DNA from: Brachyspira intermedia PWS/A
GTDB lineage: Bacteria; Spirochaetota; Brachyspiria; Brachyspirales; Brachyspiraceae
DNA: 64,000 nt
Reading direction: 5' to 3'
Assembly (NCBI RefSeq): GCF_000223215.1
Contig: NC_017243.1
Location: 1,612,001 to 1,676,000, forward strand
In this document: positions 1-64,000 of the stretch, piece after piece
Numbering within the stretch: position 1 is the stretch's first letter
Layout of the letters: each line of letters opens with the position of its first letter
Notes under the pieces: model-generated
The model's input: only the letters and a program-made list of their open reading frames with translations
What the model was told of the DNA's origin: nothing
Databases searched by the model: none
Position numbers and translations under genes: made by a program

Positions 1-1605
1 TAAGAATCTTGAATAGTAGGCAACTCCTCTGTAATATGTATATTCCTCTACGGATATTCCCATATATTCATTATAAGGGTTGGTATTAAACCATTCTGTT
101 GCTACTTTTGCAGGTCTTGATAATACCTCTCTTATTATATTTCTAGTATTTTCAGCATTTCCATCATATCTATTAACAGGTGTATTTTCTTTTCCTACTG
201 TTACTGAAACATCTTCTTTCTTTTCTTCTACTACTTCTTCTTTTTCTTCTTCTCCATCTACATCAATTAATTCTTCTTTTATCTCTTCTTTTAGGCTATC
301 TATATCATTTGTAGCAGTGCTAGTATGATCTTTTATTATTATAGAGAATAGATTATATTTATCTTTTTCAACTTTTACTGCATTAGTATACAGTTTATCT
401 CCGAAAGATATATAAGCCTCATACATTCCTTCAGAAACCTCTATAACAAAGTTTGTAGAAACTTCTGTATTGAATGAATAATCTTCTATATCAACACCTA
501 TAGGACCATTATTAGGGCTTTTATCTATCAATATAGTTAATGGATATAAAGGTTTATCTTCAATTTCTGTTTCTATATTTGTAGGTTCAGGAACATCTTT
601 TTGTTCTTTTGTACCTCTTAGTATATTTGTTTTATATTCAATAGTTTTAGGGTCATCTATAACTATTTCATCAACTATTTCTTTTTCTATAGAAGGTATT
701 TTTCTATTGGAAGCATTTTCAGGAGTTTTTTCTTTTTTAGCTATATCCTGAAGTTCATCTAGTTCTTCTTTTTCTTCTGGTGCTATTTCTGTTTTTACTA
801 AATCTTCTTCAGACGCTTCATTTTCTTCTATTTCTTTCTCTATTTCATCAATATCTTTAGAAGGAGAATATCTTTCAAAAGTATCAAATTTTTGTGCTGT
901 AAATACAGAAAGTCCTTCTTCTTCTGGAAGTATAGGAATAGAATTCTTTATTAATGTATAAACGTCCATATTGGAAGTAGTCCATTCATAAACCTTCTGA
1001 GTCATGTCTTGAGGAGATTTTAATTTTTTCATCATTTCACTTATAGGTTTATTCTCACCTGAAAAATAATCATATATTTTATTATTAGGATTTTTTGACA
1101 GTATATTCAAAGTTTCATAATAACTTTCATAAACCATAGGAGTAATATAGCTTAAATACATACTCCAATATATTGCTGTAGGATAGTGAGGATTAGAAGT
1201 TTTGCAATTATCAGCATAGTATTTAAATATCCTAGCAGGTAATTCTTTATCTCCGGGTAGTATTGTAAGTATTCCGCCTAAATATAGGAAAGCCCTATCA
1301 TTGTAAGAATATACAGGGTCGTTAGGCAGTTCCAAAGCCTTTCTAAAATCACTAGCTGCCCTATTAACTTCTGTTCTAGCACTTCCAAATTTCACAAATG
1401 ATAAATATCTGCTTACACCTCTGTAAAAGTCAAATACATATTCATTTACACCATATTGATCGGAATATGAATTTTTCTTAAACCAATCTATAGATTTTTT
1501 AGGAGATTTAGTTTGTAAATCTTCTATATAATCTGGAAATGTTATGCTATTTTGAGAAAATAATGGGAAATATAGTAGCAATATAAATGCAATAACTTTT
1601 TTCAT
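1..1605 (-). CDS. secreted protein with internal domain duplication, C-terminus outside window
   Basis: The frame is open from an ATG at 1605 down to base 1, so 535 codons are visible and the C-terminus is missing. A GGAGA ribosome binding site lies at 1611-1615. The N-terminus MKKVIAFILLLYFPLFSQ is a clear signal peptide; no lipobox cysteine is seen, so the protein is probably periplasmic or surface exposed. Residues about 37-180 look helical and TPR-like. Residues about 265-350 and 455-485 are very rich in Glu and Lys and probably act as linkers, with a beta-rich stretch between them. Near residue 503 the sequence WFNTNPYNEYMG...YYRGVAYYSRF matches the N-terminal WFKKNSYSDQYG...FYRGVSRYLSF, so the first domain is repeated. 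I do not recognise the family. It diverges from the giant coiled-coil gene. That it is a gene is secure; its function is unknown. Confidence 0.85.
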   Translation of the reverse strand, partial: MKKVIAFILLLYFPLFSQNSITFPDYIEDLQTKSPKKSIDWFKKNSYSDQYGVNEYVFDFYRGVSRYLSFVKFGSARTEVNRAASDFRKALELPNDPVYSYNDRAFLYLGGILTILPGDKELPARIFKYYADNCKTSNPHYPTAIYWSMYLSYITPMVYESYYETLNILSKNPNNKIYDYFSGENKPISEMMKKLKSPQDMTQKVYEWTTSNMDVYTLIKNSIPILPEEEGLSVFTAQKFDTFERYSPSKDIDEIEKEIEENEASEEDLVKTEIAPEEKEELDELQDIAKKEKTPENASNRKIPSIEKEIVDEIVIDDPKTIEYKTNILRGTKEQKDVPEPTNIETEIEDKPLYPLTILIDKSPNNGPIGVDIEDYSFNTEVSTNFVIEVSEGMYEAYISFGDKLYTNAVKVEKDKYNLFSIIIKDHTSTATNDIDSLKEEIKEELIDVDGEEEKEEVVEEKKEDVSVTVGKENTPVNRYDGNAENTRNIIREVLSRPAKVATEWFNTNPYNEYMGISVEEYTYYRGVAYYSRFL

Positions 1606-2046
1606 TGTTATCTCCGAATATTTTTTAACTATTCTTTAAAATATCGACATCTGTTAAAAAACTTAAGTTATTTTACTATAAAAAAATATAATATCAAGTA
1701 TGATAAAATATTTTTGTGTATAATTAAACTAAATATTAATTTGTGTAGTAAAATATAAACTTGTGATTTTAGTATTATAATAATATATTATATATTTTAA
1801 TGTTTTATAGTATAATTTGCAATATATTGTTTAGATTTATAGGATAATAACATGTTAAATATTTTTTTATATATAATAGTAAAATTTATAGTTTACATAA
1901 GAAAATATTATGATAATATAGAAAAAATCGGAATTTTAAGCGAATTTTACCATCATAAGAAACTAAAACATTTAAATACTATTGACATATACATTAACAT
2001 AATATAGAATTATGTTAATATACTATATTTACGGAGTTTTTTTATT
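1606..2046. other. divergent intergenic region, 441 bp
   Basis: This AT-rich spacer separates two divergent genes and should hold both promoters. The rightward promoter is clear (1982-2010). For the leftward gene only weak -35/-10 candidates are visible around 1675-1705. No small gene, RNA gene or strong repeat is seen. Confidence 0.6.
1982..2010 (+). promoter_or_regulatory. sigma-70 type promoter of the giant coiled-coil gene
   Basis: TTGACA at 1982-1987, a 17-base spacer and TAGAAT at 2005-2010 closely match the vegetative consensus. Transcription would start near 2017, just ahead of the GGAG at 2033-2036 and the ATG at 2047. This places the natural translation start at 2047 rather than at 2157. 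Confidence 0.7.
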
Positions 2047-2196
2047 ATGACCCCTGTTCTTCAATTAATACTAACATTCGTCGTTCCTCTATTATTTATC
2101 GGTATATACAGCATAATCAATAGAAAAAAAATTACGGCAATAATGATTTTAATGAAATGTTTGCTGAAGAAAAAGCTGTTTTGGAAGGTATTGTAG
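2047..2196 (+). CDS. membrane-anchor leader out of frame with the giant coiled-coil gene
   Basis: An ATG at 2047 with GGAG ten bases upstream, right behind a consensus promoter, opens a frame whose first 28 residues form a strong membrane segment (MTPVLQLILTFVVPLLFIGI, then YSIINRKK). In its own frame it ends at 2196 after 49 residues. At the A8 run 2124-2131 the codons AGA AAA AAA ATT contain the heptamer A_AAA_AAA. A -1 shift there, or one more A, continues as N-Y-G-N-N-D-F-N-E-M-F-A-E-E, that is, straight into the giant protein upstream of its ATG at 2157. I infer that this is the true N-terminus of the giant protein (about 7,903 residues). The alternative is an independent 49-residue peptide, which seems less likely. 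Confidence 0.6.
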   Translation: MTPVLQLILTFVVPLLFIGIYSIINRKKITAIMILMKCLLKKKLFWKVL

Positions 2197-5100
2197 AAGA
2201 AAAAATATCTGAAGTTAGAGATAATGCTATAGATCTGGAAATAGCAGTTAAAAAAGCTGGTTTTATAAGCAAATCTATGGAAGAGGATCTAGCTAAATTA
2301 AATAAAAGGATTGAGTCATATAAAGACTATAAAGCTGCAGTATCCCAATATCAGGAGCAGGTTGATTCTCTTGAAGAAGCTTATTTGGAGATATTGAATA
2401 AAGTAGATACTGTATTAAAAGAACGTAATACTATAGAAAAGACTTATAAAAGAATATCCGATGTTAAGGCTAAAATGACAGAATTAGAAAAGAATGTCGG
2501 ATCTATACAGGATAAATTGATAGAATCTTATAATTCTAAATTAAATGAGTTTGAAAGTGAACTTTATAAGAGATTTGATGCTCTTACAACTAATCTTTTA
2601 GCTCGTGATGCTCATTACAGCACTATGGCAGAACAGGAGAAAGAGAAAATATCAGCTCTTACAGAGGAATTCAAACTTCATGTTGCTAAAAAAGAAGAAT
2701 TATTTACTAATCAGCTTACTCAGCTTGCTGAAAGAACAGCCCGTCATAATATAGAACAATTAGCTGAATTATTTGAGAAAGGCAGAGATGAACTTATAAA
2801 CAAATATTCATCATTCGCTGATGAGATAGATGTTAAATCTAAAGATATAGAAAATCGTTATGAAACTTTAAGCCAATCTAAAGACGGACTTGAAACAGAA
2901 TTAAATAATTTAAGAGATACTATACATGACAGACTTAATTCTATAACTGAATCAAGCGTATTAGAATTCAAAGATGAAATGGAAAAAACTAAAGAGATGC
3001 TCTACTCTACTCTTAAAGAAGGACTTGAGAAAATAAGTCAGGATAAAGAGGAGTTTTTGGATTCTATAGAACAGAAGGCACATTCTTTAGAGAAGTCTAT
3101 AGATGATATAAAAGATAAAGCAGATTATATAAGCAAAGATTATGCTGAAAAAGCTCATCAATTAGAAAATGAGTTCTCTGTATTAAAAGATGATATAAAC
3201 AACAGATTTATAGCTGAAGTAGAAAATTTCTCTAATCATATAAGAAATGTACTTGAAAATGAAGATGACGGAGTAATAACTCTTTATAGAAATAAAACTA
3301 AAGAACTTAATGATTTAATCATATCTATAGATGGTATGAGTGAAGAAACTATGCTTAAAGCTGAAAGCAGATTTGAAGATATAGTTAATGATATAGATAA
3401 ATTAAAAGATGATATCTTAACTAGAGCTCAAGATGATATGGAATATTCTATAGATAAAGCAAGAAGTTCTTTAATAGCTGAAATCAATGAGCTTAGAAAC
3501 GATGTTGAAACAGAAACTAATCTTTTGAAAGATAAAATAGATGAAACTCATTATCAAACTTCTGAGATAATATCTATACTTAATAATAAACAAGAAGAAA
3601 TACTTGATTCTTTAAATCTACAAAAAGAATATTTATATAAAGATTTAGAAGCACAAGCTAATGATAGAGTCAATGAAATAGAGAAGTTATTTTCTTCTGT
3701 AAAAAGTGAATTAGAGGAAAATATTGATTCATACATAAAAAATACTTCTTCTGATTTAACTGCTATTGATGAAAAATTATCAAGTTTGAAAGAACAATAT
3801 GATAAGGCTTCTTCTGATATAGATACTTTAAGTAAAGATACTGAATATAATATAAAAGAAAATTTAGAAAAACGTTTAGAGATATTAGAGCAATCTTCTG
3901 TTGAAATTAATGGTTTAGTAAGCAGAGCTAATGAAAAATTAGATACAGGAATAAAAGATACTGAAGAAAAAATAGATGATATAAAGAAAGAAATTTCGCA
4001 GTACAGTGATGCTTATATAGAAAGCTTGAAATCTCATTTGAAAAATGTTTTAGATGATTATGAACAAACAAAAATGAAAGCTATAACTGACAGTATTGAT
4101 TCTGTTATAAATCAGGTTGATGAAAGTGAAAAAAGACATGATGAGTTAATAAGCAATATAGAAAACTCTATTGATGAGTTCAAAAATAAAATGGATTTAG
4201 CAATAAATGAAAATGTTAAATTCAATGAAGAAAGCAAAAAAGAAGTTGTTGATATGCTTCATAATGAGCTCCGTCAGGCTACAGATGCATTTGATACTCT
4301 TTTGAATGAAAAAAGAGATAGTATGAACAAGATAAAAGATGAAATTGAAGATATAATGCATAGAGTAGAAAACGGCAGAGATACTTTTGAACGCACTATA
4401 AATAAAGTATATGAAAATGCTGAAGATAAAGAAAAAGCATTGATGTCCGATATTGAGGATAAATATAATTCATTAGATAAGAAAATAGACGGCGTATTAG
4501 ATGAAAGAAGAGCTGATTTGAATGCTATAAGTGCAGAATATAATGCTATGCTTGAAAAATATTCTAATAACTTAAAAGATGATTATGAAGAATTGAAACA
4601 TCATGCATCTTTAATGAGCGATGAATATAAAATCCGCATAGAAAATTTAGGTGAAAGAATCAATGAGATAATTGATAATGCTAATAATATGCAGTCTATT
4701 ATCGATTCTAAAGCATCAGAAATAGATTCTTATATAGTTTATAAGAAAGAGGAAATAGATAGAAAGAGCAGCGATATATTTGCCGGCGTAGAAGAGAATG
4801 CATCTAAAAAATTAGATGAGCTTAGAGAGTTAATAGATAATTCTATAAACAAATATCAAGATGAAATAAAAGAAATAGAAGCATACAGACTTGAAGAAAA
4901 ACAAAATATAATTCAGGATGTAGAAAATATTGGTGCTAGCATAAGAAAAGATTATGAACAGTATACTAATCTTCTTGAAGACTTCTATAATAAGGAGAAA
5001 GATTCTTTAAATGATTATGCTAATAATTTAAAAGATGAAATAGAAAAAGCTAGAGAAGAATCTGAAACTAAACATCTTGCTAATGAAGCTAATTATATAG

Positions 5101-8100
5101 ATGAATATTTGAATAAAGCATCTTCAAAAATAGATGAAGAAGTTAATCGCTTAAATGAAGAATTGAATAGTTCATTTAATACTTTATACAGCGGATTCTC
5201 TAAGATATTAGCTAAAATAAGAAAAGCCAACAACAAAAAATTATTGCAGTATATTTCTAAAATCAAAAGACATGCTAATAAAGTTATATCTAATACAGCA
5301 GCAGAAGTTAGAGATAGTCTTGGCTTAACATTGGAAGATTTGAGAAATGAGTTCATATCATTAAAAGACAATGTTGATGATAGATTGAGAGAAGAAGCTG
5401 ATAAATTAATTTCTAATAATGAAAATGTACTTGCTATATTAGATGATCATAATAATAGATTAGAACAGATCAATGATTTAAGCAATACTATAGAAAATAT
5501 TAAAGAAACTTTATTAGAGCAGATTAATGAGTTAAATTCTCATTTGTCTGACACTAATGAAAACTTCAATAATATAATAGATAATATAAAATCTTCTATA
5601 ATTGATAGAGATGAATTAATTGAGCTTCAAAACAGTGAAAAAGATTTCTTGAAAAATCAAATAGAGGATATAAAAGAAGAATTTGAGCTTTTCAAAGATC
5701 AGATGTTGAGAACTAATGAAGTAGAAATACCAGCATTATTCGATGAAGAAAAAGAAAGAATAGAAAATATGTTTGATGAGTTTAGTAAAAATTTACTTAT
5801 GAGACTCACAGACAATGAAAGTGATATACATTATATTAAAGATGTTTTATCTGAAGAAAGAAGTCATTTAATATCACAAATAGAGATTTTAAGAAAAGAT
5901 GTTGATGATATAAAAGATGATAATACAGTTACTGTTTTATCTGAAGAAAAAGCTGTTCTTGAAAATTCATTAACTGCTTTAAGAGATGATTTTGATAAAA
6001 TAATTGATTTAGAAAATGATTTTGTTACTCTTAAAAACAGAATGGAAGGTATAGACAGCGGATTAAAAGATGATGTTAAAGATCTATCAGATAAATTAAG
6101 AGACTTAAAGAATAATTTAGAGGAAAGAATAGAAAAAGACTCTAATGGCTTATATAGAGATTTAGAATCTCTTAATAACAATTTTGAAGATGTAAGAAAG
6201 AATATGTCTTCTTTCTTTAATAAAGATGAAATAGAAGAAATGCTTAATAAAGAAAAAAGCAGATTAGATTCTATATTTGAAAGTCTCACTTCTAATAATG
6301 AAAGTTTTAAAGACAGATTAGAAAAACGCATAACTTATTTTGAAGATATGTGGTCTGATAATACAAAAATTAAAGCTATATATGCTTCTGATATAAGAGA
6401 AGAAGTTGAAAATATAAGAAAAGAAGCTGATATTAAATATGATAATCATATTGCTGACTTGAAGCAAAAAATGCAGTTAATAGAACAGGATATATATGAT
6501 TGGAAGAACGGCAATTTAAATACTTTACTTTCTCAATTAGATGAAGCTAAGAGAGGAATAGAAGAATTTATCAATACTTCAGAAGGAAAGAAAAATCAAT
6601 TCCTTATTGATATGGTTAATGATATAGAGAAGAAAGAAAATGAAATTTATTCTCGTATAGATGAGAAGGTTTTAGAAGCTGAAAATAAACTTTCTTCTAT
6701 AGATGAAAAACTAAACAAAGCTATAGGTAATAGTTTAGAAGAAATACATAATAGAATAAATGAGTCTGTTGCAAAATATGATGAAGAGATAAAAAGAATT
6801 GAACATCATAGAGAAACTGAAGCTGAAAATATAATATCTGACATGGAAGATTTGGGTAACAGCATAAGAGAAGATTATGAAGAATATTCTATTATGATAG
6901 ATAAAATATACGAAGATGCTGTATCTGAATTAGAAGTTCATCTTGATAATATCAAAAAAGAGATAGAAAGGTCTAGAGCTGAATCTGAAGAAAAACATGT
7001 AACTAATGAGAAAAATTATATAGATGATTATTTGTTAGACTATTCAGAAAAAATTGAATCAAGAGTTAATGATAAGTTGAATATCTTAACAGAAAGCAAA
7101 GCGCAATTAGATGATATGGTAAAAGAGTCTTTCGATGCTCTTAATACTAACTTGAATGATGTTATAAGCAAATTCAATGAAGAAGCTAATAATCAAATAC
7201 ATTCTGTTGTTAGCAGATTAGAAGAAGAGGCTTCTGAAAGATTGCGTAATGAACAGAAGTATATGTCTGAATTGGAAGAGCAATTAAGAGCTATAAGTGT
7301 CAAAATAGATAATGAGCTTTATAATATTTCTACAAAATTAGATAATGAAATATCTGATGTTAAAGCAAAATATAAAGATTTGAGTAATGATTTTGATGAG
7401 GCACTAGATACTATAAAAGCTTCTATATTCGATAGAGATGAGCTTATAGAATTACAGAATTCTGAAAAAGAAATGTTAGCTGAACAGATTGATACTTTGA
7501 AAACAGAATTTGATTCTTTCAAAGATGAGCTTTTAAAAGCAAATGAGGAAGATATACCTACTCTATTTGAAGAAGAAAAACAGAAAATTGAAAGAGCATT
7601 TGAAGATTTTACATCTAGTATTTTAGAAAGAATGAATAATTCTGAAAATGACATGAATTATGTTAAAGATGTTATAATAGAAAATAGAAATGTATTCTTA
7701 GACAAAATCGATAACATAAAAAGAGATATAGAATCTATCAAAGAAGATAATACTATAGCACAATTAGCTTTAGACAAACAATCATTAGAGGATTCTTTCA
7801 ATACTATTAAAGCTGATTTCAGTAAATTGGCTGATTTGGAAACTGCTTTGACTCAATTAAAAGGTAATGTTGAAGATATAGATTTGAATTTCAAAGATGA
7901 TATAAAAATCTTATCTGAGAGATTTGAAGAATTTGAGAATAAGTCAGTTGCTGATGAAAGATTCGATAATTTGTCTTTTAATATAGATGAAATTAGAGAT
8001 AATTTAAAAGACTCTATAAATAAATCTTCTGAATTAGAGAATGAGTTTGTCTCTATAAGAGAAAATATTTTAGAAGCATTAAGCAAAAATGAAAATATAG

Positions 8101-11100
8101 AAACTTTATTTGCTGATGAAGTCAAAAAATTAGATGATTTATTTAGTAATTTAAAAACAGATAATGCAGAGTTTAGAAACAGATTAGAAAAACGTATAGA
8201 TTATTTTGAAGATACTTGGTCTGACAGTTCAAGAATCAGAAGTCTTTATGCAGCTGAGTTAAGAGATGAATTAGAAAATATAAAATCTGAAGCAGATATA
8301 AAATTAGAAAATTATGTTAATGATTTAAAATCTCAAATAGAAGCTGTTAATAATGATGCTTCTGCTTGGAGAGATGAGTACATTAACAATTTAAAAGAAA
8401 AAATTGATTCTATAGATAAAGATATTTCCAGTTGGAAAGACGGACGTATCAATGATCTATTAGAACAGTTGGAAAATGCTAAAGAAAGTATAAATAATTA
8501 TTTAGAATCTTCTGAAGGAAAAAAAGAGGAATTCCTTTCTGATATACTTGCAAAAATAGAGGATAAAGAAAATTCTATCTATAATAGAATAGATGCTAAA
8601 ATAGAAGATATAGAAAATAGATTATCTATGGTTGATGGAAAAGTATCTGATGATATAGCAAGAGGATTGGAAGAAGTAGAAAATATAGTAAATAAAGCTA
8701 TAAATAAATATGATGAAGAGATTAAAAATATTGAACATCATAGAGCAGAAGAAAATACTAAATTATTAGATGATATACAATCAGGATATGATTATTATTC
8801 TAAACTCATAAATACTACATATAAAGATTCTCTATCATCTTTGGCTGATTACACTAATAGAATAAAAGCTGATATAGAAAAAGCTAGAAAGGAAGCTGAA
8901 AATAAGCACATAAATAATGAGAAAAATTATATAGATCAGTATTTGAAAGATTATTCTGCTAAATTAGATGATAAAGTTAATGAGAAAATTAATATATTAA
9001 ACGACAGCAAAAATAAATTAGATGACATGATAAAAGAGTCATTTAATACTCTTAATGTTAATTTGAATGATGCTATATCAAAATTCAATCAAGAAGCTGA
9101 TTCTAAAATCAATAGTACTATTGAAAAATTGGAGAAAGATGCATCTGAAAGATTCTTCAGCTATAAAACTTATCTATCTGAATTGGAAGATAATTTAAGA
9201 GCTATTAATGCAAAAATAGATAATGAAATATATAATGTATCTTCAAAATTCGATAATGATATATCTGATTTGAAAAACAAATATAAAGAATTGACTATTG
9301 ATTTTGAAGAATCATTAGATATGGTAAAAAGCTCTATACTTGATAGAGATGAACTTATAGAACTTCAAACTTCTGAAAAAGAACTTTTATCAGAAAGAAT
9401 AGATGATCTTAAAAATGAGTTTGAAAGTTTCAAAGATGAAGTATTAACTGCAAACAAAGATGATGTACCTACTCTATTCGATGAGGAAAAAGAAAGAATA
9501 GAAAAAGCATTTGAAGATTTGACTAATACTTTATTTGATAGAATAAATGATTCTGAAAAAGATATCAACTATATAAAAGATGTAATTTCTGAAGATAAGA
9601 TTTCATTATTAGAAAAAATGGATAATTTACAATCAGAAATTGATAGCTTAAAAGAAAATGATACTATAACTCAATTAACTTTAGATAAGCAGGTTTTAGA
9701 AGATTCATTTAATTCTATAAAAAATGATTTCTCAAGATTGGAAGATTTGGAAAAACATTTATCTGAATTAAAGGACAGCATGAGTAATGTTGATTTAGAT
9801 TTAAAAGATGAAGTTAAAAGTTTAGCTGATAAATTTAATTCTTTTGAAGATAAAATCAAAGAAAATGTTGATAATTTAAGCGATAATATAGTAGATTTGA
9901 ATTCTGATATTAATGTAATTAGAAATGCAATAAATGATTCTATTAAGAAATCATCAGAATTAGAAAATAGTATATTGAGAGATAAAGAAGTATTAGAAAA
10001 TAGATTATTTTCTATAAAAGAAAATTTGATGTCAATGTCATCTAATAATAAAGTTTCAGATGCTTTATTTAATGATGAGGTTAAAAAGTTAGAAAATCTA
10101 TTTGATAATTTCAAAAATGACAGCATAGAATTCAGAGATAGATTAGTTAAACGTATAGAGTATTTCGAGGATACTTGGTCAGATAATGCTAAAATCAGAA
10201 GTTTATATGCTGCTGAAATGAGAAATGAATTAGAAGAAGTTAAGAAAGAAACTGAATTAAAATTTGAAAATTATTTGAATGATTTAGTTAATAGAGTAGA
10301 AACTATTGATGAAAATATATCAAGCTGGAAAGATGGAAAAATTAATGAACTTCTTTCAGAGTTGGAATTGGCTAAAAATAATATAACAAGTTATTTAGAG
10401 TCAACAGAAGATAGAAAAGAAGAATTAATTTCTGATGTTCTTTCTAAAATAGAAGAAAAAGAGAATGCTATATATAATAAAATAGATTCTAAAATAGCTG
10501 ATATAGAAGATAAATTATTAGTTTTAGATGGAAAAGTATCTAATGACACAGCTAATAAATTAGAAGAAGTAAAAGAAATAGTTAATAATGCTATAACTAA
10601 ATATAATGAAGATATTCAAAATATTGAGCATTATAGAGTTGAAGAAGGAAATAAACTTTTAGATGATATAAAATCAGGATATGATTATTATTCTAAATTG
10701 ATAAATTCTGCTTATAAAGATTCTTTAGCTTCTCTATCAGAATATACTAATAGAATAAAAGCTGAAATAGAAGATGCTAGAAAAGAAACTGTATACAATA
10801 ACAATATAGATAAAAATTATATAGATGAGTATTTGAAAGATTATTCTGATAAATTAGAAAGTCAAATAGCAGATAAGATAAATATATTAAATGAAAGCAA
10901 AAATCAATTAGATGATATGATGAGAGATTCATTTGCTACATTAAATGATAATTTAAATGATGCTATAGCTAAAATAAATGAGAATGCTGACAATAAATTA
11001 AATGCTGTAATAAGAAAATTAGAAACCGAAGCATCAGACAGATTGTTTGATTATAAAGAATATATGAAAGAATTAGAAGATCATTTAGCTTCTATAAACA

Positions 11101-14100
11101 ACAAAATAGACAATGAAATATATAATGTATCTTCTAAATTTGACGATGAAGTGTCAGACATTAAAAAGAAATACGATGCTTTGAATATAGACTTTGAAGA
11201 AACATTAGATTTGATTAAGAGTTCTATTTTAGATAGAGATGAGCTTATAGAGCTTCACAATTCTGAAAAAGAGCTTTTAGCAGGCAGAATGGATGAACTC
11301 AAAGAAGAATTTGATAATTTCAAAGATGAGCTTTTATCTGAAAGAATAGATGAACTTAAAAATGAGTTTAAAAGTTTCAAAGATGAAGTATTAGCTGCTA
11401 ATAAAGATGATATACCTGCTTTATTTGAGGAAGAGAAACAAAGAATTGAAAATGCATTTGAAGAGTTTACTAATAATCTATTAGAGAGAGTAAATATCTC
11501 AGAGAGTGATATTAATTATATAAAAGATGTTATTTCTGAGGATAAACTTACTCTATTAGAACAGATAGATAATTTGAAAGCTGATATAGATTCATTAAAA
11601 GAAGATGATGTATTTACTCAATTAAGTGCAGAAAAAGAAGCATTGGAACAGTCATTTAATTCAATAAAAAATGATTTTGCTAAGTTGGAAGATTTAGAGA
11701 AACATTTGTATGAATTAAGAGATAATATGGAAGATGCTGATGTAACTTTAAAAGATGAGGTATCTAGTTTATCTTCTAGATTTGACAATTTAGAAAATGC
11801 TATAAAAGAAGATAGAGAAAACATAGAAAAAGAATTAGCTTCAGGACTTAATGAAGTATCAAGCTTATCTTCTAGATTTGACAATTTGGAAAATGTTGTA
11901 AAAGAAGATAGAGAAAATGTAGAAAAAGAATTACTTTCAGGATTTAATAATGTCAATGCTGATATAGATGATATCAAGAATGATATAATTAATTCTATAA
12001 ATAAATCTTCAGAATTAGAAGATGCTTTATTAAAGAATAAAGAAGAGCTAGAAGATAAATTGTCAGCAATAAAGAACAATTTACTTTCAATGACTGGAAG
12101 AAGCGAAACTATAGAAACATTATTTAATGAGGAAGTTTCTAAATTAGAAGAATTATTTGATAAAGTTCATAATGGAAATATAGAGTTCAGAGACAGATTA
12201 GAAAAACGCATAACTTATTTTGAGGATACTTGGTCTGATAGTACAAAGATAAGAAGTTTATATGCTTCTGAAATGAGAAATGAGTTAGAAGAGATCAAAA
12301 AAGAAACTGAAATCAAATTTGAAAATTATCTAAATGATTTGAATAAGAAAATAGATAATATAAATGATGATATATCTATTTGGAAAGAAAATAATATTAA
12401 TGATCTATTGGCACAGTTAGAAAGTGCTAAAGAGGATATATCTGCTTATTTAGATACTACTGAAGACAAAAAGAATAAACTTGTTACTGAAGTTTTATCT
12501 AAAATTGAGGAAAGAGAAAATAATATTTATAGTAAATTAGATGAGAAAATAGCAGATATAGAAAATAGATTATCAGAAGCCAATACAAAACTTAATGATG
12601 ATATAGCAGTAAATTTAGATAATCTTAATAATATGATTAATGATGCTATGGCTAAATATAATGAAGAGATAAAGAATATTGAAAATTATAGAGCTATAGA
12701 ATCTGATAAATTATTAGAGGATTCTAAAAAACTCATTGAAGATATAAAAAATGGTTATGAGCATTATTCTAATTTAATAAATGAGGCTTATAATAATTCT
12801 GTTAATTCTTTGACAGATTACTCCAATTCAGTTAAAGCTGAAATAGAAAAATCAAGAGAAGAATCAGAAGCTAAGCATTTGAATAATGAGAAAAATTATA
12901 TAGATGAATATTTGAAAAACTATTCTGATCAATTAGATAGTAAAGTATCAGAAAAAATTGATAGTTTCAATACTGCTAAAGATAGTTTGGATAGATTAGT
13001 AAGAAAATCATTCCATAAATTAGAAGCAAATGTTCAAGATGCTATACATAAATTCGAAAAAGAATCTAATAGTAAAGTTGTAGAAGTTATTAAAAGATTA
13101 GAAAAAGATGCTAAAACAGTTATATTTGATAAAAATGAATACAGTGTTTATCTAACAGAACAATTAGGTATTATCTATAAAAAGATAGAAGATGAAGTAT
13201 CTAAAATTAATGAAAGAATAGATGGTGATGTATCAAATGTTAAAGAAAAAATCGATTCTGATATAGCATCATTGAGCAGTACTATTTATGATGATATTAA
13301 TACTATAGTTGAGAAATATGAATCTTTGAGTAAAGATTTTGATTCTTCATTAGAAGTATTAAAAGATTCAATAATAGAGAGAAATGAATTATTAGAAGTT
13401 AGTTCTGCTGATAAAGATCTGCTAGTTTCAAAACTAAATGATCTTAAAAAAGAATTTGAAAGTTTCAAAGATGATATAACAAAAACTACTAATGATTCTA
13501 TCCCTGCTCTATTTGATGAAGAGAAGCTAAGAATTGAAAATGCTTTTGAAGAGTTTAGTGCGGTATTATTAGACAGAGTAAACAATTCAGAAAGCGATAT
13601 TAACTATATTAAAGATATAATATATGAAGATAAGTCTTATATCTTAGATAGAATAGACAATTTGAAAAAAGAATTATATTCTTTGAGAGATGATGATACT
13701 ATTAATAAATTAACTTTAGAAAAGAATGCATTGGAAGAATCATTCAATTCTATAAAAGATAGTTTCTCTAAATTAGAAGATCTTGAAAATAATTTGTATC
13801 AATTAAGAGATGATATGGCTGATGTTGATATAAATTTAAAAGATGAAGTTAAAAATTTGGTTTCAAAAGTAGATGAACTTGATTCTAAAATCAGAGAAGA
13901 TGTTTCTAGAGATTTAGAAGATTATTCAAATGATTTAGGTATGCTCAGTAATAATCTAAACACATTGAATGAGTATATAGAATCTATAAAATCAAATATG
14001 CAGGATTCTTTGAATAGAGCTTCTGAGATAGAAAACAATATATTAAGAGACAAAGAAGAATTAGAAAATAAATTGTCAGCAATAAAAGATAATTTACTTT

Positions 14101-17100
14101 CTGTATCTGGAAAGAATGATAATATAGAATCATTGTTTAATGATGAGCTTCAAAAATTAGAGAGTCTTTTCGATAAAGTTAGAAACGATAATATAGAGTT
14201 TAGAGAAAGACTTGAAAAACGTATAGAATATTTTGAAGATTCTTGGTCAGACAGTTCTAGAATAAGAGGTTTATTCTCTTCTGATATAAGAGATGAAATA
14301 GAAAATGTTAAATCATACACAGAATTAAAATTTGAAAACTCTTTAAATGAATTAAAAGAAAAAATGGATTCTATGAATGATGATATTGCTGTTTGGAAAG
14401 ACGAGCATATTAGTGATATAAATTCTAAGATGGCTTCTATAAATGCTGATTTAGAATCATTTAAAGATGAATATTTGAATGAGCTTCAATCAAGAATAGA
14501 TTCTATGGACAGCGATATATTAAGCTGGAAAGATGAAAGAATCAATGAGTTATTAACTCAATTAGAAGAAGCTAAAAATAATATTGCTAGTTATATAGAT
14601 AATTCAGATGTTAAAGCTGAAAAATTATTATCTGATATTCTATCAAAAATAGAAGAAAAAGAATCTCATATCTATAATAAATTAGATGAGAAGATAGCTG
14701 ATATAGAAAGTAGACTATCCGATACCGATTCTAAACTTAATAATGAGATAAGCGGTAATTTAAATAATCTATATAATATGCTTGATGAAGCTAGAGTTAG
14801 ATATGATGAAGAGATAAAAAATATAGAAAGTTATAGAACAGATGAAAACAATAAAGTATTAGAAGATTATAAAAAACTTATTGATGAGATAAAATCTAAT
14901 TATGATCATTATTCTAATTTGATAAATGAGACTTATAATAATTCTTTGAATTCTTTGACTAACTACTCTAACCTAGTGAAAGAAGAAATTGAAAAAGCAA
15001 GAGAAGAATCTGAGTCTAAGCATTTGAATAATGAGAAGAATTATATAGATAATTATCTAAAAGAATATTCTGATAAATTAAATAATGAGATATCAGAAAA
15101 AGTTAATATGCTTACCGAAGCCAAAGAACAATTGGATAATATGGTAAAAGAATCTTTTGATAATTTAGAAAATAGCTTTAATGATGCTGTAGTAAGATTT
15201 GAAGAAGAAACAAGCAATAAAATTTTAGAAGCTATTGATAAATTAGAGAAAGAAACAGAGTCTGTATTATTCAAAAAATACATGTCAGCTTTAGATGATA
15301 GAATTCATTCTGTTAATGAAAAATTAGACAATGAAACTTCTAATCTAAAAGACAAATATGAGGCTTTAAGCTCTGATTTTGATGAGGCTGTTGATATTAT
15401 AAAGAATTCTATAATAGACAGAGATGAATTAATTTCATTACATAATGATGAAAGAAATGCTATTGTAGAAAGATTTGAAAATTTGAAAAATGATTTTGAA
15501 TCCTTCAAAGAATCATCATTGAAATTTGATAATGAAGATGTTCCTGCTTTATTTGAGAATAAGAAAAAAGAGATCGAGCATATATTTGAAGAGTTTACAA
15601 GTGCTGTTGTTGAAAGAGTTGATATAACTGATGATGAGATTAATAAATTAAAAGATGCTATTGTTTCTGATAAATTAGATTTATTAGAAAAAATGGATAA
15701 TTTAGAGGTTGAATTAGAATCTGTTAAGAAAGATAATACAGTAGAACAGTTAGCTTTAGAAAAGAAAGCTTTGGAAGATTCTTTCAATGCTATAAAAGCA
15801 GATTTTGCTAAATTAGAAAATTTAGAAACTAATTTATATCAATTGAAAGAAAATATGTCTGATGTTGATGTATTGTTAAAAGATGAAGTTAAGGCTTTAT
15901 CTAACAGATTAGCTGATTTTGAAGAGAAAATAAAAGATGATATAGTTAGAGATTTAGATGAATATTCTATAGAATTGAATAATCTTACTGATAATGTAGG
16001 AAAATTAAATTCGAGAATTGATGATGTTAAATCACAAATAGAAGATAGCATCAATAAATCTTCTGAATTAGAAACTCTTATTTCAAATGAGAAAGAAGAA
16101 TTAGAAAGTAAATTATCTTCTATTAAAGATGAGTTAGTATCAAGAGATGAAAATAATGACAATATAGATAAGTTATTTACACAAGAAAAAGAAAAATTAA
16201 ATGATCTTTTCAATCAAATAAAAGAAGATAATAAAGAGTTTAGATATAGATTAGAGAAACGTGTTGCTTATTTTGAGGATACTTGGGCAGATAGTAGTAA
16301 ATTAAAAAATATTTTTTCAACTGATATAAGAGAACAGTTAGATAATATCAGAAATGATAATGAAATTAAATTTGAGAATTCTATAAATTACTTGAAAAAC
16401 AAAGTAGAATCTATAGACAGTGATATATCTAATTGGAAAGAAAATACTGTTGATGAATTAGTTAAACAATTAGGCGAAGCTAGAGAAAGCATATCTAATT
16501 ATTTGAATGATTCAGAGATAAAAGGAAAAGAATTAGTAGATAATCTTTTATCTAGAATAGATGAAAAAGAAAATAGCATGTATCAGACTCTAGATGAAAA
16601 AGAAAAGAACATGTATCAAACTCTAGATGATAAAGAAAAGAGCATGTATCAAACTTTAGATGATAGAGCAAGAAACATGTATCAATCTCTAGAAGAAAAA
16701 GAAAAATCTATGTACGAAGTTTTAGATAATAAAGTACAAGATATAGAGAGCAGATTATCTATTATTGATTCTAAATTAAATGATGATATAAGCTCTAATG
16801 TAGAAAATCTTTATAATATGCTAAATGAAGCAGTAGCTAAATATGATGAAGAGATAAAAAATATTGAGCATTATAGATTAGATGAAAATAATAAGATATT
16901 AGATGATATTGATAATGTAGGAAAAGAGATAAGATCTTCTTATGAAAATTATTCTAAACTCATAGAAGAAGTTTATAATAATTCTCTTAATTCATTGAAA
17001 GATTATTCTAATTCTATTAAAGATGAGATAGAAAAATCAAGAGAAGAAACAGAGGAAAAACACTTATCTAGCGAGAGAGAATATATTGATGAGTATTTGA

Positions 17101-20100
17101 AAGGATATACAGAAAAATTAGAATCTCAAGTATCTGATAAGATAAACATATTAAATGATGCTAAAAATGATTTGGATAATATGCTCAAATCTTCTTTTGA
17201 TGATTTAGAAGCAAGATTTAATGAATCTATGGCAAAATTTGAAGAAGCTTCAGATAATAGAGTATTCAAAACTTTACAGGATATAGAGAAAAAAGCAGAT
17301 GATGTAATTTATGGAAACAATTATATCTATAAGATTGAAGATAAAGTTAAAGACTTCTATGGTAAAATAGATACTAAACTTCTTCATTTTGCTGATAGAT
17401 ATGAAACTTTAGAGAAGAAAATATATGATTTAGAAAGCAATCAAAATTATATATACAGACTCGAAGATAAAATCAGAGATTTAAATGAAAAGCTAGATGA
17501 TAGAATTACAAATGTTAATGAAAGATATGATAATTTAAGAAAATCTTTTGATGACAAATTTGCTTATATAGAAAGTGCTGTATTGAATAATGAGCAGGTT
17601 CAAAAATTGAGAGATGATTTCATTATTTTCAAAGATGATGTATTGAAAGCTAATAGAAATGATATACCTGAATTGTTCAATAAAGAAAGAGAAAAGTTTG
17701 AAGAGTTATTTAATTCATTCACTAATGATATAGTATCTAAATTAGACAATTCTAATGCTAATATAGAAGAGTTCAAAAATACTATATACGAAGAGAAGAA
17801 TTCTATATTAGAAAATATGGAATCATTTAGATATGAATTAGATGAGTTAAAGAACAATGACTCTATTGAAGCTTTAGAAGCTGAGAAAGCTAGATTGGAA
17901 GATGCATTTAATTCTTTCAGAGAAGAGTTTGAAAGACTTTATGATTTAGAAAGTGAAGTTTATAATTTGAAAAGTAATTTAGACGGCATAGATTCTAACT
18001 TAAGAAATGATGTTGATAAATTATTTGATGAAGTTTCTGAATTCAAATATGCTTTAGAAGAAAAAATAGATATATTAGAAGATAATACAGTTTCTAGAGA
18101 TCTATTTGATGATGACAGAGAAAAATTATATTCTTTATATGATGAGCTTGAAGCAGGCAATAAAGACTTTAAAGATTTAATAGATAAGAGAATCAATTAT
18201 TTTGAAGATACTTGGTCTGATCCTAATAAAGCTTTAAAACTTTATGAAAATGCTTTAAGACCTGAAGTTGATGATTTGAAATCTGAAATACTTTCTAATG
18301 TACAAAATCAGGTAAATGAAATGGAGAGCAGCCTATCTGCTTGGAAAGACGGTAATTTATCTATTCTTTTAGAGCAGTTAAAAGAGGCTAAAGAGAATAT
18401 TGATAACTTTATAGAAAGTTCTAAGGATAAGAAAAACGGTATTATTGCCAAAATGATATCTTCTATTAAAGAAGATATATTAGGCAAAGAAAGTGAAATA
18501 AATACTCGTCTTGAAGAGAAACTTTCTTCTGTTAATGCAAGAATTGCTGATTTTGAAAATAAATTAACTTCTGATGTAAGTAAATTCAATGATATGATAT
18601 CTGAAGCAGTAGATAAATATCAAGATGAATTGAAGAATATAGAATCTTATAGATTGGAAGAAAATGAATCTATAATGAGAAATTTGGAAGATATTGGAAG
18701 AAATATAATTTCAAATTATGAAAATTATTCTAGAATGTTAGATTCTGTTTATGAGAATAATAAAAACGCTTTAGATGAGTATTCAAATAGTTTAAGAATA
18801 GAAATAGAAAAAGCTAGAGTTGATACTAATAAGGGCTATATAGATGAATATTTAAGTGAATATTCTTCTAAAGTAGAAGCTGATATAAAAGAAAGACTAG
18901 AAGAGCTTGAGAAAAATAAATATAATTTAGATATTATGGTAAATGATTCATTTAATAATTTGAATCAAAGCATAAATAATGCCGTATCTAAAATGATAGA
19001 AGATTCTGACTCTAAATTAAGAGATGTTATAGATAATTTAGAAGTTCAGATAAATGATCTTATAGCTAATAAAGAAGAAGAGATAGTAAGCAGAATATCA
19101 GCTTATGAAACAGAGCTTAAGAATAATAATTCTTCTTCACTTGAAGATATTAAAAATGAGTTATTAGGTCTTTATAATGAGTTTAAAGAGAATGTTAACT
19201 ATGATAATTTAAAAGATATATCTGAAAAATTAAATGGTATAGAAACTTCATTATCAGAAGTTAATACTCAATTAGAAAATAAAGCTAAAGATATTTCTGA
19301 TAGAATAGATTTGGAAAAAGAAGAATTGTATGCTTCTGTAAATAAATTATCTTCAGAATTTGAGGATTTCAAATCTAATATAGATGAAAGATTCAAAACT
19401 CAAGTAAGTGATTTTGTTTCTAATAATGAGCATATATTATCACTCTTTGGCGAGTACAGCGAGAAAATTTCTTCTGTAACTAATATATTAGAAGATATAG
19501 AAAATGTTAAAGTATCTCTTATTGCTGAAATAAATAAAGTAAAAGAAGAAATAGATAGTAAATATTCAAGTCTTACTAAAGATTTTGATAAATCTATAGA
19601 TGAGATAAAAGATGCAGTATTAGATAAGAATAATATACTTCAATATTATATAAATGAGAAAGAATTGTTATGGAAAGAGATTGATGCTTTGAAAGCTACC
19701 TTTGCTTCATTGAAAGATGGAATATTAAATTCTAATGAAGTAGTTGTTCAGGAAGCTCCTTCTGTAATTGATAGTGAGAAAGCTCGTATACAGTCTATTA
19801 TAGATGATGTATTTGAAACTTTAAGTGCTAAAATAAGTAATAATGAAGATAGTATTTCTAATTTAGAATCTTCTTTCTCTGAGTATAAGTCACTTATATC
19901 AGATGCCATAGACGGATTTAAAGATGAAATTTCTTCTATAAGAAATAGTAACAACTATGATGATTTAATTGAGGAGAGAAACAGATTAGAAGAATCATTT
20001 AATTCTCTTAAAGATGATTTCTCAAAAATAGAAGATTTGGAAAAAGATTTACATCTTGTTAAAGATAAATTAAAAGGTGATGATAGCAGTTTAATCGATG

Positions 20101-23100
20101 AAGTTATGAGACTTTCAGATGAACTTGAAGAATTGAAATCTAGCTTATCAGATATGAATAATTCTAATAATGTAAACAGTGATAATGATATTGATGCTGT
20201 TTATGAGGATTTCAAACAGTTAAATGAAAGTTTAGAATCATTTAAAGAAACTGTTATACCTCAATTATCTAGTTTCAGTAAATTGGAAGATAAGATATCA
20301 GAAAACAGGGAAGAAATTTACAAATATATAAATAGTATAATGTATTCTTTACCTGAAGCTTATATAAGCAGAGAAGAAATATCTAATTTAGAAACTAAGT
20401 TATATGATATCTTTAATAACTTCAATGATGGTATAGTATCTATAAAGAACGATTTAGTTTCTAATATAGAAAAAGATACTAAAGAGTTCAAAGATAGAAT
20501 AGAAAAAAGAATTGAGTTCTTTGAAGATGCTTGGTCTAGTGAAGAAAAATTAGTAGAGTTATATGGAAATGTAATAGCAGATAATTTTGATGTATTAAAG
20601 CAAGGTTTAGAATCACAATTCAATGATTCATTTGCAGAGTTTAAAGATAAAATAGAGAATATGCAAAATGATTTGAATAATTGGAAATCTTCTAATCTTG
20701 ATGCTATAACAGATACATTAAATAATGCTAAAGATATAGCTTCTGATAATGCTGATTATTCTGAGATTAAATCTATGATAGAAACATTGAAAGAAGATAT
20801 ATACAATAAACAGCTAGAACTCAAAAATGATTTTGATTCTAAATTAGAAGAAGGTATTTCAAATATAGAATTACAGATAAATACATTTGATGATAGAATA
20901 AAAGATTTAGAGTACAGTCAAGATACTTTAGCTTCTGATTTAGCTTTATACAAAGAAAAATTAGATTCTATATTAGATGATTATGAAGATAAAGTACAAT
21001 CTAAAGTTATCAACCTTAAAAATAGTTTAAAAGCAGAAGAGAAAGACACTTTAGATTATATAGAAAATAATATAAGTTCTATCAAAAATGATATTAACAG
21101 TTCTAGCAAAGGAGTAGATTTAAAAATAAAAGCTCTAGAATCTTATATAAGCAAGATAAATAATGAGCTTAATACTAATACTTTGAAACTTTCTAATGAA
21201 TTAGCTAAAGATAAAAAAGAACTTCTTGATACTATAAATGGTTTGAAAAAAGAGGTTTATGATAGAATTACTGAGGAAGTATCAAATAAAGACTCAGAGC
21301 TTTTGAATGACTTTGAAGAGTTTAAAAATAAAATAACTGAAGAAATATCAAATAAAGACTCAGAGATTTTGAATGATTTTGAAGAGTTTAAAAACAAAAT
21401 AATAAATGCTGTTCCTAATATGGATGAGCTTGCAGAACTTTTCGTATCTGAGAAAGAGGATATAGTAAATGAATTTGAGGAGTTAAAAAATGAACTTCTT
21501 GATAATCATCTAAATAATCAGAATTTTGCTAAGATGTTCGAAGAAGAAAAAGCAAAATTAATAGATGAGCTTGATCATTTCAAATCAGCTGTAAGAGTTG
21601 AGTATATATCTGCTGAAGAGAGATTTGAAGCACTTAAAAAAGATTATATGAATAATTTGAATAATCTTTTAGATGTTGAAAAAGCAGATTTGGAATCTTC
21701 ATTTGAAGAGATAAGAAAAGAGATTAACAATATAAAAGATAGTTCTGTATCAAAAGAAGAAATAGAAAAACTTATAGATAGTTATGAACAGGAAATAGGT
21801 TCTTCTATTGAAAATAAAAAAGTAGAAGTTGCTGAAAATGTTGAATCAGGAAAAGTTGATACTTCTTATGTAGAAAAATTGATAGAAGAAGAAAGAGCTA
21901 GAATAAATGAAACATTAGAATCATTCAGAAAAAATATAGAGGAAAACTACTCTACTGTTGAAGCAGTTGCTGAAGTTCTTTCTAAAGAGCAAGATGAAGT
22001 TGAAGCTAAGTTATTAGGTATGAAAGAAGATATACTTAGTGAAATGCCTACTTTAGAGAATGTAAGTCAGATATTTGTAGATGAGAAAGAGAATTTGAAA
22101 GAAGAACTTAGAGATGAATTTGCATCTTTAAGAGATGAAATATTGGGTTCTGTTCCTACTAATAATGATTTGGCTAATATGGCTCAGCAGTATGGTGCTA
22201 AGATTAGAGATGATTTCCAAATATTAGAGCAGGATTTCTCCGAAAGCATAAAGAGATATAAAGAAAATTTATCTAATGAGATGCTTAGCTTTAGAAATGA
22301 GTTTAATGATAGAATAGCTAATATCAAAGATTTGGCAGAGGCTTTACAGGCTGAAAGAGATAGATTGATGGCTGAAATAGATGATATTAAACTTAAATAT
22401 GAAAGTGGAACAATATATTCTGGTGAGGCTTTAAATACAATAGAAGGCGACAGAGATAGACTTGTAAATGAGTTTATTGATTTCAGAAAATCCATAGTTG
22501 AGCTTATAAAAGAACAAGATGAAACTATGACTATGTTAAATAATGAAAAAATTAATATCATTGACAGCATAGAAGCTTTGAAGAACCAAATTTCATTCGA
22601 TACTATAAGCAGAGATGATGTTGCTGCTATGATTGAAGATGAAAGAAGACAAGTTGCTGAAATGTTTGAAAGCATACAAAATGATTCTATAGATACTGAT
22701 TTGAGATATCTTACAGACTCATTCAGAGATGATATTATAAAAGTATTTGAAGAATCTAATGATGAGTTTAGAAAACGCATAGAAGCTAGAATAGTTCATT
22801 TTGAAGATGCTTATGCTTCAGCTGATAGAATAAAAGAATTCTATAAAGATGCTATAATTAAAGAAGTAGATAATTTAAGAGGTGATGCTGAAAATATACT
22901 TATAGATTTAAATGAGAAAGTAGAAAATGCTAAAGAACAAATTGATTTATTGGAGAATAATAAAGTACAAGGCATAATCAATAAAATAGATGAAGCTGAA
23001 AATGATATAAATTCTTTAATAAATACAATGAAAGCTAATATTAAAGAACAAGAAAATGAACTTAGAATGTTAAGCCAGTCTCAAAAACATATATCTCAGG

Positions 23101-25757
23101 AAGTAGAAACTGTTCGCAGAGAGAGAGAAGCTCTTATGGACATGGTTAAAAACTCTGATATAAATATAAAAAATAAACTTGAGAGTTTAACAAGTGCTGT
23201 ATCTGAAGCAGCAGAGATGGCTTCAGCTAAGATAGCTGAAAAAGAAGCAGCATTCAGCAGTAAAGTAAAAGAAGCTGAAGAATATATTAATTCATTGTCT
23301 GATAGAATGACAGTAGAAAATAATAATGCTTTGGCTAAAGCTAGAGAAGATGTTAATAATTTAGTTGCTTCATTTAATGAATCTGTAATAAAAGAAACTA
23401 ATGATTTAGCACCTCATATAACTAATACAGTTCAGAATTTCATCAATAATGAAATGAAGAAATTTGAAAAATTCTCTGATGTTAGAAGTGCTATAGAAGG
23501 AATTGAAAATGATATTAATAATAAGATAACAGATGCATTCAATAATATGAATAAAGAGCTTGAAGATAATATCATTGAATTTAGAAAGAAAATAGATACA
23601 TATCAGGAAGAGTTTATCAGCGAATTAAAAATGTCTGTAAATATGGAAGGTGAAAAAGCAGTTGATGAGATAAAATCTTTACATGATGATGAAGTTGCTA
23701 AATTAAAAGAAATGTACTTAACTACTGAAAAATTTTATACAGATAGACAAGAGAAAAATCATGAAGATTTCTCAAAATTATTTGAAGAAGCCTATAAAGA
23801 ATATAATGAAAAAATAGAATCTTTATATGCTCAATTAGATGATACTAAACTTCAAATAAGCACTTCTGTTGAAGATGTTGTTGCTGATTTGAAACAGGCT
23901 TTAAGTATAAAAGATGAGTTCTTAACTTCTGTTGAGAATAATAAAGAAAAACTTGAAGCAGTTGAAGAGCAAATGAATAATTTACAGAATGAATTTGCTC
24001 CTTCAGTGGAAAAATTAAAAGATATAATTGAAGAGAAAGCATTAGAATTACAAGAGAAAATCAATGAATATTCTCAAGATATAGAACTTCAAGGAGATAA
24101 ATTCAATTCTAGATTAGAAGAATTATCTAATAATGCTAAATCTACTATAGAAAATAAAGTAACTGAATTTGATTCTATTATAGAGAATATTTCTAATAGA
24201 ATGGATACTTTATTAGAAGAGAAGAATTCAGAGTTTGATGCATTGAAAGCACATTATGAAGGACTTTCAGAATCATTGACTGCATTAAAAGATTCTATAT
24301 CCGAAGCAGTTAATGAGAGAATAGAAGAAGCAAACAGCATTATAGAGGAAAATGTTCAAACTATAGAAGAATCAGCTAATGAAAAATATGAAAAATACAT
24401 AGCTAGACTTAATTCTAATTTAGAACAAACATTATCTCTTTTAATGAATGATGCTAAGGAACATATACAAAAAGCTAAAGATGAGATAATTAAAGCTCAT
24501 ACTGATAATTTAGATGAGTATGATCAAAGAATAACTAATATGAAAGATATTGTTTCTGCCCTAGAAGAAGATATCACTAAATATTCTTCTGAGATAGATG
24601 CAAGACTTGAAAGCATCAATTTAAGCTATGATGAAAAAACAAATGTTATACTTAAAGATTTTGAAAATAGAACAGATGAATTAAAATTAAAATTGAATGA
24701 TGCGTCTGAATCTATTGATAAGATGCTTGATGTAAAAACTAATGATATTTCTTTAGAGTATGAAGCTATGAAATCAAAAATAGATAATATAGCTAAAGAT
24801 ATAGAAAAATATATGAATACTGTAAAAGTATTTGATAAGGCTAAAGAAATGGCAGAGTCTATAAAAACTGATGTTTCTAAATTGAATACTTTAGTTGAGG
24901 ATACTAAAGCTACAACAATTGAAATGAATAAGACTATGTCAGAGTTTGATAGCTTAAAGAAAATGCATCAGGAGATATTGGGTTATGCTGAAAGCCTCAG
25001 AAAGGAAAAAAACAGCTTAAAAGATACTCAGGAAAAAGTAAATATGTTAATGGAAATGTCTGGTGAGATTCAAGAGAGATTTGTTAATATAGCAGAAAAT
25101 AACGCTATTATAGAGCGTACTGAGGAAGGAATACAGGTTGTTATAGATATAGCATCTCAAATAGAAAATAAACTTTCATTTATTAAAGATAAAGAAGAGT
25201 ATGCAGATGATATATTACAGCAAATAAGAAAAGCAGAAGTAGAAACGGATGCTATATTTGAAAGAGTTGAAAGTATAAAAGAAGCTATGGTAGAAGTTGA
25301 AGATACTAGAAAGAACTTTATGGATAAGATTTATTCTTTAGAAAGAGATATGGCTAAGATAGATAAGAATGACAAGAAAGTTCAGCTATTTATTTCTAAA
25401 TTAGAAGAAATCGATGATATAATACAGGCTATACAAGATCAGGGAGAAAATCTTGTTCGTATGAGAAATCAGTATGATGATTATGATAAGAGTATAGCTA
25501 AGAATTTAGAAAGAGCTGAATATTTTGTAAGGTATTTGGAAACTTTACTTGATAATGCCGGTAAATATATATCTGATAAAGGTTCTAAATCTACTTCTAA
25601 AAAAACAACTAAAATAGATAGTAAGAAGGAAGAGCTTATAATTAAGATGTATAAACAGGGATGGAAACCTGAAGATATAGTTAAAAATACTTCATATTCA
25701 AGAGATGAGATTGAAAAAACTATTAAAGCATGGAAAGATAAGCAATCTAGAGGATAA
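2157..25757 (+). CDS. giant repetitive coiled-coil protein (7,866 aa)
   Basis: A single open frame of 23.6 kb. The composition (Glu, Lys, Asp, Asn, Ser, Ile, Leu, with almost no Pro, Cys or Gly) and continuous heptad patterns indicate a rod of coiled coil. A landmark, YFEDTWSD or a close variant, recurs at residues about 1394, 2016, 2669, 3354, 4025, 4705, 5348, 6121 and 6881. It sits in repeats of 620-770 residues that also contain RDELIELQNSEK, PALFDEEKxRIExAFEEF, SSWKDGxINELL, KYDEEIKNIEHYR and NEKNYIDEYLK. The last 50 residues are different: a basic Ser/Lys/Thr linker, then a small helical domain (KKEELIIKMYKQGWKPEDIV) resembling a helix-turn-helix. The shape recalls the spirochaetal SpiroCoCo coiled-coil proteins, which have an N-terminal anchor and a C-terminal helical domain. 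The ATG at 2157 has no ribosome binding site; see the leader at 2047. A cytoskeletal or cell-envelope scaffold is plausible but only inferred. Confidence 0.93.
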   Translation: MFAEEKAVLEGIVEEKISEVRDNAIDLEIAVKKAGFISKSMEEDLAKLNKRIESYKDYKAAVSQYQEQVDSLEEAYLEILNKVDTVLKERNTIEKTYKRISDVKAKMTELEKNVGSIQDKLIESYNSKLNEFESELYKRFDALTTNLLARDAHYSTMAEQEKEKISALTEEFKLHVAKKEELFTNQLTQLAERTARHNIEQLAELFEKGRDELINKYSSFADEIDVKSKDIENRYETLSQSKDGLETELNNLRDTIHDRLNSITESSVLEFKDEMEKTKEMLYSTLKEGLEKISQDKEEFLDSIEQKAHSLEKSIDDIKDKADYISKDYAEKAHQLENEFSVLKDDINNRFIAEVENFSNHIRNVLENEDDGVITLYRNKTKELNDLIISIDGMSEETMLKAESRFEDIVNDIDKLKDDILTRAQDDMEYSIDKARSSLIAEINELRNDVETETNLLKDKIDETHYQTSEIISILNNKQEEILDSLNLQKEYLYKDLEAQANDRVNEIEKLFSSVKSELEENIDSYIKNTSSDLTAIDEKLSSLKEQYDKASSDIDTLSKDTEYNIKENLEKRLEILEQSSVEINGLVSRANEKLDTGIKDTEEKIDDIKKEISQYSDAYIESLKSHLKNVLDDYEQTKMKAITDSIDSVINQVDESEKRHDELISNIENSIDEFKNKMDLAINENVKFNEESKKEVVDMLHNELRQATDAFDTLLNEKRDSMNKIKDEIEDIMHRVENGRDTFERTINKVYENAEDKEKALMSDIEDKYNSLDKKIDGVLDERRADLNAISAEYNAMLEKYSNNLKDDYEELKHHASLMSDEYKIRIENLGERINEIIDNANNMQSIIDSKASEIDSYIVYKKEEIDRKSSDIFAGVEENASKKLDELRELIDNSINKYQDEIKEIEAYRLEEKQNIIQDVENIGASIRKDYEQYTNLLEDFYNKEKDSLNDYANNLKDEIEKAREESETKHLANEANYIDEYLNKASSKIDEEVNRLNEELNSSFNTLYSGFSKILAKIRKANNKKLLQYISKIKRHANKVISNTAAEVRDSLGLTLEDLRNEFISLKDNVDDRLREEADKLISNNENVLAILDDHNNRLEQINDLSNTIENIKETLLEQINELNSHLSDTNENFNNIIDNIKSSIIDRDELIELQNSEKDFLKNQIEDIKEEFELFKDQMLRTNEVEIPALFDEEKERIENMFDEFSKNLLMRLTDNESDIHYIKDVLSEERSHLISQIEILRKDVDDIKDDNTVTVLSEEKAVLENSLTALRDDFDKIIDLENDFVTLKNRMEGIDSGLKDDVKDLSDKLRDLKNNLEERIEKDSNGLYRDLESLNNNFEDVRKNMSSFFNKDEIEEMLNKEKSRLDSIFESLTSNNESFKDRLEKRITYFEDMWSDNTKIKAIYASDIREEVENIRKEADIKYDNHIADLKQKMQLIEQDIYDWKNGNLNTLLSQLDEAKRGIEEFINTSEGKKNQFLIDMVNDIEKKENEIYSRIDEKVLEAENKLSSIDEKLNKAIGNSLEEIHNRINESVAKYDEEIKRIEHHRETEAENIISDMEDLGNSIREDYEEYSIMIDKIYEDAVSELEVHLDNIKKEIERSRAESEEKHVTNEKNYIDDYLLDYSEKIESRVNDKLNILTESKAQLDDMVKESFDALNTNLNDVISKFNEEANNQIHSVVSRLEEEASERLRNEQKYMSELEEQLRAISVKIDNELYNISTKLDNEISDVKAKYKDLSNDFDEALDTIKASIFDRDELIELQNSEKEMLAEQIDTLKTEFDSFKDELLKANEEDIPTLFEEEKQKIERAFEDFTSSILERMNNSENDMNYVKDVIIENRNVFLDKIDNIKRDIESIKEDNTIAQLALDKQSLEDSFNTIKADFSKLADLETALTQLKGNVEDIDLNFKDDIKILSERFEEFENKSVADERFDNLSFNIDEIRDNLKDSINKSSELENEFVSIRENILEALSKNENIETLFADEVKKLDDLFSNLKTDNAEFRNRLEKRIDYFEDTWSDSSRIRSLYAAELRDELENIKSEADIKLENYVNDLKSQIEAVNNDASAWRDEYINNLKEKIDSIDKDISSWKDGRINDLLEQLENAKESINNYLESSEGKKEEFLSDILAKIEDKENSIYNRIDAKIEDIENRLSMVDGKVSDDIARGLEEVENIVNKAINKYDEEIKNIEHHRAEENTKLLDDIQSGYDYYSKLINTTYKDSLSSLADYTNRIKADIEKARKEAENKHINNEKNYIDQYLKDYSAKLDDKVNEKINILNDSKNKLDDMIKESFNTLNVNLNDAISKFNQEADSKINSTIEKLEKDASERFFSYKTYLSELEDNLRAINAKIDNEIYNVSSKFDNDISDLKNKYKELTIDFEESLDMVKSSILDRDELIELQTSEKELLSERIDDLKNEFESFKDEVLTANKDDVPTLFDEEKERIEKAFEDLTNTLFDRINDSEKDINYIKDVISEDKISLLEKMDNLQSEIDSLKENDTITQLTLDKQVLEDSFNSIKNDFSRLEDLEKHLSELKDSMSNVDLDLKDEVKSLADKFNSFEDKIKENVDNLSDNIVDLNSDINVIRNAINDSIKKSSELENSILRDKEVLENRLFSIKENLMSMSSNNKVSDALFNDEVKKLENLFDNFKNDSIEFRDRLVKRIEYFEDTWSDNAKIRSLYAAEMRNELEEVKKETELKFENYLNDLVNRVETIDENISSWKDGKINELLSELELAKNNITSYLESTEDRKEELISDVLSKIEEKENAIYNKIDSKIADIEDKLLVLDGKVSNDTANKLEEVKEIVNNAITKYNEDIQNIEHYRVEEGNKLLDDIKSGYDYYSKLINSAYKDSLASLSEYTNRIKAEIEDARKETVYNNNIDKNYIDEYLKDYSDKLESQIADKINILNESKNQLDDMMRDSFATLNDNLNDAIAKINENADNKLNAVIRKLETEASDRLFDYKEYMKELEDHLASINNKIDNEIYNVSSKFDDEVSDIKKKYDALNIDFEETLDLIKSSILDRDELIELHNSEKELLAGRMDELKEEFDNFKDELLSERIDELKNEFKSFKDEVLAANKDDIPALFEEEKQRIENAFEEFTNNLLERVNISESDINYIKDVISEDKLTLLEQIDNLKADIDSLKEDDVFTQLSAEKEALEQSFNSIKNDFAKLEDLEKHLYELRDNMEDADVTLKDEVSSLSSRFDNLENAIKEDRENIEKELASGLNEVSSLSSRFDNLENVVKEDRENVEKELLSGFNNVNADIDDIKNDIINSINKSSELEDALLKNKEELEDKLSAIKNNLLSMTGRSETIETLFNEEVSKLEELFDKVHNGNIEFRDRLEKRITYFEDTWSDSTKIRSLYASEMRNELEEIKKETEIKFENYLNDLNKKIDNINDDISIWKENNINDLLAQLESAKEDISAYLDTTEDKKNKLVTEVLSKIEERENNIYSKLDEKIADIENRLSEANTKLNDDIAVNLDNLNNMINDAMAKYNEEIKNIENYRAIESDKLLEDSKKLIEDIKNGYEHYSNLINEAYNNSVNSLTDYSNSVKAEIEKSREESEAKHLNNEKNYIDEYLKNYSDQLDSKVSEKIDSFNTAKDSLDRLVRKSFHKLEANVQDAIHKFEKESNSKVVEVIKRLEKDAKTVIFDKNEYSVYLTEQLGIIYKKIEDEVSKINERIDGDVSNVKEKIDSDIASLSSTIYDDINTIVEKYESLSKDFDSSLEVLKDSIIERNELLEVSSADKDLLVSKLNDLKKEFESFKDDITKTTNDSIPALFDEEKLRIENAFEEFSAVLLDRVNNSESDINYIKDIIYEDKSYILDRIDNLKKELYSLRDDDTINKLTLEKNALEESFNSIKDSFSKLEDLENNLYQLRDDMADVDINLKDEVKNLVSKVDELDSKIREDVSRDLEDYSNDLGMLSNNLNTLNEYIESIKSNMQDSLNRASEIENNILRDKEELENKLSAIKDNLLSVSGKNDNIESLFNDELQKLESLFDKVRNDNIEFRERLEKRIEYFEDSWSDSSRIRGLFSSDIRDEIENVKSYTELKFENSLNELKEKMDSMNDDIAVWKDEHISDINSKMASINADLESFKDEYLNELQSRIDSMDSDILSWKDERINELLTQLEEAKNNIASYIDNSDVKAEKLLSDILSKIEEKESHIYNKLDEKIADIESRLSDTDSKLNNEISGNLNNLYNMLDEARVRYDEEIKNIESYRTDENNKVLEDYKKLIDEIKSNYDHYSNLINETYNNSLNSLTNYSNLVKEEIEKAREESESKHLNNEKNYIDNYLKEYSDKLNNEISEKVNMLTEAKEQLDNMVKESFDNLENSFNDAVVRFEEETSNKILEAIDKLEKETESVLFKKYMSALDDRIHSVNEKLDNETSNLKDKYEALSSDFDEAVDIIKNSIIDRDELISLHNDERNAIVERFENLKNDFESFKESSLKFDNEDVPALFENKKKEIEHIFEEFTSAVVERVDITDDEINKLKDAIVSDKLDLLEKMDNLEVELESVKKDNTVEQLALEKKALEDSFNAIKADFAKLENLETNLYQLKENMSDVDVLLKDEVKALSNRLADFEEKIKDDIVRDLDEYSIELNNLTDNVGKLNSRIDDVKSQIEDSINKSSELETLISNEKEELESKLSSIKDELVSRDENNDNIDKLFTQEKEKLNDLFNQIKEDNKEFRYRLEKRVAYFEDTWADSSKLKNIFSTDIREQLDNIRNDNEIKFENSINYLKNKVESIDSDISNWKENTVDELVKQLGEARESISNYLNDSEIKGKELVDNLLSRIDEKENSMYQTLDEKEKNMYQTLDDKEKSMYQTLDDRARNMYQSLEEKEKSMYEVLDNKVQDIESRLSIIDSKLNDDISSNVENLYNMLNEAVAKYDEEIKNIEHYRLDENNKILDDIDNVGKEIRSSYENYSKLIEEVYNNSLNSLKDYSNSIKDEIEKSREETEEKHLSSEREYIDEYLKGYTEKLESQVSDKINILNDAKNDLDNMLKSSFDDLEARFNESMAKFEEASDNRVFKTLQDIEKKADDVIYGNNYIYKIEDKVKDFYGKIDTKLLHFADRYETLEKKIYDLESNQNYIYRLEDKIRDLNEKLDDRITNVNERYDNLRKSFDDKFAYIESAVLNNEQVQKLRDDFIIFKDDVLKANRNDIPELFNKEREKFEELFNSFTNDIVSKLDNSNANIEEFKNTIYEEKNSILENMESFRYELDELKNNDSIEALEAEKARLEDAFNSFREEFERLYDLESEVYNLKSNLDGIDSNLRNDVDKLFDEVSEFKYALEEKIDILEDNTVSRDLFDDDREKLYSLYDELEAGNKDFKDLIDKRINYFEDTWSDPNKALKLYENALRPEVDDLKSEILSNVQNQVNEMESSLSAWKDGNLSILLEQLKEAKENIDNFIESSKDKKNGIIAKMISSIKEDILGKESEINTRLEEKLSSVNARIADFENKLTSDVSKFNDMISEAVDKYQDELKNIESYRLEENESIMRNLEDIGRNIISNYENYSRMLDSVYENNKNALDEYSNSLRIEIEKARVDTNKGYIDEYLSEYSSKVEADIKERLEELEKNKYNLDIMVNDSFNNLNQSINNAVSKMIEDSDSKLRDVIDNLEVQINDLIANKEEEIVSRISAYETELKNNNSSSLEDIKNELLGLYNEFKENVNYDNLKDISEKLNGIETSLSEVNTQLENKAKDISDRIDLEKEELYASVNKLSSEFEDFKSNIDERFKTQVSDFVSNNEHILSLFGEYSEKISSVTNILEDIENVKVSLIAEINKVKEEIDSKYSSLTKDFDKSIDEIKDAVLDKNNILQYYINEKELLWKEIDALKATFASLKDGILNSNEVVVQEAPSVIDSEKARIQSIIDDVFETLSAKISNNEDSISNLESSFSEYKSLISDAIDGFKDEISSIRNSNNYDDLIEERNRLEESFNSLKDDFSKIEDLEKDLHLVKDKLKGDDSSLIDEVMRLSDELEELKSSLSDMNNSNNVNSDNDIDAVYEDFKQLNESLESFKETVIPQLSSFSKLEDKISENREEIYKYINSIMYSLPEAYISREEISNLETKLYDIFNNFNDGIVSIKNDLVSNIEKDTKEFKDRIEKRIEFFEDAWSSEEKLVELYGNVIADNFDVLKQGLESQFNDSFAEFKDKIENMQNDLNNWKSSNLDAITDTLNNAKDIASDNADYSEIKSMIETLKEDIYNKQLELKNDFDSKLEEGISNIELQINTFDDRIKDLEYSQDTLASDLALYKEKLDSILDDYEDKVQSKVINLKNSLKAEEKDTLDYIENNISSIKNDINSSSKGVDLKIKALESYISKINNELNTNTLKLSNELAKDKKELLDTINGLKKEVYDRITEEVSNKDSELLNDFEEFKNKITEEISNKDSEILNDFEEFKNKIINAVPNMDELAELFVSEKEDIVNEFEELKNELLDNHLNNQNFAKMFEEEKAKLIDELDHFKSAVRVEYISAEERFEALKKDYMNNLNNLLDVEKADLESSFEEIRKEINNIKDSSVSKEEIEKLIDSYEQEIGSSIENKKVEVAENVESGKVDTSYVEKLIEEERARINETLESFRKNIEENYSTVEAVAEVLSKEQDEVEAKLLGMKEDILSEMPTLENVSQIFVDEKENLKEELRDEFASLRDEILGSVPTNNDLANMAQQYGAKIRDDFQILEQDFSESIKRYKENLSNEMLSFRNEFNDRIANIKDLAEALQAERDRLMAEIDDIKLKYESGTIYSGEALNTIEGDRDRLVNEFIDFRKSIVELIKEQDETMTMLNNEKINIIDSIEALKNQISFDTISRDDVAAMIEDERRQVAEMFESIQNDSIDTDLRYLTDSFRDDIIKVFEESNDEFRKRIEARIVHFEDAYASADRIKEFYKDAIIKEVDNLRGDAENILIDLNEKVENAKEQIDLLENNKVQGIINKIDEAENDINSLINTMKANIKEQENELRMLSQSQKHISQEVETVRREREALMDMVKNSDINIKNKLESLTSAVSEAAEMASAKIAEKEAAFSSKVKEAEEYINSLSDRMTVENNNALAKAREDVNNLVASFNESVIKETNDLAPHITNTVQNFINNEMKKFEKFSDVRSAIEGIENDINNKITDAFNNMNKELEDNIIEFRKKIDTYQEEFISELKMSVNMEGEKAVDEIKSLHDDEVAKLKEMYLTTEKFYTDRQEKNHEDFSKLFEEAYKEYNEKIESLYAQLDDTKLQISTSVEDVVADLKQALSIKDEFLTSVENNKEKLEAVEEQMNNLQNEFAPSVEKLKDIIEEKALELQEKINEYSQDIELQGDKFNSRLEELSNNAKSTIENKVTEFDSIIENISNRMDTLLEEKNSEFDALKAHYEGLSESLTALKDSISEAVNERIEEANSIIEENVQTIEESANEKYEKYIARLNSNLEQTLSLLMNDAKEHIQKAKDEIIKAHTDNLDEYDQRITNMKDIVSALEEDITKYSSEIDARLESINLSYDEKTNVILKDFENRTDELKLKLNDASESIDKMLDVKTNDISLEYEAMKSKIDNIAKDIEKYMNTVKVFDKAKEMAESIKTDVSKLNTLVEDTKATTIEMNKTMSEFDSLKKMHQEILGYAESLRKEKNSLKDTQEKVNMLMEMSGEIQERFVNIAENNAIIERTEEGIQVVIDIASQIENKLSFIKDKEEYADDILQQIRKAEVETDAIFERVESIKEAMVEVEDTRKNFMDKIYSLERDMAKIDKNDKKVQLFISKLEEIDDIIQAIQDQGENLVRMRNQYDDYDKSIAKNLERAEYFVRYLETLLDNAGKYISDKGSKSTSKKTTKIDSKKEELIIKMYKQGWKPEDIVKNTSYSRDEIEKTIKAWKDKQSRG

Positions 25758-25791
25758 TTTTTAGATAGTTTAATAGTTCTTCATTATTAAT

Positions 25792-25828
25792 TAGAGTCTA
25801 TAGGTGATTACTTATAGACTCTAGTTTT
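25792..25828 (+). terminator. rho-independent terminator after the giant gene
   Basis: AGAGTCTATA (25793-25802) pairs perfectly with TATAGACTCT (25813-25822) around a ten-base loop. One more T-A pair closes the base, and TTTT follows at 25825-25828. It lies about 35 bases after the giant gene's stop. Confidence 0.8.
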
Positions 25829-26068
25829 ATATACTAAATAGTATTTTAATATCTAAAATTATATCGAATTTTTTAATTATAATAATTTATTGAATAAAAA
25901 ATTAAAAATATAATGTTTTAAAAAGACTCTGTGTATGTGTATTTTACAACATTATAATAAATCTACCCTATTTCTTATATAAATAATAATTATTTATTAT
26001 ATGATTAGTAATAAAATAATTGGAAGTTATAGTTATAATTATATCACAACTAAAAATCATTATATAAG

Positions 26069-26812
26069 TTATATTCCCCACCATTGAGAAGCATTTGCCT
26101 GATATGCCCACTGATAAGAAGTTGCTGATTTGATCCAAATTTTAGCTAATTGGTTTCCACTTTTAAATATATAAAGTCCATTAACAGAATATACAGCTTC
26201 ACTATCAAAAGCATCATCTGTATTATTTGTAACTATTACTACAGCATTAAAATTAGTTTGATACCCAAAATATTGAACTTTCCAACCTGAACTAGGTGTT
26301 ACTTTTCCTCCAGCAGCATCTATATTTCCAACATTATTTCCATTTGCAGATAATGCTGGAGCATCATTTCCAGTACCTTCTGGCCTTGGTATTACAGGAT
26401 ATGTAGCATTAATTGTAGTTTCTATATATTTATTATCAACTAGATCATTTGTACCATAGGCAGTAACGGCTACATAATATAATGTACCATTATTAAATGT
26501 GTAATTTGGAATTTCCCTTACAAAATTTGTTCTTGTATGATTAGACCCGGTTATTGTTGGATATGCTCCTGAAGAATTTTTTATAGCATTATCAGGCTGA
26601 GTAAAGTTTGGAGAAGTACCAGCATATATATTGAATCCAGCAAAATCAGAAGCTATTACTCCAGACCAAAAACTTATACTTACTTTATTATCACCAGGTA
26701 TAGCATAAACAGCGTATGGAGAATTATATTCATCTACTATAGTGATAAGTTCTTCATTACAAGAAATAAATAAAAAAATTGCTATTATATTGAATATAAA
26801 TATTTTTTTCAT
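26069..26812 (-). CDS. putative lipoprotein, fibronectin-like, paralogue 1
   Basis: This 247-residue protein starts with a lipoprotein signal peptide (MKKIFIFNIIAIFLFISC) whose lipobox ends at Cys18, so it is probably an outer-membrane or periplasmic lipoprotein. Residues about 30-60 (SPYAVYAIPGDNKVSISFWSG and then FAGFNIYAG) look like the first strands of a fibronectin type III-like domain. A proline-rich PRPEG segment leads to a C-terminal beta-rich part. It is a paralogue of the gene immediately upstream, sharing PYxxxxIPGxNKxxxxF, GxNIYxG and PRPE. The two genes are two bases apart and probably co-transcribed. Its function is unknown. Confidence 0.85.
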   Translation of the reverse strand: MKKIFIFNIIAIFLFISCNEELITIVDEYNSPYAVYAIPGDNKVSISFWSGVIASDFAGFNIYAGTSPNFTQPDNAIKNSSGAYPTITGSNHTRTNFVREIPNYTFNNGTLYYVAVTAYGTNDLVDNKYIETTINATYPVIPRPEGTGNDAPALSANGNNVGNIDAAGGKVTPSSGWKVQYFGYQTNFNAVVIVTNNTDDAFDSEAVYSVNGLYIFKSGNQLAKIWIKSATSYQWAYQANASQWWGI

Positions 26813-26814
26813 AA

Positions 26815-27636
26815 TTAATAACTTAAGATATTAGCAGCAGTTTGACGGCAATAATCAGCTGTGATACTGCTAGTACCATTTACGCTCCTTACATATATTT
26901 TTCCATAATAGGCATTGTTTCCATCTATTATTTTTATCAAATAGAGTCTGTTTGCTTTTACGGATAAATTAATATTTCCATACCCATTTTCTGGAGGAAC
27001 TACAATATCATTCAAAGATGTACCTGACATTACCATCATACTTGTATTAGCAGCATTTTGAAAGTATAGTGTTCCAGCATCATTTATTAATCGAGCTAAA
27101 TCTCTTCCTTCCATATTTATAGTGCTATCTACATTTATAGTTTGATTTAAAGCTTCTGGCCTAGGAGTACCCATTTTTACGAAATTATCATAATAATAAT
27201 AACTTTCTAATTGAGGAGTTATTTGATATGCTGACACCCAAACATATATAGGTATACCATTATTTAAATCAGATTCTTTTAATGTGTATATATCAGCACT
27301 ATTTGTAGAAAAATAAGATCCAACTTCAATACTAAATGAGTACTTTTTTATAGTTGAGGATTTTGTTTCTATTAAAGTAGGTAATGCTTTTTGCTGGTTA
27401 TATAGTCTATATTTTCTAGGGTTTGTACTATCACCAAAATATATATTATAACCGCTAAATGAAGGTTCATTATTTTGGGCTTCAAATTCTACTGTTATTT
27501 TATTTTGTCCAGGTATAACTTTTGTTATATATGGTTGATTTAATTCAAGTGTTACACCTGTAACATCTGGAAGACCACATGAAATAAAAAACAATGATGA
27601 TATCGTTATATAGAAAAATAATTTAATTATATTCAT
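26815..27636 (-). CDS. putative lipoprotein, fibronectin-like, paralogue 2
   Basis: About 273 residues with a lipoprotein signal (IIKLFFYITISSLFFISC) ending at a lipobox cysteine followed by Gly. The ATG at 27636 is preferred; a GTG directly upstream at 27639 is in frame and cannot be excluded, and neither has a strong ribosome binding site. The segment QPYITKVIPGQNKITVEFEA and the following SGYNIYFG match the downstream paralogue and resemble a fibronectin type III-like sheet. A PRPEA hinge leads to a C-terminal domain ending in RSVNGTSSITADYCRQ. It lies 37 bases downstream of dut on the same strand. The role is unknown; a surface or periplasmic location is inferred from the signal. Confidence 0.85.
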   Translation of the reverse strand: MNIIKLFFYITISSLFFISCGLPDVTGVTLELNQPYITKVIPGQNKITVEFEAQNNEPSFSGYNIYFGDSTNPRKYRLYNQQKALPTLIETKSSTIKKYSFSIEVGSYFSTNSADIYTLKESDLNNGIPIYVWVSAYQITPQLESYYYYDNFVKMGTPRPEALNQTINVDSTINMEGRDLARLINDAGTLYFQNAANTSMMVMSGTSLNDIVVPPENGYGNINLSVKANRLYLIKIIDGNNAYYGKIYVRSVNGTSSITADYCRQTAANILSY

Positions 27637-27673
27637 CACTATATTATAAACAAAATTTTAATTATATCAATAG

Positions 27674-28108
27674 TTATTTATTTGTACTTCCAAATCCACC
27701 TTCTCCTCTTTGTGTATCGGATAATGTATCTACTTCTTCAAATGAGGCTTTTTCAACTTTAGCAAAAACCATTTGAGCTATTCTATCTCCCTTATTTATT
27801 GTAAATGGTACATCAGTCAAAGAAGCTAATATTATTTTTAATTCCCCTCTATAATCACTATCTATTGTTGCAGGTGAGTTCAAACAAAATATTCCATTTT
27901 TTAATGCTAAAGAGCTTCTGCTTCTAATTTGTGCTTCATAACCTTCAGGTATTTCTATAAAAAGTCCTGTTGGTATTAACACTATATCATTTTTATTTAA
28001 AGTGATAGGCTTATCTATATTAGCATGCAAATCAAGCCCTGAAGATCCAGGAGTTTGGTATTTAGGTAATGGATTATCTGATTTATTAATAATTTTTATT
28101 TTAAGCAT
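27674..28108 (-). CDS. dut: deoxyuridine 5'-triphosphate nucleotidohydrolase (dUTPase)
   Basis: This trimeric dUTPase hydrolyses dUTP to dUMP and diphosphate, keeping uracil out of DNA and supplying dUMP for thymidylate synthesis. All five family motifs can be read in 144 residues: GSSGLDLHA (1), RSSLALKNGI (2), PATIDSDYRGELKI (3, with the catalytic Asp), KGDRIAQMVFAKV (4) and the glycine-rich C-terminal arm RGEGGFGSTNK (5). I take the ATG at 28108, giving MLKIKIINKSD, because GGAGA lies at 28113-28117; upstream codons in the frame overlap the end of the permease gene. It sits 25 bases after the permease and is probably in the same transcript. The cytosolic enzyme has the normal length for the family. 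Confidence 0.93.
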   Translation of the reverse strand: MLKIKIINKSDNPLPKYQTPGSSGLDLHANIDKPITLNKNDIVLIPTGLFIEIPEGYEAQIRSRSSLALKNGIFCLNSPATIDSDYRGELKIILASLTDVPFTINKGDRIAQMVFAKVEKASFEEVDTLSDTQRGEGGFGSTNK

Positions 28109-28133
28109 TATTTTCTCCAAATATTTTATTATA

Positions 28134-29516
28134 TTATCTAAAAAGGAAAGCAAGTATCATTATTATAATTAATGCTGTGATACCTTGAACAAAAGTTGCT
28201 AAAGTTCTAGCTTTATATGCGTCATTTATCTTTAATCCTGATAATTCTACGACTATCCAGAAATAACTATCATTGGCATGAGAAGCTATCATAGAGCCTG
28301 CTCCTATAGACATTAATACTAATATTTGAGATATAGGAGTATTAAATCCTAATGTACCAAGCAAAGGAGCAAAAAGTGATGCCACAGTAACTACAGCTAT
28401 TGTTGATGATCCTAACATTATTTTTAGGGCTGATGCCATAATAAATGGTAATATCAAACCCATATTTAATGATCCGAATATATGTCCTAATTCAGGTATA
28501 ATTTTAGCTAATTCAGTAGATTTTAATACTTCAGCAAAAGCACCGCTCGCACCTACTATAGCCAGTATACTTCCTGATGATCTTATACCATCACCTATCC
28601 ACATAGATATTTCTTCTTTATTAAATTTGTGAGTTAATAGTAGTGAGAACAAAAAGCCTATAAATAGTGCCATAGATGGTTCACCCAAAAATATGAAAAT
28701 ATTTTTGATCATTCCGCTTCCGACTCTAAAAGAATCAAATCTTACTATACTTCCTATAGCCATTAATAATATTGGTACTACTATAGGTGCTAATGCTTTC
28801 CAAGTTGGAGGAAGTCCTCCAATATCACTTATTAAAGTTTCATAAGTAGGAGATTTATCCGGATAATTAGGTTTTTTTATATATTTTGATATAAATATTC
28901 CATATATTGCACCAACTAAAGATGTAGGAATAGCAACTATCAAACCTATAATTATTATAGTTAATAAATGAGCTTCGAGTCCGAATAGGTTTACAACTGC
29001 TGCTGGACCTGGAGTTGGTGGAATTAAAGCATGTGAAGCATAAAGTCCTGTAGATAATGCAACAGATAAAGCAACAGGAGATGCCCCACTTTTTTTAGCA
29101 ACTGCTTTTCTTAAAGGTGTAAGTATTAAATATCCTGAATCACAGAATACTGGTATAGATACTATAAAACCTAATATATTCATTGCTAATGCTGGGTGGG
29201 ATTTCCCTACTACTCTTAATACTATTTCCCCTAATTTTAAAGCAGCTCCGGACATTTCTAATATATTACCTATTACACTGCCCAATACTATTATTATACC
29301 AACACTTGCTAGAGCATTGCCAAACCCTTTTCCTATTAAAGCAGATATTTCTGTTATATAATTAGTATCATTATTAGATGGAACATGAAGTGTAAAAGCT
29401 AGAAATATTGCCACCAATAACATAGCTATGAACGGATGAACCTTGAATTTAATCGTTAAAACCATAACGACAATAATAGATATTGCCAACATAGCTATTA
29501 CAAAATAACTAATCAT
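28134..29516 (-). CDS. GntP-family gluconate:H+ symporter-type permease
   Basis: A 460-residue inner-membrane protein with about 12-14 hydrophobic segments. Family hallmarks are visible: SIPVFCDSGYLILTPL (the IPVFxDxG motif of GntP transporters), the glycine-rich ILGSSTIAVVTVASLFAPLL region, and GAGSMIASHANDSYFWIV near the C-terminus. These proteins take up gluconate or related sugar acids (for example idonate or D-glycerate) with protons; the exact substrate cannot be read from sequence. The start at 29516 follows AAGGATATC, almost the same leader as that of the HPr-like gene 53 bases upstream. The HPr-like neighbour hints at control by the phosphotransferase system, which is inference. Confidence 0.88.
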   Translation of the reverse strand: MISYFVIAMLAISIIVVMVLTIKFKVHPFIAMLLVAIFLAFTLHVPSNNDTNYITEISALIGKGFGNALASVGIIIVLGSVIGNILEMSGAALKLGEIVLRVVGKSHPALAMNILGFIVSIPVFCDSGYLILTPLRKAVAKKSGASPVALSVALSTGLYASHALIPPTPGPAAVVNLFGLEAHLLTIIIIGLIVAIPTSLVGAIYGIFISKYIKKPNYPDKSPTYETLISDIGGLPPTWKALAPIVVPILLMAIGSIVRFDSFRVGSGMIKNIFIFLGEPSMALFIGFLFSLLLTHKFNKEEISMWIGDGIRSSGSILAIVGASGAFAEVLKSTELAKIIPELGHIFGSLNMGLILPFIMASALKIMLGSSTIAVVTVASLFAPLLGTLGFNTPISQILVLMSIGAGSMIASHANDSYFWIVVELSGLKINDAYKARTLATFVQGITALIIIMILAFLFR

Positions 29517-29569
29517 TAGATATCCTTATGTTTGGTATTTTTTGAATATTTTTATGTAAAATAAGTATA

Positions 29570-29881
29570 TCAATCGTCTTCTGGAACTTCAGCGTGAATA
29601 TAGCCTTCCTCAAAGAAATATACTAATTCTTTTTCTGCTTGTTTAGCTACTTCTTCCATTCCTTCTTCATATTCTATTTCTAAGATTAGATTTGCACCCT
29701 GAAATGCTCCAAGTCCCATAATATTAAATACACTTTTAGCATCCGCTCTTACACCATTATAAAGTAAAAATATTCCTATATTTGAATATTCATTTTTACT
29801 TGATATTTGTGATAAAACTCCTGCTGGTCTTAGATGCATTCCGTTTTTACTTTTGATTGTAACTACATTTGTTAATGTCAT
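29570..29881 (-). CDS. HPr-family phosphocarrier protein
   Basis: A 103-residue protein of the HPr fold, which in the phosphotransferase system accepts phosphate from enzyme I on a histidine. The active-site segment NGMHLRPAGV gives His16, followed by the conserved Arg18-Pro19-Ala20. The regulatory region ADAKSVFNIMGLGA has Ser50 where HPr kinase would act. The C-terminus is about 15 residues longer than in classical HPr and is acidic (HAEVPEDD). It is the first gene of a leftward group with the permease and dut, behind a good promoter. No enzyme I or enzyme II gene is in the window, so it may be the general HPr or a regulatory paralogue. Confidence 0.88.
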   Translation of the reverse strand: MTLTNVVTIKSKNGMHLRPAGVLSQISSKNEYSNIGIFLLYNGVRADAKSVFNIMGLGAFQGANLILEIEYEEGMEEVAKQAEKELVYFFEEGYIHAEVPEDD

Positions 29882-29910
29882 TAGATATCCTGAGAATTTA
29901 TTATATACAT

Positions 29911-29939
29911 ATTATAATACATTTATTTATATTTTTCAA
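29911..29939 (-). promoter_or_regulatory. promoter of the HPr/permease/dut group
   Basis: On the minus strand TTGAAA (29934-29939), a 17-base spacer and TATAAT (29911-29916) lie about 30 bases upstream of the HPr start. AGGATATCT directly precedes the start codon as the ribosome binding site. Confidence 0.65.
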
Positions 29940-29997
29940 GATTTTTTTATATAGTAAACATTAATTTAGTAAAAAATAGTTTTAAAATTTGTTCATA

Positions 29998-30339
29998 ATT
30001 CCCGCCCTTTATATTTATGGCTAATTTATGAAATCATCATCTAATGATCTTTTTTACTATTTTTTTACATTATAGCATCCCACCCTAGTTTTTATTAAAT
30101 TTATAATCTCTTTAACGCACGGTTAGCTTATTATTATATTTTATGAAATTTGAATTATAAATAAGCCTTATTTTTTAGCTTCATTCTGCGTGCGGTGAAT
30201 AAAGTTTTTAATTTGATTTTCTAGTAAAAATTCTAAATTTAAAAATCGCTTGGGTGGGCATGCTTTTTCTTTTGTAACTGTAATGAATAATAAAATTTGA
30301 TGTTTAAATTTAAGCAGTAAATATTAAAGGGTGGGGAAT
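29998..30339. repeat. 342-bp non-coding element with nested inverted repeats
   Basis: The outer ends ATTCCCGCCCTTTA (29998-30011) and TAAAGGGTGGGGAAT (30325-30339) are imperfect inverted repeats. A second pair, CATCCCACCCTAG (30076-30088) and CTTGGGTGGGCATG (30249-30262), lies inside. Both pairs share one centre near 30169. Further inside are GCTTATT (30126-30132) with AATAAGC (30160-30166), and CGCACG (30116-30121) with CGTGCG (30189-30194). The GC-rich arms stand out in an AT-rich spacer and no coding frame is seen. It could be a miniature inverted-repeat element, a structured RNA or a complex terminator; I cannot decide. Confidence 0.55.
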
Positions 30340-30435
30340 GTAAGAAAATTTATTTATTAATATTTAATACCAGTAAAACCTTTTTTTATATAGAATTTAT
30401 GTTATAATATTTTAACTTTTTTAAAAGGATTTTTT

Positions 30436-33400
30436 ATGGCTAATAATTCTATAGAAATAAGAGGTGCTAAAGAGCATAACCTTAAAAACGTATCACTTTC
30501 AATACCTCATAAAACCCTAACTACTTTAACAGGAGTATCAGGAAGCGGAAAAAGCTCTCTTGCATTCGATACTATTTTTAAAGAGGGACAAAGAAGATAT
30601 TTAGAATCATTATCAGCTTATGCAAGACAGTTTTTAGGTGTTATGGCTAAGGCTGATGTTGAACATATAGAAGGATTATCTCCTACTATTTCTATAGACC
30701 AAAAAAGCGTAAATAAAAATCCTCGTTCTACTGTAGGTACCGTTACAGAAATATATGACTTTTTTAGATTACTATTTGCAAGACTCGGAATTCCTTACTG
30801 CTCTAAATGCGGACATAAAATTTCTAAACAAAGCGAAGACCAAATAGCACAAAGTGTTTTAAGAGAGTTTGCAGAAAAAAGAATTTTAGTACTCGCCCCT
30901 ATTGTAAGAGATAGAAAGGGAGAGTATAGAAAAGAAATTGAAGAAGTTAAACTTGCAGGATATCCTAGAATAAGAATTGATAATATAGTTTATAAATTCG
31001 ATGAAGATGAAATACCAGAACTTAAAAGATATGAAAAACATACTTTAGAAATAGTTATAGATAGAATAAAAGTTGAAGATAAATACTTGTCAAGAATCAC
31101 CGATGATATTGAGAGAGCCATAAGAATAACAAAAGGTTTAGTAGCATTCTATGAAGAACATGAAAAAAGTGAGGAAGTATTAGAAACAGACACTCCAGAA
31201 AATGCTGAAGAAGATACAAAAACAAAAAAGAAAAAAATAAAAATGAGTAAGCAGTTTGAAATAGATAAATATTATAAATTATATACTACTGAAAGATCTT
31301 GTGCAAACTGCGGACACTCTATTGCAGATATTGAGCCTAATTTATTTTCATTTAATAACCCTATGGGAGCATGTACTGTTTGCGGAGGTCTTGGAGTTGA
31401 GCATGTATTCACTGAGAAGCATATTGTAAAAGATGAAAATTTAAATATTTATGAAGGGGCTTTATCATGTTTTGTAGATGATCATATCGGTTTTGATATG
31501 GAATATGGTACTGATGAACTTGAAGTGATTGCAAAGACTTATAAAATAGATTTAAAAAAGCCTTGGAAAGATTTAACTAAAACAGAAAAGAAATATTTAC
31601 TTTATGGTACTGATAAAGAAGTAAAATGGAGAAAAAGATTCTGGTATCATAGCAAACTTGTTGAAGAAAGAGTGCCTGGAATTTTAGACAGATTAAAATA
31701 TGATTATGAAACTTATAAAAATAGTTATTATGCTAATTTTATGGACGAAGTTCAATGTCCTAAATGTAAAGGCAAAAGAATTAATGAAGATGCTTTGTCA
31801 GTAAAATTCAATGGAAAAACTATAGCAGATTTTTCTTCAATGACTATAGAAGATTTATATGATTATTTTACTAAATTAAAATTAAAACCAAATGAAGAAG
31901 TGATCGGTTCACCTATAGTAAAAGAAATTATTTATAGATTAACATTTTTGGTGAAAGTTGGATTAACTTATCTCACAATAGAGCGTTCCTCACCTACTCT
32001 TTCAGGCGGAGAATCTCAAAGAATAAGATTAGCATCTCAAATAGGAAGCGGACTTGAAGGGGTACTATATGTACTTGACGAACCTTCAATAGGTTTGCAT
32101 CAATCAGACAATAAAAAATTAATTGAATCATTAAAAACATTAAGAGATAAAAATAATACTGTCATAGTGGTAGAGCATGATAAAGAAACTATGGAAGAAT
32201 CAGATTATTTAATTGATATAGGTCCTAATGCTGGTGTCAATGGCGGTGAGGTTGTAGGCATTGGTGATTATGAAGAGTTTATAAAGTCTGATAGATCTTA
32301 CACTGCTAAATATTTACGCGGCGATGATGATATAGAAATTCCTAAACAAAGACGTGAAGGAAACGGAAAGTTTTTAAAAGTAATTGGAGCAAATCAATTT
32401 AATCTTAAAAATATAGATGTTCAATTTCCATTAGGATTATTCATTGTAGTTACAGGACTTTCAGGAAGCGGTAAATCTACTTTAGTTGAAAATATTTTAA
32501 TGCGTGCTTTGCATAATCATTTTTATGGTAAAACTTTAACTCCGGGAAGCCATGAAAGAATAGAAGGTCTTGAAAATATTGACAAAGTTATAGAAGTTGA
32601 TCAATCTCCTATCGGAAGAACACCAAGAAGTAATCCGGCAACTTATACAAAAGTTTTATCACCTATAAGAGATTTATTTGCAGCTACTAAACTTGCTAAA
32701 ATGAGAGGATACGATAAAGGAAGATTTTCATTCAATGTGAAAACCGGAAGATGTCCTACTTGTGAAGGTGCAGGAGTCATAGAATTAGAAATGCAGTTTC
32801 TTTCCAATGTATTAGTGCCTTGCGAAGAATGCGGAGGAAAGAGATTTAATGCAGAAACTTTAGATGTTAAATATAAAGACAAAACTATTTATGATGTTCT
32901 TGAGATGAGTGTATCAGAAGCCATTACATTTTTTGACGGTATAACTTCTATCACAAGAATATTAAAAATAATGGAAGATATAGGACTTGGATATATTAAA
33001 TTAGGTCAGCCTTCCACTACACTTTCAGGAGGAGAAGCTCAAAGAATAAAATTAGCAAGCGAACTTCATAAAATATCCACAGGGAATACTTTATATATAT
33101 TAGATGAGCCTACTACAGGACTTCATTTTGAAGATATAAAGAAATTATTAAAAGCATTAGACGGACTTGTTGAGAAAGGCAATACTGTTTTAGTTGTAGA
33201 GCATAATTTGGACGTTATTAAATGTGCTGATCATATTATAGATATGGGACCTTTAAGCGGAGATAAAGGAGGCAGAGTTGTTGCTGAGGGTAAGCCTGAA
33301 GATATAATTAATGTAAAAGAATCTCTCACAGCAAAAGAACTTAAAGAAATATTAAAGCCTTCAAAAAAGAAAAAAGAGAATATCATAACAGAAGAAACAA

Positions 33401-36252
33401 AAAAAGAAGAAAATACTTCATTAATAATAAAAGGTGCTAATAAACATAATCTTAAAAATATAAGCTTGACACTTCCTAAAAACCAAATCAATGTTATTAC
33501 AGGAGTATCAGGAAGCGGAAAAACTTCTCTTGCATTCGATACTATATTTAAAGAAGGTCAAAGAAGATTTGTTGAATCGCTTTCTACTTATGCAAGAAGA
33601 TTTTTAGGAAGATTTGAAGATGCTAATGTTGAAAAAATAGAAGGATTAGCTCCTGCAATTGCAATAGATCAGAAGAATGTAAGCAGGAATCCTCGTTCTA
33701 CTGTGGCAACTGTTACAGAAATTTATGACTATTTCAGATTAATTTTTGCTAGAGTTTCTAAACCTCATTGTCCTCATTGTAATGATAAAAATACTTTAAA
33801 AGCTGAAACTCCTTCTATACTTGCAACTGAAATTGTTGATACTATGGATTTGCATAAACTTGTTATAATATCTCCTTTATATCATAGCTCATTCAATCAT
33901 AGATTCACTTTTGATGATAATGATGCAAAAGATATTAAAAAGATTATAGAAAAAACCAGAGAAGCTGGATATGTAAGAATGCAGATCAATAATAATGATT
34001 ATGTTATAGATGATATTACAGAAGAAGATATTAAAGAATTGTCTAAAGAAGAAATATATTCTGTAGGTATAGTAATTGATAGGATTGTTGTTGGAAAAGA
34101 TAAAAGAGCTAGAATTGCAGATGCTATTGACAGAGCAATGGATTTATCAAATGGAGTAGCACATATAAAAGCCTCTCATGGAATAATAGTAAAAGAAAGT
34201 TTCCATACAAAATTTCCTGCTTGTTTGCTTCATGGAATTTTATTTGATTTTGAAGTTACACCAAGACATTTTTCATTTAATTCACATTGGGGATATTGTG
34301 AAGAATGTAAAGGACTTGGAAGTAAACCTACATTCAGCATAGATTTAGCAATAAAGGATAGCACAAAACCTTTATTTGACGGTGCATTAGATACAGCTAT
34401 CCATAATATGTTTTCTACTCCGGGAAAGCATTATACTGATTCTTTAATGAGATTTTTAAGAAGAAGTGGAATAACAAAAAAAGATTTATATGAAACTCCT
34501 TTCAATGAGCTTGACAAAAAAGTTATTGATGCCTTTTTCTTTGGAGGAGATTATTCTGTAGGTAATGTTATTACTGCATGGCATTCTAATAATGATGTTA
34601 CAAGCGAAGATTATTCAGAATGGAAGGATCAATCTCTTGGTAAATTCTTTATTGATGAAGAATGCAGTTCTTGTCATGGAGAAAGATTAAACGAAATAAT
34701 AAGATCCTATACTATACAAAATAAAAATATAAGCCAAGTATGTGCTATGACAGTTGAAGAAAATATTCATTTCTTTGATGAACTTCCAAATCTTTTAACA
34801 GAAAGAGAAAATACTATATCAAAAGAAGCTATAAAAGAAATTAGAACAAGATTAAGTTTCTTAGATAAAGTAGGACTTGGATATTTATTCTTAAGCAGAA
34901 AATATGCAACTCTTTCAGGCGGAGAGGCACAAAGAATAAGACTTGCTAGTCAATTAGGTTCTAAACTTACAGGAGTACTTTATGTATTAGATGAGCCTAC
35001 TGTTGGACTTCACCCAAGAGATACAAATCATTTGCTTGATACATTAAAAGAATTGAGAAATTTAAAAAATACTCTTGTAATAGTAGAGCATGACAGAGAT
35101 ACTATGAAAGCAGCGGACAATATTGTAGATATGGGGCCTTATGCTGGTGCTTTCGGAGGTGAAGTAGTTTTCCAAGGTAAATACGATGATATATTAAAAG
35201 ATGATAATTCGCTTACAGGAAATTATTTAAGTGAAAGAAAAAAAGTATTTGAAAAAACTGCTGTAAGAAATGAAGAAACTGAATGCATAAAATTAAAAAA
35301 TGTTTCAACAAACAATTTAAAAAATATTGATGTTGATATACCATTAAAAAAGATAGTAGTTGTTACTGGAGTATCTGGAAGCGGTAAGTCATCATTGATA
35401 ATAGACACTCTCTACCCTGCTCTAAAAAAACGCAGACTAAATCAATATTCAAAATTTGAAAGCGTTGAAATACCTAGCATTGTTTCGGATACTATATTAG
35501 TTGATCAAATTTCAATAGTTGGTTCTATTAGAAGTACATTAGTAAGCTATAGTAAAGTGTTCGATAAAATAAGAAATATATTTGCAAAAACTCCTACAGC
35601 AAAAGCAAAAGCATTCGCACCGGGCAGATTCTCATATAACGGCAAAGAAGGAAGATGTAATATCTGTGAAGGTAAAGGTATAAGAAAAATAGCAATGCAC
35701 TTCTTATCCGACATGGAAATTGTTTGCGAGGCTTGCGGAGGTAAGAGATATAACGATGAAACTTTATCCGTAAGATTCAAATCTTTAAACATAGCCGAAG
35801 TATTAGAATTAACAGTTGATGAGGCAATAGAGTTTTTTGATTTCGATAAATCAATCGTAAAAACACTTTCTATAATGAGTGAGGTTGGACTTGGTTATAT
35901 AAAACTTTCTCAAAGGCTTGATACTTTCTCTGGAGGTGAATTACAGCGTTTGAAACTTGCTACAGAGTTAGCTAAAAAACAAGGTGATGAGCATATAGTA
36001 TACATTTTAGATGAACCTACAACAGGGCTTCATTTTGATGATGTTAATAAACTTCTTATAGCTTTAAATAAATTAGTAGAGAAAGGACATAGCGTTATAA
36101 TAATAGAGCATAATCCTGATGTTATAAAAGCTGCTGACTATATAATTGATTTAGGATTAGAAGGCGGTACTAATGGAGGAGAAATCATTGCAAAAGGTAC
36201 TGTTGATCAAATTCTAGAAATGAAGAAAGGCTACACTTGGAAGTATATTTAA
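30436..36252 (+). CDS. uvrA: tandem-fused UvrA excinuclease subunit (1,938 aa)
   Basis: UvrA recognises DNA lesions in nucleotide excision repair and loads UvrB. A normal UvrA has about 940 residues; this frame encodes two complete copies joined by a Lys/Glu-rich linker near residues 975-996. Walker A motifs are at about residues 31 (TGVSGSGKSS), 673 (TGLSGSGKST), 1022 (TGVSGSGKTS) and 1644 (TGVSGSGKSS). ABC signatures are at about 522 and 863 (LSGGES/AQR), 1493 (LSGGEAQR) and 1831 (FSGGELQR), each followed by a Walker B of the form Y(V/I)LDEP. The UvrB-interacting region occurs in both halves (DQKxVxxNPRSTVxTVTEIYD). Zinc modules are normal in the first half (CANC...CTVC and CPTC...CEEC) and at the end (CNIC...CEAC), but in the second half one reads C-x2-H (ACLLHG, about residue 1262) before CEEC. 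AAAAGGA precedes the start and TATAAT lies at 30403-30408. Confidence 0.93.
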   Translation: MANNSIEIRGAKEHNLKNVSLSIPHKTLTTLTGVSGSGKSSLAFDTIFKEGQRRYLESLSAYARQFLGVMAKADVEHIEGLSPTISIDQKSVNKNPRSTVGTVTEIYDFFRLLFARLGIPYCSKCGHKISKQSEDQIAQSVLREFAEKRILVLAPIVRDRKGEYRKEIEEVKLAGYPRIRIDNIVYKFDEDEIPELKRYEKHTLEIVIDRIKVEDKYLSRITDDIERAIRITKGLVAFYEEHEKSEEVLETDTPENAEEDTKTKKKKIKMSKQFEIDKYYKLYTTERSCANCGHSIADIEPNLFSFNNPMGACTVCGGLGVEHVFTEKHIVKDENLNIYEGALSCFVDDHIGFDMEYGTDELEVIAKTYKIDLKKPWKDLTKTEKKYLLYGTDKEVKWRKRFWYHSKLVEERVPGILDRLKYDYETYKNSYYANFMDEVQCPKCKGKRINEDALSVKFNGKTIADFSSMTIEDLYDYFTKLKLKPNEEVIGSPIVKEIIYRLTFLVKVGLTYLTIERSSPTLSGGESQRIRLASQIGSGLEGVLYVLDEPSIGLHQSDNKKLIESLKTLRDKNNTVIVVEHDKETMEESDYLIDIGPNAGVNGGEVVGIGDYEEFIKSDRSYTAKYLRGDDDIEIPKQRREGNGKFLKVIGANQFNLKNIDVQFPLGLFIVVTGLSGSGKSTLVENILMRALHNHFYGKTLTPGSHERIEGLENIDKVIEVDQSPIGRTPRSNPATYTKVLSPIRDLFAATKLAKMRGYDKGRFSFNVKTGRCPTCEGAGVIELEMQFLSNVLVPCEECGGKRFNAETLDVKYKDKTIYDVLEMSVSEAITFFDGITSITRILKIMEDIGLGYIKLGQPSTTLSGGEAQRIKLASELHKISTGNTLYILDEPTTGLHFEDIKKLLKALDGLVEKGNTVLVVEHNLDVIKCADHIIDMGPLSGDKGGRVVAEGKPEDIINVKESLTAKELKEILKPSKKKKENIITEETKKEENTSLIIKGANKHNLKNISLTLPKNQINVITGVSGSGKTSLAFDTIFKEGQRRFVESLSTYARRFLGRFEDANVEKIEGLAPAIAIDQKNVSRNPRSTVATVTEIYDYFRLIFARVSKPHCPHCNDKNTLKAETPSILATEIVDTMDLHKLVIISPLYHSSFNHRFTFDDNDAKDIKKIIEKTREAGYVRMQINNNDYVIDDITEEDIKELSKEEIYSVGIVIDRIVVGKDKRARIADAIDRAMDLSNGVAHIKASHGIIVKESFHTKFPACLLHGILFDFEVTPRHFSFNSHWGYCEECKGLGSKPTFSIDLAIKDSTKPLFDGALDTAIHNMFSTPGKHYTDSLMRFLRRSGITKKDLYETPFNELDKKVIDAFFFGGDYSVGNVITAWHSNNDVTSEDYSEWKDQSLGKFFIDEECSSCHGERLNEIIRSYTIQNKNISQVCAMTVEENIHFFDELPNLLTERENTISKEAIKEIRTRLSFLDKVGLGYLFLSRKYATLSGGEAQRIRLASQLGSKLTGVLYVLDEPTVGLHPRDTNHLLDTLKELRNLKNTLVIVEHDRDTMKAADNIVDMGPYAGAFGGEVVFQGKYDDILKDDNSLTGNYLSERKKVFEKTAVRNEETECIKLKNVSTNNLKNIDVDIPLKKIVVVTGVSGSGKSSLIIDTLYPALKKRRLNQYSKFESVEIPSIVSDTILVDQISIVGSIRSTLVSYSKVFDKIRNIFAKTPTAKAKAFAPGRFSYNGKEGRCNICEGKGIRKIAMHFLSDMEIVCEACGGKRYNDETLSVRFKSLNIAEVLELTVDEAIEFFDFDKSIVKTLSIMSEVGLGYIKLSQRLDTFSGGELQRLKLATELAKKQGDEHIVYILDEPTTGLHFDDVNKLLIALNKLVEKGHSVIIIEHNPDVIKAADYIIDLGLEGGTNGGEIIAKGTVDQILEMKKGYTWKYI

Positions 36253-36280
36253 TTATTATATGTTTTAATTTTATAAGAAA

Positions 36281-36311
36281 AGGTGGTAATTACTTATAAT
36301 AATCACCGCCT
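36281..36311. terminator. hairpin between convergent genes
   Basis: AGGTGGTAAT (36281-36290) pairs imperfectly with ATCACCGCCT (36302-36311). On the minus strand the hairpin is followed by TTTTC, so it best serves the leftward gene ending at 36332. It also lies 29 bases after uvrA and may act in both directions. Confidence 0.5.
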
Positions 36312-36331
36312 AAAAACTAACTACAATTTTT

Positions 36332-36862
36332 TTATATATTATTTGTTAAATGATAAATACTCATAATTTCATCTGGATTTTCATCTTCTTGTATTATTTC
36401 TTTTGCTTTTTTTAATGCTTCATGATGATTATTATCAGATAATAATTTAAGTAGTTCGTTTGTATCTTCATCGTATTCAAATATATTTTCTTCTATGTTT
36501 CCTTCTCTAATTATACGACGATTTTCTCTTGTTTTGGAAATAGCGTAAAGAAGTTTTTCAGCTTCATGATATATAGCCAAATCTTCTTCAGTCCAATAAG
36601 TGCATTCATCTTCTTCGCCTTCCACTCCTTCTGATTTTAATTTTTCTACATAAGCTTCAAACTCTTCATCTGTAGGATGTCCGTTCCAAATATTAGGATC
36701 ATAACTATACCATTTCCCATCTTTTTTACATCTTTGTTTAAATTCTGCTTCTATTGTATCAGGGTCTTTTCCTTTTATATATCTACATAATGATTCTATA
36801 AAAAAGCTAAGTTTTAATAAACGAAATGCACCAGCTGCATCATTATTTTTAGTTTTTTTCAT
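36332..36862 (-). CDS. acidic hypothetical protein, probable N-terminal membrane segment out of frame
   Basis: About 176 residues from the ATG at 36862 (MKKTKNNDAAGAFRLLKLSF); a TTG three codons upstream is the longest in-frame alternative. Neither has a ribosome binding site. The protein is helical and acidic, with a central stretch KWYSYDPNIWNGHPTDEEFE and a C-terminal helical part with NHHEALKKAKEI. I do not recognise the family. Reading the same frame upstream without a start codon gives ILRYLSIPILIPFIWILILIE, a convincing membrane helix. An ATG at 36951 would enter this frame (M-E-K-I-K-T...) if the A5 run at 36943-36947 had one more A. I infer that the real protein is membrane anchored and that the present start is a consequence of a one-base loss. 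Confidence 0.65.
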   Translation of the reverse strand: MKKTKNNDAAGAFRLLKLSFFIESLCRYIKGKDPDTIEAEFKQRCKKDGKWYSYDPNIWNGHPTDEEFEAYVEKLKSEGVEGEEDECTYWTEEDLAIYHEAEKLLYAISKTRENRRIIREGNIEENIFEYDEDTNELLKLLSDNNHHEALKKAKEIIQEDENPDEIMSIYHLTNNI

Positions 36863-37037
36863 CTGTATCAATTCTATTAATATAAGAATCCATATAAAAG
36901 GTATTAATATTGGAATTGATAAATATCTTAATATAGTTTTTATTTTTCCATATTATACTTCATTGTATTTAATTATTATAATATAATTTTAGAACTAATA
37001 TTATTTTTATCAAGTCATTTTTTATTATAATAATGTT

Positions 37038-37065
37038 TTGAATTATAATTAATTGTTTGTATAAT
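37038..37065 (+). promoter_or_regulatory. candidate promoter of the small DNA-binding-like gene
   Basis: TTGAAT (37038-37043), a 16-base spacer and TATAAT (37060-37065) lie 83 bases before the start at 37148. The match is good, but in such AT-rich DNA chance matches are frequent. Confidence 0.45.
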
Positions 37066-37147
37066 ATTAATAGTAAAAAATACAAAAATGTTATTGATAA
37101 TTTTTAATAATAAATTATTCTAATATATAAAAATAAAGGTAATTAAT

Positions 37148-37486
37148 ATGTCTGATACAAAAAATAAAAAAGAATATAAATATACTCATTTGTCAACTAC
37201 TGTACGCATAACAGAGTCTGAACTAGATTTAATTAATAAAGTAGTTGCTTCTGATTTTGTTAATAAAAATCAATTTGTTGCATTTTTACTCCGTGATTAT
37301 TTGAAAAAATATACTGATGAGAATAAACAAGATGATGTAAATACTTTAAATACTGAAGATAAATCAGATAATCAAAATAATAGTAATATTTCAATAGCTG
37401 ATTTAAATAATTCTATTAATATATTAAATCAAACTATTAGTAATTTAGCTGATTTAATAAAGAAAGATAATACTAATAATGACTAA
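37148..37486 (+). CDS. small protein, possible ribbon-helix-helix fold
   Basis: 112 residues. After a charged start, residues about 16-55 (STTVRITESELDLINKVVAS and then NKNQFVAFLLRDYLKKY) show the order strand, helix, turn, helix that is typical of ribbon-helix-helix DNA-binding proteins (MetJ/Arc type). Asn/Asp-rich low-complexity sequence follows, then a C-terminal helix with heptads (SINILNQTISNLADLIKK) that could mediate dimerisation. AAAGGT lies at 37136-37141 as a ribosome binding site. It stands alone between two leftward genes, so its context says little. The fold is inferred by eye; a purely structural small coiled-coil protein is the alternative. Confidence 0.7.
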   Translation: MSDTKNKKEYKYTHLSTTVRITESELDLINKVVASDFVNKNQFVAFLLRDYLKKYTDENKQDDVNTLNTEDKSDNQNNSNISIADLNNSINILNQTISNLADLIKKDNTNND

Positions 37487-37569
37487 TGATATTTTTTTGA
37501 TTTCTTTGTAAGTATAATATTTTATATAATTTAAGTTTTATAAAATTTGAATTACTAATTTAAATCTAA

Positions 37570-37601
37570 AAGAGGATAGTTAAATTAATAACCACCCTCT
37601 T
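37570..37601 (-). terminator. hairpin after the DUF3298-like lipoprotein gene
   Basis: AAGAGG (37570-37575) and CCTCTT (37596-37601) form the base of an imperfect hairpin; the inner arms ATAGTTA and TAACCAC pair partly. On the minus strand it is followed by TTTAGATTT, suiting the leftward gene that ends at 37626. It lies between two convergent genes. Confidence 0.5.
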
Positions 37602-37625
37602 ATAAAAATTACACAAATATTTTTA

Positions 37626-38765
37626 TTATTCAAATATAGTTTTGTATTCGTCTTTCAAATAAGGTTTGATTTCTTCTGTCGGAATTAATACTCTAGTCTC
37701 TCCTATTGCATAAGGTCCGATTTCATATATTCCCCAAGTAAATACTAAACCTTTTGATGTTAAATAGAAATTGTTATTTTCTAATGAAAGCTCATCTAAT
37801 CCGAAATAAGAATTAGCATCTCTGCCTTCTATTTTTACTAGCTTATCTACTATTAATTTAATCAAGTCAGCATTTTTTAAGTCTGTAATTAAATCTGCTA
37901 TTTTTAATTGATTTCCTGTTTCTAATGAATATACACTGTTTATTGTAGCATAATTTCCATGTGCACCACCTGTGTATTCATAAACCATTTTATTTATAGA
38001 TACAACTTTTTCACTTAAATAATCTATACCGAATTGAGAAGAATAATTTTCTATATGTGATATATAATCAGATTTTACCCATTCATCATAAATAGGAGTC
38101 ATTTTATTGCTTATTAAACTTTGAGCTGTTAATAATTTACCCAAATCATTGAAAGTGTTTGCATCAGTTATTCCAAAATCTTTATTGATGTCTAAATTAA
38201 CTTTATCAATACTTGCAGATTTACTGTCATTTTTTAAAGCAAATATTGCAGTTTTGAATTGGAAGAATCTTTGACCATTAGTTGATGATTCAGGAGAAAC
38301 ATTTGAATAAGTATATTCAATTATTCTAGCACCTGTTACAGGAGTTTTTGCTGCTTTGAAAGTCATTTCTTTTCCGTCTATTTTGGCAACAAAAGGATAT
38401 GCAGTGCTAGGGAAATTTCCTTCTAATGTTTTATTATCATAAGAAGTTGCTGAAATATTTCCTTCATCAAGCTCCCCTGCTCTTGTAACATTGAATGTGT
38501 TTAAATTTTGATTGATGTCTCTATAATATATTACTCCGAAATTTCCTTTTTCATTTTGTGCTATTTCAGAGTTAATATATTCGCCAGTATCAGCTACTAA
38601 GTATACAACCTCATAATTATTAGCTTTTTCATTTTCGCTTAGCTGTAATGGTGTGATTTCTGTTGTAGTATTATCACTTGTTGTTTTTTGTTTGGTATTA
38701 TTTGAATTACCGCATGAAACAAAAATAAATAAAGTACATAATACTGTTAAAAAAATTGCTTTCAT
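37626..38765 (-). CDS. lipoprotein with DUF3298-like C-terminal domain
   Basis: 379 residues. The N-terminus MKAIFLTVLCTLFIFVSCG is a lipoprotein signal with the lipobox cysteine at residue 18, followed by a Ser/Asn/Thr-rich linker. The C-terminal third carries the DUF3298 pattern seen in RsiV-like and other envelope proteins: YEYTGGAHGNYATINSVYS, then TGNQLKIADLI, then FYLTSKGLVFTWGIYEIGPYAIGE. In other bacteria such domains occur in periplasmic or lysozyme-sensing proteins, but no sigma factor is adjacent here, so the function remains open. The start is supported by AAGAGGG six bases upstream. It is probably monocistronic. Confidence 0.85.
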   Translation of the reverse strand: MKAIFLTVLCTLFIFVSCGNSNNTKQKTTSDNTTTEITPLQLSENEKANNYEVVYLVADTGEYINSEIAQNEKGNFGVIYYRDINQNLNTFNVTRAGELDEGNISATSYDNKTLEGNFPSTAYPFVAKIDGKEMTFKAAKTPVTGARIIEYTYSNVSPESSTNGQRFFQFKTAIFALKNDSKSASIDKVNLDINKDFGITDANTFNDLGKLLTAQSLISNKMTPIYDEWVKSDYISHIENYSSQFGIDYLSEKVVSINKMVYEYTGGAHGNYATINSVYSLETGNQLKIADLITDLKNADLIKLIVDKLVKIEGRDANSYFGLDELSLENNNFYLTSKGLVFTWGIYEIGPYAIGETRVLIPTEEIKPYLKDEYKTIFE

Positions 38766-39091
38766 TTTTACCCTCTTTAAAATTATATTACTTCTAAAAA
38801 TATATTTATATTAATAACAGCCTATACTTTTTTATGTAAAAAATGTTATGAAAAATTATGTCTAAGTTTATCCGTTAATATAGTTTGTATTTTTATATTG
38901 TTTTTTATTATGTAAATAACAAAATTTTTTATAAGTATATGGAATTAATCTATTATTATTTTAATATTTCTTTAATAAATATTAAAATAATACAATTCAT
39001 TTCTTAAGTAATATACTAACATTTTATATTTGATTACCATATCTTTAAGAATGTATCATAAAATAAATATTATCTTTCTAATATGTATAAT

Positions 39092-39127
39092 GTAAAAACT
39101 CTTTAAATATATATTTGAAGAGTTTAC
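39092..39127. terminator. orphan hairpin with T-run
   Basis: ACTCTT and AAGAGT pair, with GTAA/TTAC extending the stem past a two-base bulge around an AT-only loop; AATTTTT follows on the plus strand. It resembles a rho-independent terminator but no gene ends near it on either strand, so it may be the relic of a lost gene or the end of a small RNA. Confidence 0.4.
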
Positions 39128-40036
39128 AATTTTTCCATCTATATTAATAAAGTAAAATATTATTTATATAGTTTTTTTCAATAGTTAACACAATAGAGTT
39201 TTGCATAATACAAATACTATGATAATATAATCAAAATATTTAATTAAATTATTTATATTATCAGTATCATTTTTATATATAGAATATCATACTAGTACCA
39301 GTGTATAAACTAAATTACCTATGTATTTATTATTTATTCTCATCTTATTATTATAAACTAAGCATAATTATATATATGATTAAAAATGCATATTATTTTA
39401 TAACTCAATTTAATATTTCAGCTATTTAGTAATATTTTACTTTGTTGTTCAATATTTAATAGTATTTTATTTATTATATTTACAACTATCATAGATCTCT
39501 ATTATAAGTTTTCTTAATAGTATATTTTAATATAATTTTAACCATTAGAAATATATTATATTAAAAATATTATTTCAATTTTTTATTATAAAAATAAATT
39601 TATCAAGATTAATTTTTATAATTGAAAAAATGTATATAATGTATATAAAACAGTTAAATATATTGCTAAAACTTTAATTATAATAACACTATAAATTTTT
39701 TATTATTTTTAATATTTATCTTAAATATAAAATATCATCATTATCTATAATTATTATTTTTACTATATTAATATTTTTTATATAATTTATATACTATTTA
39801 AAATTATAGTTTTTGTTTTCTATTAGAAATATACTTATATTTTTTATATATTGTTATATTTCTGTTAATGTCTAATTTATTTATAATTTTAATAATACAT
39901 AAATAATAATACTGTTTATACATCATTATAATGATCTGAAAATAATATATTTTCTATATTTTTTGGTATATAAAATAATTAATAAAAATATATTTGAATA
40001 TGCTTATTTCAAATAAATAAATAGATTGTTTTGTTC

Positions 40037-40064
40037 TTGACATTTCATTTTTATAAGTTATAAT
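40037..40064 (+). promoter_or_regulatory. consensus promoter of the surface-polysaccharide cluster
   Basis: TTGACA (40037-40042), a 16-base spacer and TATAAT (40059-40064) match the vegetative consensus exactly. Transcription would start near 40071, giving a leader of about 67 bases before rfbF. The following genes are closely spaced or overlap, so this is probably the main promoter for rfbF to the glycosyltransferases. Confidence 0.75.
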
Positions 40065-40137
40065 AATTCAATTAATAGAATTTTAATATCAAATTTAATT
40101 AATTATGATTATTATAGTAATAAATATGGGGTTATAA

Positions 40138-40931
40138 ATGAAAACAGTTATATTGGCTGGAGGTCTTGGTACAAGGTTGGGAGAAGAAACAACGATAAGG
40201 CCAAAACCTTTAGTTGAAATAGGTGGAAGACCAATTATATGGCATATAATGAAATATTATTCCCATTTTGGTATTAACGATTTTGTAATACTTTTGGGAT
40301 ATAAAGGCTATATGGTTAAAGAATTTTTTGATAATTACAGAAGACATTTATATGATATGAAAATAGATTTTAAAAATAATAGTTCATCTTCTTTTAAAAA
40401 AGATAATAATAATTCTTTTGAGGAAGAAAATTGGGTGATAGAACTTATAGATACAGGTGAAAATACTATGACAGGCGGTAGATTAAAAAGAGCTTACCCA
40501 TATTTGAAGGATGAATCTAGTTTTTGTTTTACTTATGGAGATGGAGTATCTAATATTAATATAAATGAAGAGATCGAATTCCATAATAAACATAAAAAAA
40601 CAGCTACTATTGGAGCAGTCTATCCTCCAGCTAGATTTGGTGCTCTAAAAATAGAAAATGATAATAGTGTATCTAGTTTTATAGAAAAACCTAGAGGGGA
40701 TAATGCATATATAAGTGGTGGTTTTTTATATTAAATAATGATGTTTTTGATTATTTAGGAGATGATAGTACAGTATTCGAACAAGAACCTTTAAGGAAAT
40801 TAGCTGAAAATAATCAGTTAATGGCATTTAGACATGATGGTTTTTGGCAATGTATGGATACTCAAAGAGATAAATCCATATTAGAAGAAATGTGGAATAA
40901 AGGCAATGCTCCATGGAAACTTTGGAAATAA
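40138..40931 (+). pseudogene. rfbF: glucose-1-phosphate cytidylyltransferase, frameshifted at a T6 run
   Basis: RfbF (DdhA) makes CDP-glucose from CTP and glucose 1-phosphate, the first step to CDP-3,6-dideoxyhexoses. The nucleotidyltransferase motif LAGGLGTRLGEET with RPKPLVEIGGRPI is at the N-terminus, and TYGDGVSNI carries the metal-binding Asp. The frame stops after 198 residues at SGGFLY. The next frame continues the family sequence exactly: ILNNDVFDYLGDDSTVFEQE, then FRHDGFWQCMDTQRDK and NAPWKLWK, ending at 40931. One base is missing in the T run 40722-40727; with it the product is 264 residues, near the family length of about 257. T_TTT_TTA here is a canonical -1 slippery heptamer, so some full-length enzyme may still be made. 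The end overlaps the rfbG start by 19 bases. Confidence 0.88.
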
Positions 40932-41977
40932 AAGAAATACTTAAAATATTTAAAAATAAAAATATTTTAATTACTGGTCATACAGGATTTAAGGGAAGTT
41001 GGTTATCGAAATTACTATTAGAGATAGGAGCTAATGTAAGTGGAATATCATTAAAAGCTAATGATTTATCTTTGTATAATTTGTTAAATTTAGATAATCA
41101 ATTAAAATCTTATATAATAGATATTAGAGATTTAGATAATATAAAAAATACAGTTACATATATTAATCCTGATATAATTTTTCATTTAGCAGCACAGCCA
41201 TTAGTTATAGATAGTTATAATAACCCCGTATATACATTTGAAACTAATGTTATCGGCACTATTAATTTGATGGAAGCTATGAGAGAATTAAATAATCTAG
41301 AATGTGCTATTATGATTACAACAGATAAAGTTTATGATAATAAAGAATGGGTTTGGGGTTACAGAGAAAATGATTCTTTAGGTGGTCATGATCCATACTC
41401 TGCTTCTAAAGCATGTTCTGAAATAGCTATAAAAAGTTATAGAAAATCATTCTTTAATAATATATCAATTGTAAGTGCAAGAGCTGGTAATGTTATAGGC
41501 GGAGGAGATTTTGCTGATAATAGGATAATTCCTGATATAGTAAGATCCATAGAAAAAGATATTCCTGTAGAATTAAGAAACCCTAATAGTGTAAGACCTT
41601 GGCAGCATGTATTAGATGTACTATATGGATATTTACTTCTTGCTTATAATATAATTAACAAAAATAGTGTGTCTGATAGTTATAATTTTGCTCCAATAGA
41701 TGAAGGGAATAAATTTACTGTTGAATATATAACAAAATGTTTTATAAATAATATTGGAAAAGGAAGTTATAAAATCAATATACAAGATACAAATAAAAAA
41801 GAAATGAATATGTTAAGGTTAGATTCTTCTCTTGCTAGAAAAGAATTAGGATGGAATGAAAAATTTAATACAGAAGAAGCTATCAAACAAACTTCTATTT
41901 GGTATAAAGAATATTTAAATAATAATGATTTAAATGCTATTACTAGTAAGCAAATCAAAGAATATATTGAAGGTTAA
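40913..41977 (+). CDS. rfbG: CDP-glucose 4,6-dehydratase
   Basis: RfbG (DdhB) converts CDP-glucose to CDP-4-keto-6-deoxyglucose with bound NAD+. The 354-residue protein is an extended short-chain dehydrogenase. Its nucleotide-binding motif is ITGHTGFKGSWLS near residue 20, followed by FHLAAQPLV, the catalytic region TTDKVYDN and the active-site YSASK (in HDPYSASKACSE), and then RAGNVIGGGDFADNRIIPD and RPWQHVLD, which are highly typical of this enzyme rather than of dTDP- or UDP-glucose dehydratases. The start lies within the last codons of rfbF, suggesting translational coupling. It is followed after 6 bases by rfbH. Full length and apparently functional. Confidence 0.95.
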   Translation: METLEIKEILKIFKNKNILITGHTGFKGSWLSKLLLEIGANVSGISLKANDLSLYNLLNLDNQLKSYIIDIRDLDNIKNTVTYINPDIIFHLAAQPLVIDSYNNPVYTFETNVIGTINLMEAMRELNNLECAIMITTDKVYDNKEWVWGYRENDSLGGHDPYSASKACSEIAIKSYRKSFFNNISIVSARAGNVIGGGDFADNRIIPDIVRSIEKDIPVELRNPNSVRPWQHVLDVLYGYLLLAYNIINKNSVSDSYNFAPIDEGNKFTVEYITKCFINNIGKGSYKINIQDTNKKEMNMLRLDSSLARKELGWNEKFNTEEAIKQTSIWYKEYLNNNDLNAITSKQIKEYIEG

Positions 41978-41983
41978 TAAAAT

Positions 41984-43291
41984 ATGGATAGGAATAAAAT
42001 ATTGGATTTAGTAAAAGAATATGCTAGAAAGGAATATGCTAAAAAAGAATTTATAAAAGGAGTAAGTTCTGTACCTGTTTCTGGAAGAGTATTTGATGAG
42101 GATGATATTGCTGCATTGGTTGATAGTGCTTTAGATTTTCATCTTACCACTTATAGATATAATGATGAATTTGAAAAAGGATTAAAAGAATTTTTTGGCT
42201 TGAAATACTGTCTTACTTGTAATTCAGGTTCTTCTGCTAATTTGATAGCAATTAGTAGTTTAACTAGCCATTTACTTAAAGAAAGAGCATTAAAATCTGG
42301 CGATGAAGTTATCACAGTTGCTGCTGGTTTTCCAACTACTGTTAATCCAATATTACAGAATCATTTAGTTCCTGTATTTGTTGATGTTGAATTAGAAACA
42401 TATAATGTAAATGTTGAAGAATTAGAAAAAGCAAGAAGCGAAAAAACGAAAGCTGTTATTTTAGCACACACTTTAGGAAATCCTTTCAATATACAAAGAG
42501 TAAAAGAATTCTGTGAAAAGTATAATTTATGGTTTATAGAAGATTGTTGTGATGCTTTAGGAAGTACTTATAATAATCAAAAAGTTGGAACATTTGGAGA
42601 TATTGCTACATTAAGTTTTTATCCGGCTCATCATATTACTATGGGTGAAGGCGGAGCAGTACTTACAAATAATCCTATCTTAAAAAAAGCTATGGAAAGT
42701 ATCAGAGATTGGGGACGTGATTGTTGGTGTGCTCCAGGATGTGATGATACTTGTAAACAAAGGTTTTCACAAAAATTGGGTGATTTACCTGAAGGGTATG
42801 ACCATAAATATACATATTCACATTTAGGTTATAACTTAAAAATCACAGATATGCAGGCAGCCTGTGGTGTTGCTCAGCTTAGAAAGATAAATAAATTTAT
42901 AGATAAAAGAAAGGATAATTTTAAAAAAATAAGTAATAAATTAGAAAAATTTAGCAAGTATTTAATTCTACCTAAAGCTCAGGAAAATAGTGACCCTTCT
43001 TGGTTCGGTTTTCTTATAAGTGTAAAACCTGATGCACCTTTTAGTAGAAATGATTTGGTTAAATATTTAAATGAAAATAAAATAGGAACTAGATTATTAT
43101 TTGCCGGAAATATTGTAAAACAGCCCTATATGATAGGAAGAAATTACAAAATAGTTGGTAGTTTAATCAATTCTGATTTTATTATGAATAATACTTTTTG
43201 GATTGGGGTTTATCCTGGAATTGATGATTCTATGATTGATTATGTTGATGTTATTATTGGAGAATTTATATCAAATTTGGGAGGAAAATAA
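41984..43291 (+). CDS. rfbH: CDP-6-deoxy-L-threo-4-hexulose 3-dehydrase (E1)
   Basis: RfbH (DdhC) removes the C3 hydroxyl of CDP-4-keto-6-deoxyglucose using pyridoxamine phosphate and an iron-sulfur centre. The 435-residue protein has the aspartate aminotransferase fold: SGSSANLIA, then AHTLGNPFN and EDCCDALGS. Where aminotransferases have the cofactor lysine it has SFYPAHHITMGEGGA, that is, the His characteristic of this dehydrase (about residue 216). Cysteines in CWCAPGCDDTC (about 247-257) are the [2Fe-2S] ligands of the family. The enzyme needs a reductase partner (E3, DdhD/AscD), which is not in this window. The stop overlaps the start of the aldolase gene by one base. Confidence 0.95.
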   Translation: MDRNKILDLVKEYARKEYAKKEFIKGVSSVPVSGRVFDEDDIAALVDSALDFHLTTYRYNDEFEKGLKEFFGLKYCLTCNSGSSANLIAISSLTSHLLKERALKSGDEVITVAAGFPTTVNPILQNHLVPVFVDVELETYNVNVEELEKARSEKTKAVILAHTLGNPFNIQRVKEFCEKYNLWFIEDCCDALGSTYNNQKVGTFGDIATLSFYPAHHITMGEGGAVLTNNPILKKAMESIRDWGRDCWCAPGCDDTCKQRFSQKLGDLPEGYDHKYTYSHLGYNLKITDMQAACGVAQLRKINKFIDKRKDNFKKISNKLEKFSKYLILPKAQENSDPSWFGFLISVKPDAPFSRNDLVKYLNENKIGTRLLFAGNIVKQPYMIGRNYKIVGSLINSDFIMNNTFWIGVYPGIDDSMIDYVDVIIGEFISNLGGK

Positions 43292-44115
43292 TGATAGGAA
43301 ATATCACAGTATTTGATTGTACATTTAGAGAAGCTGGTTATCAAACTGGTTGGTTTTTTGATGAAGATTTTTGCAGAGATTATTATAAATTTGCACAATC
43401 TGCAGGTATTGATTATTTAGAATTAGGTTTTTTTCATAACAAAGAAGCAGATCCTAACAGAGGTCATTTTCGTTATTGTAGTTTGGATAATGAAGAAATA
43501 AAAAATATTTTTTCAATTACAAAAAATACGGTTAAACTTTCTGCTATGAGAGACATTCAAAGACCTTTAACTGACTTGCTTCCAAAAAAGGAGACTGTTA
43601 TAGATACTGTTAGAATTCTTACAAGATCTAGTGAAACAGATTTTTCAATTTTGGAAAAGCATGTAAAAGAAATTAAAAATTTAGGCTATGAGGTATTCAT
43701 TAATTTTACAAGTTCTGGTCATAATACTATAGAAAAAAATAGGGAATTTGCAAAATTTGCTAAACAACATGAAATACCTGTAATTTATTTTGCTGATACA
43801 GAAAGTATTTTTACACCTGAATATGTTAGAAATACTTTGGAAGCTTGTAGAGAAGAAGGTGTTGAGGCTGGTATGCATTTACATGATAAAAATGGTACTG
43901 CAGAAATGCTTTTGGAAGTGGCTTTGCATTATGGTTGTAAATATACTGATATTACTATGATGGGACTTGGCGGAAAATGGCATGATGGTAATTTATCTAC
44001 TGAACATTTCTTAAGAAAATATAATTATAATCCTGGTTATGAACAAACTAGATTAAAAACTATGCTTATACAAAATTTAATCAAATATAATAAAAGCACA
44101 GCAGCTGTTTTATAG
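43291..44115 (+). CDS. HMGL-like aldolase family protein
   Basis: 274 residues with the TIM-barrel of the HMG-CoA lyase/DRE-TIM family, like 4-hydroxy-2-oxovalerate aldolase. The N-terminal FDCTFREAGYQTGWFFDE corresponds to the family's D-x-T-x-R-(D/E) metal and catalytic motif. AGIDYLELGFF follows, and GMHLHDKNGTA near residue 195 supplies the metal-binding H-x-H. Such aldolases split or form carbon-carbon bonds with pyruvate. Its stop is 8 bases before a pyruvate-type thiamine-diphosphate enzyme, a pairing that suggests a joint role in adding a two- or three-carbon branch to the dideoxy sugar. That role is inference; the substrate is not evident. Confidence 0.85.
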   Translation: MIGNITVFDCTFREAGYQTGWFFDEDFCRDYYKFAQSAGIDYLELGFFHNKEADPNRGHFRYCSLDNEEIKNIFSITKNTVKLSAMRDIQRPLTDLLPKKETVIDTVRILTRSSETDFSILEKHVKEIKNLGYEVFINFTSSGHNTIEKNREFAKFAKQHEIPVIYFADTESIFTPEYVRNTLEACREEGVEAGMHLHDKNGTAEMLLEVALHYGCKYTDITMMGLGGKWHDGNLSTEHFLRKYNYNPGYEQTRLKTMLIQNLIKYNKSTAAVL

Positions 44116-44123
44116 GATTTGTT

Positions 44124-45908
44124 ATGAAGCTTTCTGATTTTATATTTAAATTTCTAAATGAAGAGTATAATATAAAAGATGTATTTATGGTTTCCGGTGG
44201 TGGAGCTATGCATCTTAATGATTCAGTTGGAAATAATAAAAATATTAATGTTATATGCTGCCACCATGAGCAGGCTTGCGCAATAGCTGCTGATGGTTAT
44301 AGTAGAATTAATGGAAATTTAGCAGTTGTTAATGTTACTACTGGACCTGGTGGAACAAATACATTAACAGGTGTTATTGGTGAATATTTAGATTCTGTTC
44401 CTGTATTATATATTTCAGGACAAGTTAAATTTGAAACTACGATAGAGTCTTGCAGAGAACTTAATTTGAGACAACTTGGCGATCAGGAAATAAATATTAT
44501 AGATATAGTTAAGCCCGTAACTAAATATGCTTCAATGGTTAAAGATCCATTAAAGATTAAGTATGAAATACAGAAAGCAATACATATAGCAAAATCTGGG
44601 AGAAAAGGTCCTGTTTGGTTAGATATACCTTTGGATGTTCAGGCTTCAGATATTGATGAAAATAATTTAGAAGAATATAAAATAGAAACTATAAATACAC
44701 CAATTGTAAAAGAAGAAATTAAAAAAGTTATAGATATATTGCAGAATGCGAAATCTCCTGTCATTATAGCAGGTCATGGAATAAGACTTTCTAATTCTAT
44801 AAATGAATTTTATGAATTAATAGATAAATTGGATATTCCTGTATTATCAACTTTTAATGGATTTGATATAATTCCTACAGATAATAAAAATTATGTTGGA
44901 CGTATAGGTACTATAGGTAATAGATATGGTAATATAATTTTACAAAATGCTGATGTTGTATTGTCTTTAGCTTCAAGAAATAACATAAGACAAATTAGCT
45001 ATAATTATGAAAATTTTGCTAAAAATGCTAAGCATATTATAGGTGTAGATATAGATAATGCTGAACTTAATAAACCTACTATAAATTATACATTAAAAAT
45101 CAATAATGATGTTAATTTATTTATTAATACTTTAAATAATTCATTAGAAAATATTGATATAAAACAGCATACTAAATGGAGAGAGTGGGCTTTTAATATA
45201 AAAAATAAATACTCTAAACTTTTGAATGAGTATACTATTTCTAATGATGTAAATCCATATTATTTTACTTATGAATTAACTAATAAATTATCTAATGATG
45301 CTATAGTAACTTGTACAAATGCTACCCCTAGCCTAGCACTATTTCAAGTTGGTTCAGTAAAAACAAATAATAGAATGTTTTGTAATTCTGGGTGTGCTGC
45401 TATGGGATTTGGTTTGCCTGCTTCTATTGGTGCTGCAGTTGCTTCTAAATATAAAAATGTTATTTGTTTGGAAGGTGACGGAAGTTTAATGATGAATATT
45501 CAAGAACTTCAAACTATTTCCCATTACAATTTGAATATTAAACTATTTTTATATAATAATAATGAATATGCTTCTATTAGACAAACTCAGGATAATTTCT
45601 TTAAGAGGAGAACAGGTTGTGATTTTAATTCAGGTGTATCTTTCCCTAGTTGGGAGTTTATTGCAAAAGCATTTAATTTAAAATATTTTTGTATAGATAA
45701 AAAAGAAAATATTGACAATGCACTATGTGAAATTTTAAATATTAATGGACCTGTATTTTGTAATGTAATTTTAGAAAAAGATTATTTATTTTTACCAAAA
45801 ATTTCATCTGAAAAACTTCCTAATGGTAAAATGGTAAGCCGTTCATTAGAAGACATGACTCCTCTACTTTCTAAAGAAGAATTGGATGAAAATATTTATA
45901 AAGGATAA
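44124..45908 (+). CDS. thiamine-diphosphate enzyme, acetolactate-synthase-like (YerE-type candidate)
   Basis: 594 residues with the three-domain layout of acetolactate synthases. The N-terminal domain has the catalytic Glu in CCHHEQACAIAADGYSR (near residue 48) and TTGPGGTNTLTGV; the middle domain begins at about 190; the C-terminal cofactor motif is EGDGSLMMNIQELQT...LYNNNEYASIR. In Yersinia the related YerE joins the acetyl unit of pyruvate to C4 of CDP-4-keto-3,6-dideoxyglucose, making the branched sugar yersiniose. With rfbF, rfbG and rfbH directly upstream, that reaction is a reasonable prediction. Amino-acid metabolism is unlikely in this context. The exact donor and sugar cannot be read from sequence. 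Confidence 0.85.
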   Translation: MKLSDFIFKFLNEEYNIKDVFMVSGGGAMHLNDSVGNNKNINVICCHHEQACAIAADGYSRINGNLAVVNVTTGPGGTNTLTGVIGEYLDSVPVLYISGQVKFETTIESCRELNLRQLGDQEINIIDIVKPVTKYASMVKDPLKIKYEIQKAIHIAKSGRKGPVWLDIPLDVQASDIDENNLEEYKIETINTPIVKEEIKKVIDILQNAKSPVIIAGHGIRLSNSINEFYELIDKLDIPVLSTFNGFDIIPTDNKNYVGRIGTIGNRYGNIILQNADVVLSLASRNNIRQISYNYENFAKNAKHIIGVDIDNAELNKPTINYTLKINNDVNLFINTLNNSLENIDIKQHTKWREWAFNIKNKYSKLLNEYTISNDVNPYYFTYELTNKLSNDAIVTCTNATPSLALFQVGSVKTNNRMFCNSGCAAMGFGLPASIGAAVASKYKNVICLEGDGSLMMNIQELQTISHYNLNIKLFLYNNNEYASIRQTQDNFFKRRTGCDFNSGVSFPSWEFIAKAFNLKYFCIDKKENIDNALCEILNINGPVFCNVILEKDYLFLPKISSEKLPNGKMVSRSLEDMTPLLSKEELDENIYKG

Positions 45909-45911
45909 TTT

Positions 45912-46991
45912 ATGAAATTAAAAGGTAATATTGCTATATATGGTGCAGGAGGAATAGGGAAAGAATTATATTCAGTTGTATCAAAAATAGGAAATAAAAT
46001 TGTTTGTTTTATAGATAAAAATAAAAGCGGCAATAAAATTGAAAATATTAATATTGTTTCTTTAGATGAAGCTAGAAAATATAATATAGATACTGTTATT
46101 ATAGGAATATTTTCATATCCAAAAGAATGTAATATATATGACATTGTTTCTTTATTAAATAAATATGATTTTGATAATATCATAACTTTTGAAGAAATGT
46201 TCCAAAATTATTATGAATATTTTTCTAAAAGTAACTATTATTGGTTAGCACCTCCTATGTTTTTTGAAAAAGATATGGAAAGAATAAACAAAGCTAGAGA
46301 AGTATTTTGTGATGAAAAAAGTAAAATTATATTTGATTCTCAAATGAAACATAGATTGGGTGAAAGTTATAAAATATTAGAGAAACCAGATTACAATAAT
46401 ATACAATATTTCCCAGAAGATATTCCTCTACAAAAAGACAATATCAATTTTATAGATTTAGGTGCATATATTGGTGATACATTAATTAATATTTTAGATA
46501 ATGGTATAAAACTTAATAAGGTATTAGCATTTGAACCAGATATAAAAAATTATAAAGAATTATCTATAAATATGAAAAAGTTGCAGAAAAAATATAACAT
46601 AGAAGAGATATTTCTATTACCAGTTGGAGTATCTGATACAATAGAATTAGCATCTTTTAATTATGCTCCATCTGATGGTTCATTTTTTTCTGATAATGGT
46701 GAAGTTAATGTTCCTATTATAAGTATTGATGATATAATATATGGATTTAACCCTAATTATATAAAAATGGATATAGAAGGATTAGAATTTAAAGCTTTAA
46801 ATGGATTAAAAAATACAATTATTAAAGATAAGCCTAATTTAGCAATATCTTTATATCATTTACCTGCTGATTTGTATGATATACCGTTATGGTTTAATGA
46901 AAATTTTGAAAATTATTCTCTTTATTTACGTGTTCATTTTAGTCACTGTTTTGAAACAGTTTTATATGCTATATCAGAAGATAAAAAATAA
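45912..46991 (+). CDS. FkbM-family methyltransferase with N-terminal Rossmann-like domain
   Basis: 359 residues. The N-terminal 100 residues start with NIAIYGAGGIGKELYSVV and FIDKNKSG, like the nucleotide-binding domain found in sugar-modifying proteins. From about residue 175 follows an FkbM methyltransferase: NFIDLGAYIGDT (SAM-binding glycine motif), VLAFEPDIKNY, and YIKMDIEGLEFKALNG, the family signature. It ends with HFSHCFETVLYAI. FkbM enzymes O-methylate sugars or polyketides with SAM. In this cluster it would methylate a sugar of the surface glycan. It begins 3 bases after the preceding stop. The acceptor is unknown. Confidence 0.85.
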   Translation: MKLKGNIAIYGAGGIGKELYSVVSKIGNKIVCFIDKNKSGNKIENINIVSLDEARKYNIDTVIIGIFSYPKECNIYDIVSLLNKYDFDNIITFEEMFQNYYEYFSKSNYYWLAPPMFFEKDMERINKAREVFCDEKSKIIFDSQMKHRLGESYKILEKPDYNNIQYFPEDIPLQKDNINFIDLGAYIGDTLINILDNGIKLNKVLAFEPDIKNYKELSINMKKLQKKYNIEEIFLLPVGVSDTIELASFNYAPSDGSFFSDNGEVNVPIISIDDIIYGFNPNYIKMDIEGLEFKALNGLKNTIIKDKPNLAISLYHLPADLYDIPLWFNENFENYSLYLRVHFSHCFETVLYAISEDKK

Positions 46992-47041
46992 ATGTTTTAA
47001 AGAATATAATATCTTTAATTTACGAAGATAAAAGGTCATTA

Positions 47042-48067
47042 ATGATTAATAATATAATAATACTAGAAGATATAAAATTTATTTTTAATCAATTAAAAAT
47101 TTTAACTAATTTGAGTAAATTAGATAATTCAAATATCTTAATTACGGGAGGTACCGGATTATTTGGAAAATCTATACTAAATTTTTTATTATATGCTAGA
47201 AAATATTATAATTTTGATATTACTATATTAACTAGAGATAAATATAATTTTTTATTTAATAATCTTCAATATAATAAAGATTTTATACATTTTATAAATG
47301 GAGATATTAGAAATTTTAATTGCGATAAAGAATATGACTATATCATACATGCAGCCACTCCTGCTTCTGATAAATTAGAAAAAGAAAATCCATTAGAGAT
47401 GTATTCTATAATATTAGATGGTACTAAAAATATTATTAATATTGCAAATAAAATGAATGTTAAAAAATTATTGTTTACTAGTTCTGGAGCGATTTATGGT
47501 GAACAATATGAATCAATAAAGTCATTTAAAGAAAATTATTATGGAAATCCAATTACATATTATGGAAAGGCAAAAAAAATATCAGAAGAATTGTTTTTAA
47601 CTTCAAATATAAATGTAAGTATAGCTAGATGTTTTGCATTTGTTGGTCCATACTTAAATTTAAATATACATTTTGCTATTGGTAATTTTATTAGAGATGT
47701 CATTCAAAATAAAAATATAATAATAAAAGGTGATGGCAGACCTTTAAGAAGCTATTTATATACTGCTGATTTAGTAATATGGCTTTTTACAATTTTATTA
47801 AATTCAGAAAATAGAAGTGTATATAATGTTGGTTCTTCTTATGAAATATCTATATATGATTTAGCAAAGAAGGTTTCTAATTTAGGTATTAATTATACAG
47901 GTAATATTGAAATATTAACAAAACCTAATTATAACTACCCTACTCCTAAATATATACCAGATAATTCTAAAATTATTGAAGAACTAAAAGTGAAAGAAAA
48001 TTATACTTTAGATGAATCAATAAATAGAACTATGGAATGGAATTTATCTATTGGAGCAACAAAATGA
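47042..48067 (+). CDS. NAD-dependent epimerase/dehydratase (extended SDR)
   Basis: 341 residues of the extended short-chain dehydrogenase family. The NAD(P)-binding motif ILITGGTGLFGKSIL is near residue 35, and HAATPASDKLE and FTSSGAIYGE follow. The catalytic Tyr and Lys are in YYGKAKK, then SIARCFAFVGPYL and GDGRPLRSYLYTADL. It resembles UDP-glucuronate decarboxylase or 4,6-dehydratase relatives; the substrate cannot be fixed. In the yersiniose pathway a reductase of this class (YerF) completes the branched sugar, and this gene is a candidate for that step by position. It follows the methyltransferase after 50 bases and overlaps the next gene by ATGA. Confidence 0.82.
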   Translation: MINNIIILEDIKFIFNQLKILTNLSKLDNSNILITGGTGLFGKSILNFLLYARKYYNFDITILTRDKYNFLFNNLQYNKDFIHFINGDIRNFNCDKEYDYIIHAATPASDKLEKENPLEMYSIILDGTKNIINIANKMNVKKLLFTSSGAIYGEQYESIKSFKENYYGNPITYYGKAKKISEELFLTSNINVSIARCFAFVGPYLNLNIHFAIGNFIRDVIQNKNIIIKGDGRPLRSYLYTADLVIWLFTILLNSENRSVYNVGSSYEISIYDLAKKVSNLGINYTGNIEILTKPNYNYPTPKYIPDNSKIIEELKVKENYTLDESINRTMEWNLSIGATK

Positions 48068-49092
48068 ATATATCTCCATTAGTTTCTGTATTAATACCCA
48101 CATATAATAGAAAAGATTTATTAAAAAGAGCTTTAGATAGTGTGTTAAAGCAGACATATAAAAATATAGAAATATATATTACAGATAATGCATCAACAGA
48201 CGGTACAAAAGAATTTATACTAGAATATTTAAATAATGATAATAGAATTATTTATAGCAGAAGAGAAAAAAATATAGGACCTTTATATAATGGCTCTGAA
48301 GCATATACTCATTTAAAAGGTAAATATGCTATTGTTTTATGTGATGATGATTATTTTGTAAGTAATACATTTTTTGAAAATGCAGTAAAAGCTATGGAAG
48401 AAAATGAAAATGTTGTTATTGTTAGAGGAATAGTAAAATGTTTTAATGAAAAAAATAATAATATTTTTATAGATACATATAATTCTACAAAATATATAAA
48501 AGGTATTGATTACCTATTAAATTATGCAAATCATGAAGGATATGATAATATAACATCATTTTTTGCTATGTTTAGAAAATCTACTGCTGATAAAACAGGA
48601 ATATTTAAAAAATTTTTACCTTCAGCAGATACTTGGTTATGGCTATATTTATTTCTATATGGAGATGTATATTTTTTATCTGATGAGATTATAGGATGTT
48701 ATGTTGAACATAATTTAGGACAAGATAAATATAATATAGATACTATATCAAATGTAGATTATATGTATGAATTAATAAATGATTTAAAAAATAAAGCTAA
48801 AGAATTGCACCCTAATCATATAAATGAAATAGATGTAAAAATTGAAAAAATATTTTCTAATGTACTAATTTGGCATACCGCACAGCTTTGCAAAATAATT
48901 GGTAAAAGAAAAGCTTTTTCAATTATGAAAAAAAAAGATATAATTAGTAAATATCCTAGAATAAAATCCCAAATATTTGGTTCATTAAGTTTTACAATTC
49001 CATTTAAGTTGGTTTTATTAGGTATAGAGGTATATGAAAAAATTATAAAAATATATTTTTTGGGTATAAGTATAAATATTAAAAGGAAATAA
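48064..49092 (+). CDS. family 2 glycosyltransferase A
   Basis: 342 residues from the ATG at 48064, which overlaps the previous stop (ATGA) and has GGAG seven bases upstream; an earlier in-frame ATG at 48037 lies inside the dehydrogenase gene. GT-A fold signatures: VSVLIPTYNRKDLLKRALDS at the start, TDNASTDGT, then the metal-binding DxD-type motif LCDDDYF. The C-terminal part has an amphipathic, hydrophobic stretch (FTIPFKLVLLGIEVYEKIIK) that may bind the membrane. It transfers a nucleotide-activated sugar to the growing glycan. The sequence is about half alike to the next gene at its N-terminus, so the two probably arose by duplication. Confidence 0.88.
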   Translation: MNISPLVSVLIPTYNRKDLLKRALDSVLKQTYKNIEIYITDNASTDGTKEFILEYLNNDNRIIYSRREKNIGPLYNGSEAYTHLKGKYAIVLCDDDYFVSNTFFENAVKAMEENENVVIVRGIVKCFNEKNNNIFIDTYNSTKYIKGIDYLLNYANHEGYDNITSFFAMFRKSTADKTGIFKKFLPSADTWLWLYLFLYGDVYFLSDEIIGCYVEHNLGQDKYNIDTISNVDYMYELINDLKNKAKELHPNHINEIDVKIEKIFSNVLIWHTAQLCKIIGKRKAFSIMKKKDIISKYPRIKSQIFGSLSFTIPFKLVLLGIEVYEKIIKIYFLGISINIKRK

Positions 49093-49094
49093 TT

Positions 49095-50471
49095 ATGATG
49101 AATAATTCTAATATGCCATTGGTTTCTATTGTAATAGCAACATATAATAGAGAAAAAATGCTTAAGGAAGCTATAGATAGTGCTTTAAATCAAGATTATA
49201 AAAATTTAGAAATAATAGTTGCAAATAATGCTTCTACAGATGGTACAGATGAATTAATAAAAAAATATACTGAGAAATATAAAAATATAATTTATATAAA
49301 AAGAGAAAAAAATATAGGTGCACATGCTAATGGATATAGAGCTTATAAAGAAGTTTCTAAAGGCAAATATATATTTTTTCTTTGTGATGATGATTATTTG
49401 ATAAGTCCTACTTTTATAACTAATGCTGTTGATGTTATGGAAAATAATAAAAATGTTGTATTAGTAACAGGCTATGTATTAATGTATTTTGAAGATATTA
49501 ATAAATATTTAACTATTCCATATAATGATGATAAATTAATATCAGGAATAGATTATTTAATTAATCAGTCAACCGTAACTATGCCAAATAAATATCCTGA
49601 AATAATAGCATTATTTTTTCTAACAAGCAGAGAATGTATAGAAAATAATGAATTGTTTAGTACATTTAAAGAAAGTGGTGATTTAGCTATGAGATTTTAT
49701 GCTCCTAGTTTAGGTGATATATATTTTTTACATGAATTTGTAGGTTGTTATAGACTGCATAAAGCTGTAAGAGAAACTTCAAATATTGATTCTTTATATA
49801 ATGATTATTGCAGAGCTATAGAGTTTTCTGATAATATAGTAAAAAGATACACATCATTATATCCTAAATATGAAGATTTTTGGAAAAATTATATACCTTT
49901 GAAAATTGCTGATTCATTTATTAGAGATAGAATATTTAAAACATTTGGTTTATCTCATTATACTAAAGAAAAAGTAAAAAAATTAAAAGAATTCTTTAAA
50001 AAATATAATATTAAAAATATTCATTATAAAATATATAAGTATCTATATGTAGTTTTAGTACCTTCTAAAGCTAGATTTACACTATCACCTTTTATATTTG
50101 AATATGTCCGTAGAAGTTATATTTATTGTGCTATATTAAGAATAGGTTTTTATAAAATGGATTCTGCTTTATTTGGGTTTATAAAAGATAAAAATTGGTT
50201 AAGAATTTGGATTTTATTTTTTAATTTAAAAATAAAGTTAAAAAATAAATATCATTCAGAAATTCCAAAGTTGTATGCCTATGCAAGTAATGATATATTA
50301 AAAAATGGTAAGATAGAAGTGTATTATACTTTAGATAAATCTAAAGAAGATCAAATATCTTCGTATGATAATATTATGGAATTTATTCCTAATTCTAATA
50401 TTTCTAAAGGAGAACCTATAACTAAAACTAATACAACAAAAATTAAGAAAATAAAAAATGAAACATATTGA
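49095..50471 (+). CDS. family 2 glycosyltransferase B
   Basis: 458 residues. The N-terminal catalytic domain resembles that of the preceding gene: VSIVIATYNREKMLKEAIDS, ANNASTDGTDELI, NIGAHANGYRAY, and FLCDDDYLI with the DxD-type motif. The C-terminal 200 residues are longer than in its neighbour, basic and hydrophobic, with no domain I recognise. AAAGGAAAT precedes the start two bases after the previous stop; a second ATG directly follows the first. It is probably a cytoplasmic, membrane-associated sugar transferase of the surface glycan. Confidence 0.88.
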   Translation: MMNNSNMPLVSIVIATYNREKMLKEAIDSALNQDYKNLEIIVANNASTDGTDELIKKYTEKYKNIIYIKREKNIGAHANGYRAYKEVSKGKYIFFLCDDDYLISPTFITNAVDVMENNKNVVLVTGYVLMYFEDINKYLTIPYNDDKLISGIDYLINQSTVTMPNKYPEIIALFFLTSRECIENNELFSTFKESGDLAMRFYAPSLGDIYFLHEFVGCYRLHKAVRETSNIDSLYNDYCRAIEFSDNIVKRYTSLYPKYEDFWKNYIPLKIADSFIRDRIFKTFGLSHYTKEKVKKLKEFFKKYNIKNIHYKIYKYLYVVLVPSKARFTLSPFIFEYVRRSYIYCAILRIGFYKMDSALFGFIKDKNWLRIWILFFNLKIKLKNKYHSEIPKLYAYASNDILKNGKIEVYYTLDKSKEDQISSYDNIMEFIPNSNISKGEPITKTNTTKIKKIKNETY

Positions 50472-50488
50472 TATTGTTAGGATTTGTT

Positions 50489-51724
50489 ATGAATAATAAT
50501 ATAAAAATTTCTGTTATTGTACCATCTTTTAATTCTGAAAGGTATATATCTCGTTGTTTGAAATCTTTAATTAATCAGACTTATAAGAATTTAGAAATAA
50601 TTGTTATCGATGATTGTTCTACTGATAATAGTTGTAAAATTATTGAAGAATTTCAAAAAAAATATAATAATATTATATTATTAAAAAATGAAGAGAATAA
50701 AAAAACATTCGAAACAAGAAGAATTGGTATGGAAACTGCAATAGGTGATTATATTGGGTTTTGTGATGCTGATGATTTTCATGAATCTTATGCTTTTGAA
50801 TATTTATTAAATTTAATACAACAAGATAATTATGATATGGCAACAGGTATTTTTGTATATAATGAAAATAATTGGCCTTGTCCAAAAAATAGTATGGTAT
50901 ATATTTTGAATAATTATGATTTATATAAAAATCTATTTTCTAAAAGTGAAATACATAGTTTATCTATTTCTATTTTTAAGAAAGAAACTATAAAAAAATC
51001 CTTATTGGAAGTTCCTAAAAATATAAAAATATCTAATGGAGAAGACTTCTTATGGTTTGCTTTTATTTATTATAATGTAAAATCATATATACACGGTGAT
51101 AAACCAATATATAATTATTGTAAAAATGAATTAAGTGTATCTAGATCTAAAAATATATATAGTGCATTATCTAGAGTTGTAGATTATTCTATATTATATT
51201 ATCAATTAGAGCAATTATTAATAAATAGAAATCAATATGAAACATATAGAATGAGGTTATCAAATATAGGAATGGGAATGTCCAAAGCAGCTATGGAAAG
51301 ATTAAAAAATAATACTGATGATTATATTGAGTTATGGGAAAAACATTCATCTGAAACTATGAAAAAACTTTTAGTTAATAATATTTTAATTAATAAGCAA
51401 CAAGAAAATATTGACTTTAAAATATTTAATGATAGAATATCCAAAATTGAGCTTGAAATAAACAATATAAATAATAATATGGTTAAAATTGAAAAGAATT
51501 TAATAAAATATAGTAATAATTTTACTAATATATTAAAAAATATAATTAATATTATAGTTTGGTGGATACCTATAAGAAAGTGGCGTGATGATTTTAGAAA
51601 TAAAATGTTAAATCCAGACCAGACCAGACCAGACCAGACCAGACCAGACCAGACCAGAGATAGGAATTATGTTTATTTGAATAATATAATAATAATGGAT
51701 AAATTACAAGCAGTTTTTTATTAG
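50489..51724 (+). CDS. family 2 glycosyltransferase C with WWIP tag and DQTRP tail
   Basis: About 411 residues from the ATG at 50489, which has AGGA at 50479-50482; upstream in-frame codons overlap the previous gene. The catalytic domain has ISVIVPSFNSERYISRCLKS, IDDCSTDNS and FCDADDF (DxD). A coiled-coil-like Asn/Ile-rich stretch follows, and then the tag IVWWIPIRKWRDDFRNKMLN shared with the next genes. Nine CCAGA units (51614-51658) encode PDQTRPDQTRPDQTRD, and the tail ends with NNIIIMDKLQAVFY. The repeat is in frame here; a change of unit number would replace the tail but not the enzyme domain. The stop overlaps the AGGAG of the next gene. Confidence 0.88.
   Translation: MNNNIKISVIVPSFNSERYISRCLKSLINQTYKNLEIIVIDDCSTDNSCKIIEEFQKKYNNIILLKNEENKKTFETRRIGMETAIGDYIGFCDADDFHESYAFEYLLNLIQQDNYDMATGIFVYNENNWPCPKNSMVYILNNYDLYKNLFSKSEIHSLSISIFKKETIKKSLLEVPKNIKISNGEDFLWFAFIYYNVKSYIHGDKPIYNYCKNELSVSRSKNIYSALSRVVDYSILYYQLEQLLINRNQYETYRMRLSNIGMGMSKAAMERLKNNTDDYIELWEKHSSETMKKLLVNNILINKQQENIDFKIFNDRISKIELEINNINNNMVKIEKNLIKYSNNFTNILKNIINIIVWWIPIRKWRDDFRNKMLNPDQTRPDQTRPDQTRDRNYVYLNNIIIMDKLQAVFY
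51614..51658 (+). repeat. (CCAGA)9 pentanucleotide repeat
   Basis: Nine perfect CCAGA units (45 bases) inside the end of glycosyltransferase C, directly after the WWIP tag. At 60% GC the tract stands out sharply from its surroundings. It encodes repeats of DQTRP. Confidence 0.95.
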
Positions 51725-51739
51725 GAGATATTTAAATTT

Positions 51740-53181
51740 ATGAATAAAATTTTTAATCCATTTTTCATTAATGCAAATCTTGTTATTAATAATGATGATA
51801 TAAGAAATATTGAAGCTTTTAGAAAAGCAGTATATCATAATATTGGTAATTCATATATTACTTATGCTTTTATGAAATTAGTATGTGGAGGAGTATATGA
51901 TGCTAAAAGAATAAATGATATTTATGATTATGATTATAATAATGAAAGTGATATTGATTATATTAATAATGAGTGTACTCATGTAATATTTATTTTACAG
52001 GATCATATTAGAGCTTATGCTTTAGAATTTCCTATATATTTATTAGATTTTTTAAAAAAATCAACAAACCAATAATAATTCTTAGTTTAGGTTCAAATAA
52101 TTATGTTAATGGTGAATATGATAATAATTTTATATCAAAATTAAGTAGAGAAAAAATATATTTTCTCAAAGAGCTTTCTAATTTAACAAATGCAATTGGA
52201 GTAAGAGGATATCGTACTGTAGAAGTTTTAAATAAGTTAGGTATTCATAATGTAGAAGCTGTTGGATGTCCGAGTTATTATGTTAGAGGTAGGAATAGGA
52301 TAGTTGAAAAAAAAAATTATGATGATTTTAAATTGGCATTAGGTGGAAGGTTATTTAATACAAATATAGAAAATATATCCTATATATTGCAAGATGAATT
52401 ACCTATTATTGAATTATTATATTTTAAAAATCATCAATTGAGTTATAGTTTTCATTATGATATAGATTATATGGCATTATCTAATAAAAAATATGTCTCA
52501 TTTTCTAGTATGGAAGATTGGGAAAATTATTTAAATAATTTTACTATGTATTTAGGTTGGAGAATGCATGGAGCTATAGTAGCACTAAATTCAGGGATAC
52601 CATCGATAGTTATTAATCCAGATTCTAGAGCTGCTGAAATGTGTGAATTATTTAAAATTCCTTATATGCCACATATTCTTAAAAGACCTTTAATAGATGC
52701 TAAATGGTTATATGATTATATTGATCTTGGACCTATGAATATAGAATATAACAAATTATATGATAATTTTATTAATTGGCTAAAAAAGTTTGGAATTGAG
52801 AAGCAAGAAAATAATTTTGATTATATAAAACAACCTTCTATTAAATTTCAGGATGATATAACTATAAAAGAAAATATAATACATATGTTAAATTATAAAT
52901 GCAATATACTAAAAAGTAATATTAATACTTTAAATGATAAATTAAATAATAATTCTCAAATATTAAAATATAAAGATAATATAAATAAATTAGCTTGGTG
53001 GATACCAGTAAAAAAATGGCGTGATGATTTTAGAAATAAAATGTTAAATACAGACCAGACCAGACCAGACCAGACCAGACCAGACCTAATATGTAGAGAG
53101 TACATATATACTAATAACAATAATATTATAATAATCAATAATAAATTACAACCTATGTTGCAAGATAAAATTGCAGCATAG
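51740..53181 (+). pseudogene. polysaccharide pyruvyl transferase family protein, frameshifted at an A7 run
   Basis: The first frame (51740-52075, AGGAG at 51723-51727) ends DFLKKSTNQ. One frame back the protein continues without a gap: INKPIIILSLGSNNYVNGEY, then NAIGVRGYRTVEVLNKLG, VGCPSYY, MYLGWRMHGAIVALNSGIPS and INPDSRAAEMCELF, as in polysaccharide pyruvyl transferases, which add ketal-linked pyruvate to sugars or act as related glycan transferases. The break is the A7 run 52054-52060, where TTA AAA AAA TCA carries the heptamer A_AAA_AAA; a -1 shift or one more A restores about 480 residues. The C-terminus has the tag LAWWIPVKKWRDDFRNKMLN, seven CAGAC units, and a tail that runs into the stem of the terminator at 53152. 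Whether it is inactive or expressed by slippage is open. Confidence 0.82.
53051..53085 (+). repeat. (CAGAC)7 pentanucleotide repeat
   Basis: Seven CAGAC units after the WWIP tag of the pyruvyl transferase gene. With seven units the frame continues as DLICREYIYT; the homologous tract with eight units at 57101 ends at once in TAA. Confidence 0.95.
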
Positions 53182-53199
53182 GTTTTTTTGTGCAAAAAA
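53086..53199. repeat. 114-bp downstream module, copy 1
   Basis: Identical base for base to 57141-57254. It starts after the CAGAC repeat (CTAATATGTAGAGAG...) and contains a complete terminator. A diverged and shortened relative follows the repeat at 60731-60800, and another lies at 60955-61017. Confidence 0.92.
53152..53189 (+). terminator. rho-independent terminator, copy 1
   Basis: CCTATGTTGCA (53152-53162) pairs over eleven positions with TGCAGCATAGG (53172-53182), followed by seven T. The stop codon of the upstream frame (TAG 53179-53181) lies inside the stem. Confidence 0.88.
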
Positions 53200-53245
53200 A
53201 TATTTTATTTAATTAATTATTTATTTTTATAAAAGGATGTTTTAT

Positions 53246-54463
53246 ATGTTAAAAGAATTTAAACCAGATGATATAGTTAAAAGTTGTCCATATTTAGAAA
53301 TGGGGTCATGTTTTCAACATGACGGCATATTTTGTTGTGTACATGGAATACAAAAATCTCCTGTGTTGATTAATGTAGATGAAATAAAGTCAAATAATTT
53401 AACATATGATTTAATAGTTCAGAGAAGAAAAGATTTATTCTATTCTATAAATGATGAAAATGACCATAGTTCTGATAATTGTAAATATTGTTCTAATTTA
53501 GTAGATAAAAAGTTTTCAGATGTTAATTTTGATTTTTTAGGCGGTGCTCATTTGCCAGCTGGATTTAATATACAGCATTATACGGCATGTAATCAACGTT
53601 GTAAATACTGCACCTTTACAAAACAAAATTTTTTTGTAAAGCCTCAATATAATATATTAGATTATTTTAAAATTTTTGCTGAAAAAGGTAAAATTAGAGG
53701 TGGTAATTGGGTAGATTTTAGTGGTGGCGAACCATCAATGCTTGATAATTTTGATGAAATAATAAATTATCTTTTAAGTATTAATTTTGGTACAATAGTT
53801 GTTTATTCAAATTGTGTTAAATATAGTGAGAGTATTTTTAGAGGATTAAGAGAAAATAAAATAATATTAACTACTTCTGTTGATACAGGTATACCTTCCT
53901 TGTATAAAAAATTAAGAGGTGTTGACACTTTTTCTAGGGTTATTTCTAATTTAATTAAATATAGAAATAGTGGTACTAAAGGTTTATGGTTAAAATATAT
54001 CATTTGTGAAGAGAATAGAAATGAAGATAGTTTATGGAGTTTTTTGCTTGCTATGATGGCATTACGTCCTAATAATATTATGATATGTCCAGATTTTCCA
54101 TACGGAGATATAGAAATACCTATGGAAACAGTAGAATTTGCAGGTGAATTATGGGCATTGGTTGAATCTTTACTTGGTATTACTCCTATAGATTACACTT
54201 CTTCGTTTGGAGCACCTAAAATGGTGGAATACCATAAAAATTTGGAAGTATCTATAAAAAAACATAGAGAGATTGTTAAAAAATTAAACTATAATAATAT
54301 AAATGATAATAGTTCTGTTATTAACTCAGATGAATATTTGAAGAATGAAATCAGTGAATATAAATTAAAATTAGATAGGTACAAAGATAATATAAATAAA
54401 TTAGCTTGGTGGATACCAATAAAAAAATGGCGTGATAATTTCAGAAGTAAAATGTTAAAATAA
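53246..54463 (+). CDS. radical SAM protein with WWIP tag
   Basis: About 405 residues from the ATG at 53246, preceded by AAAAGGA at 53231-53237; an in-frame ATG at 53237 overlaps that site and is less likely. The radical SAM cluster motif CNQRCKYC gives Cys115, Cys119 and Cys122, followed by the GGEP-type DFSGGEPSM motif that contacts SAM. Upstream are further cysteines (CPYLEMGSC, FCCVHG, CKYC), which could bind an additional cluster. The C-terminal YKDNINKLAWWIPIKKWRDN is the tag shared with neighbouring genes, here without pentanucleotide repeats. Such enzymes in glycan clusters modify sugars or attached groups by radical chemistry; the reaction here is unknown. Confidence 0.87.
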   Translation: MLKEFKPDDIVKSCPYLEMGSCFQHDGIFCCVHGIQKSPVLINVDEIKSNNLTYDLIVQRRKDLFYSINDENDHSSDNCKYCSNLVDKKFSDVNFDFLGGAHLPAGFNIQHYTACNQRCKYCTFTKQNFFVKPQYNILDYFKIFAEKGKIRGGNWVDFSGGEPSMLDNFDEIINYLLSINFGTIVVYSNCVKYSESIFRGLRENKIILTTSVDTGIPSLYKKLRGVDTFSRVISNLIKYRNSGTKGLWLKYIICEENRNEDSLWSFLLAMMALRPNNIMICPDFPYGDIEIPMETVEFAGELWALVESLLGITPIDYTSSFGAPKMVEYHKNLEVSIKKHREIVKKLNYNNINDNSSVINSDEYLKNEISEYKLKLDRYKDNINKLAWWIPIKKWRDNFRSKMLK

Positions 54464-54471
54464 TTCATAAG

Positions 54472-54770
54472 ATGTTTTATGCATGTGAATTTCATCCATT
54501 TTTTATAAATTCTAATATTATTTTATATGAATATAATGTTAGTAATATAAAATCATTTAGAAAATCTATATGTTGTAATATAGCTAATTCGTGTATAATA
54601 TATTCTTTTATGAAGTTAATTTGTGTTGGGGATATAACACTAGAAGAATAAATAATATTTATTCTTCTGTTTATGATTATGGAGATATAGATTAGATTAA
54701 TAATGAGTGTGTTTTTGTTATTTTAATTTTGCAGGATATAAAATGCAGTATAGTTTTTTTATGCAAAAAA
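54472..54770 (+). pseudogene. remnant of a polysaccharide pyruvyl transferase gene fused to half a terminator
   Basis: Reading from the ATG at 54472 gives HPFFINSNIILYEYNV, then IKSFRKSICCNIANSCIIYS and FMKLICVG, which lines up with the start of the gene at 51740 (NPFFINANLVI, IEAFRKAVYHNIGNSYITYA, FMKLVCGG). After a stop, other frames continue with INNIYSSVYDYGDID, another stop, and INNECVFVILILQD, matching INDIYDYDYN and INNECTHVIFILQD. From about 54735 the DNA passes into ATAAAATGCAGTATAG-T7-ATGCAAAAAA, a decayed right half of the terminator module found at 53163-53199. So a gene start was joined to a module end and then decayed. Confidence 0.8.
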
Positions 54771-54792
54771 TATATTTTGAGGAATAAATCTA

Positions 54793-57144
54793 ATGAATAA
54801 TATCAAGATATTAAATAGGAATGAATGTAGCGGTTGTTCAGTATGTTATAAGGTATGTCCGCATAATGCTATAAGTATGATAGAGACTAAGGAAGGATTT
54901 CATTATCCTTTAATAGATGATGAAAAATGTACGGATTGTGGAGTTTGTGTAAAGCGATGCCATTCTTTAAATGATAATTTTAAGACAAAACATAGAAAGG
55001 AGTTTTATGAAGTTAAGGCCTCTGATGAAATTAGAATGAAAAGTTCATCAGGTGGAATGTTTAGTTTAGTAGCAAATTATATACTAGATAGAGGTGGTTA
55101 TGTATGCGGAGCTAGCTTTAGTGAAGACTGGCTTAGAGTAGAACATATCATAATAGATAATAAGAAAGATTTAGACAAATTAAGATATTCTAAATATATA
55201 GAAAGTGATTTAGGTGATGTATTTATAGAGGTAAAGAAGTTATTAAATGATAAGAAGGAAGTATTATTTACAGGAGCACCTTGTCAGGTATCAGCATTAA
55301 ATCATTATTTAGGCAGAGACTATGATAATTTATTAACTATAGATTTGTTATGCAATAGCGTAGTACCACAAAAGATATGGGAGAAGTATATAAAAGAGAA
55401 AGTAGAAAATATAGCAGATATAGAATATGTAAGTTTCCGTGATAAAAATATATTTAAATGGACAACAGGATTGTATATTAAAACAAATAACAAAGAATAT
55501 TTATCTTTTGGAATAAATGATTTATATTACAAGATGTTTGTAAATCATACATCTTGTAAAGAAGAATGTTTACATTGTAAATATAGACGATTTGATAGGC
55601 CAGGAGATATCACTATAGGCGATTATTGGTCAGTAAAGGCTAAATATAAAGATGATAAGGGTATATCATTAATAAAGATAAGTAGTAATAAAGCATCAAA
55701 AATATTTAATAAAATAAAAAGTAATTGTGAATATAAAGAAGTAAATATCACACATGATGGTTTTGAACCCTGGATAACACCAATATGGACAAATAGAAAG
55801 TATTTCTTTGATAATTTAGATAAAGAATCTATTGAAGAATTATATAAACATTGTTCAGATACTAAATACAATGTAGGTATTGTGAATATGATTAATACTA
55901 ATAATACTGGCGGAGTATTAACATATTATGCTTTATATAAATTAATAGAGCAATTAGGTTATAATCCTATATTAATATTTAATTATCAGGCTACTAGAAA
56001 TTTATATGATAATACTCTAGGATGTAAAGCTATACTAAGATATTTGAATGTTGGTAATAGTGTTTATAATGAATCAGAATTATATAAATATAATAAATAT
56101 TGTGATACATTTATTGTAGGTTCTGATGTAGTATTTGCTTTACCAAGTTGGGTAAATCTATATCATCATTTAATGAATTTTGTACCTAGTTACAAGAAGA
56201 AAATATCTTTCTCTTCATCTTTTTCTTGTCTTCCTCAAGATTATAATATAGGTATTAAAAGAAAGTCTTTAATGAAATATTATTTTGAGCAGTTTGATAA
56301 AATATCTGTAAGAGAAGATGATGGAGTTGAAATTTGTAAGAATATATTTAATGTAAAAGCGGATCATGTATTAGATCCAGTATTTTTATTAGATAATTAT
56401 GATGAATTATTGAATAATAAGACTTCTACTATAGAAGGTAATTATTTGTTTGTGTATTATAGAAATTTAGATAATACAATGCAAGATTTAATAAATTATA
56501 TTGAAGAAAAATTGGATATAAATGTTATAAAATTACCTGTTACAGGAGATTGGAAACCTACACCATTATATGAATTAGAAGATTGGCTTTATATTATCAA
56601 GAATTGCAAATATTTAATTACTGATTCATATCATGGATTTTGCTTTGGATTATATTTTAATAAAAACATTTTAATAAAAATAGATTCTGGTTCTTCAAGA
56701 TTATTATCTTTGATGCGAATGTTTAATTTGGAAGATAGAATAGTTAGTTCGGTTGAAGATATTAAGAATAGAGATTTATTAAAAGATATGGATTATACAG
56801 AGATCAATAAGAAGTTAGAAGCAGAGAAGAAACGTTCTATAGAATGGCTTAAAGAAGCTTTAGAAAGTCCAAAAGTATTAAAAGAAGATAGTTATAAAGA
56901 TGATCTAATCAATATTTTAATAAAAGATAGTATGAATATGGGGGCATCTATATCTAATTTGCAAAATAATAATATAGATATTTCTAAAAGTAAAGTAATT
57001 ATTGATCTTAATAATAAGATTAATAAACTAATTAATACCATAGCTTGGTGGATACCAATAAAAAAATGGCGTGATGATTTTAGAAATAAAATGCTAAATA
57101 CAGACCAGACCAGACCAGACCAGACCAGACCAGACCAGACCTAA
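54793..57144 (+). CDS. ferredoxin/FrhB/polysaccharide pyruvyl transferase fusion, copy 1
   Basis: 783 residues, start supported by GAGGAA. Two 4Fe-4S motifs are at the N-terminus (Cys12, 15, 18, 22 in CSGCSVCYKVCP; Cys46, 49, 52, 56 in CTDCGVCVKRC). Then comes a coenzyme F420 hydrogenase beta-subunit-like (FrhB) domain to about residue 350, with SSGGMFSLVANYIL, FTGAPCQVSAL and RPGDITIGDYW. From about 362 follows a polysaccharide pyruvyl transferase domain: NNTGGVLTYYALYKLIEQLG, IVGSDVVF, and the C-terminal YLITDSYHGFCFGLYF. The end has the tag IAWWIPIKKWRDDFRNKMLN and eight CAGAC units ending in a stop after DQT. FrhB-like and pyruvyl-transferase proteins often adjoin in glycan clusters; here they are one chain. 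A redox-linked modification of the glycan is likely; the exact reaction is unknown. It is duplicated directly downstream. Confidence 0.9.
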   Translation: MNNIKILNRNECSGCSVCYKVCPHNAISMIETKEGFHYPLIDDEKCTDCGVCVKRCHSLNDNFKTKHRKEFYEVKASDEIRMKSSSGGMFSLVANYILDRGGYVCGASFSEDWLRVEHIIIDNKKDLDKLRYSKYIESDLGDVFIEVKKLLNDKKEVLFTGAPCQVSALNHYLGRDYDNLLTIDLLCNSVVPQKIWEKYIKEKVENIADIEYVSFRDKNIFKWTTGLYIKTNNKEYLSFGINDLYYKMFVNHTSCKEECLHCKYRRFDRPGDITIGDYWSVKAKYKDDKGISLIKISSNKASKIFNKIKSNCEYKEVNITHDGFEPWITPIWTNRKYFFDNLDKESIEELYKHCSDTKYNVGIVNMINTNNTGGVLTYYALYKLIEQLGYNPILIFNYQATRNLYDNTLGCKAILRYLNVGNSVYNESELYKYNKYCDTFIVGSDVVFALPSWVNLYHHLMNFVPSYKKKISFSSSFSCLPQDYNIGIKRKSLMKYYFEQFDKISVREDDGVEICKNIFNVKADHVLDPVFLLDNYDELLNNKTSTIEGNYLFVYYRNLDNTMQDLINYIEEKLDINVIKLPVTGDWKPTPLYELEDWLYIIKNCKYLITDSYHGFCFGLYFNKNILIKIDSGSSRLLSLMRMFNLEDRIVSSVEDIKNRDLLKDMDYTEINKKLEAEKKRSIEWLKEALESPKVLKEDSYKDDLINILIKDSMNMGASISNLQNNNIDISKSKVIIDLNNKINKLINTIAWWIPIKKWRDDFRNKMLNTDQTRPDQTRPDQT
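57101..57140 (+). repeat. (CAGAC)8 pentanucleotide repeat
   Basis: Eight CAGAC units at the end of fusion copy 1. With eight units translation ends immediately (ACC TAA); with seven it would read on as at 53051, and with nine it would end P-N-M. Confidence 0.95.
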
Positions 57145-57254
57145 TATGTAGAGAGTACATATATACTAATAACAATAATATTATAATAATCAATAATAAA
57201 TTACAACCTATGTTGCAAGATAAAATTGCAGCATAGGTTTTTTTGTGCAAAAAA
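57141..57254. repeat. 114-bp downstream module, copy 2
   Basis: Identical to 53086-53199, including the terminator. The following bases (ATATATTTTGAGGAATAAAT) are shared with the leader of fusion copy 1, so the unit of duplication includes this spacer. Confidence 0.92.
57207..57244 (+). terminator. rho-independent terminator, copy 2
   Basis: Same eleven-pair stem as copy 1 (57207-57217 with 57227-57237) and seven T. It lies between the two fusion genes, so copy 2 would rely on read-through or on an unseen promoter. Confidence 0.88.
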
Positions 57255-57276
57255 TATATTTTGAGGAATAAATCTA

Positions 57277-59586
57277 ATGAATAATATCAAGATATTAAAT
57301 AGGAATGAATGTAGCGGTTGTTCAGTATGTTATAAGGTATGTCCACATAATGCTATAAGTATGATAGAGACTAAGGAAGGATTTCATTATCCTTTAATAG
57401 ATGATGAAAAGTGTACGGATTGTGGAGTTTGTGTAAAGCGATGTCATTCTTTAAATGATAATTTTAAGACAAAACATAGAAAGGAGTTTTATGAAGTTAA
57501 GGCCTCTGATGAAATTAGAATGAAAAGTTCATCAGGTGGAATGTTTAGTTTAGTAGCAAATTATATATTAGATAGAGGCGGTTATGTATGCGGAGCTAGC
57601 TTTAGCGAAGACTGGCTTAGAGTAGAACATATCATAATAGATAATAAGAAAGATTTAGACAAATTAAGATATTCTAAATATATAGAAAGTGATTTAGGTG
57701 ATGTATTTATAGAGTTAAAGAAGTTATTAAATGATAAGAAGGAAGTCTTATTTACAGGAGCACCTTGTCAGGTATCAGCACTAAATCATTATTTAGGAAG
57801 AGACTATGATAATTTATTGACTATGGATTTCTTATGTAATAGTGTTGTATCCCAAAAGATATGGGAGAAGTATATAAGAGAGAAAGTAGGTAATGTAGAA
57901 GATATAGAATATGTAAGTTTCCGTGATAAAAATATATTTAAGTGGTCATCTGGATTATATATAAAAACTAGAAATAAAGAATATTTATCTTTTGGAATAA
58001 ATGATTTATATTACAAGATGTTTGTAAATCATACATCTTGTAAAGAAGAATGTTTACATTGTAAATATAGACGATTTGATAGGCCAGGAGATATCACTAT
58101 AGGCGATTATTGGTCAGTAAAGGCTAAATATAAAGATGATAAGGGTATATCATTAATAAAGATAAGTAGTGATAAAGCATCAAAAATATTTAATGAAATA
58201 AAAAGTAATTGTGAATATAAGGCAGTAAATATTCTACATGATGGTTTTGGTCCTTGGATAACACCAATATTTACAAGTAGAAAGTATTTCTTTGATAATT
58301 TAGATAAAGAATCTATTGAAGAATTATATAAACATTGTTCAGATACTAAATACAATGTAGGTATTGTGAATATGATGTTTACCAATAATGCAGGTGGAGT
58401 ATTAACATATTATGCTTTATATAAATTAATAGAGCAATTAGGTTATAACCCAGTATTAATTTATAGTAAATTAGCTGCTAATAATCTTTATGATAATACT
58501 TTAGGATGTCAGATAGCTTTAAGATATTGTAATGTAGGTAACAGTGTTTATAGTGAATCAGAATTATATAAATACAATACATATTGTGATACATTTATTA
58601 TAGGTTCTGATGTAGTATTTGCTTTGCCAAGTTGGGTAAATCTATATCATCATTTAATGAATTTTGTACCTAGTTACAAGAAGAAAATATCTTTCTCTTC
58701 ATCTTTTTCTTGTCTTCCTCAAGATTATAATATAGGTATTAAAAGAAAGTCTTTAATGAAATATTATTTTGAGCAGTTTGATAAAATATCTGTAAGAGAA
58801 GATGATGGAGTTGAAATTTGTAAGAATATATTTGATGTAAAAGCGGATCATGTATTAGATCCAGTATTTTTATTAGATAATTATGATGAATTATTAAATA
58901 ATAGTAAAGTAAAAATAGATTATGATTATATAGTTGTTTATTACTCTACTTTTGATGAAAAAATATCAAATATTACAAACTACATATCTAAAGAATTAAA
59001 TCTTAAAGTAGAAATTATACCAGCGATAAATGGTTATAGAGATAATCCAGAATATACAATAGAGGATTGGATATATAAAATAAGAAATTGTAAATATTTA
59101 ATAACAAATACATTTCATGGATTTTGTTTTGGATTATATTTTAACAGGAATATTATTATTAGTATTTACTCAGGTTCTTCAAGATTATTATCTTTGATGC
59201 GAATGTTTAATTTGGAAGATAGGATAGTTAGTTCGGTTGAAGATATTAAGAATAGAGATTTATTAAAAGATATGGATTATACAGAGATCAATAAGAAGTT
59301 AGAAGCAGAGAAGAAACGTTCTATAGAATGGCTTAAAGAAGCTTTAGAAAGTCCAAAAGTATTGAAAGAAGATAGTTATAAAGATGATTTAATTAATATT
59401 TTAATAAAAGATAGTATGAATATGGGGGCATCTATATCTAATTTGCAAAATAATAATATAGATATTTCTAAAAGTAAAGTAATTATTGATCTTAATAATA
59501 AGATTAATAAACTAATTAATACCATAGCTTGGTGGATACCAATAAAAAAATGGCGTGATGATTTTAGAAATAAAATGTTAAACTAA
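57277..59586 (+). CDS. ferredoxin/FrhB/polysaccharide pyruvyl transferase fusion, copy 2
   Basis: 769 residues with the same layout as copy 1: two 4Fe-4S motifs with all eight cysteines, the FrhB-like domain, the pyruvyl transferase domain and the WWIP tag. The first 150 residues and the last 130 are almost identical to copy 1, including many silent positions. Two blocks differ strongly: residues about 365-425 (MMFTNNAGG...LIYSKLAANN) and about 540-632 (SKVKIDYDYIVVYYSTFDEK through YLITNTFHGFCFG). Copy 2 has no CAGAC tract and stops directly after the tag (KMLN). The pattern suggests that both copies act on the glycan but with different acceptor or donor, the variable block lying in the transferase domain; that is inference. 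Confidence 0.9.
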   Translation: MNNIKILNRNECSGCSVCYKVCPHNAISMIETKEGFHYPLIDDEKCTDCGVCVKRCHSLNDNFKTKHRKEFYEVKASDEIRMKSSSGGMFSLVANYILDRGGYVCGASFSEDWLRVEHIIIDNKKDLDKLRYSKYIESDLGDVFIELKKLLNDKKEVLFTGAPCQVSALNHYLGRDYDNLLTMDFLCNSVVSQKIWEKYIREKVGNVEDIEYVSFRDKNIFKWSSGLYIKTRNKEYLSFGINDLYYKMFVNHTSCKEECLHCKYRRFDRPGDITIGDYWSVKAKYKDDKGISLIKISSDKASKIFNEIKSNCEYKAVNILHDGFGPWITPIFTSRKYFFDNLDKESIEELYKHCSDTKYNVGIVNMMFTNNAGGVLTYYALYKLIEQLGYNPVLIYSKLAANNLYDNTLGCQIALRYCNVGNSVYSESELYKYNTYCDTFIIGSDVVFALPSWVNLYHHLMNFVPSYKKKISFSSSFSCLPQDYNIGIKRKSLMKYYFEQFDKISVREDDGVEICKNIFDVKADHVLDPVFLLDNYDELLNNSKVKIDYDYIVVYYSTFDEKISNITNYISKELNLKVEIIPAINGYRDNPEYTIEDWIYKIRNCKYLITNTFHGFCFGLYFNRNIIISIYSGSSRLLSLMRMFNLEDRIVSSVEDIKNRDLLKDMDYTEINKKLEAEKKRSIEWLKEALESPKVLKEDSYKDDLINILIKDSMNMGASISNLQNNNIDISKSKVIIDLNNKINKLINTIAWWIPIKKWRDDFRNKMLN

Positions 59587-59601
59587 AGTTAATATAAATT
59601 T

Positions 59602-59630
59602 TTGACAAAATATATTATTTTTAGTATAAT
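59602..59630 (+). promoter_or_regulatory. consensus promoter before the acyltransferase
   Basis: TTGACA (59602-59607), a 17-base spacer and TATAAT (59625-59630) are an exact consensus. Transcription would start near 59637, 20 bases before the ATG at 59657, so this gene has its own promoter inside the cluster. Confidence 0.75.
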
Positions 59631-59656
59631 TGCTAAAATTAGATTATGGACTAAAA

Positions 59657-60741
59657 ATGAATAAAAGATTAAACAATATAGATTTTTTAAAAATAATATT
59701 TAATTTTGGAATAATATATGGTCATATATTACAACATTACCTTATTCCACAATTTAAAGAATATAAAACTTTATTTAATTATACTAGTTATTCATATGGT
59801 TATATGTGTGAATTTCTTTTTATAATATCTGGGTATTTTTTATTTAAAGAACTAAATAAAAATGATACTAGAACATTTATAATAAAAAAAATTCAAAGAT
59901 TATGGCCTATATTTGCATTTTCTATATTTATTACATATATATTATCTCGTTTCTCTTTGTCTAGTTGGACAGATATAAATGTAATACCTGAACTATTATT
60001 TTTGAATAGAGCTATAATATATGATATTCCTGTTGTTGTTGGAATAGCATGGTATGTTGGAGCATTATTTTGGAGTAGTATATTTTATTTTATAATATCA
60101 AAAATATTTGAAAAAAAAGCTATATATATTATATATTTGATAACTTTTTTTTCATATATGATTTTATTTTCTAAAGTATATTTGTATAGTGAACCTAGAG
60201 TATTTAACTCTTTTATAACTTTTTTATGCTAAGAGGTTTTGCTGGTGTAGGTCTTGGTATATTATTTGCTTATAATGTAAGGATAAATAATGATACTAAT
60301 ATAAATTTAAAATCATTTATTATTGGTATATTAGAAATTATTATTTTTATATTAATAATTTTATATTTATCAATAATAAAGATAAAATTTTCTTTTCCTA
60401 TTGGATTTTCATTATTCACTATATTATTTTATTTATTTCTTAAAGGAGATGGAATATTCAGTATTATCTTAAATAAAGATAAAATAATAATACCATTTAT
60501 ATCTAAATATATATATGGTATATACATTATGCAATTTATTGTATTTGGTATTTGCAATAAATTTTTGTACAAAAATGAGTATTTAGGAGTTGTTAAATTT
60601 CCAATATTAAATATTATTATAACAATATTATTATGTTTTATAGTTGGTATTTTATCAAATATAATTGTAGATAAAATAGTTTATTATGTATGCATAAGAC
60701 CAGACCAGACCAGACCAGACCAGACCAGACTTAATATGTAA
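59657..60741 (+). pseudogene. acyltransferase 3 family membrane protein, frameshifted at a T6 run
   Basis: The start MNKRLNNIDFLKIIFNFGII with YGHIL, then FLFIISGYFLFKEL and IIKKIQRLWPIF, is typical of the acyltransferase 3 family, inner-membrane proteins with about ten helices that O-acetylate surface glycans. I choose the ATG at 59657 because the promoter's expected start point is at 59637; an in-frame TTG at 59630 lies in the -10 box. The frame stops at FITFLC, and the next frame continues with MLRGFAGVGLGILFAYN and several more helices. The break is the T6 run 60220-60225 (T_TTT_TTA); one more T gives about 361 residues, normal for the family. The end carries six CAGAC units and the tail RLNM, without a WWIP tag. 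Confidence 0.82.
60701..60730 (+). repeat. (CAGAC)6 pentanucleotide repeat
   Basis: Six CAGAC units at the end of the acyltransferase, encoding RPDQTRPDQTR. Translation leaves the tract in the third possible frame and ends L-N-M. Confidence 0.95.
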
Positions 60742-60816
60742 AAGGTACATATATACTAATAACAATAATATTATAATAAAAGATAGTAAATTACAACCTA
60801 ACTATTTAAAATTAAT

Positions 60817-60844
60817 TTGACAAAATAATAATTTAATTTAGAAT
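60817..60844 (+). promoter_or_regulatory. promoter before the GACAA repeat
   Basis: TTGACA (60817-60822), a 16-base spacer and TAGAAT (60839-60844). The transcript would include the GACAA tract and reach the terminator at 60980 unless read-through occurs. Confidence 0.6.
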
Positions 60845-60875
60845 AAATGTAATATTATTTATATGGTTTTCTTAT

Positions 60876-60940
60876 GACAAGACAAGACAAGACAAGACAA
60901 GACAAGACAAGACAAGACAAGACAAGACAAGACAAGACAA
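60876..60940 (+). repeat. (GACAA)13 pentanucleotide repeat
   Basis: Thirteen perfect GACAA units, 65 bases, between a promoter and a terminator. An ATG at 60874 reads through it as TRQDK repeats for about 25 codons, without a ribosome binding site. The unit differs by one base from the GACCA repeats nearby (GACAA versus GACCA). Confidence 0.95.
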
Positions 60941-60979
60941 GAGATAGATAATATTATAATAATAATTAATAAATTACAA

Positions 60980-61017
60980 CCTATGTTGCAGTATTAAATT
61001 GCAGCATAGGTTTTTTT
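60980..61017 (+). terminator. rho-independent terminator, copy 3
   Basis: The CCTATGTTGCA/TGCAGCATAGG stem of the other modules recurs with a changed loop (GTATTAAAT) and seven T. It lies only 20 bases before the glycosyltransferase start at 61038, so expression of that gene would depend on read-through. Confidence 0.88.
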
Positions 61018-61037
61018 ATTAATATTGGAGAAATATA

Positions 61038-62398
61038 ATGTATGAAAATATAAAAAAAGATATTGACAATGTAGTTTGGTGGATTCCATTTAAAAAATTA
61101 AGAAATTCATTAAAAAATTATTTACTACAGATCAGTGATTTGAGTAGTAAAATATCTAATTTAGATAATAAACTTAATAATTTAGATAATAAACTTAATA
61201 ATTTAGATAATAGAATACCTAATATTGTAGAAAATGATTTAAACTATATAAAAGAAAAAATAGGATATGCTGATATTAGAACATATAATATTGATATTAG
61301 AACTATTAATATGGAAAAACAAATTAATAGTATAAATAAAGATATAAGAATAAAATTAAATCATATTGCTTCAGAAGAATACAATTATGATAAGAATATT
61401 TTTAATAGTATTACCCCACCCTATATATCAATAATAGTACCTATATATAACATAGGTAAAGAATATTTACTAAATTGTTTGAATAGTTTAGTTAATCAAA
61501 CTTTGAAAGAAATAGAAATAATATTAGTTAATGATTGCTCTCCAAATGAAGAAGATGATTTAATATGCCAAGAATATGCCTTAAAAGATAAAAGAATAAA
61601 ATATATAAAACATAAAAAAATAAAGGTCCTGGCGGAGCTAGAATGACAGCACTAAGAGAAGCAAAAGGTTATGCTATAGGTTTTGCTGATCCTGATGATG
61701 CAGTTGCATTAAATACTTATGAAATAGCTGTTTCTAGAATGCTTATAAATAACGTTGATATAGTTTGTTTTAATTATTATTGGATAGAAAATGATGAAAT
61801 AACAGATATGCATATAAATATACCACAATTTTTATATGGCAATAATATATTACATTTATTATCTATAGAAAAAATGCATGCTCCTTTATGGGATAAAATT
61901 TATAGAAAAGAATTAATAGATAGATTTGAATTTGATTTATTTATTGATAATAATAAACTTGATGATATGATTGCTATAGTAAAGATATTAAGCGTAGCAA
62001 ATAATTTTGAATATATACCTATTCCTTTATATTTCCATAATAGAAGATATATATCAATAACTAATGATATTGATAAAAAATATATTTTTGATGATAGAAA
62101 GTATTCTGTAGAAAATATATTTGATTATTTTACAAGTAATTTTCAATTAAAAGAAAAAAAAATTGAAATGAATAATTTTATTATAACCTTATATAGATTA
62201 ACTTATGTTTTTATAGACATGAAGTTTTATAGAACTAAGCAAACAGATGAGGATATTGAAATACGTAATTGTCAAATACAATTATTAAAAGACTTGATAA
62301 AAGATAATATAAGAGATGGGTATATAACTGAAGAAATTTTTATGGATATATGTAATAAACGTAATTTATTGCCTTTAATAGATTTATATATTAATTAA
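61038..62398 (+). pseudogene. family 2 glycosyltransferase D with N-terminal WWIP tag, frameshifted at an A7 run
   Basis: GGAG precedes the ATG at 61038. Unlike in its neighbours, the tag is at the N-terminus: DNVVWWIPFKKLRNSLKNYL. A coiled coil follows (three LDNKLNN-type heptads, 61158-61220). The catalytic domain begins at about residue 133: ISIIVPIYNIGKEYLLNCLN and VNDCSPNEE. The frame is lost at the A7 run 61614-61620 and ends at 61646; one more A continues it as KGPGGARMTALREAKGYAIG and FADPDDAV, the DxD-type metal site, down to 62398 (about 453 residues). Without correction the metal site is absent, so the first fragment alone cannot be active. The heptamer here is T_AAA_AAA, a poorer slippage site than at the other breaks. 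Confidence 0.82.
61158..61220 (+). repeat. 21-bp tandem repeat, three units
   Basis: AATTTAGATAATAAACTTAA-T occurs twice exactly (61158-61178, 61179-61199) and once with changes (61200-61220). It encodes one coiled-coil heptad pair per unit (NLDNKLN), so length changes would keep the frame. Confidence 0.85.
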
Positions 62399-62768
62399 AT
62401 TGTCATAAGTAATAAGAATGTATAATATGGTTAAAAAAATTAATAAATAATGTATAAATACCAATATAATTTAAACTATGCAATAATTATAAAATAAAAA
62501 TTCTGATAAGAATTATGCTAAAAAATATTAAAAAGTTATATTTTTTTAATATTATAAGTTAACATTGATATAAGATAATTTTATAGATTATTAATATTCA
62601 TATTTTTAGCATAGTTCAATAATCTTGTTTGTCAACATAATAATAAAATTTATTTATAATTATTAATAATATTTTTGATAATTAATAGAAATAAAAAACT
62701 TGTTATATTTATATTTTTATATTAGAATAATCAAAATTCAGTTTTATGAAATAATTGGAGCATAAATA
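62399..62768. other. 370-bp spacer between the polysaccharide cluster and metH
   Basis: Very AT-rich, with no coding frame. An imperfect inverted repeat is visible: TTATGCTAAAAAATATTA around 62513-62530 and ATATTTTTAGCATAG around 62607-62621. I see no cobalamin or SAM riboswitch pattern. GGAG at 62757-62760 is the metH ribosome binding site. Confidence 0.5.
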
Positions 62769-64000
62769 ATGAGTAATACTAAAGAGAAATTAAAAGAACT
62801 TATAAAAGAAAAGTATTTGATAATAGATGGTGCTACAGGTACAGAACTTCAAAAAAAAGAAATAAAAAAAGAATTTTGGATTATAGATGGAAATAATATA
62901 GAAGGTTGTAATGAAATATTAAATATAACCGCTCCAAATATAATGAAAGAAATACATATAGATTATTTGAATGCTAATGCCAATATAATAAAAACAAACA
63001 GTTTCGGAGCTATACCTTGGGTTTTAAGTGAATATGATATTGCAGATAAAGCTTATGAACTTGCTAAAAGTGCTGCATTAATAGCTAATGATGCAAGAGA
63101 AGAATATTTAAAAAATCCTAATTCAAAAGGAGATTTAAATAGAGATGTATTTATTGCTGGCAGCTTAGGACCAGGAGTAAAACTTCCAAGTTTAGGACAA
63201 ATTAGTTTTGATGAAATGTATAATGGTTATATAGAAGCTGCTAAAGGTTTAATAGACGGAGGAGTTGATATAATACTTCTTGAAACTGCACAAGATGTTT
63301 TGCAATTAAAAGCTGCAATACTAGCAGTAAATGATACAGCCAAAAAACTAAATAAAGAAATTCCAATAATGGTTTCTGTAACTATAGAAAAAGAAGGTAC
63401 TATGCTTTTAGGTACAGATATAGAAACAGCATACACTATACTTTCTAATTTGGATATATTTTCTATTGGTATGAATTGCGGTACTGGTCCAGATATGGCA
63501 ATGCGTCATATAAAGAAACTTTCAGAAATATCATGTCTTCCTATATCAATACATAGTAATGCAGGACTTCCAGAAAATAGAGGCGGAAAAGCATATTATA
63601 GTATGACTCCGGAAGAATTTGCTGATATCAATAGTAAGTTTTTTGAATTAGACGGACTTGCATTTATAGGAGGATGCTGCGGTACTACCCCACTCCATAT
63701 AAAGGCTTTGGCTGATAAAGTAAAAGGTATGAAACCTAAAAATCCTGCATTAGAAAAACAAAGACCATATATAGCCAGTTTATTTAATGTGGTAAGTATA
63801 AAACAAAATCCAGCTCCTTTGATGATTGGTGAAAGAAGTAATGCCACAGGAAGTAAAATATTTAGAGAACTTATGATTGCAGGCGATATGGACGGTATGC
63901 TTGATGTAGGTATAAAACAGGTAAAAGCAGGAAGCCATGCAATAGATGTTAATGCAGCTTGGGCTGGACGTGATGAAGTAGAAGATATTACAAAAATTAT
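62769..64000 (+). CDS. metH: cobalamin-dependent methionine synthase, N-terminal part
   Basis: MetH transfers a methyl group from methyl-tetrahydrofolate to homocysteine through cobalamin. 410 codons are visible and the frame runs off the window. The homocysteine-binding domain begins with IIDGATGTELQKKE and has the zinc ligands in GMNCGTGP and in GGCCGTTP (about residues 237 and 302-303). From about residue 350 the pterin-binding domain starts with LMIGERSNATGSKIFRELMI and AIDVNAAWAGRDE. The cobalamin-binding and activation domains would lie beyond the edge, so their presence cannot be confirmed. GGAG lies nine bases before the ATG. It is unrelated to the polysaccharide cluster. Confidence 0.93.
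   Translation, partial: MSNTKEKLKELIKEKYLIIDGATGTELQKKEIKKEFWIIDGNNIEGCNEILNITAPNIMKEIHIDYLNANANIIKTNSFGAIPWVLSEYDIADKAYELAKSAALIANDAREEYLKNPNSKGDLNRDVFIAGSLGPGVKLPSLGQISFDEMYNGYIEAAKGLIDGGVDIILLETAQDVLQLKAAILAVNDTAKKLNKEIPIMVSVTIEKEGTMLLGTDIETAYTILSNLDIFSIGMNCGTGPDMAMRHIKKLSEISCLPISIHSNAGLPENRGGKAYYSMTPEEFADINSKFFELDGLAFIGGCCGTTPLHIKALADKVKGMKPKNPALEKQRPYIASLFNVVSIKQNPAPLMIGERSNATGSKIFRELMIAGDMDGMLDVGIKQVKAGSHAIDVNAAWAGRDEVEDITKI

Follow-up and report, generated by a model that had tools for sequence, protein, structure and literature searches.

Pentamer tracts at gene ends in a Brachyspira glycan cluster as putative slipped-strand switches between neighbouring genes

The window analysed here (64,000 nucleotides of the Brachyspira intermedia PWS/A genome) carries perfect arrays of one common pentamer, AGACC, at the 3' ends of four genes, A1 to A4 (Table 1). 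The Tandem Repeats Finder counts agree with an earlier note on this DNA, which had read 9, 7, 8 and 6 units of a single pentamer at four gene ends. A pattern search of the whole 3,308,048-base genome placed every (AGACC)x3 match in these four tracts, which excludes a chance origin; the reversed pattern used in that search cannot serve as a control for repeats in tandem. The radical SAM gene downstream of A2 starts at 53237, 52-54 nt past the junction 2 terminator, and the gene at 57277 is a close paralogue of A3 that has no tract. Just beyond the region 51614-60730 lies a fifth tract, (GACAA)13.4, which is part of the same phenomenon.

Table 1. Genes, pentamer tracts and junction features in the window
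Feature	Position	Strand	Details
Gene A1, family 2 glycosyltransferase	50489..51724	+	ORF; Pfam PF00535, E=1.2e-36
Pentamer tract 1	51614-51658	+	9.0 units, Tandem Repeats Finder
Junction 1	51722..51742	+	long-exit stop TAG (51722-51724) overlaps AGGAG ribosome-binding site of next gene (ATG 51740)
Gene A2, polysaccharide pyruvyl transferase	51740..53181	+	Pfam PF04230, E=1.3e-17, second part
Pentamer tract 2	53051-53086	+	7.2 units, Tandem Repeats Finder
Junction 2, predicted intrinsic terminator AACCTATGTTGC..GCAGCATAGGTT and T run	53150..53184	+	contains long-exit stop TAG 53179-53181
Gene A3, Fe-S / FrhB-FdhB / pyruvyl transferase fusion	54793..57144	+	Pfam; current exit is immediate stop TAA 57142
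Pentamer tract 3	57101-57141	+	8.2 units, Tandem Repeats Finder
Junction 3, predicted terminator, same as at junction 2	57205..57239	+	next gene 57277, ~39 nt on
Gene A4, acyltransferase-3 C-terminal fragment	60226..60741	+	Pfam PF01757; current exit LNM, stop
Pentamer tract 4	60697-60730	+	6.8 units, Tandem Repeats Finder; no terminator after
Sigma-70-like promoter TTGACA-16-TAGAAT	60817..60844	+	11/12; 5' of leader
Leader ORF	60875..60950	+	ATG 60875, then (GACAA)13.4 at 60876-60942
Predicted terminator 3' of leader	60978..61012	+	same hairpin family as junctions 2 and 3; glycosyltransferase gene start 61038

The open frames upstream of the tracts extend over ~160 to 770 codons and the Pfam domains end 5' of the repeats, which thus form the 3' end of the gene, as in C-terminal phase variation. 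The contrast drawn earlier with classic 5' ON/OFF phase variation is therefore justified, since the tracts do not lie near start codons. The statement that the enzyme domains are intact is correct in that the tracts follow the domains, but two of the four genes, the pyruvyl transferase of tract 2 (split near 52070) and the acyltransferase of tract 4, are fragments with a frameshift upstream.

Translation shows in which frame each tract is presently left (its “exit”). A1 ends in WWIPIRKWRDDFRNKMLN and the tract and is at present read through the long exit to DRNYVYLNNIIIMDKLQAVFY (..LQAVFY) and stop; A2 also uses its long exit, the 53051 tract giving ..DLICREYIYTNNNNIIIINNKLQPMLQDKIAA and the gene ending ..KLQPMLQDKIAA, while the translated exits at 57101 and 60697 are those listed in Table 1. 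A common set of tails had been proposed for all four genes, but the 51614 tract is followed by different DNA and therefore does not share the tails of tracts 2 and 3.

The two remaining exits at junction 1 stop 2 and 19 nt past tract 1. At 53051 and 57101 the three frames stop 0, 7 and 92 nt past the tract and the hairpin occupies 63-98, so that one frame reads into it; an intrinsic terminator combined with a frame-dependent stop was not found at 51614 and 60697. No good promoter was seen in the gap between the junction 3 terminator and 57277. At 60876 the order is promoter, short repeat-made ORF, terminator and gene, which is the layout of the pil1 type discussed below. There the current exit stops 6 nt past the tract and another frame gets to the hairpin loop; no clear ribosome-binding site was seen upstream of ATG 60875.

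Similar T-free pentamer tracts were detected in all 26 genomes searched of Brachyspira, a genus of gut spirochaetes; the genus tracts were sampled by searches and selected regions, and the census is incomplete. On B. hyodysenteriae plasmids, orthologous tracts with flanks 98-100% identical differ by whole units between isolates, and all three exits are represented among them. The C-termini therefore do vary, and the comparison of the same loci in other isolates, proposed earlier as a check, yields unit numbers that are not constant. Together with the translated exits these data bear out the claim that unit number picks the C-terminus.

Among 59 non-redundant 3' tracts a T-tailed hairpin follows in 34, and at least one frame gets to the hairpin in all 34. 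In one or two of the exits translation stops immediately; the long exit continues. In the detailed set of terminator-bearing tracts the long exit enters the hairpin in 31 of 31 cases, where shuffled spacers would give 9.9. Of the 93 frames of these tracts, 48 stop early and 45 cross, and no stop falls in the stretch that separates the early zone from the hairpin. Since most AGACC junctions are homologous, such junction counts are not independent; the same holds for the leaders, which taken alone give 9 of 10 against 4.9 expected (P ~0.006). The same arrangement is found in groups whose units and hairpins are unrelated, namely AGACC, the AACAG acetyltransferase type, L201, L202/L208 and the leader ORFs. 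The next gene, hereafter B, begins mostly about 30-45 nt after the terminator, the distances clustering at 31-42 nt, usually with no good promoter between; behind several AGACC terminators B is >100 nt off and the open frame is still kept, one of these having an 11/12 promoter. Where there is no hairpin (51614 in the window, L195, L211 and L097), the long exit can end at the start signals of B. Neither a strong terminator nor coupling was found in the AGAGC family or at L075 4926, so that junction control leaves some 3' tracts unexplained, and a terminator-only account of all 3' tracts fails at these loci.

The tails themselves show a second regularity. An exit ending in alanine, often SsrA-like (-IAA), is available in 42 of the 59 tracts and one ending in AA in 27, as compared with 8 of 511 ordinary ORFs ending in alanine (1.6%); over sets of 511-611 such ORFs the value is 1.6-1.8%, and none ends in AA, VA or IA. 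In normal proteins terminal alanine is depleted (1.8% vs 4.5% further inside). KIAA, KEAA, RIAA, QAAA and KNIA endings recur in several families that differ in their units and tails, and Y-x-[ILVK]-A-A is present in 12 tracts; the tmRNA tag is ADEYALAA in this genome and ADEYAIAA in two relatives. In the window, the 53051 exit ends KIAA, a hydrophobic-Ala-Ala terminus like that of the tmRNA tag; no SsrA-like terminus was found in the tails at 51614 and 60697. The genome encodes adjoining ClpX (590 bits) and ClpP (275 bits) at C2:2791592-2793528. The alanine-ending exits suggest a degradation tag; the literature searched yielded no report that connects repeat number with protein stability.

One could suppose that this tag is the whole story: one exit would give protein A (that of the tract-bearing gene) an SsrA-like degron, ClpXP would remove it, and the terminators would be ordinary, with B unaffected. 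The alanine statistics just given speak for this, as do the AGAGC and L075 4926 tails, which have no terminator, and L073 14333 and L077 184, which keep IAA and LAA despite a different hairpin. However, in the AGACC and AACAG acetyltransferase families the alanine codons lie inside the terminator stems, so that the hairpins may account for part of the alanine enrichment, and KTA or KSA tails are weakly SsrA-like. Degradation as the sole function was rejected, and we consider it rather improbable, because it leaves unexplained 11 tracts that have a junction feature but no alanine end, including 51614 in the window, L201, L202 and L208.

Since long exits run into terminators or the ribosome-binding site of B and many end in SsrA-like alanines, effects on B and on protein stability are likelier than a function of the tail. 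We suggest, with confidence a little better than even, that the 3' pentamer tracts represent slipped-strand switches at A/B junctions, in which the long exit raises B and may destabilise A. Each tract would act as a slipped-strand counter between the two genes, with unit number modulo 3 picking the exit frame. With an early exit (a stop no more than ~20 nt past the tract) protein A would end cleanly, ribosomes would depart, the terminator could form and B would be low. With the long exit, ribosomes would be brought into the hairpin or onto the ribosome-binding site of B, and transcription or translation would proceed into B; the tail of A would then often end like an SsrA tag, and A may be degraded while B is on. 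The mode would be ribosome-mediated antitermination or coupling in which a whole gene, A, takes the part of the leader peptide. Unit number would thus set the translation stop and hence, probably, the state of the next gene and perhaps the destruction of the first protein. The predicted states are coupled at junction 1 (9 units), B on at junction 2 (7), B off at junction 3 (8) and B off at the leader 60876 (13). We infer all four steps from sequence: termination at the hairpins, its prevention by ribosomes, a change in B and the action of the tails as degrons.

The idea that the repeats serve to vary the C-terminus is retained in part: the tails do vary, but the terminators, start signals of B and alanine ends indicate that varying them is probably not what the tracts are for. 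Alternative tails altering enzyme activity, membrane contact or partner choice would belong to a published class, C-terminal phase variation, and a conserved C-terminal motif, WWIPIKKWRDDFRNKMLN, which is a plausible membrane-contact segment, often precedes the tracts. Against this, unrelated enzymes bear the same tail, neither the terminators nor the spacing of B is predicted, and the AGACC tails are low-complexity and AT-driven, codon-position counts suggesting little protein-level constraint; a pure peptide function is accordingly very improbable. Equally hard to credit is that slippage expanded neutral, functionless microsatellites where least harmful, past the last domain: tolerance of simple repeats at gene ends is generally known and some copies have lost terminator and alanine end (60697 in the window, L079 and L074 11010), but neutral or chance repeats are unlikely given their clustering and the exit-frame statistics, including the empty zone before the hairpin in 31 tracts, nor would neutrality predict the alanine ends, the spacing of the terminators, units free of T or the recurrence in glycan genes across many species.

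The closest counterpart of the proposed junction switch is the pil1/pil3 system of Streptococcus gallolyticus, where GCAGA leader repeats of pil1 act by a proven attenuator mechanism (Danne et al. 2014, PMC3894217). Both systems use a variable T-free pentamer, GCAGA being a rotation of AGAGC, a unit used in Brachyspira, and in both the frame decides between a stop well before and one at or within an intrinsic terminator that lies directly before the gene under control. This layout is shared by the 60876 leader and about nine further leaders of the genus, whereas the four AGACC tracts end full or fragmentary enzyme genes and have no short leader ORF. They would therefore work like the pil1 type without being strict members of it, switching between two glycan-cluster genes and also changing the first protein. 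Brachyspira further differs in belonging to another phylum, with other units and many loci per genus, and the mechanism proven in Streptococcus is here predicted from sequence.

Papers of 2010 (PMC2823697) and 2016 (PMC5320596) already describe C-terminal phase variation, so tail variation is not new in itself. The published cases likewise have a repeat of varying length near the 3' end, a frame choosing among three C-termini, intact domains and glycan-related genes among those affected, but they are mainly poly-G with unrelated tails, in contrast to the pentamers, recurring tail types and terminators or gene starts at the long-frame end in Brachyspira; neither paper was found to mention degradation. 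In the integration-dependent immunity of cluster N/P mycobacteriophages (PMC5764923 and its reference 2), a DNA change at the 3' end of a gene determines how much protein is present, because a C-terminal SsrA-like degradation tag is gained or lost; there the change depends on site-specific integration and concerns one phage repressor, whereas in Brachyspira the tag is predicted and slippage would act on a set of glycan enzymes. Classic 5'-repeat phase variation, as in phasevarion mod genes (PMC2667262), has its own likeness in this genus, where similar pentamer tracts also lie directly after start codons, e.g., in a methyltransferase-like gene at L071 10126; the four window tracts differ in being at the 3' end, with the enzyme domains still translated.

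More tentatively, and on balance doubtfully, the junctions may be reciprocal A-or-B selectors, one repeat count tagging A for proteolysis and lifting termination of B, so that slippage would swap glycan enzymes in one step and arrays of junctions would lead to combinatorial surface sugars. If the junction switch proposed here is true, Brachyspira has genus-wide slippage switches acting at gene junctions, beyond gene starts. This would explain how glycan clusters vary while their enzyme domains are kept, and the attenuator known from Streptococcus would then occur in a second phylum and between genes as well.

The four AGACC tracts that the earlier note placed at gene ends are confirmed as perfect pentamer arrays, and a whole-genome pattern search finds every (AGACC)x3 match in the 3.3 Mb genome inside them. 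Because their units are T-free, a stop codon is impossible in any tract frame. The enzymes had also been taken to be intact before the tracts; this does not hold for the second and fourth genes, which are frameshifted upstream. Homopolymer runs lie near two of the three frameshift breaks in the glycan genes of the window, which may represent real decay, a second type of switch or assembly error. The C-terminal motif WWIP(I/V)xKWRDDFRNKMLN directly precedes the tract in three of the four genes.

Tract-bearing genes and neighbouring features of the window
Feature	Position	Tract (units)	Remarks
Family 2 glycosyltransferase		51614 (9.0)	
Pyruvyl transferase	51740-53181	53051 (7.2)	One frameshift split, upstream of tract
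Apparent degraded remnant	54475-54780		Resembles start of the gene at 51740
Fe-S/FrhB/pyruvyl transferase fusion	54793-57240	57101 (8.2)	First of tandem pair; followed by predicted terminator
Second gene of tandem pair	57277-59586		Ends KMLN and stop; neither tract nor terminator
Acyltransferase	59630-60741	60697 (6.8)	One frameshift split, upstream of tract
Leader region	60817-61040	60876	Predicted promoter, short (GACAA)13.4 ORF, predicted terminator, then glycosyltransferase gene
Family 2 glycosyltransferase	61038-62398		One frameshift split
WWIP(I/V/F)(R/K)KWRDxFRxKML, C-terminal	ORFs ending 51724, 53181, 54463, 57144, 59586		Common to otherwise unrelated glycan enzymes
Same motif, N-terminal	ORF 61038		

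The WWIP...KML motif is frequent before tracts genus-wide and is perhaps a membrane or complex anchor. The two tandem genes are closely similar, each 770-780 codons long, and diverge chiefly within portions of their pyruvyl transferase region.

Unit number modulo 3 sets the frame in which translation leaves a tract. In 59 non-redundant 3' tracts (177 frames), first stops fall 0-18 nt after the tract in 96 frames (early exits) and more than 70 nt after it in 56 (long exits), while 12 lie at 19-45 nt against 55 expected by shuffling; homologous copies inflate tract counts, and tail families were grouped by eye. In the window, early exits add an immediate stop or NM and a stop, and the long exit 20-30 residues.

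The long exit often reaches into the junction between the tract-bearing gene (A) and the next gene downstream (B). A predicted T-tailed hairpin follows 34 of the 59 tracts, and some frame reaches it in all 34. Among the 31 of these that were tested this occurred in every case (9.9 expected from shuffled spacers), and no frame stops beyond the early zone yet short of the hairpin. At the terminator-bearing tracts of the window, early stops lie 56-63 nt upstream of the hairpin and the long stop inside its 3' arm. The layout recurs with unrelated hairpins and units (the AACAG acetyltransferase type and the sampled loci L201 and L202/L208). In about 14 of 26 AGACC cases the hairpin lies 31-42 nt from the next gene, and the best predicted promoter match in this gap is usually just 5-8/12. 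Where the terminator is absent, the long exit may instead have its stop at gene B's start signals: after the 51614 tract, TAG 51722-51724 overlaps the AGGAG before ATG 51740, and at other loci the long-exit stop overlaps the next start (TAATG in L195 and L211, ATGA in L097).

A comparable arrangement, GCAGA repeats upstream of pil1 in Streptococcus gallolyticus, has been proven experimentally: a stop at least 28 nt upstream of the terminator gives a mixed, mostly low state, and a stop at or within it a high state (PMC3894217). The terminator-bearing tracts resemble it in placing a frame-dependent stop before or in a predicted terminator, as do ten leader ORFs (predicted promoter, ATG, tract, predicted terminator, gene), where a frame reaches the hairpin in nine (4.9 expected). 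The one in the window, at 60876, has the layout of a phase-variable leader attenuator; its arrangement also occurs in two relatives (L073 14537, L077 401).

Another possibility is that the long exit tags protein A for degradation. Some exit ends in alanine in 42 of the 59 tracts and in Ala-Ala in 27, whereas 8 of 511 ordinary ORFs have a terminal alanine and AA, VA and IA endings are absent from them; alanine is underrepresented as the final residue of normal proteins (1.8% versus 4.5% further in). Tails such as QYKIAA, QYYIAA and QYDIAA are close to the tmRNA tag (ADEYALAA in this genome, ADEYAIAA in two relatives), those in KTA or KSA are only weakly SsrA-like, and the ClpX and ClpP genes lie side by side. 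The alanine codons of the AGACC and AACAG acetyltransferase families lie in predicted terminator stems, which means that hairpins and enrichment are not fully independent; alanine-type endings also occur in families lacking a terminator (NYCKEAA, VRIAA).

Unit numbers vary on B. hyodysenteriae plasmids: 7, 7, 9, 11, 12 and 13 for the acetyltransferase tract (six isolates), 8.4, 9.4 in three isolates and 10.4 in two for the SAM methyltransferase, and 8, 9 or 10 for the ATP-grasp (five compared directly). The flanks are 98-100% identical and each locus shows all three exits among isolates; slippage is thus real in the genus, the window's own species being represented by one genome.

Of 41 genomes searched, 19 carry AGACC tracts, and every one of these 19 is Brachyspira; the wider T-free pentamer-array pattern matches 26 of 26 Brachyspira genomes in a still incomplete census (AGACC, AGAGC, AGAAC, AAAGC, AAGCC, AACAC, AAGAC and others). 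Tracts lie directly after the start codon (the classic placement), in a short leader ORF or at the gene end; those at gene ends frequently belong to glycan, methyltransferase, ATP-grasp or radical SAM genes. Among start-proximal tracts, about 30 in one 2.5 Mb genome (G021, L139-L170), many of them AAAGC, follow a near-constant start such as MKITxNNNTVNLL across many different genes and may form a large 5' phase-variable repertoire. Four AAGCC tracts of the window's own genome (L126, L133, L135, L137; C2:1308925, 1876527, 1884943, 1906611) with near-identical flanks (MFDLLFFxSRLAIT) are probably another paralogous 5' repeat family. In L071 (G015:C5, 10126-10184) a long ORF resembling a DNA methyltransferase (LIYLDPPFNS) carries an AGACC tract close behind its start, a possible phasevarion.

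C-terminal phase variation is already known in H. canadensis and gonococcus (PMC2823697, PMC5320596); a search of these papers turned up no reference to degradation. Neither slippage nor repeat-based phase variation is mentioned in the Brachyspira genome papers searched, this being open-licence literature in which absence is no proof.

Junction control accounts for 11 tracts without an alanine end and the degron idea for 13 without junction features, by automatic criteria that miss hairpins in a few of these 13; the majority of tracts fit both. The analysis demonstrates sequence anatomy and its variation, and from these we infer every effect on expression and stability: junction control is probably real at terminator-bearing loci, a degradation tag at some loci is conceivable but somewhat doubtful, and both at one locus are rather unlikely. 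The most economical account is that slippage at the A/B junction works as a switch: the long exit would favour gene B and may remove protein A.
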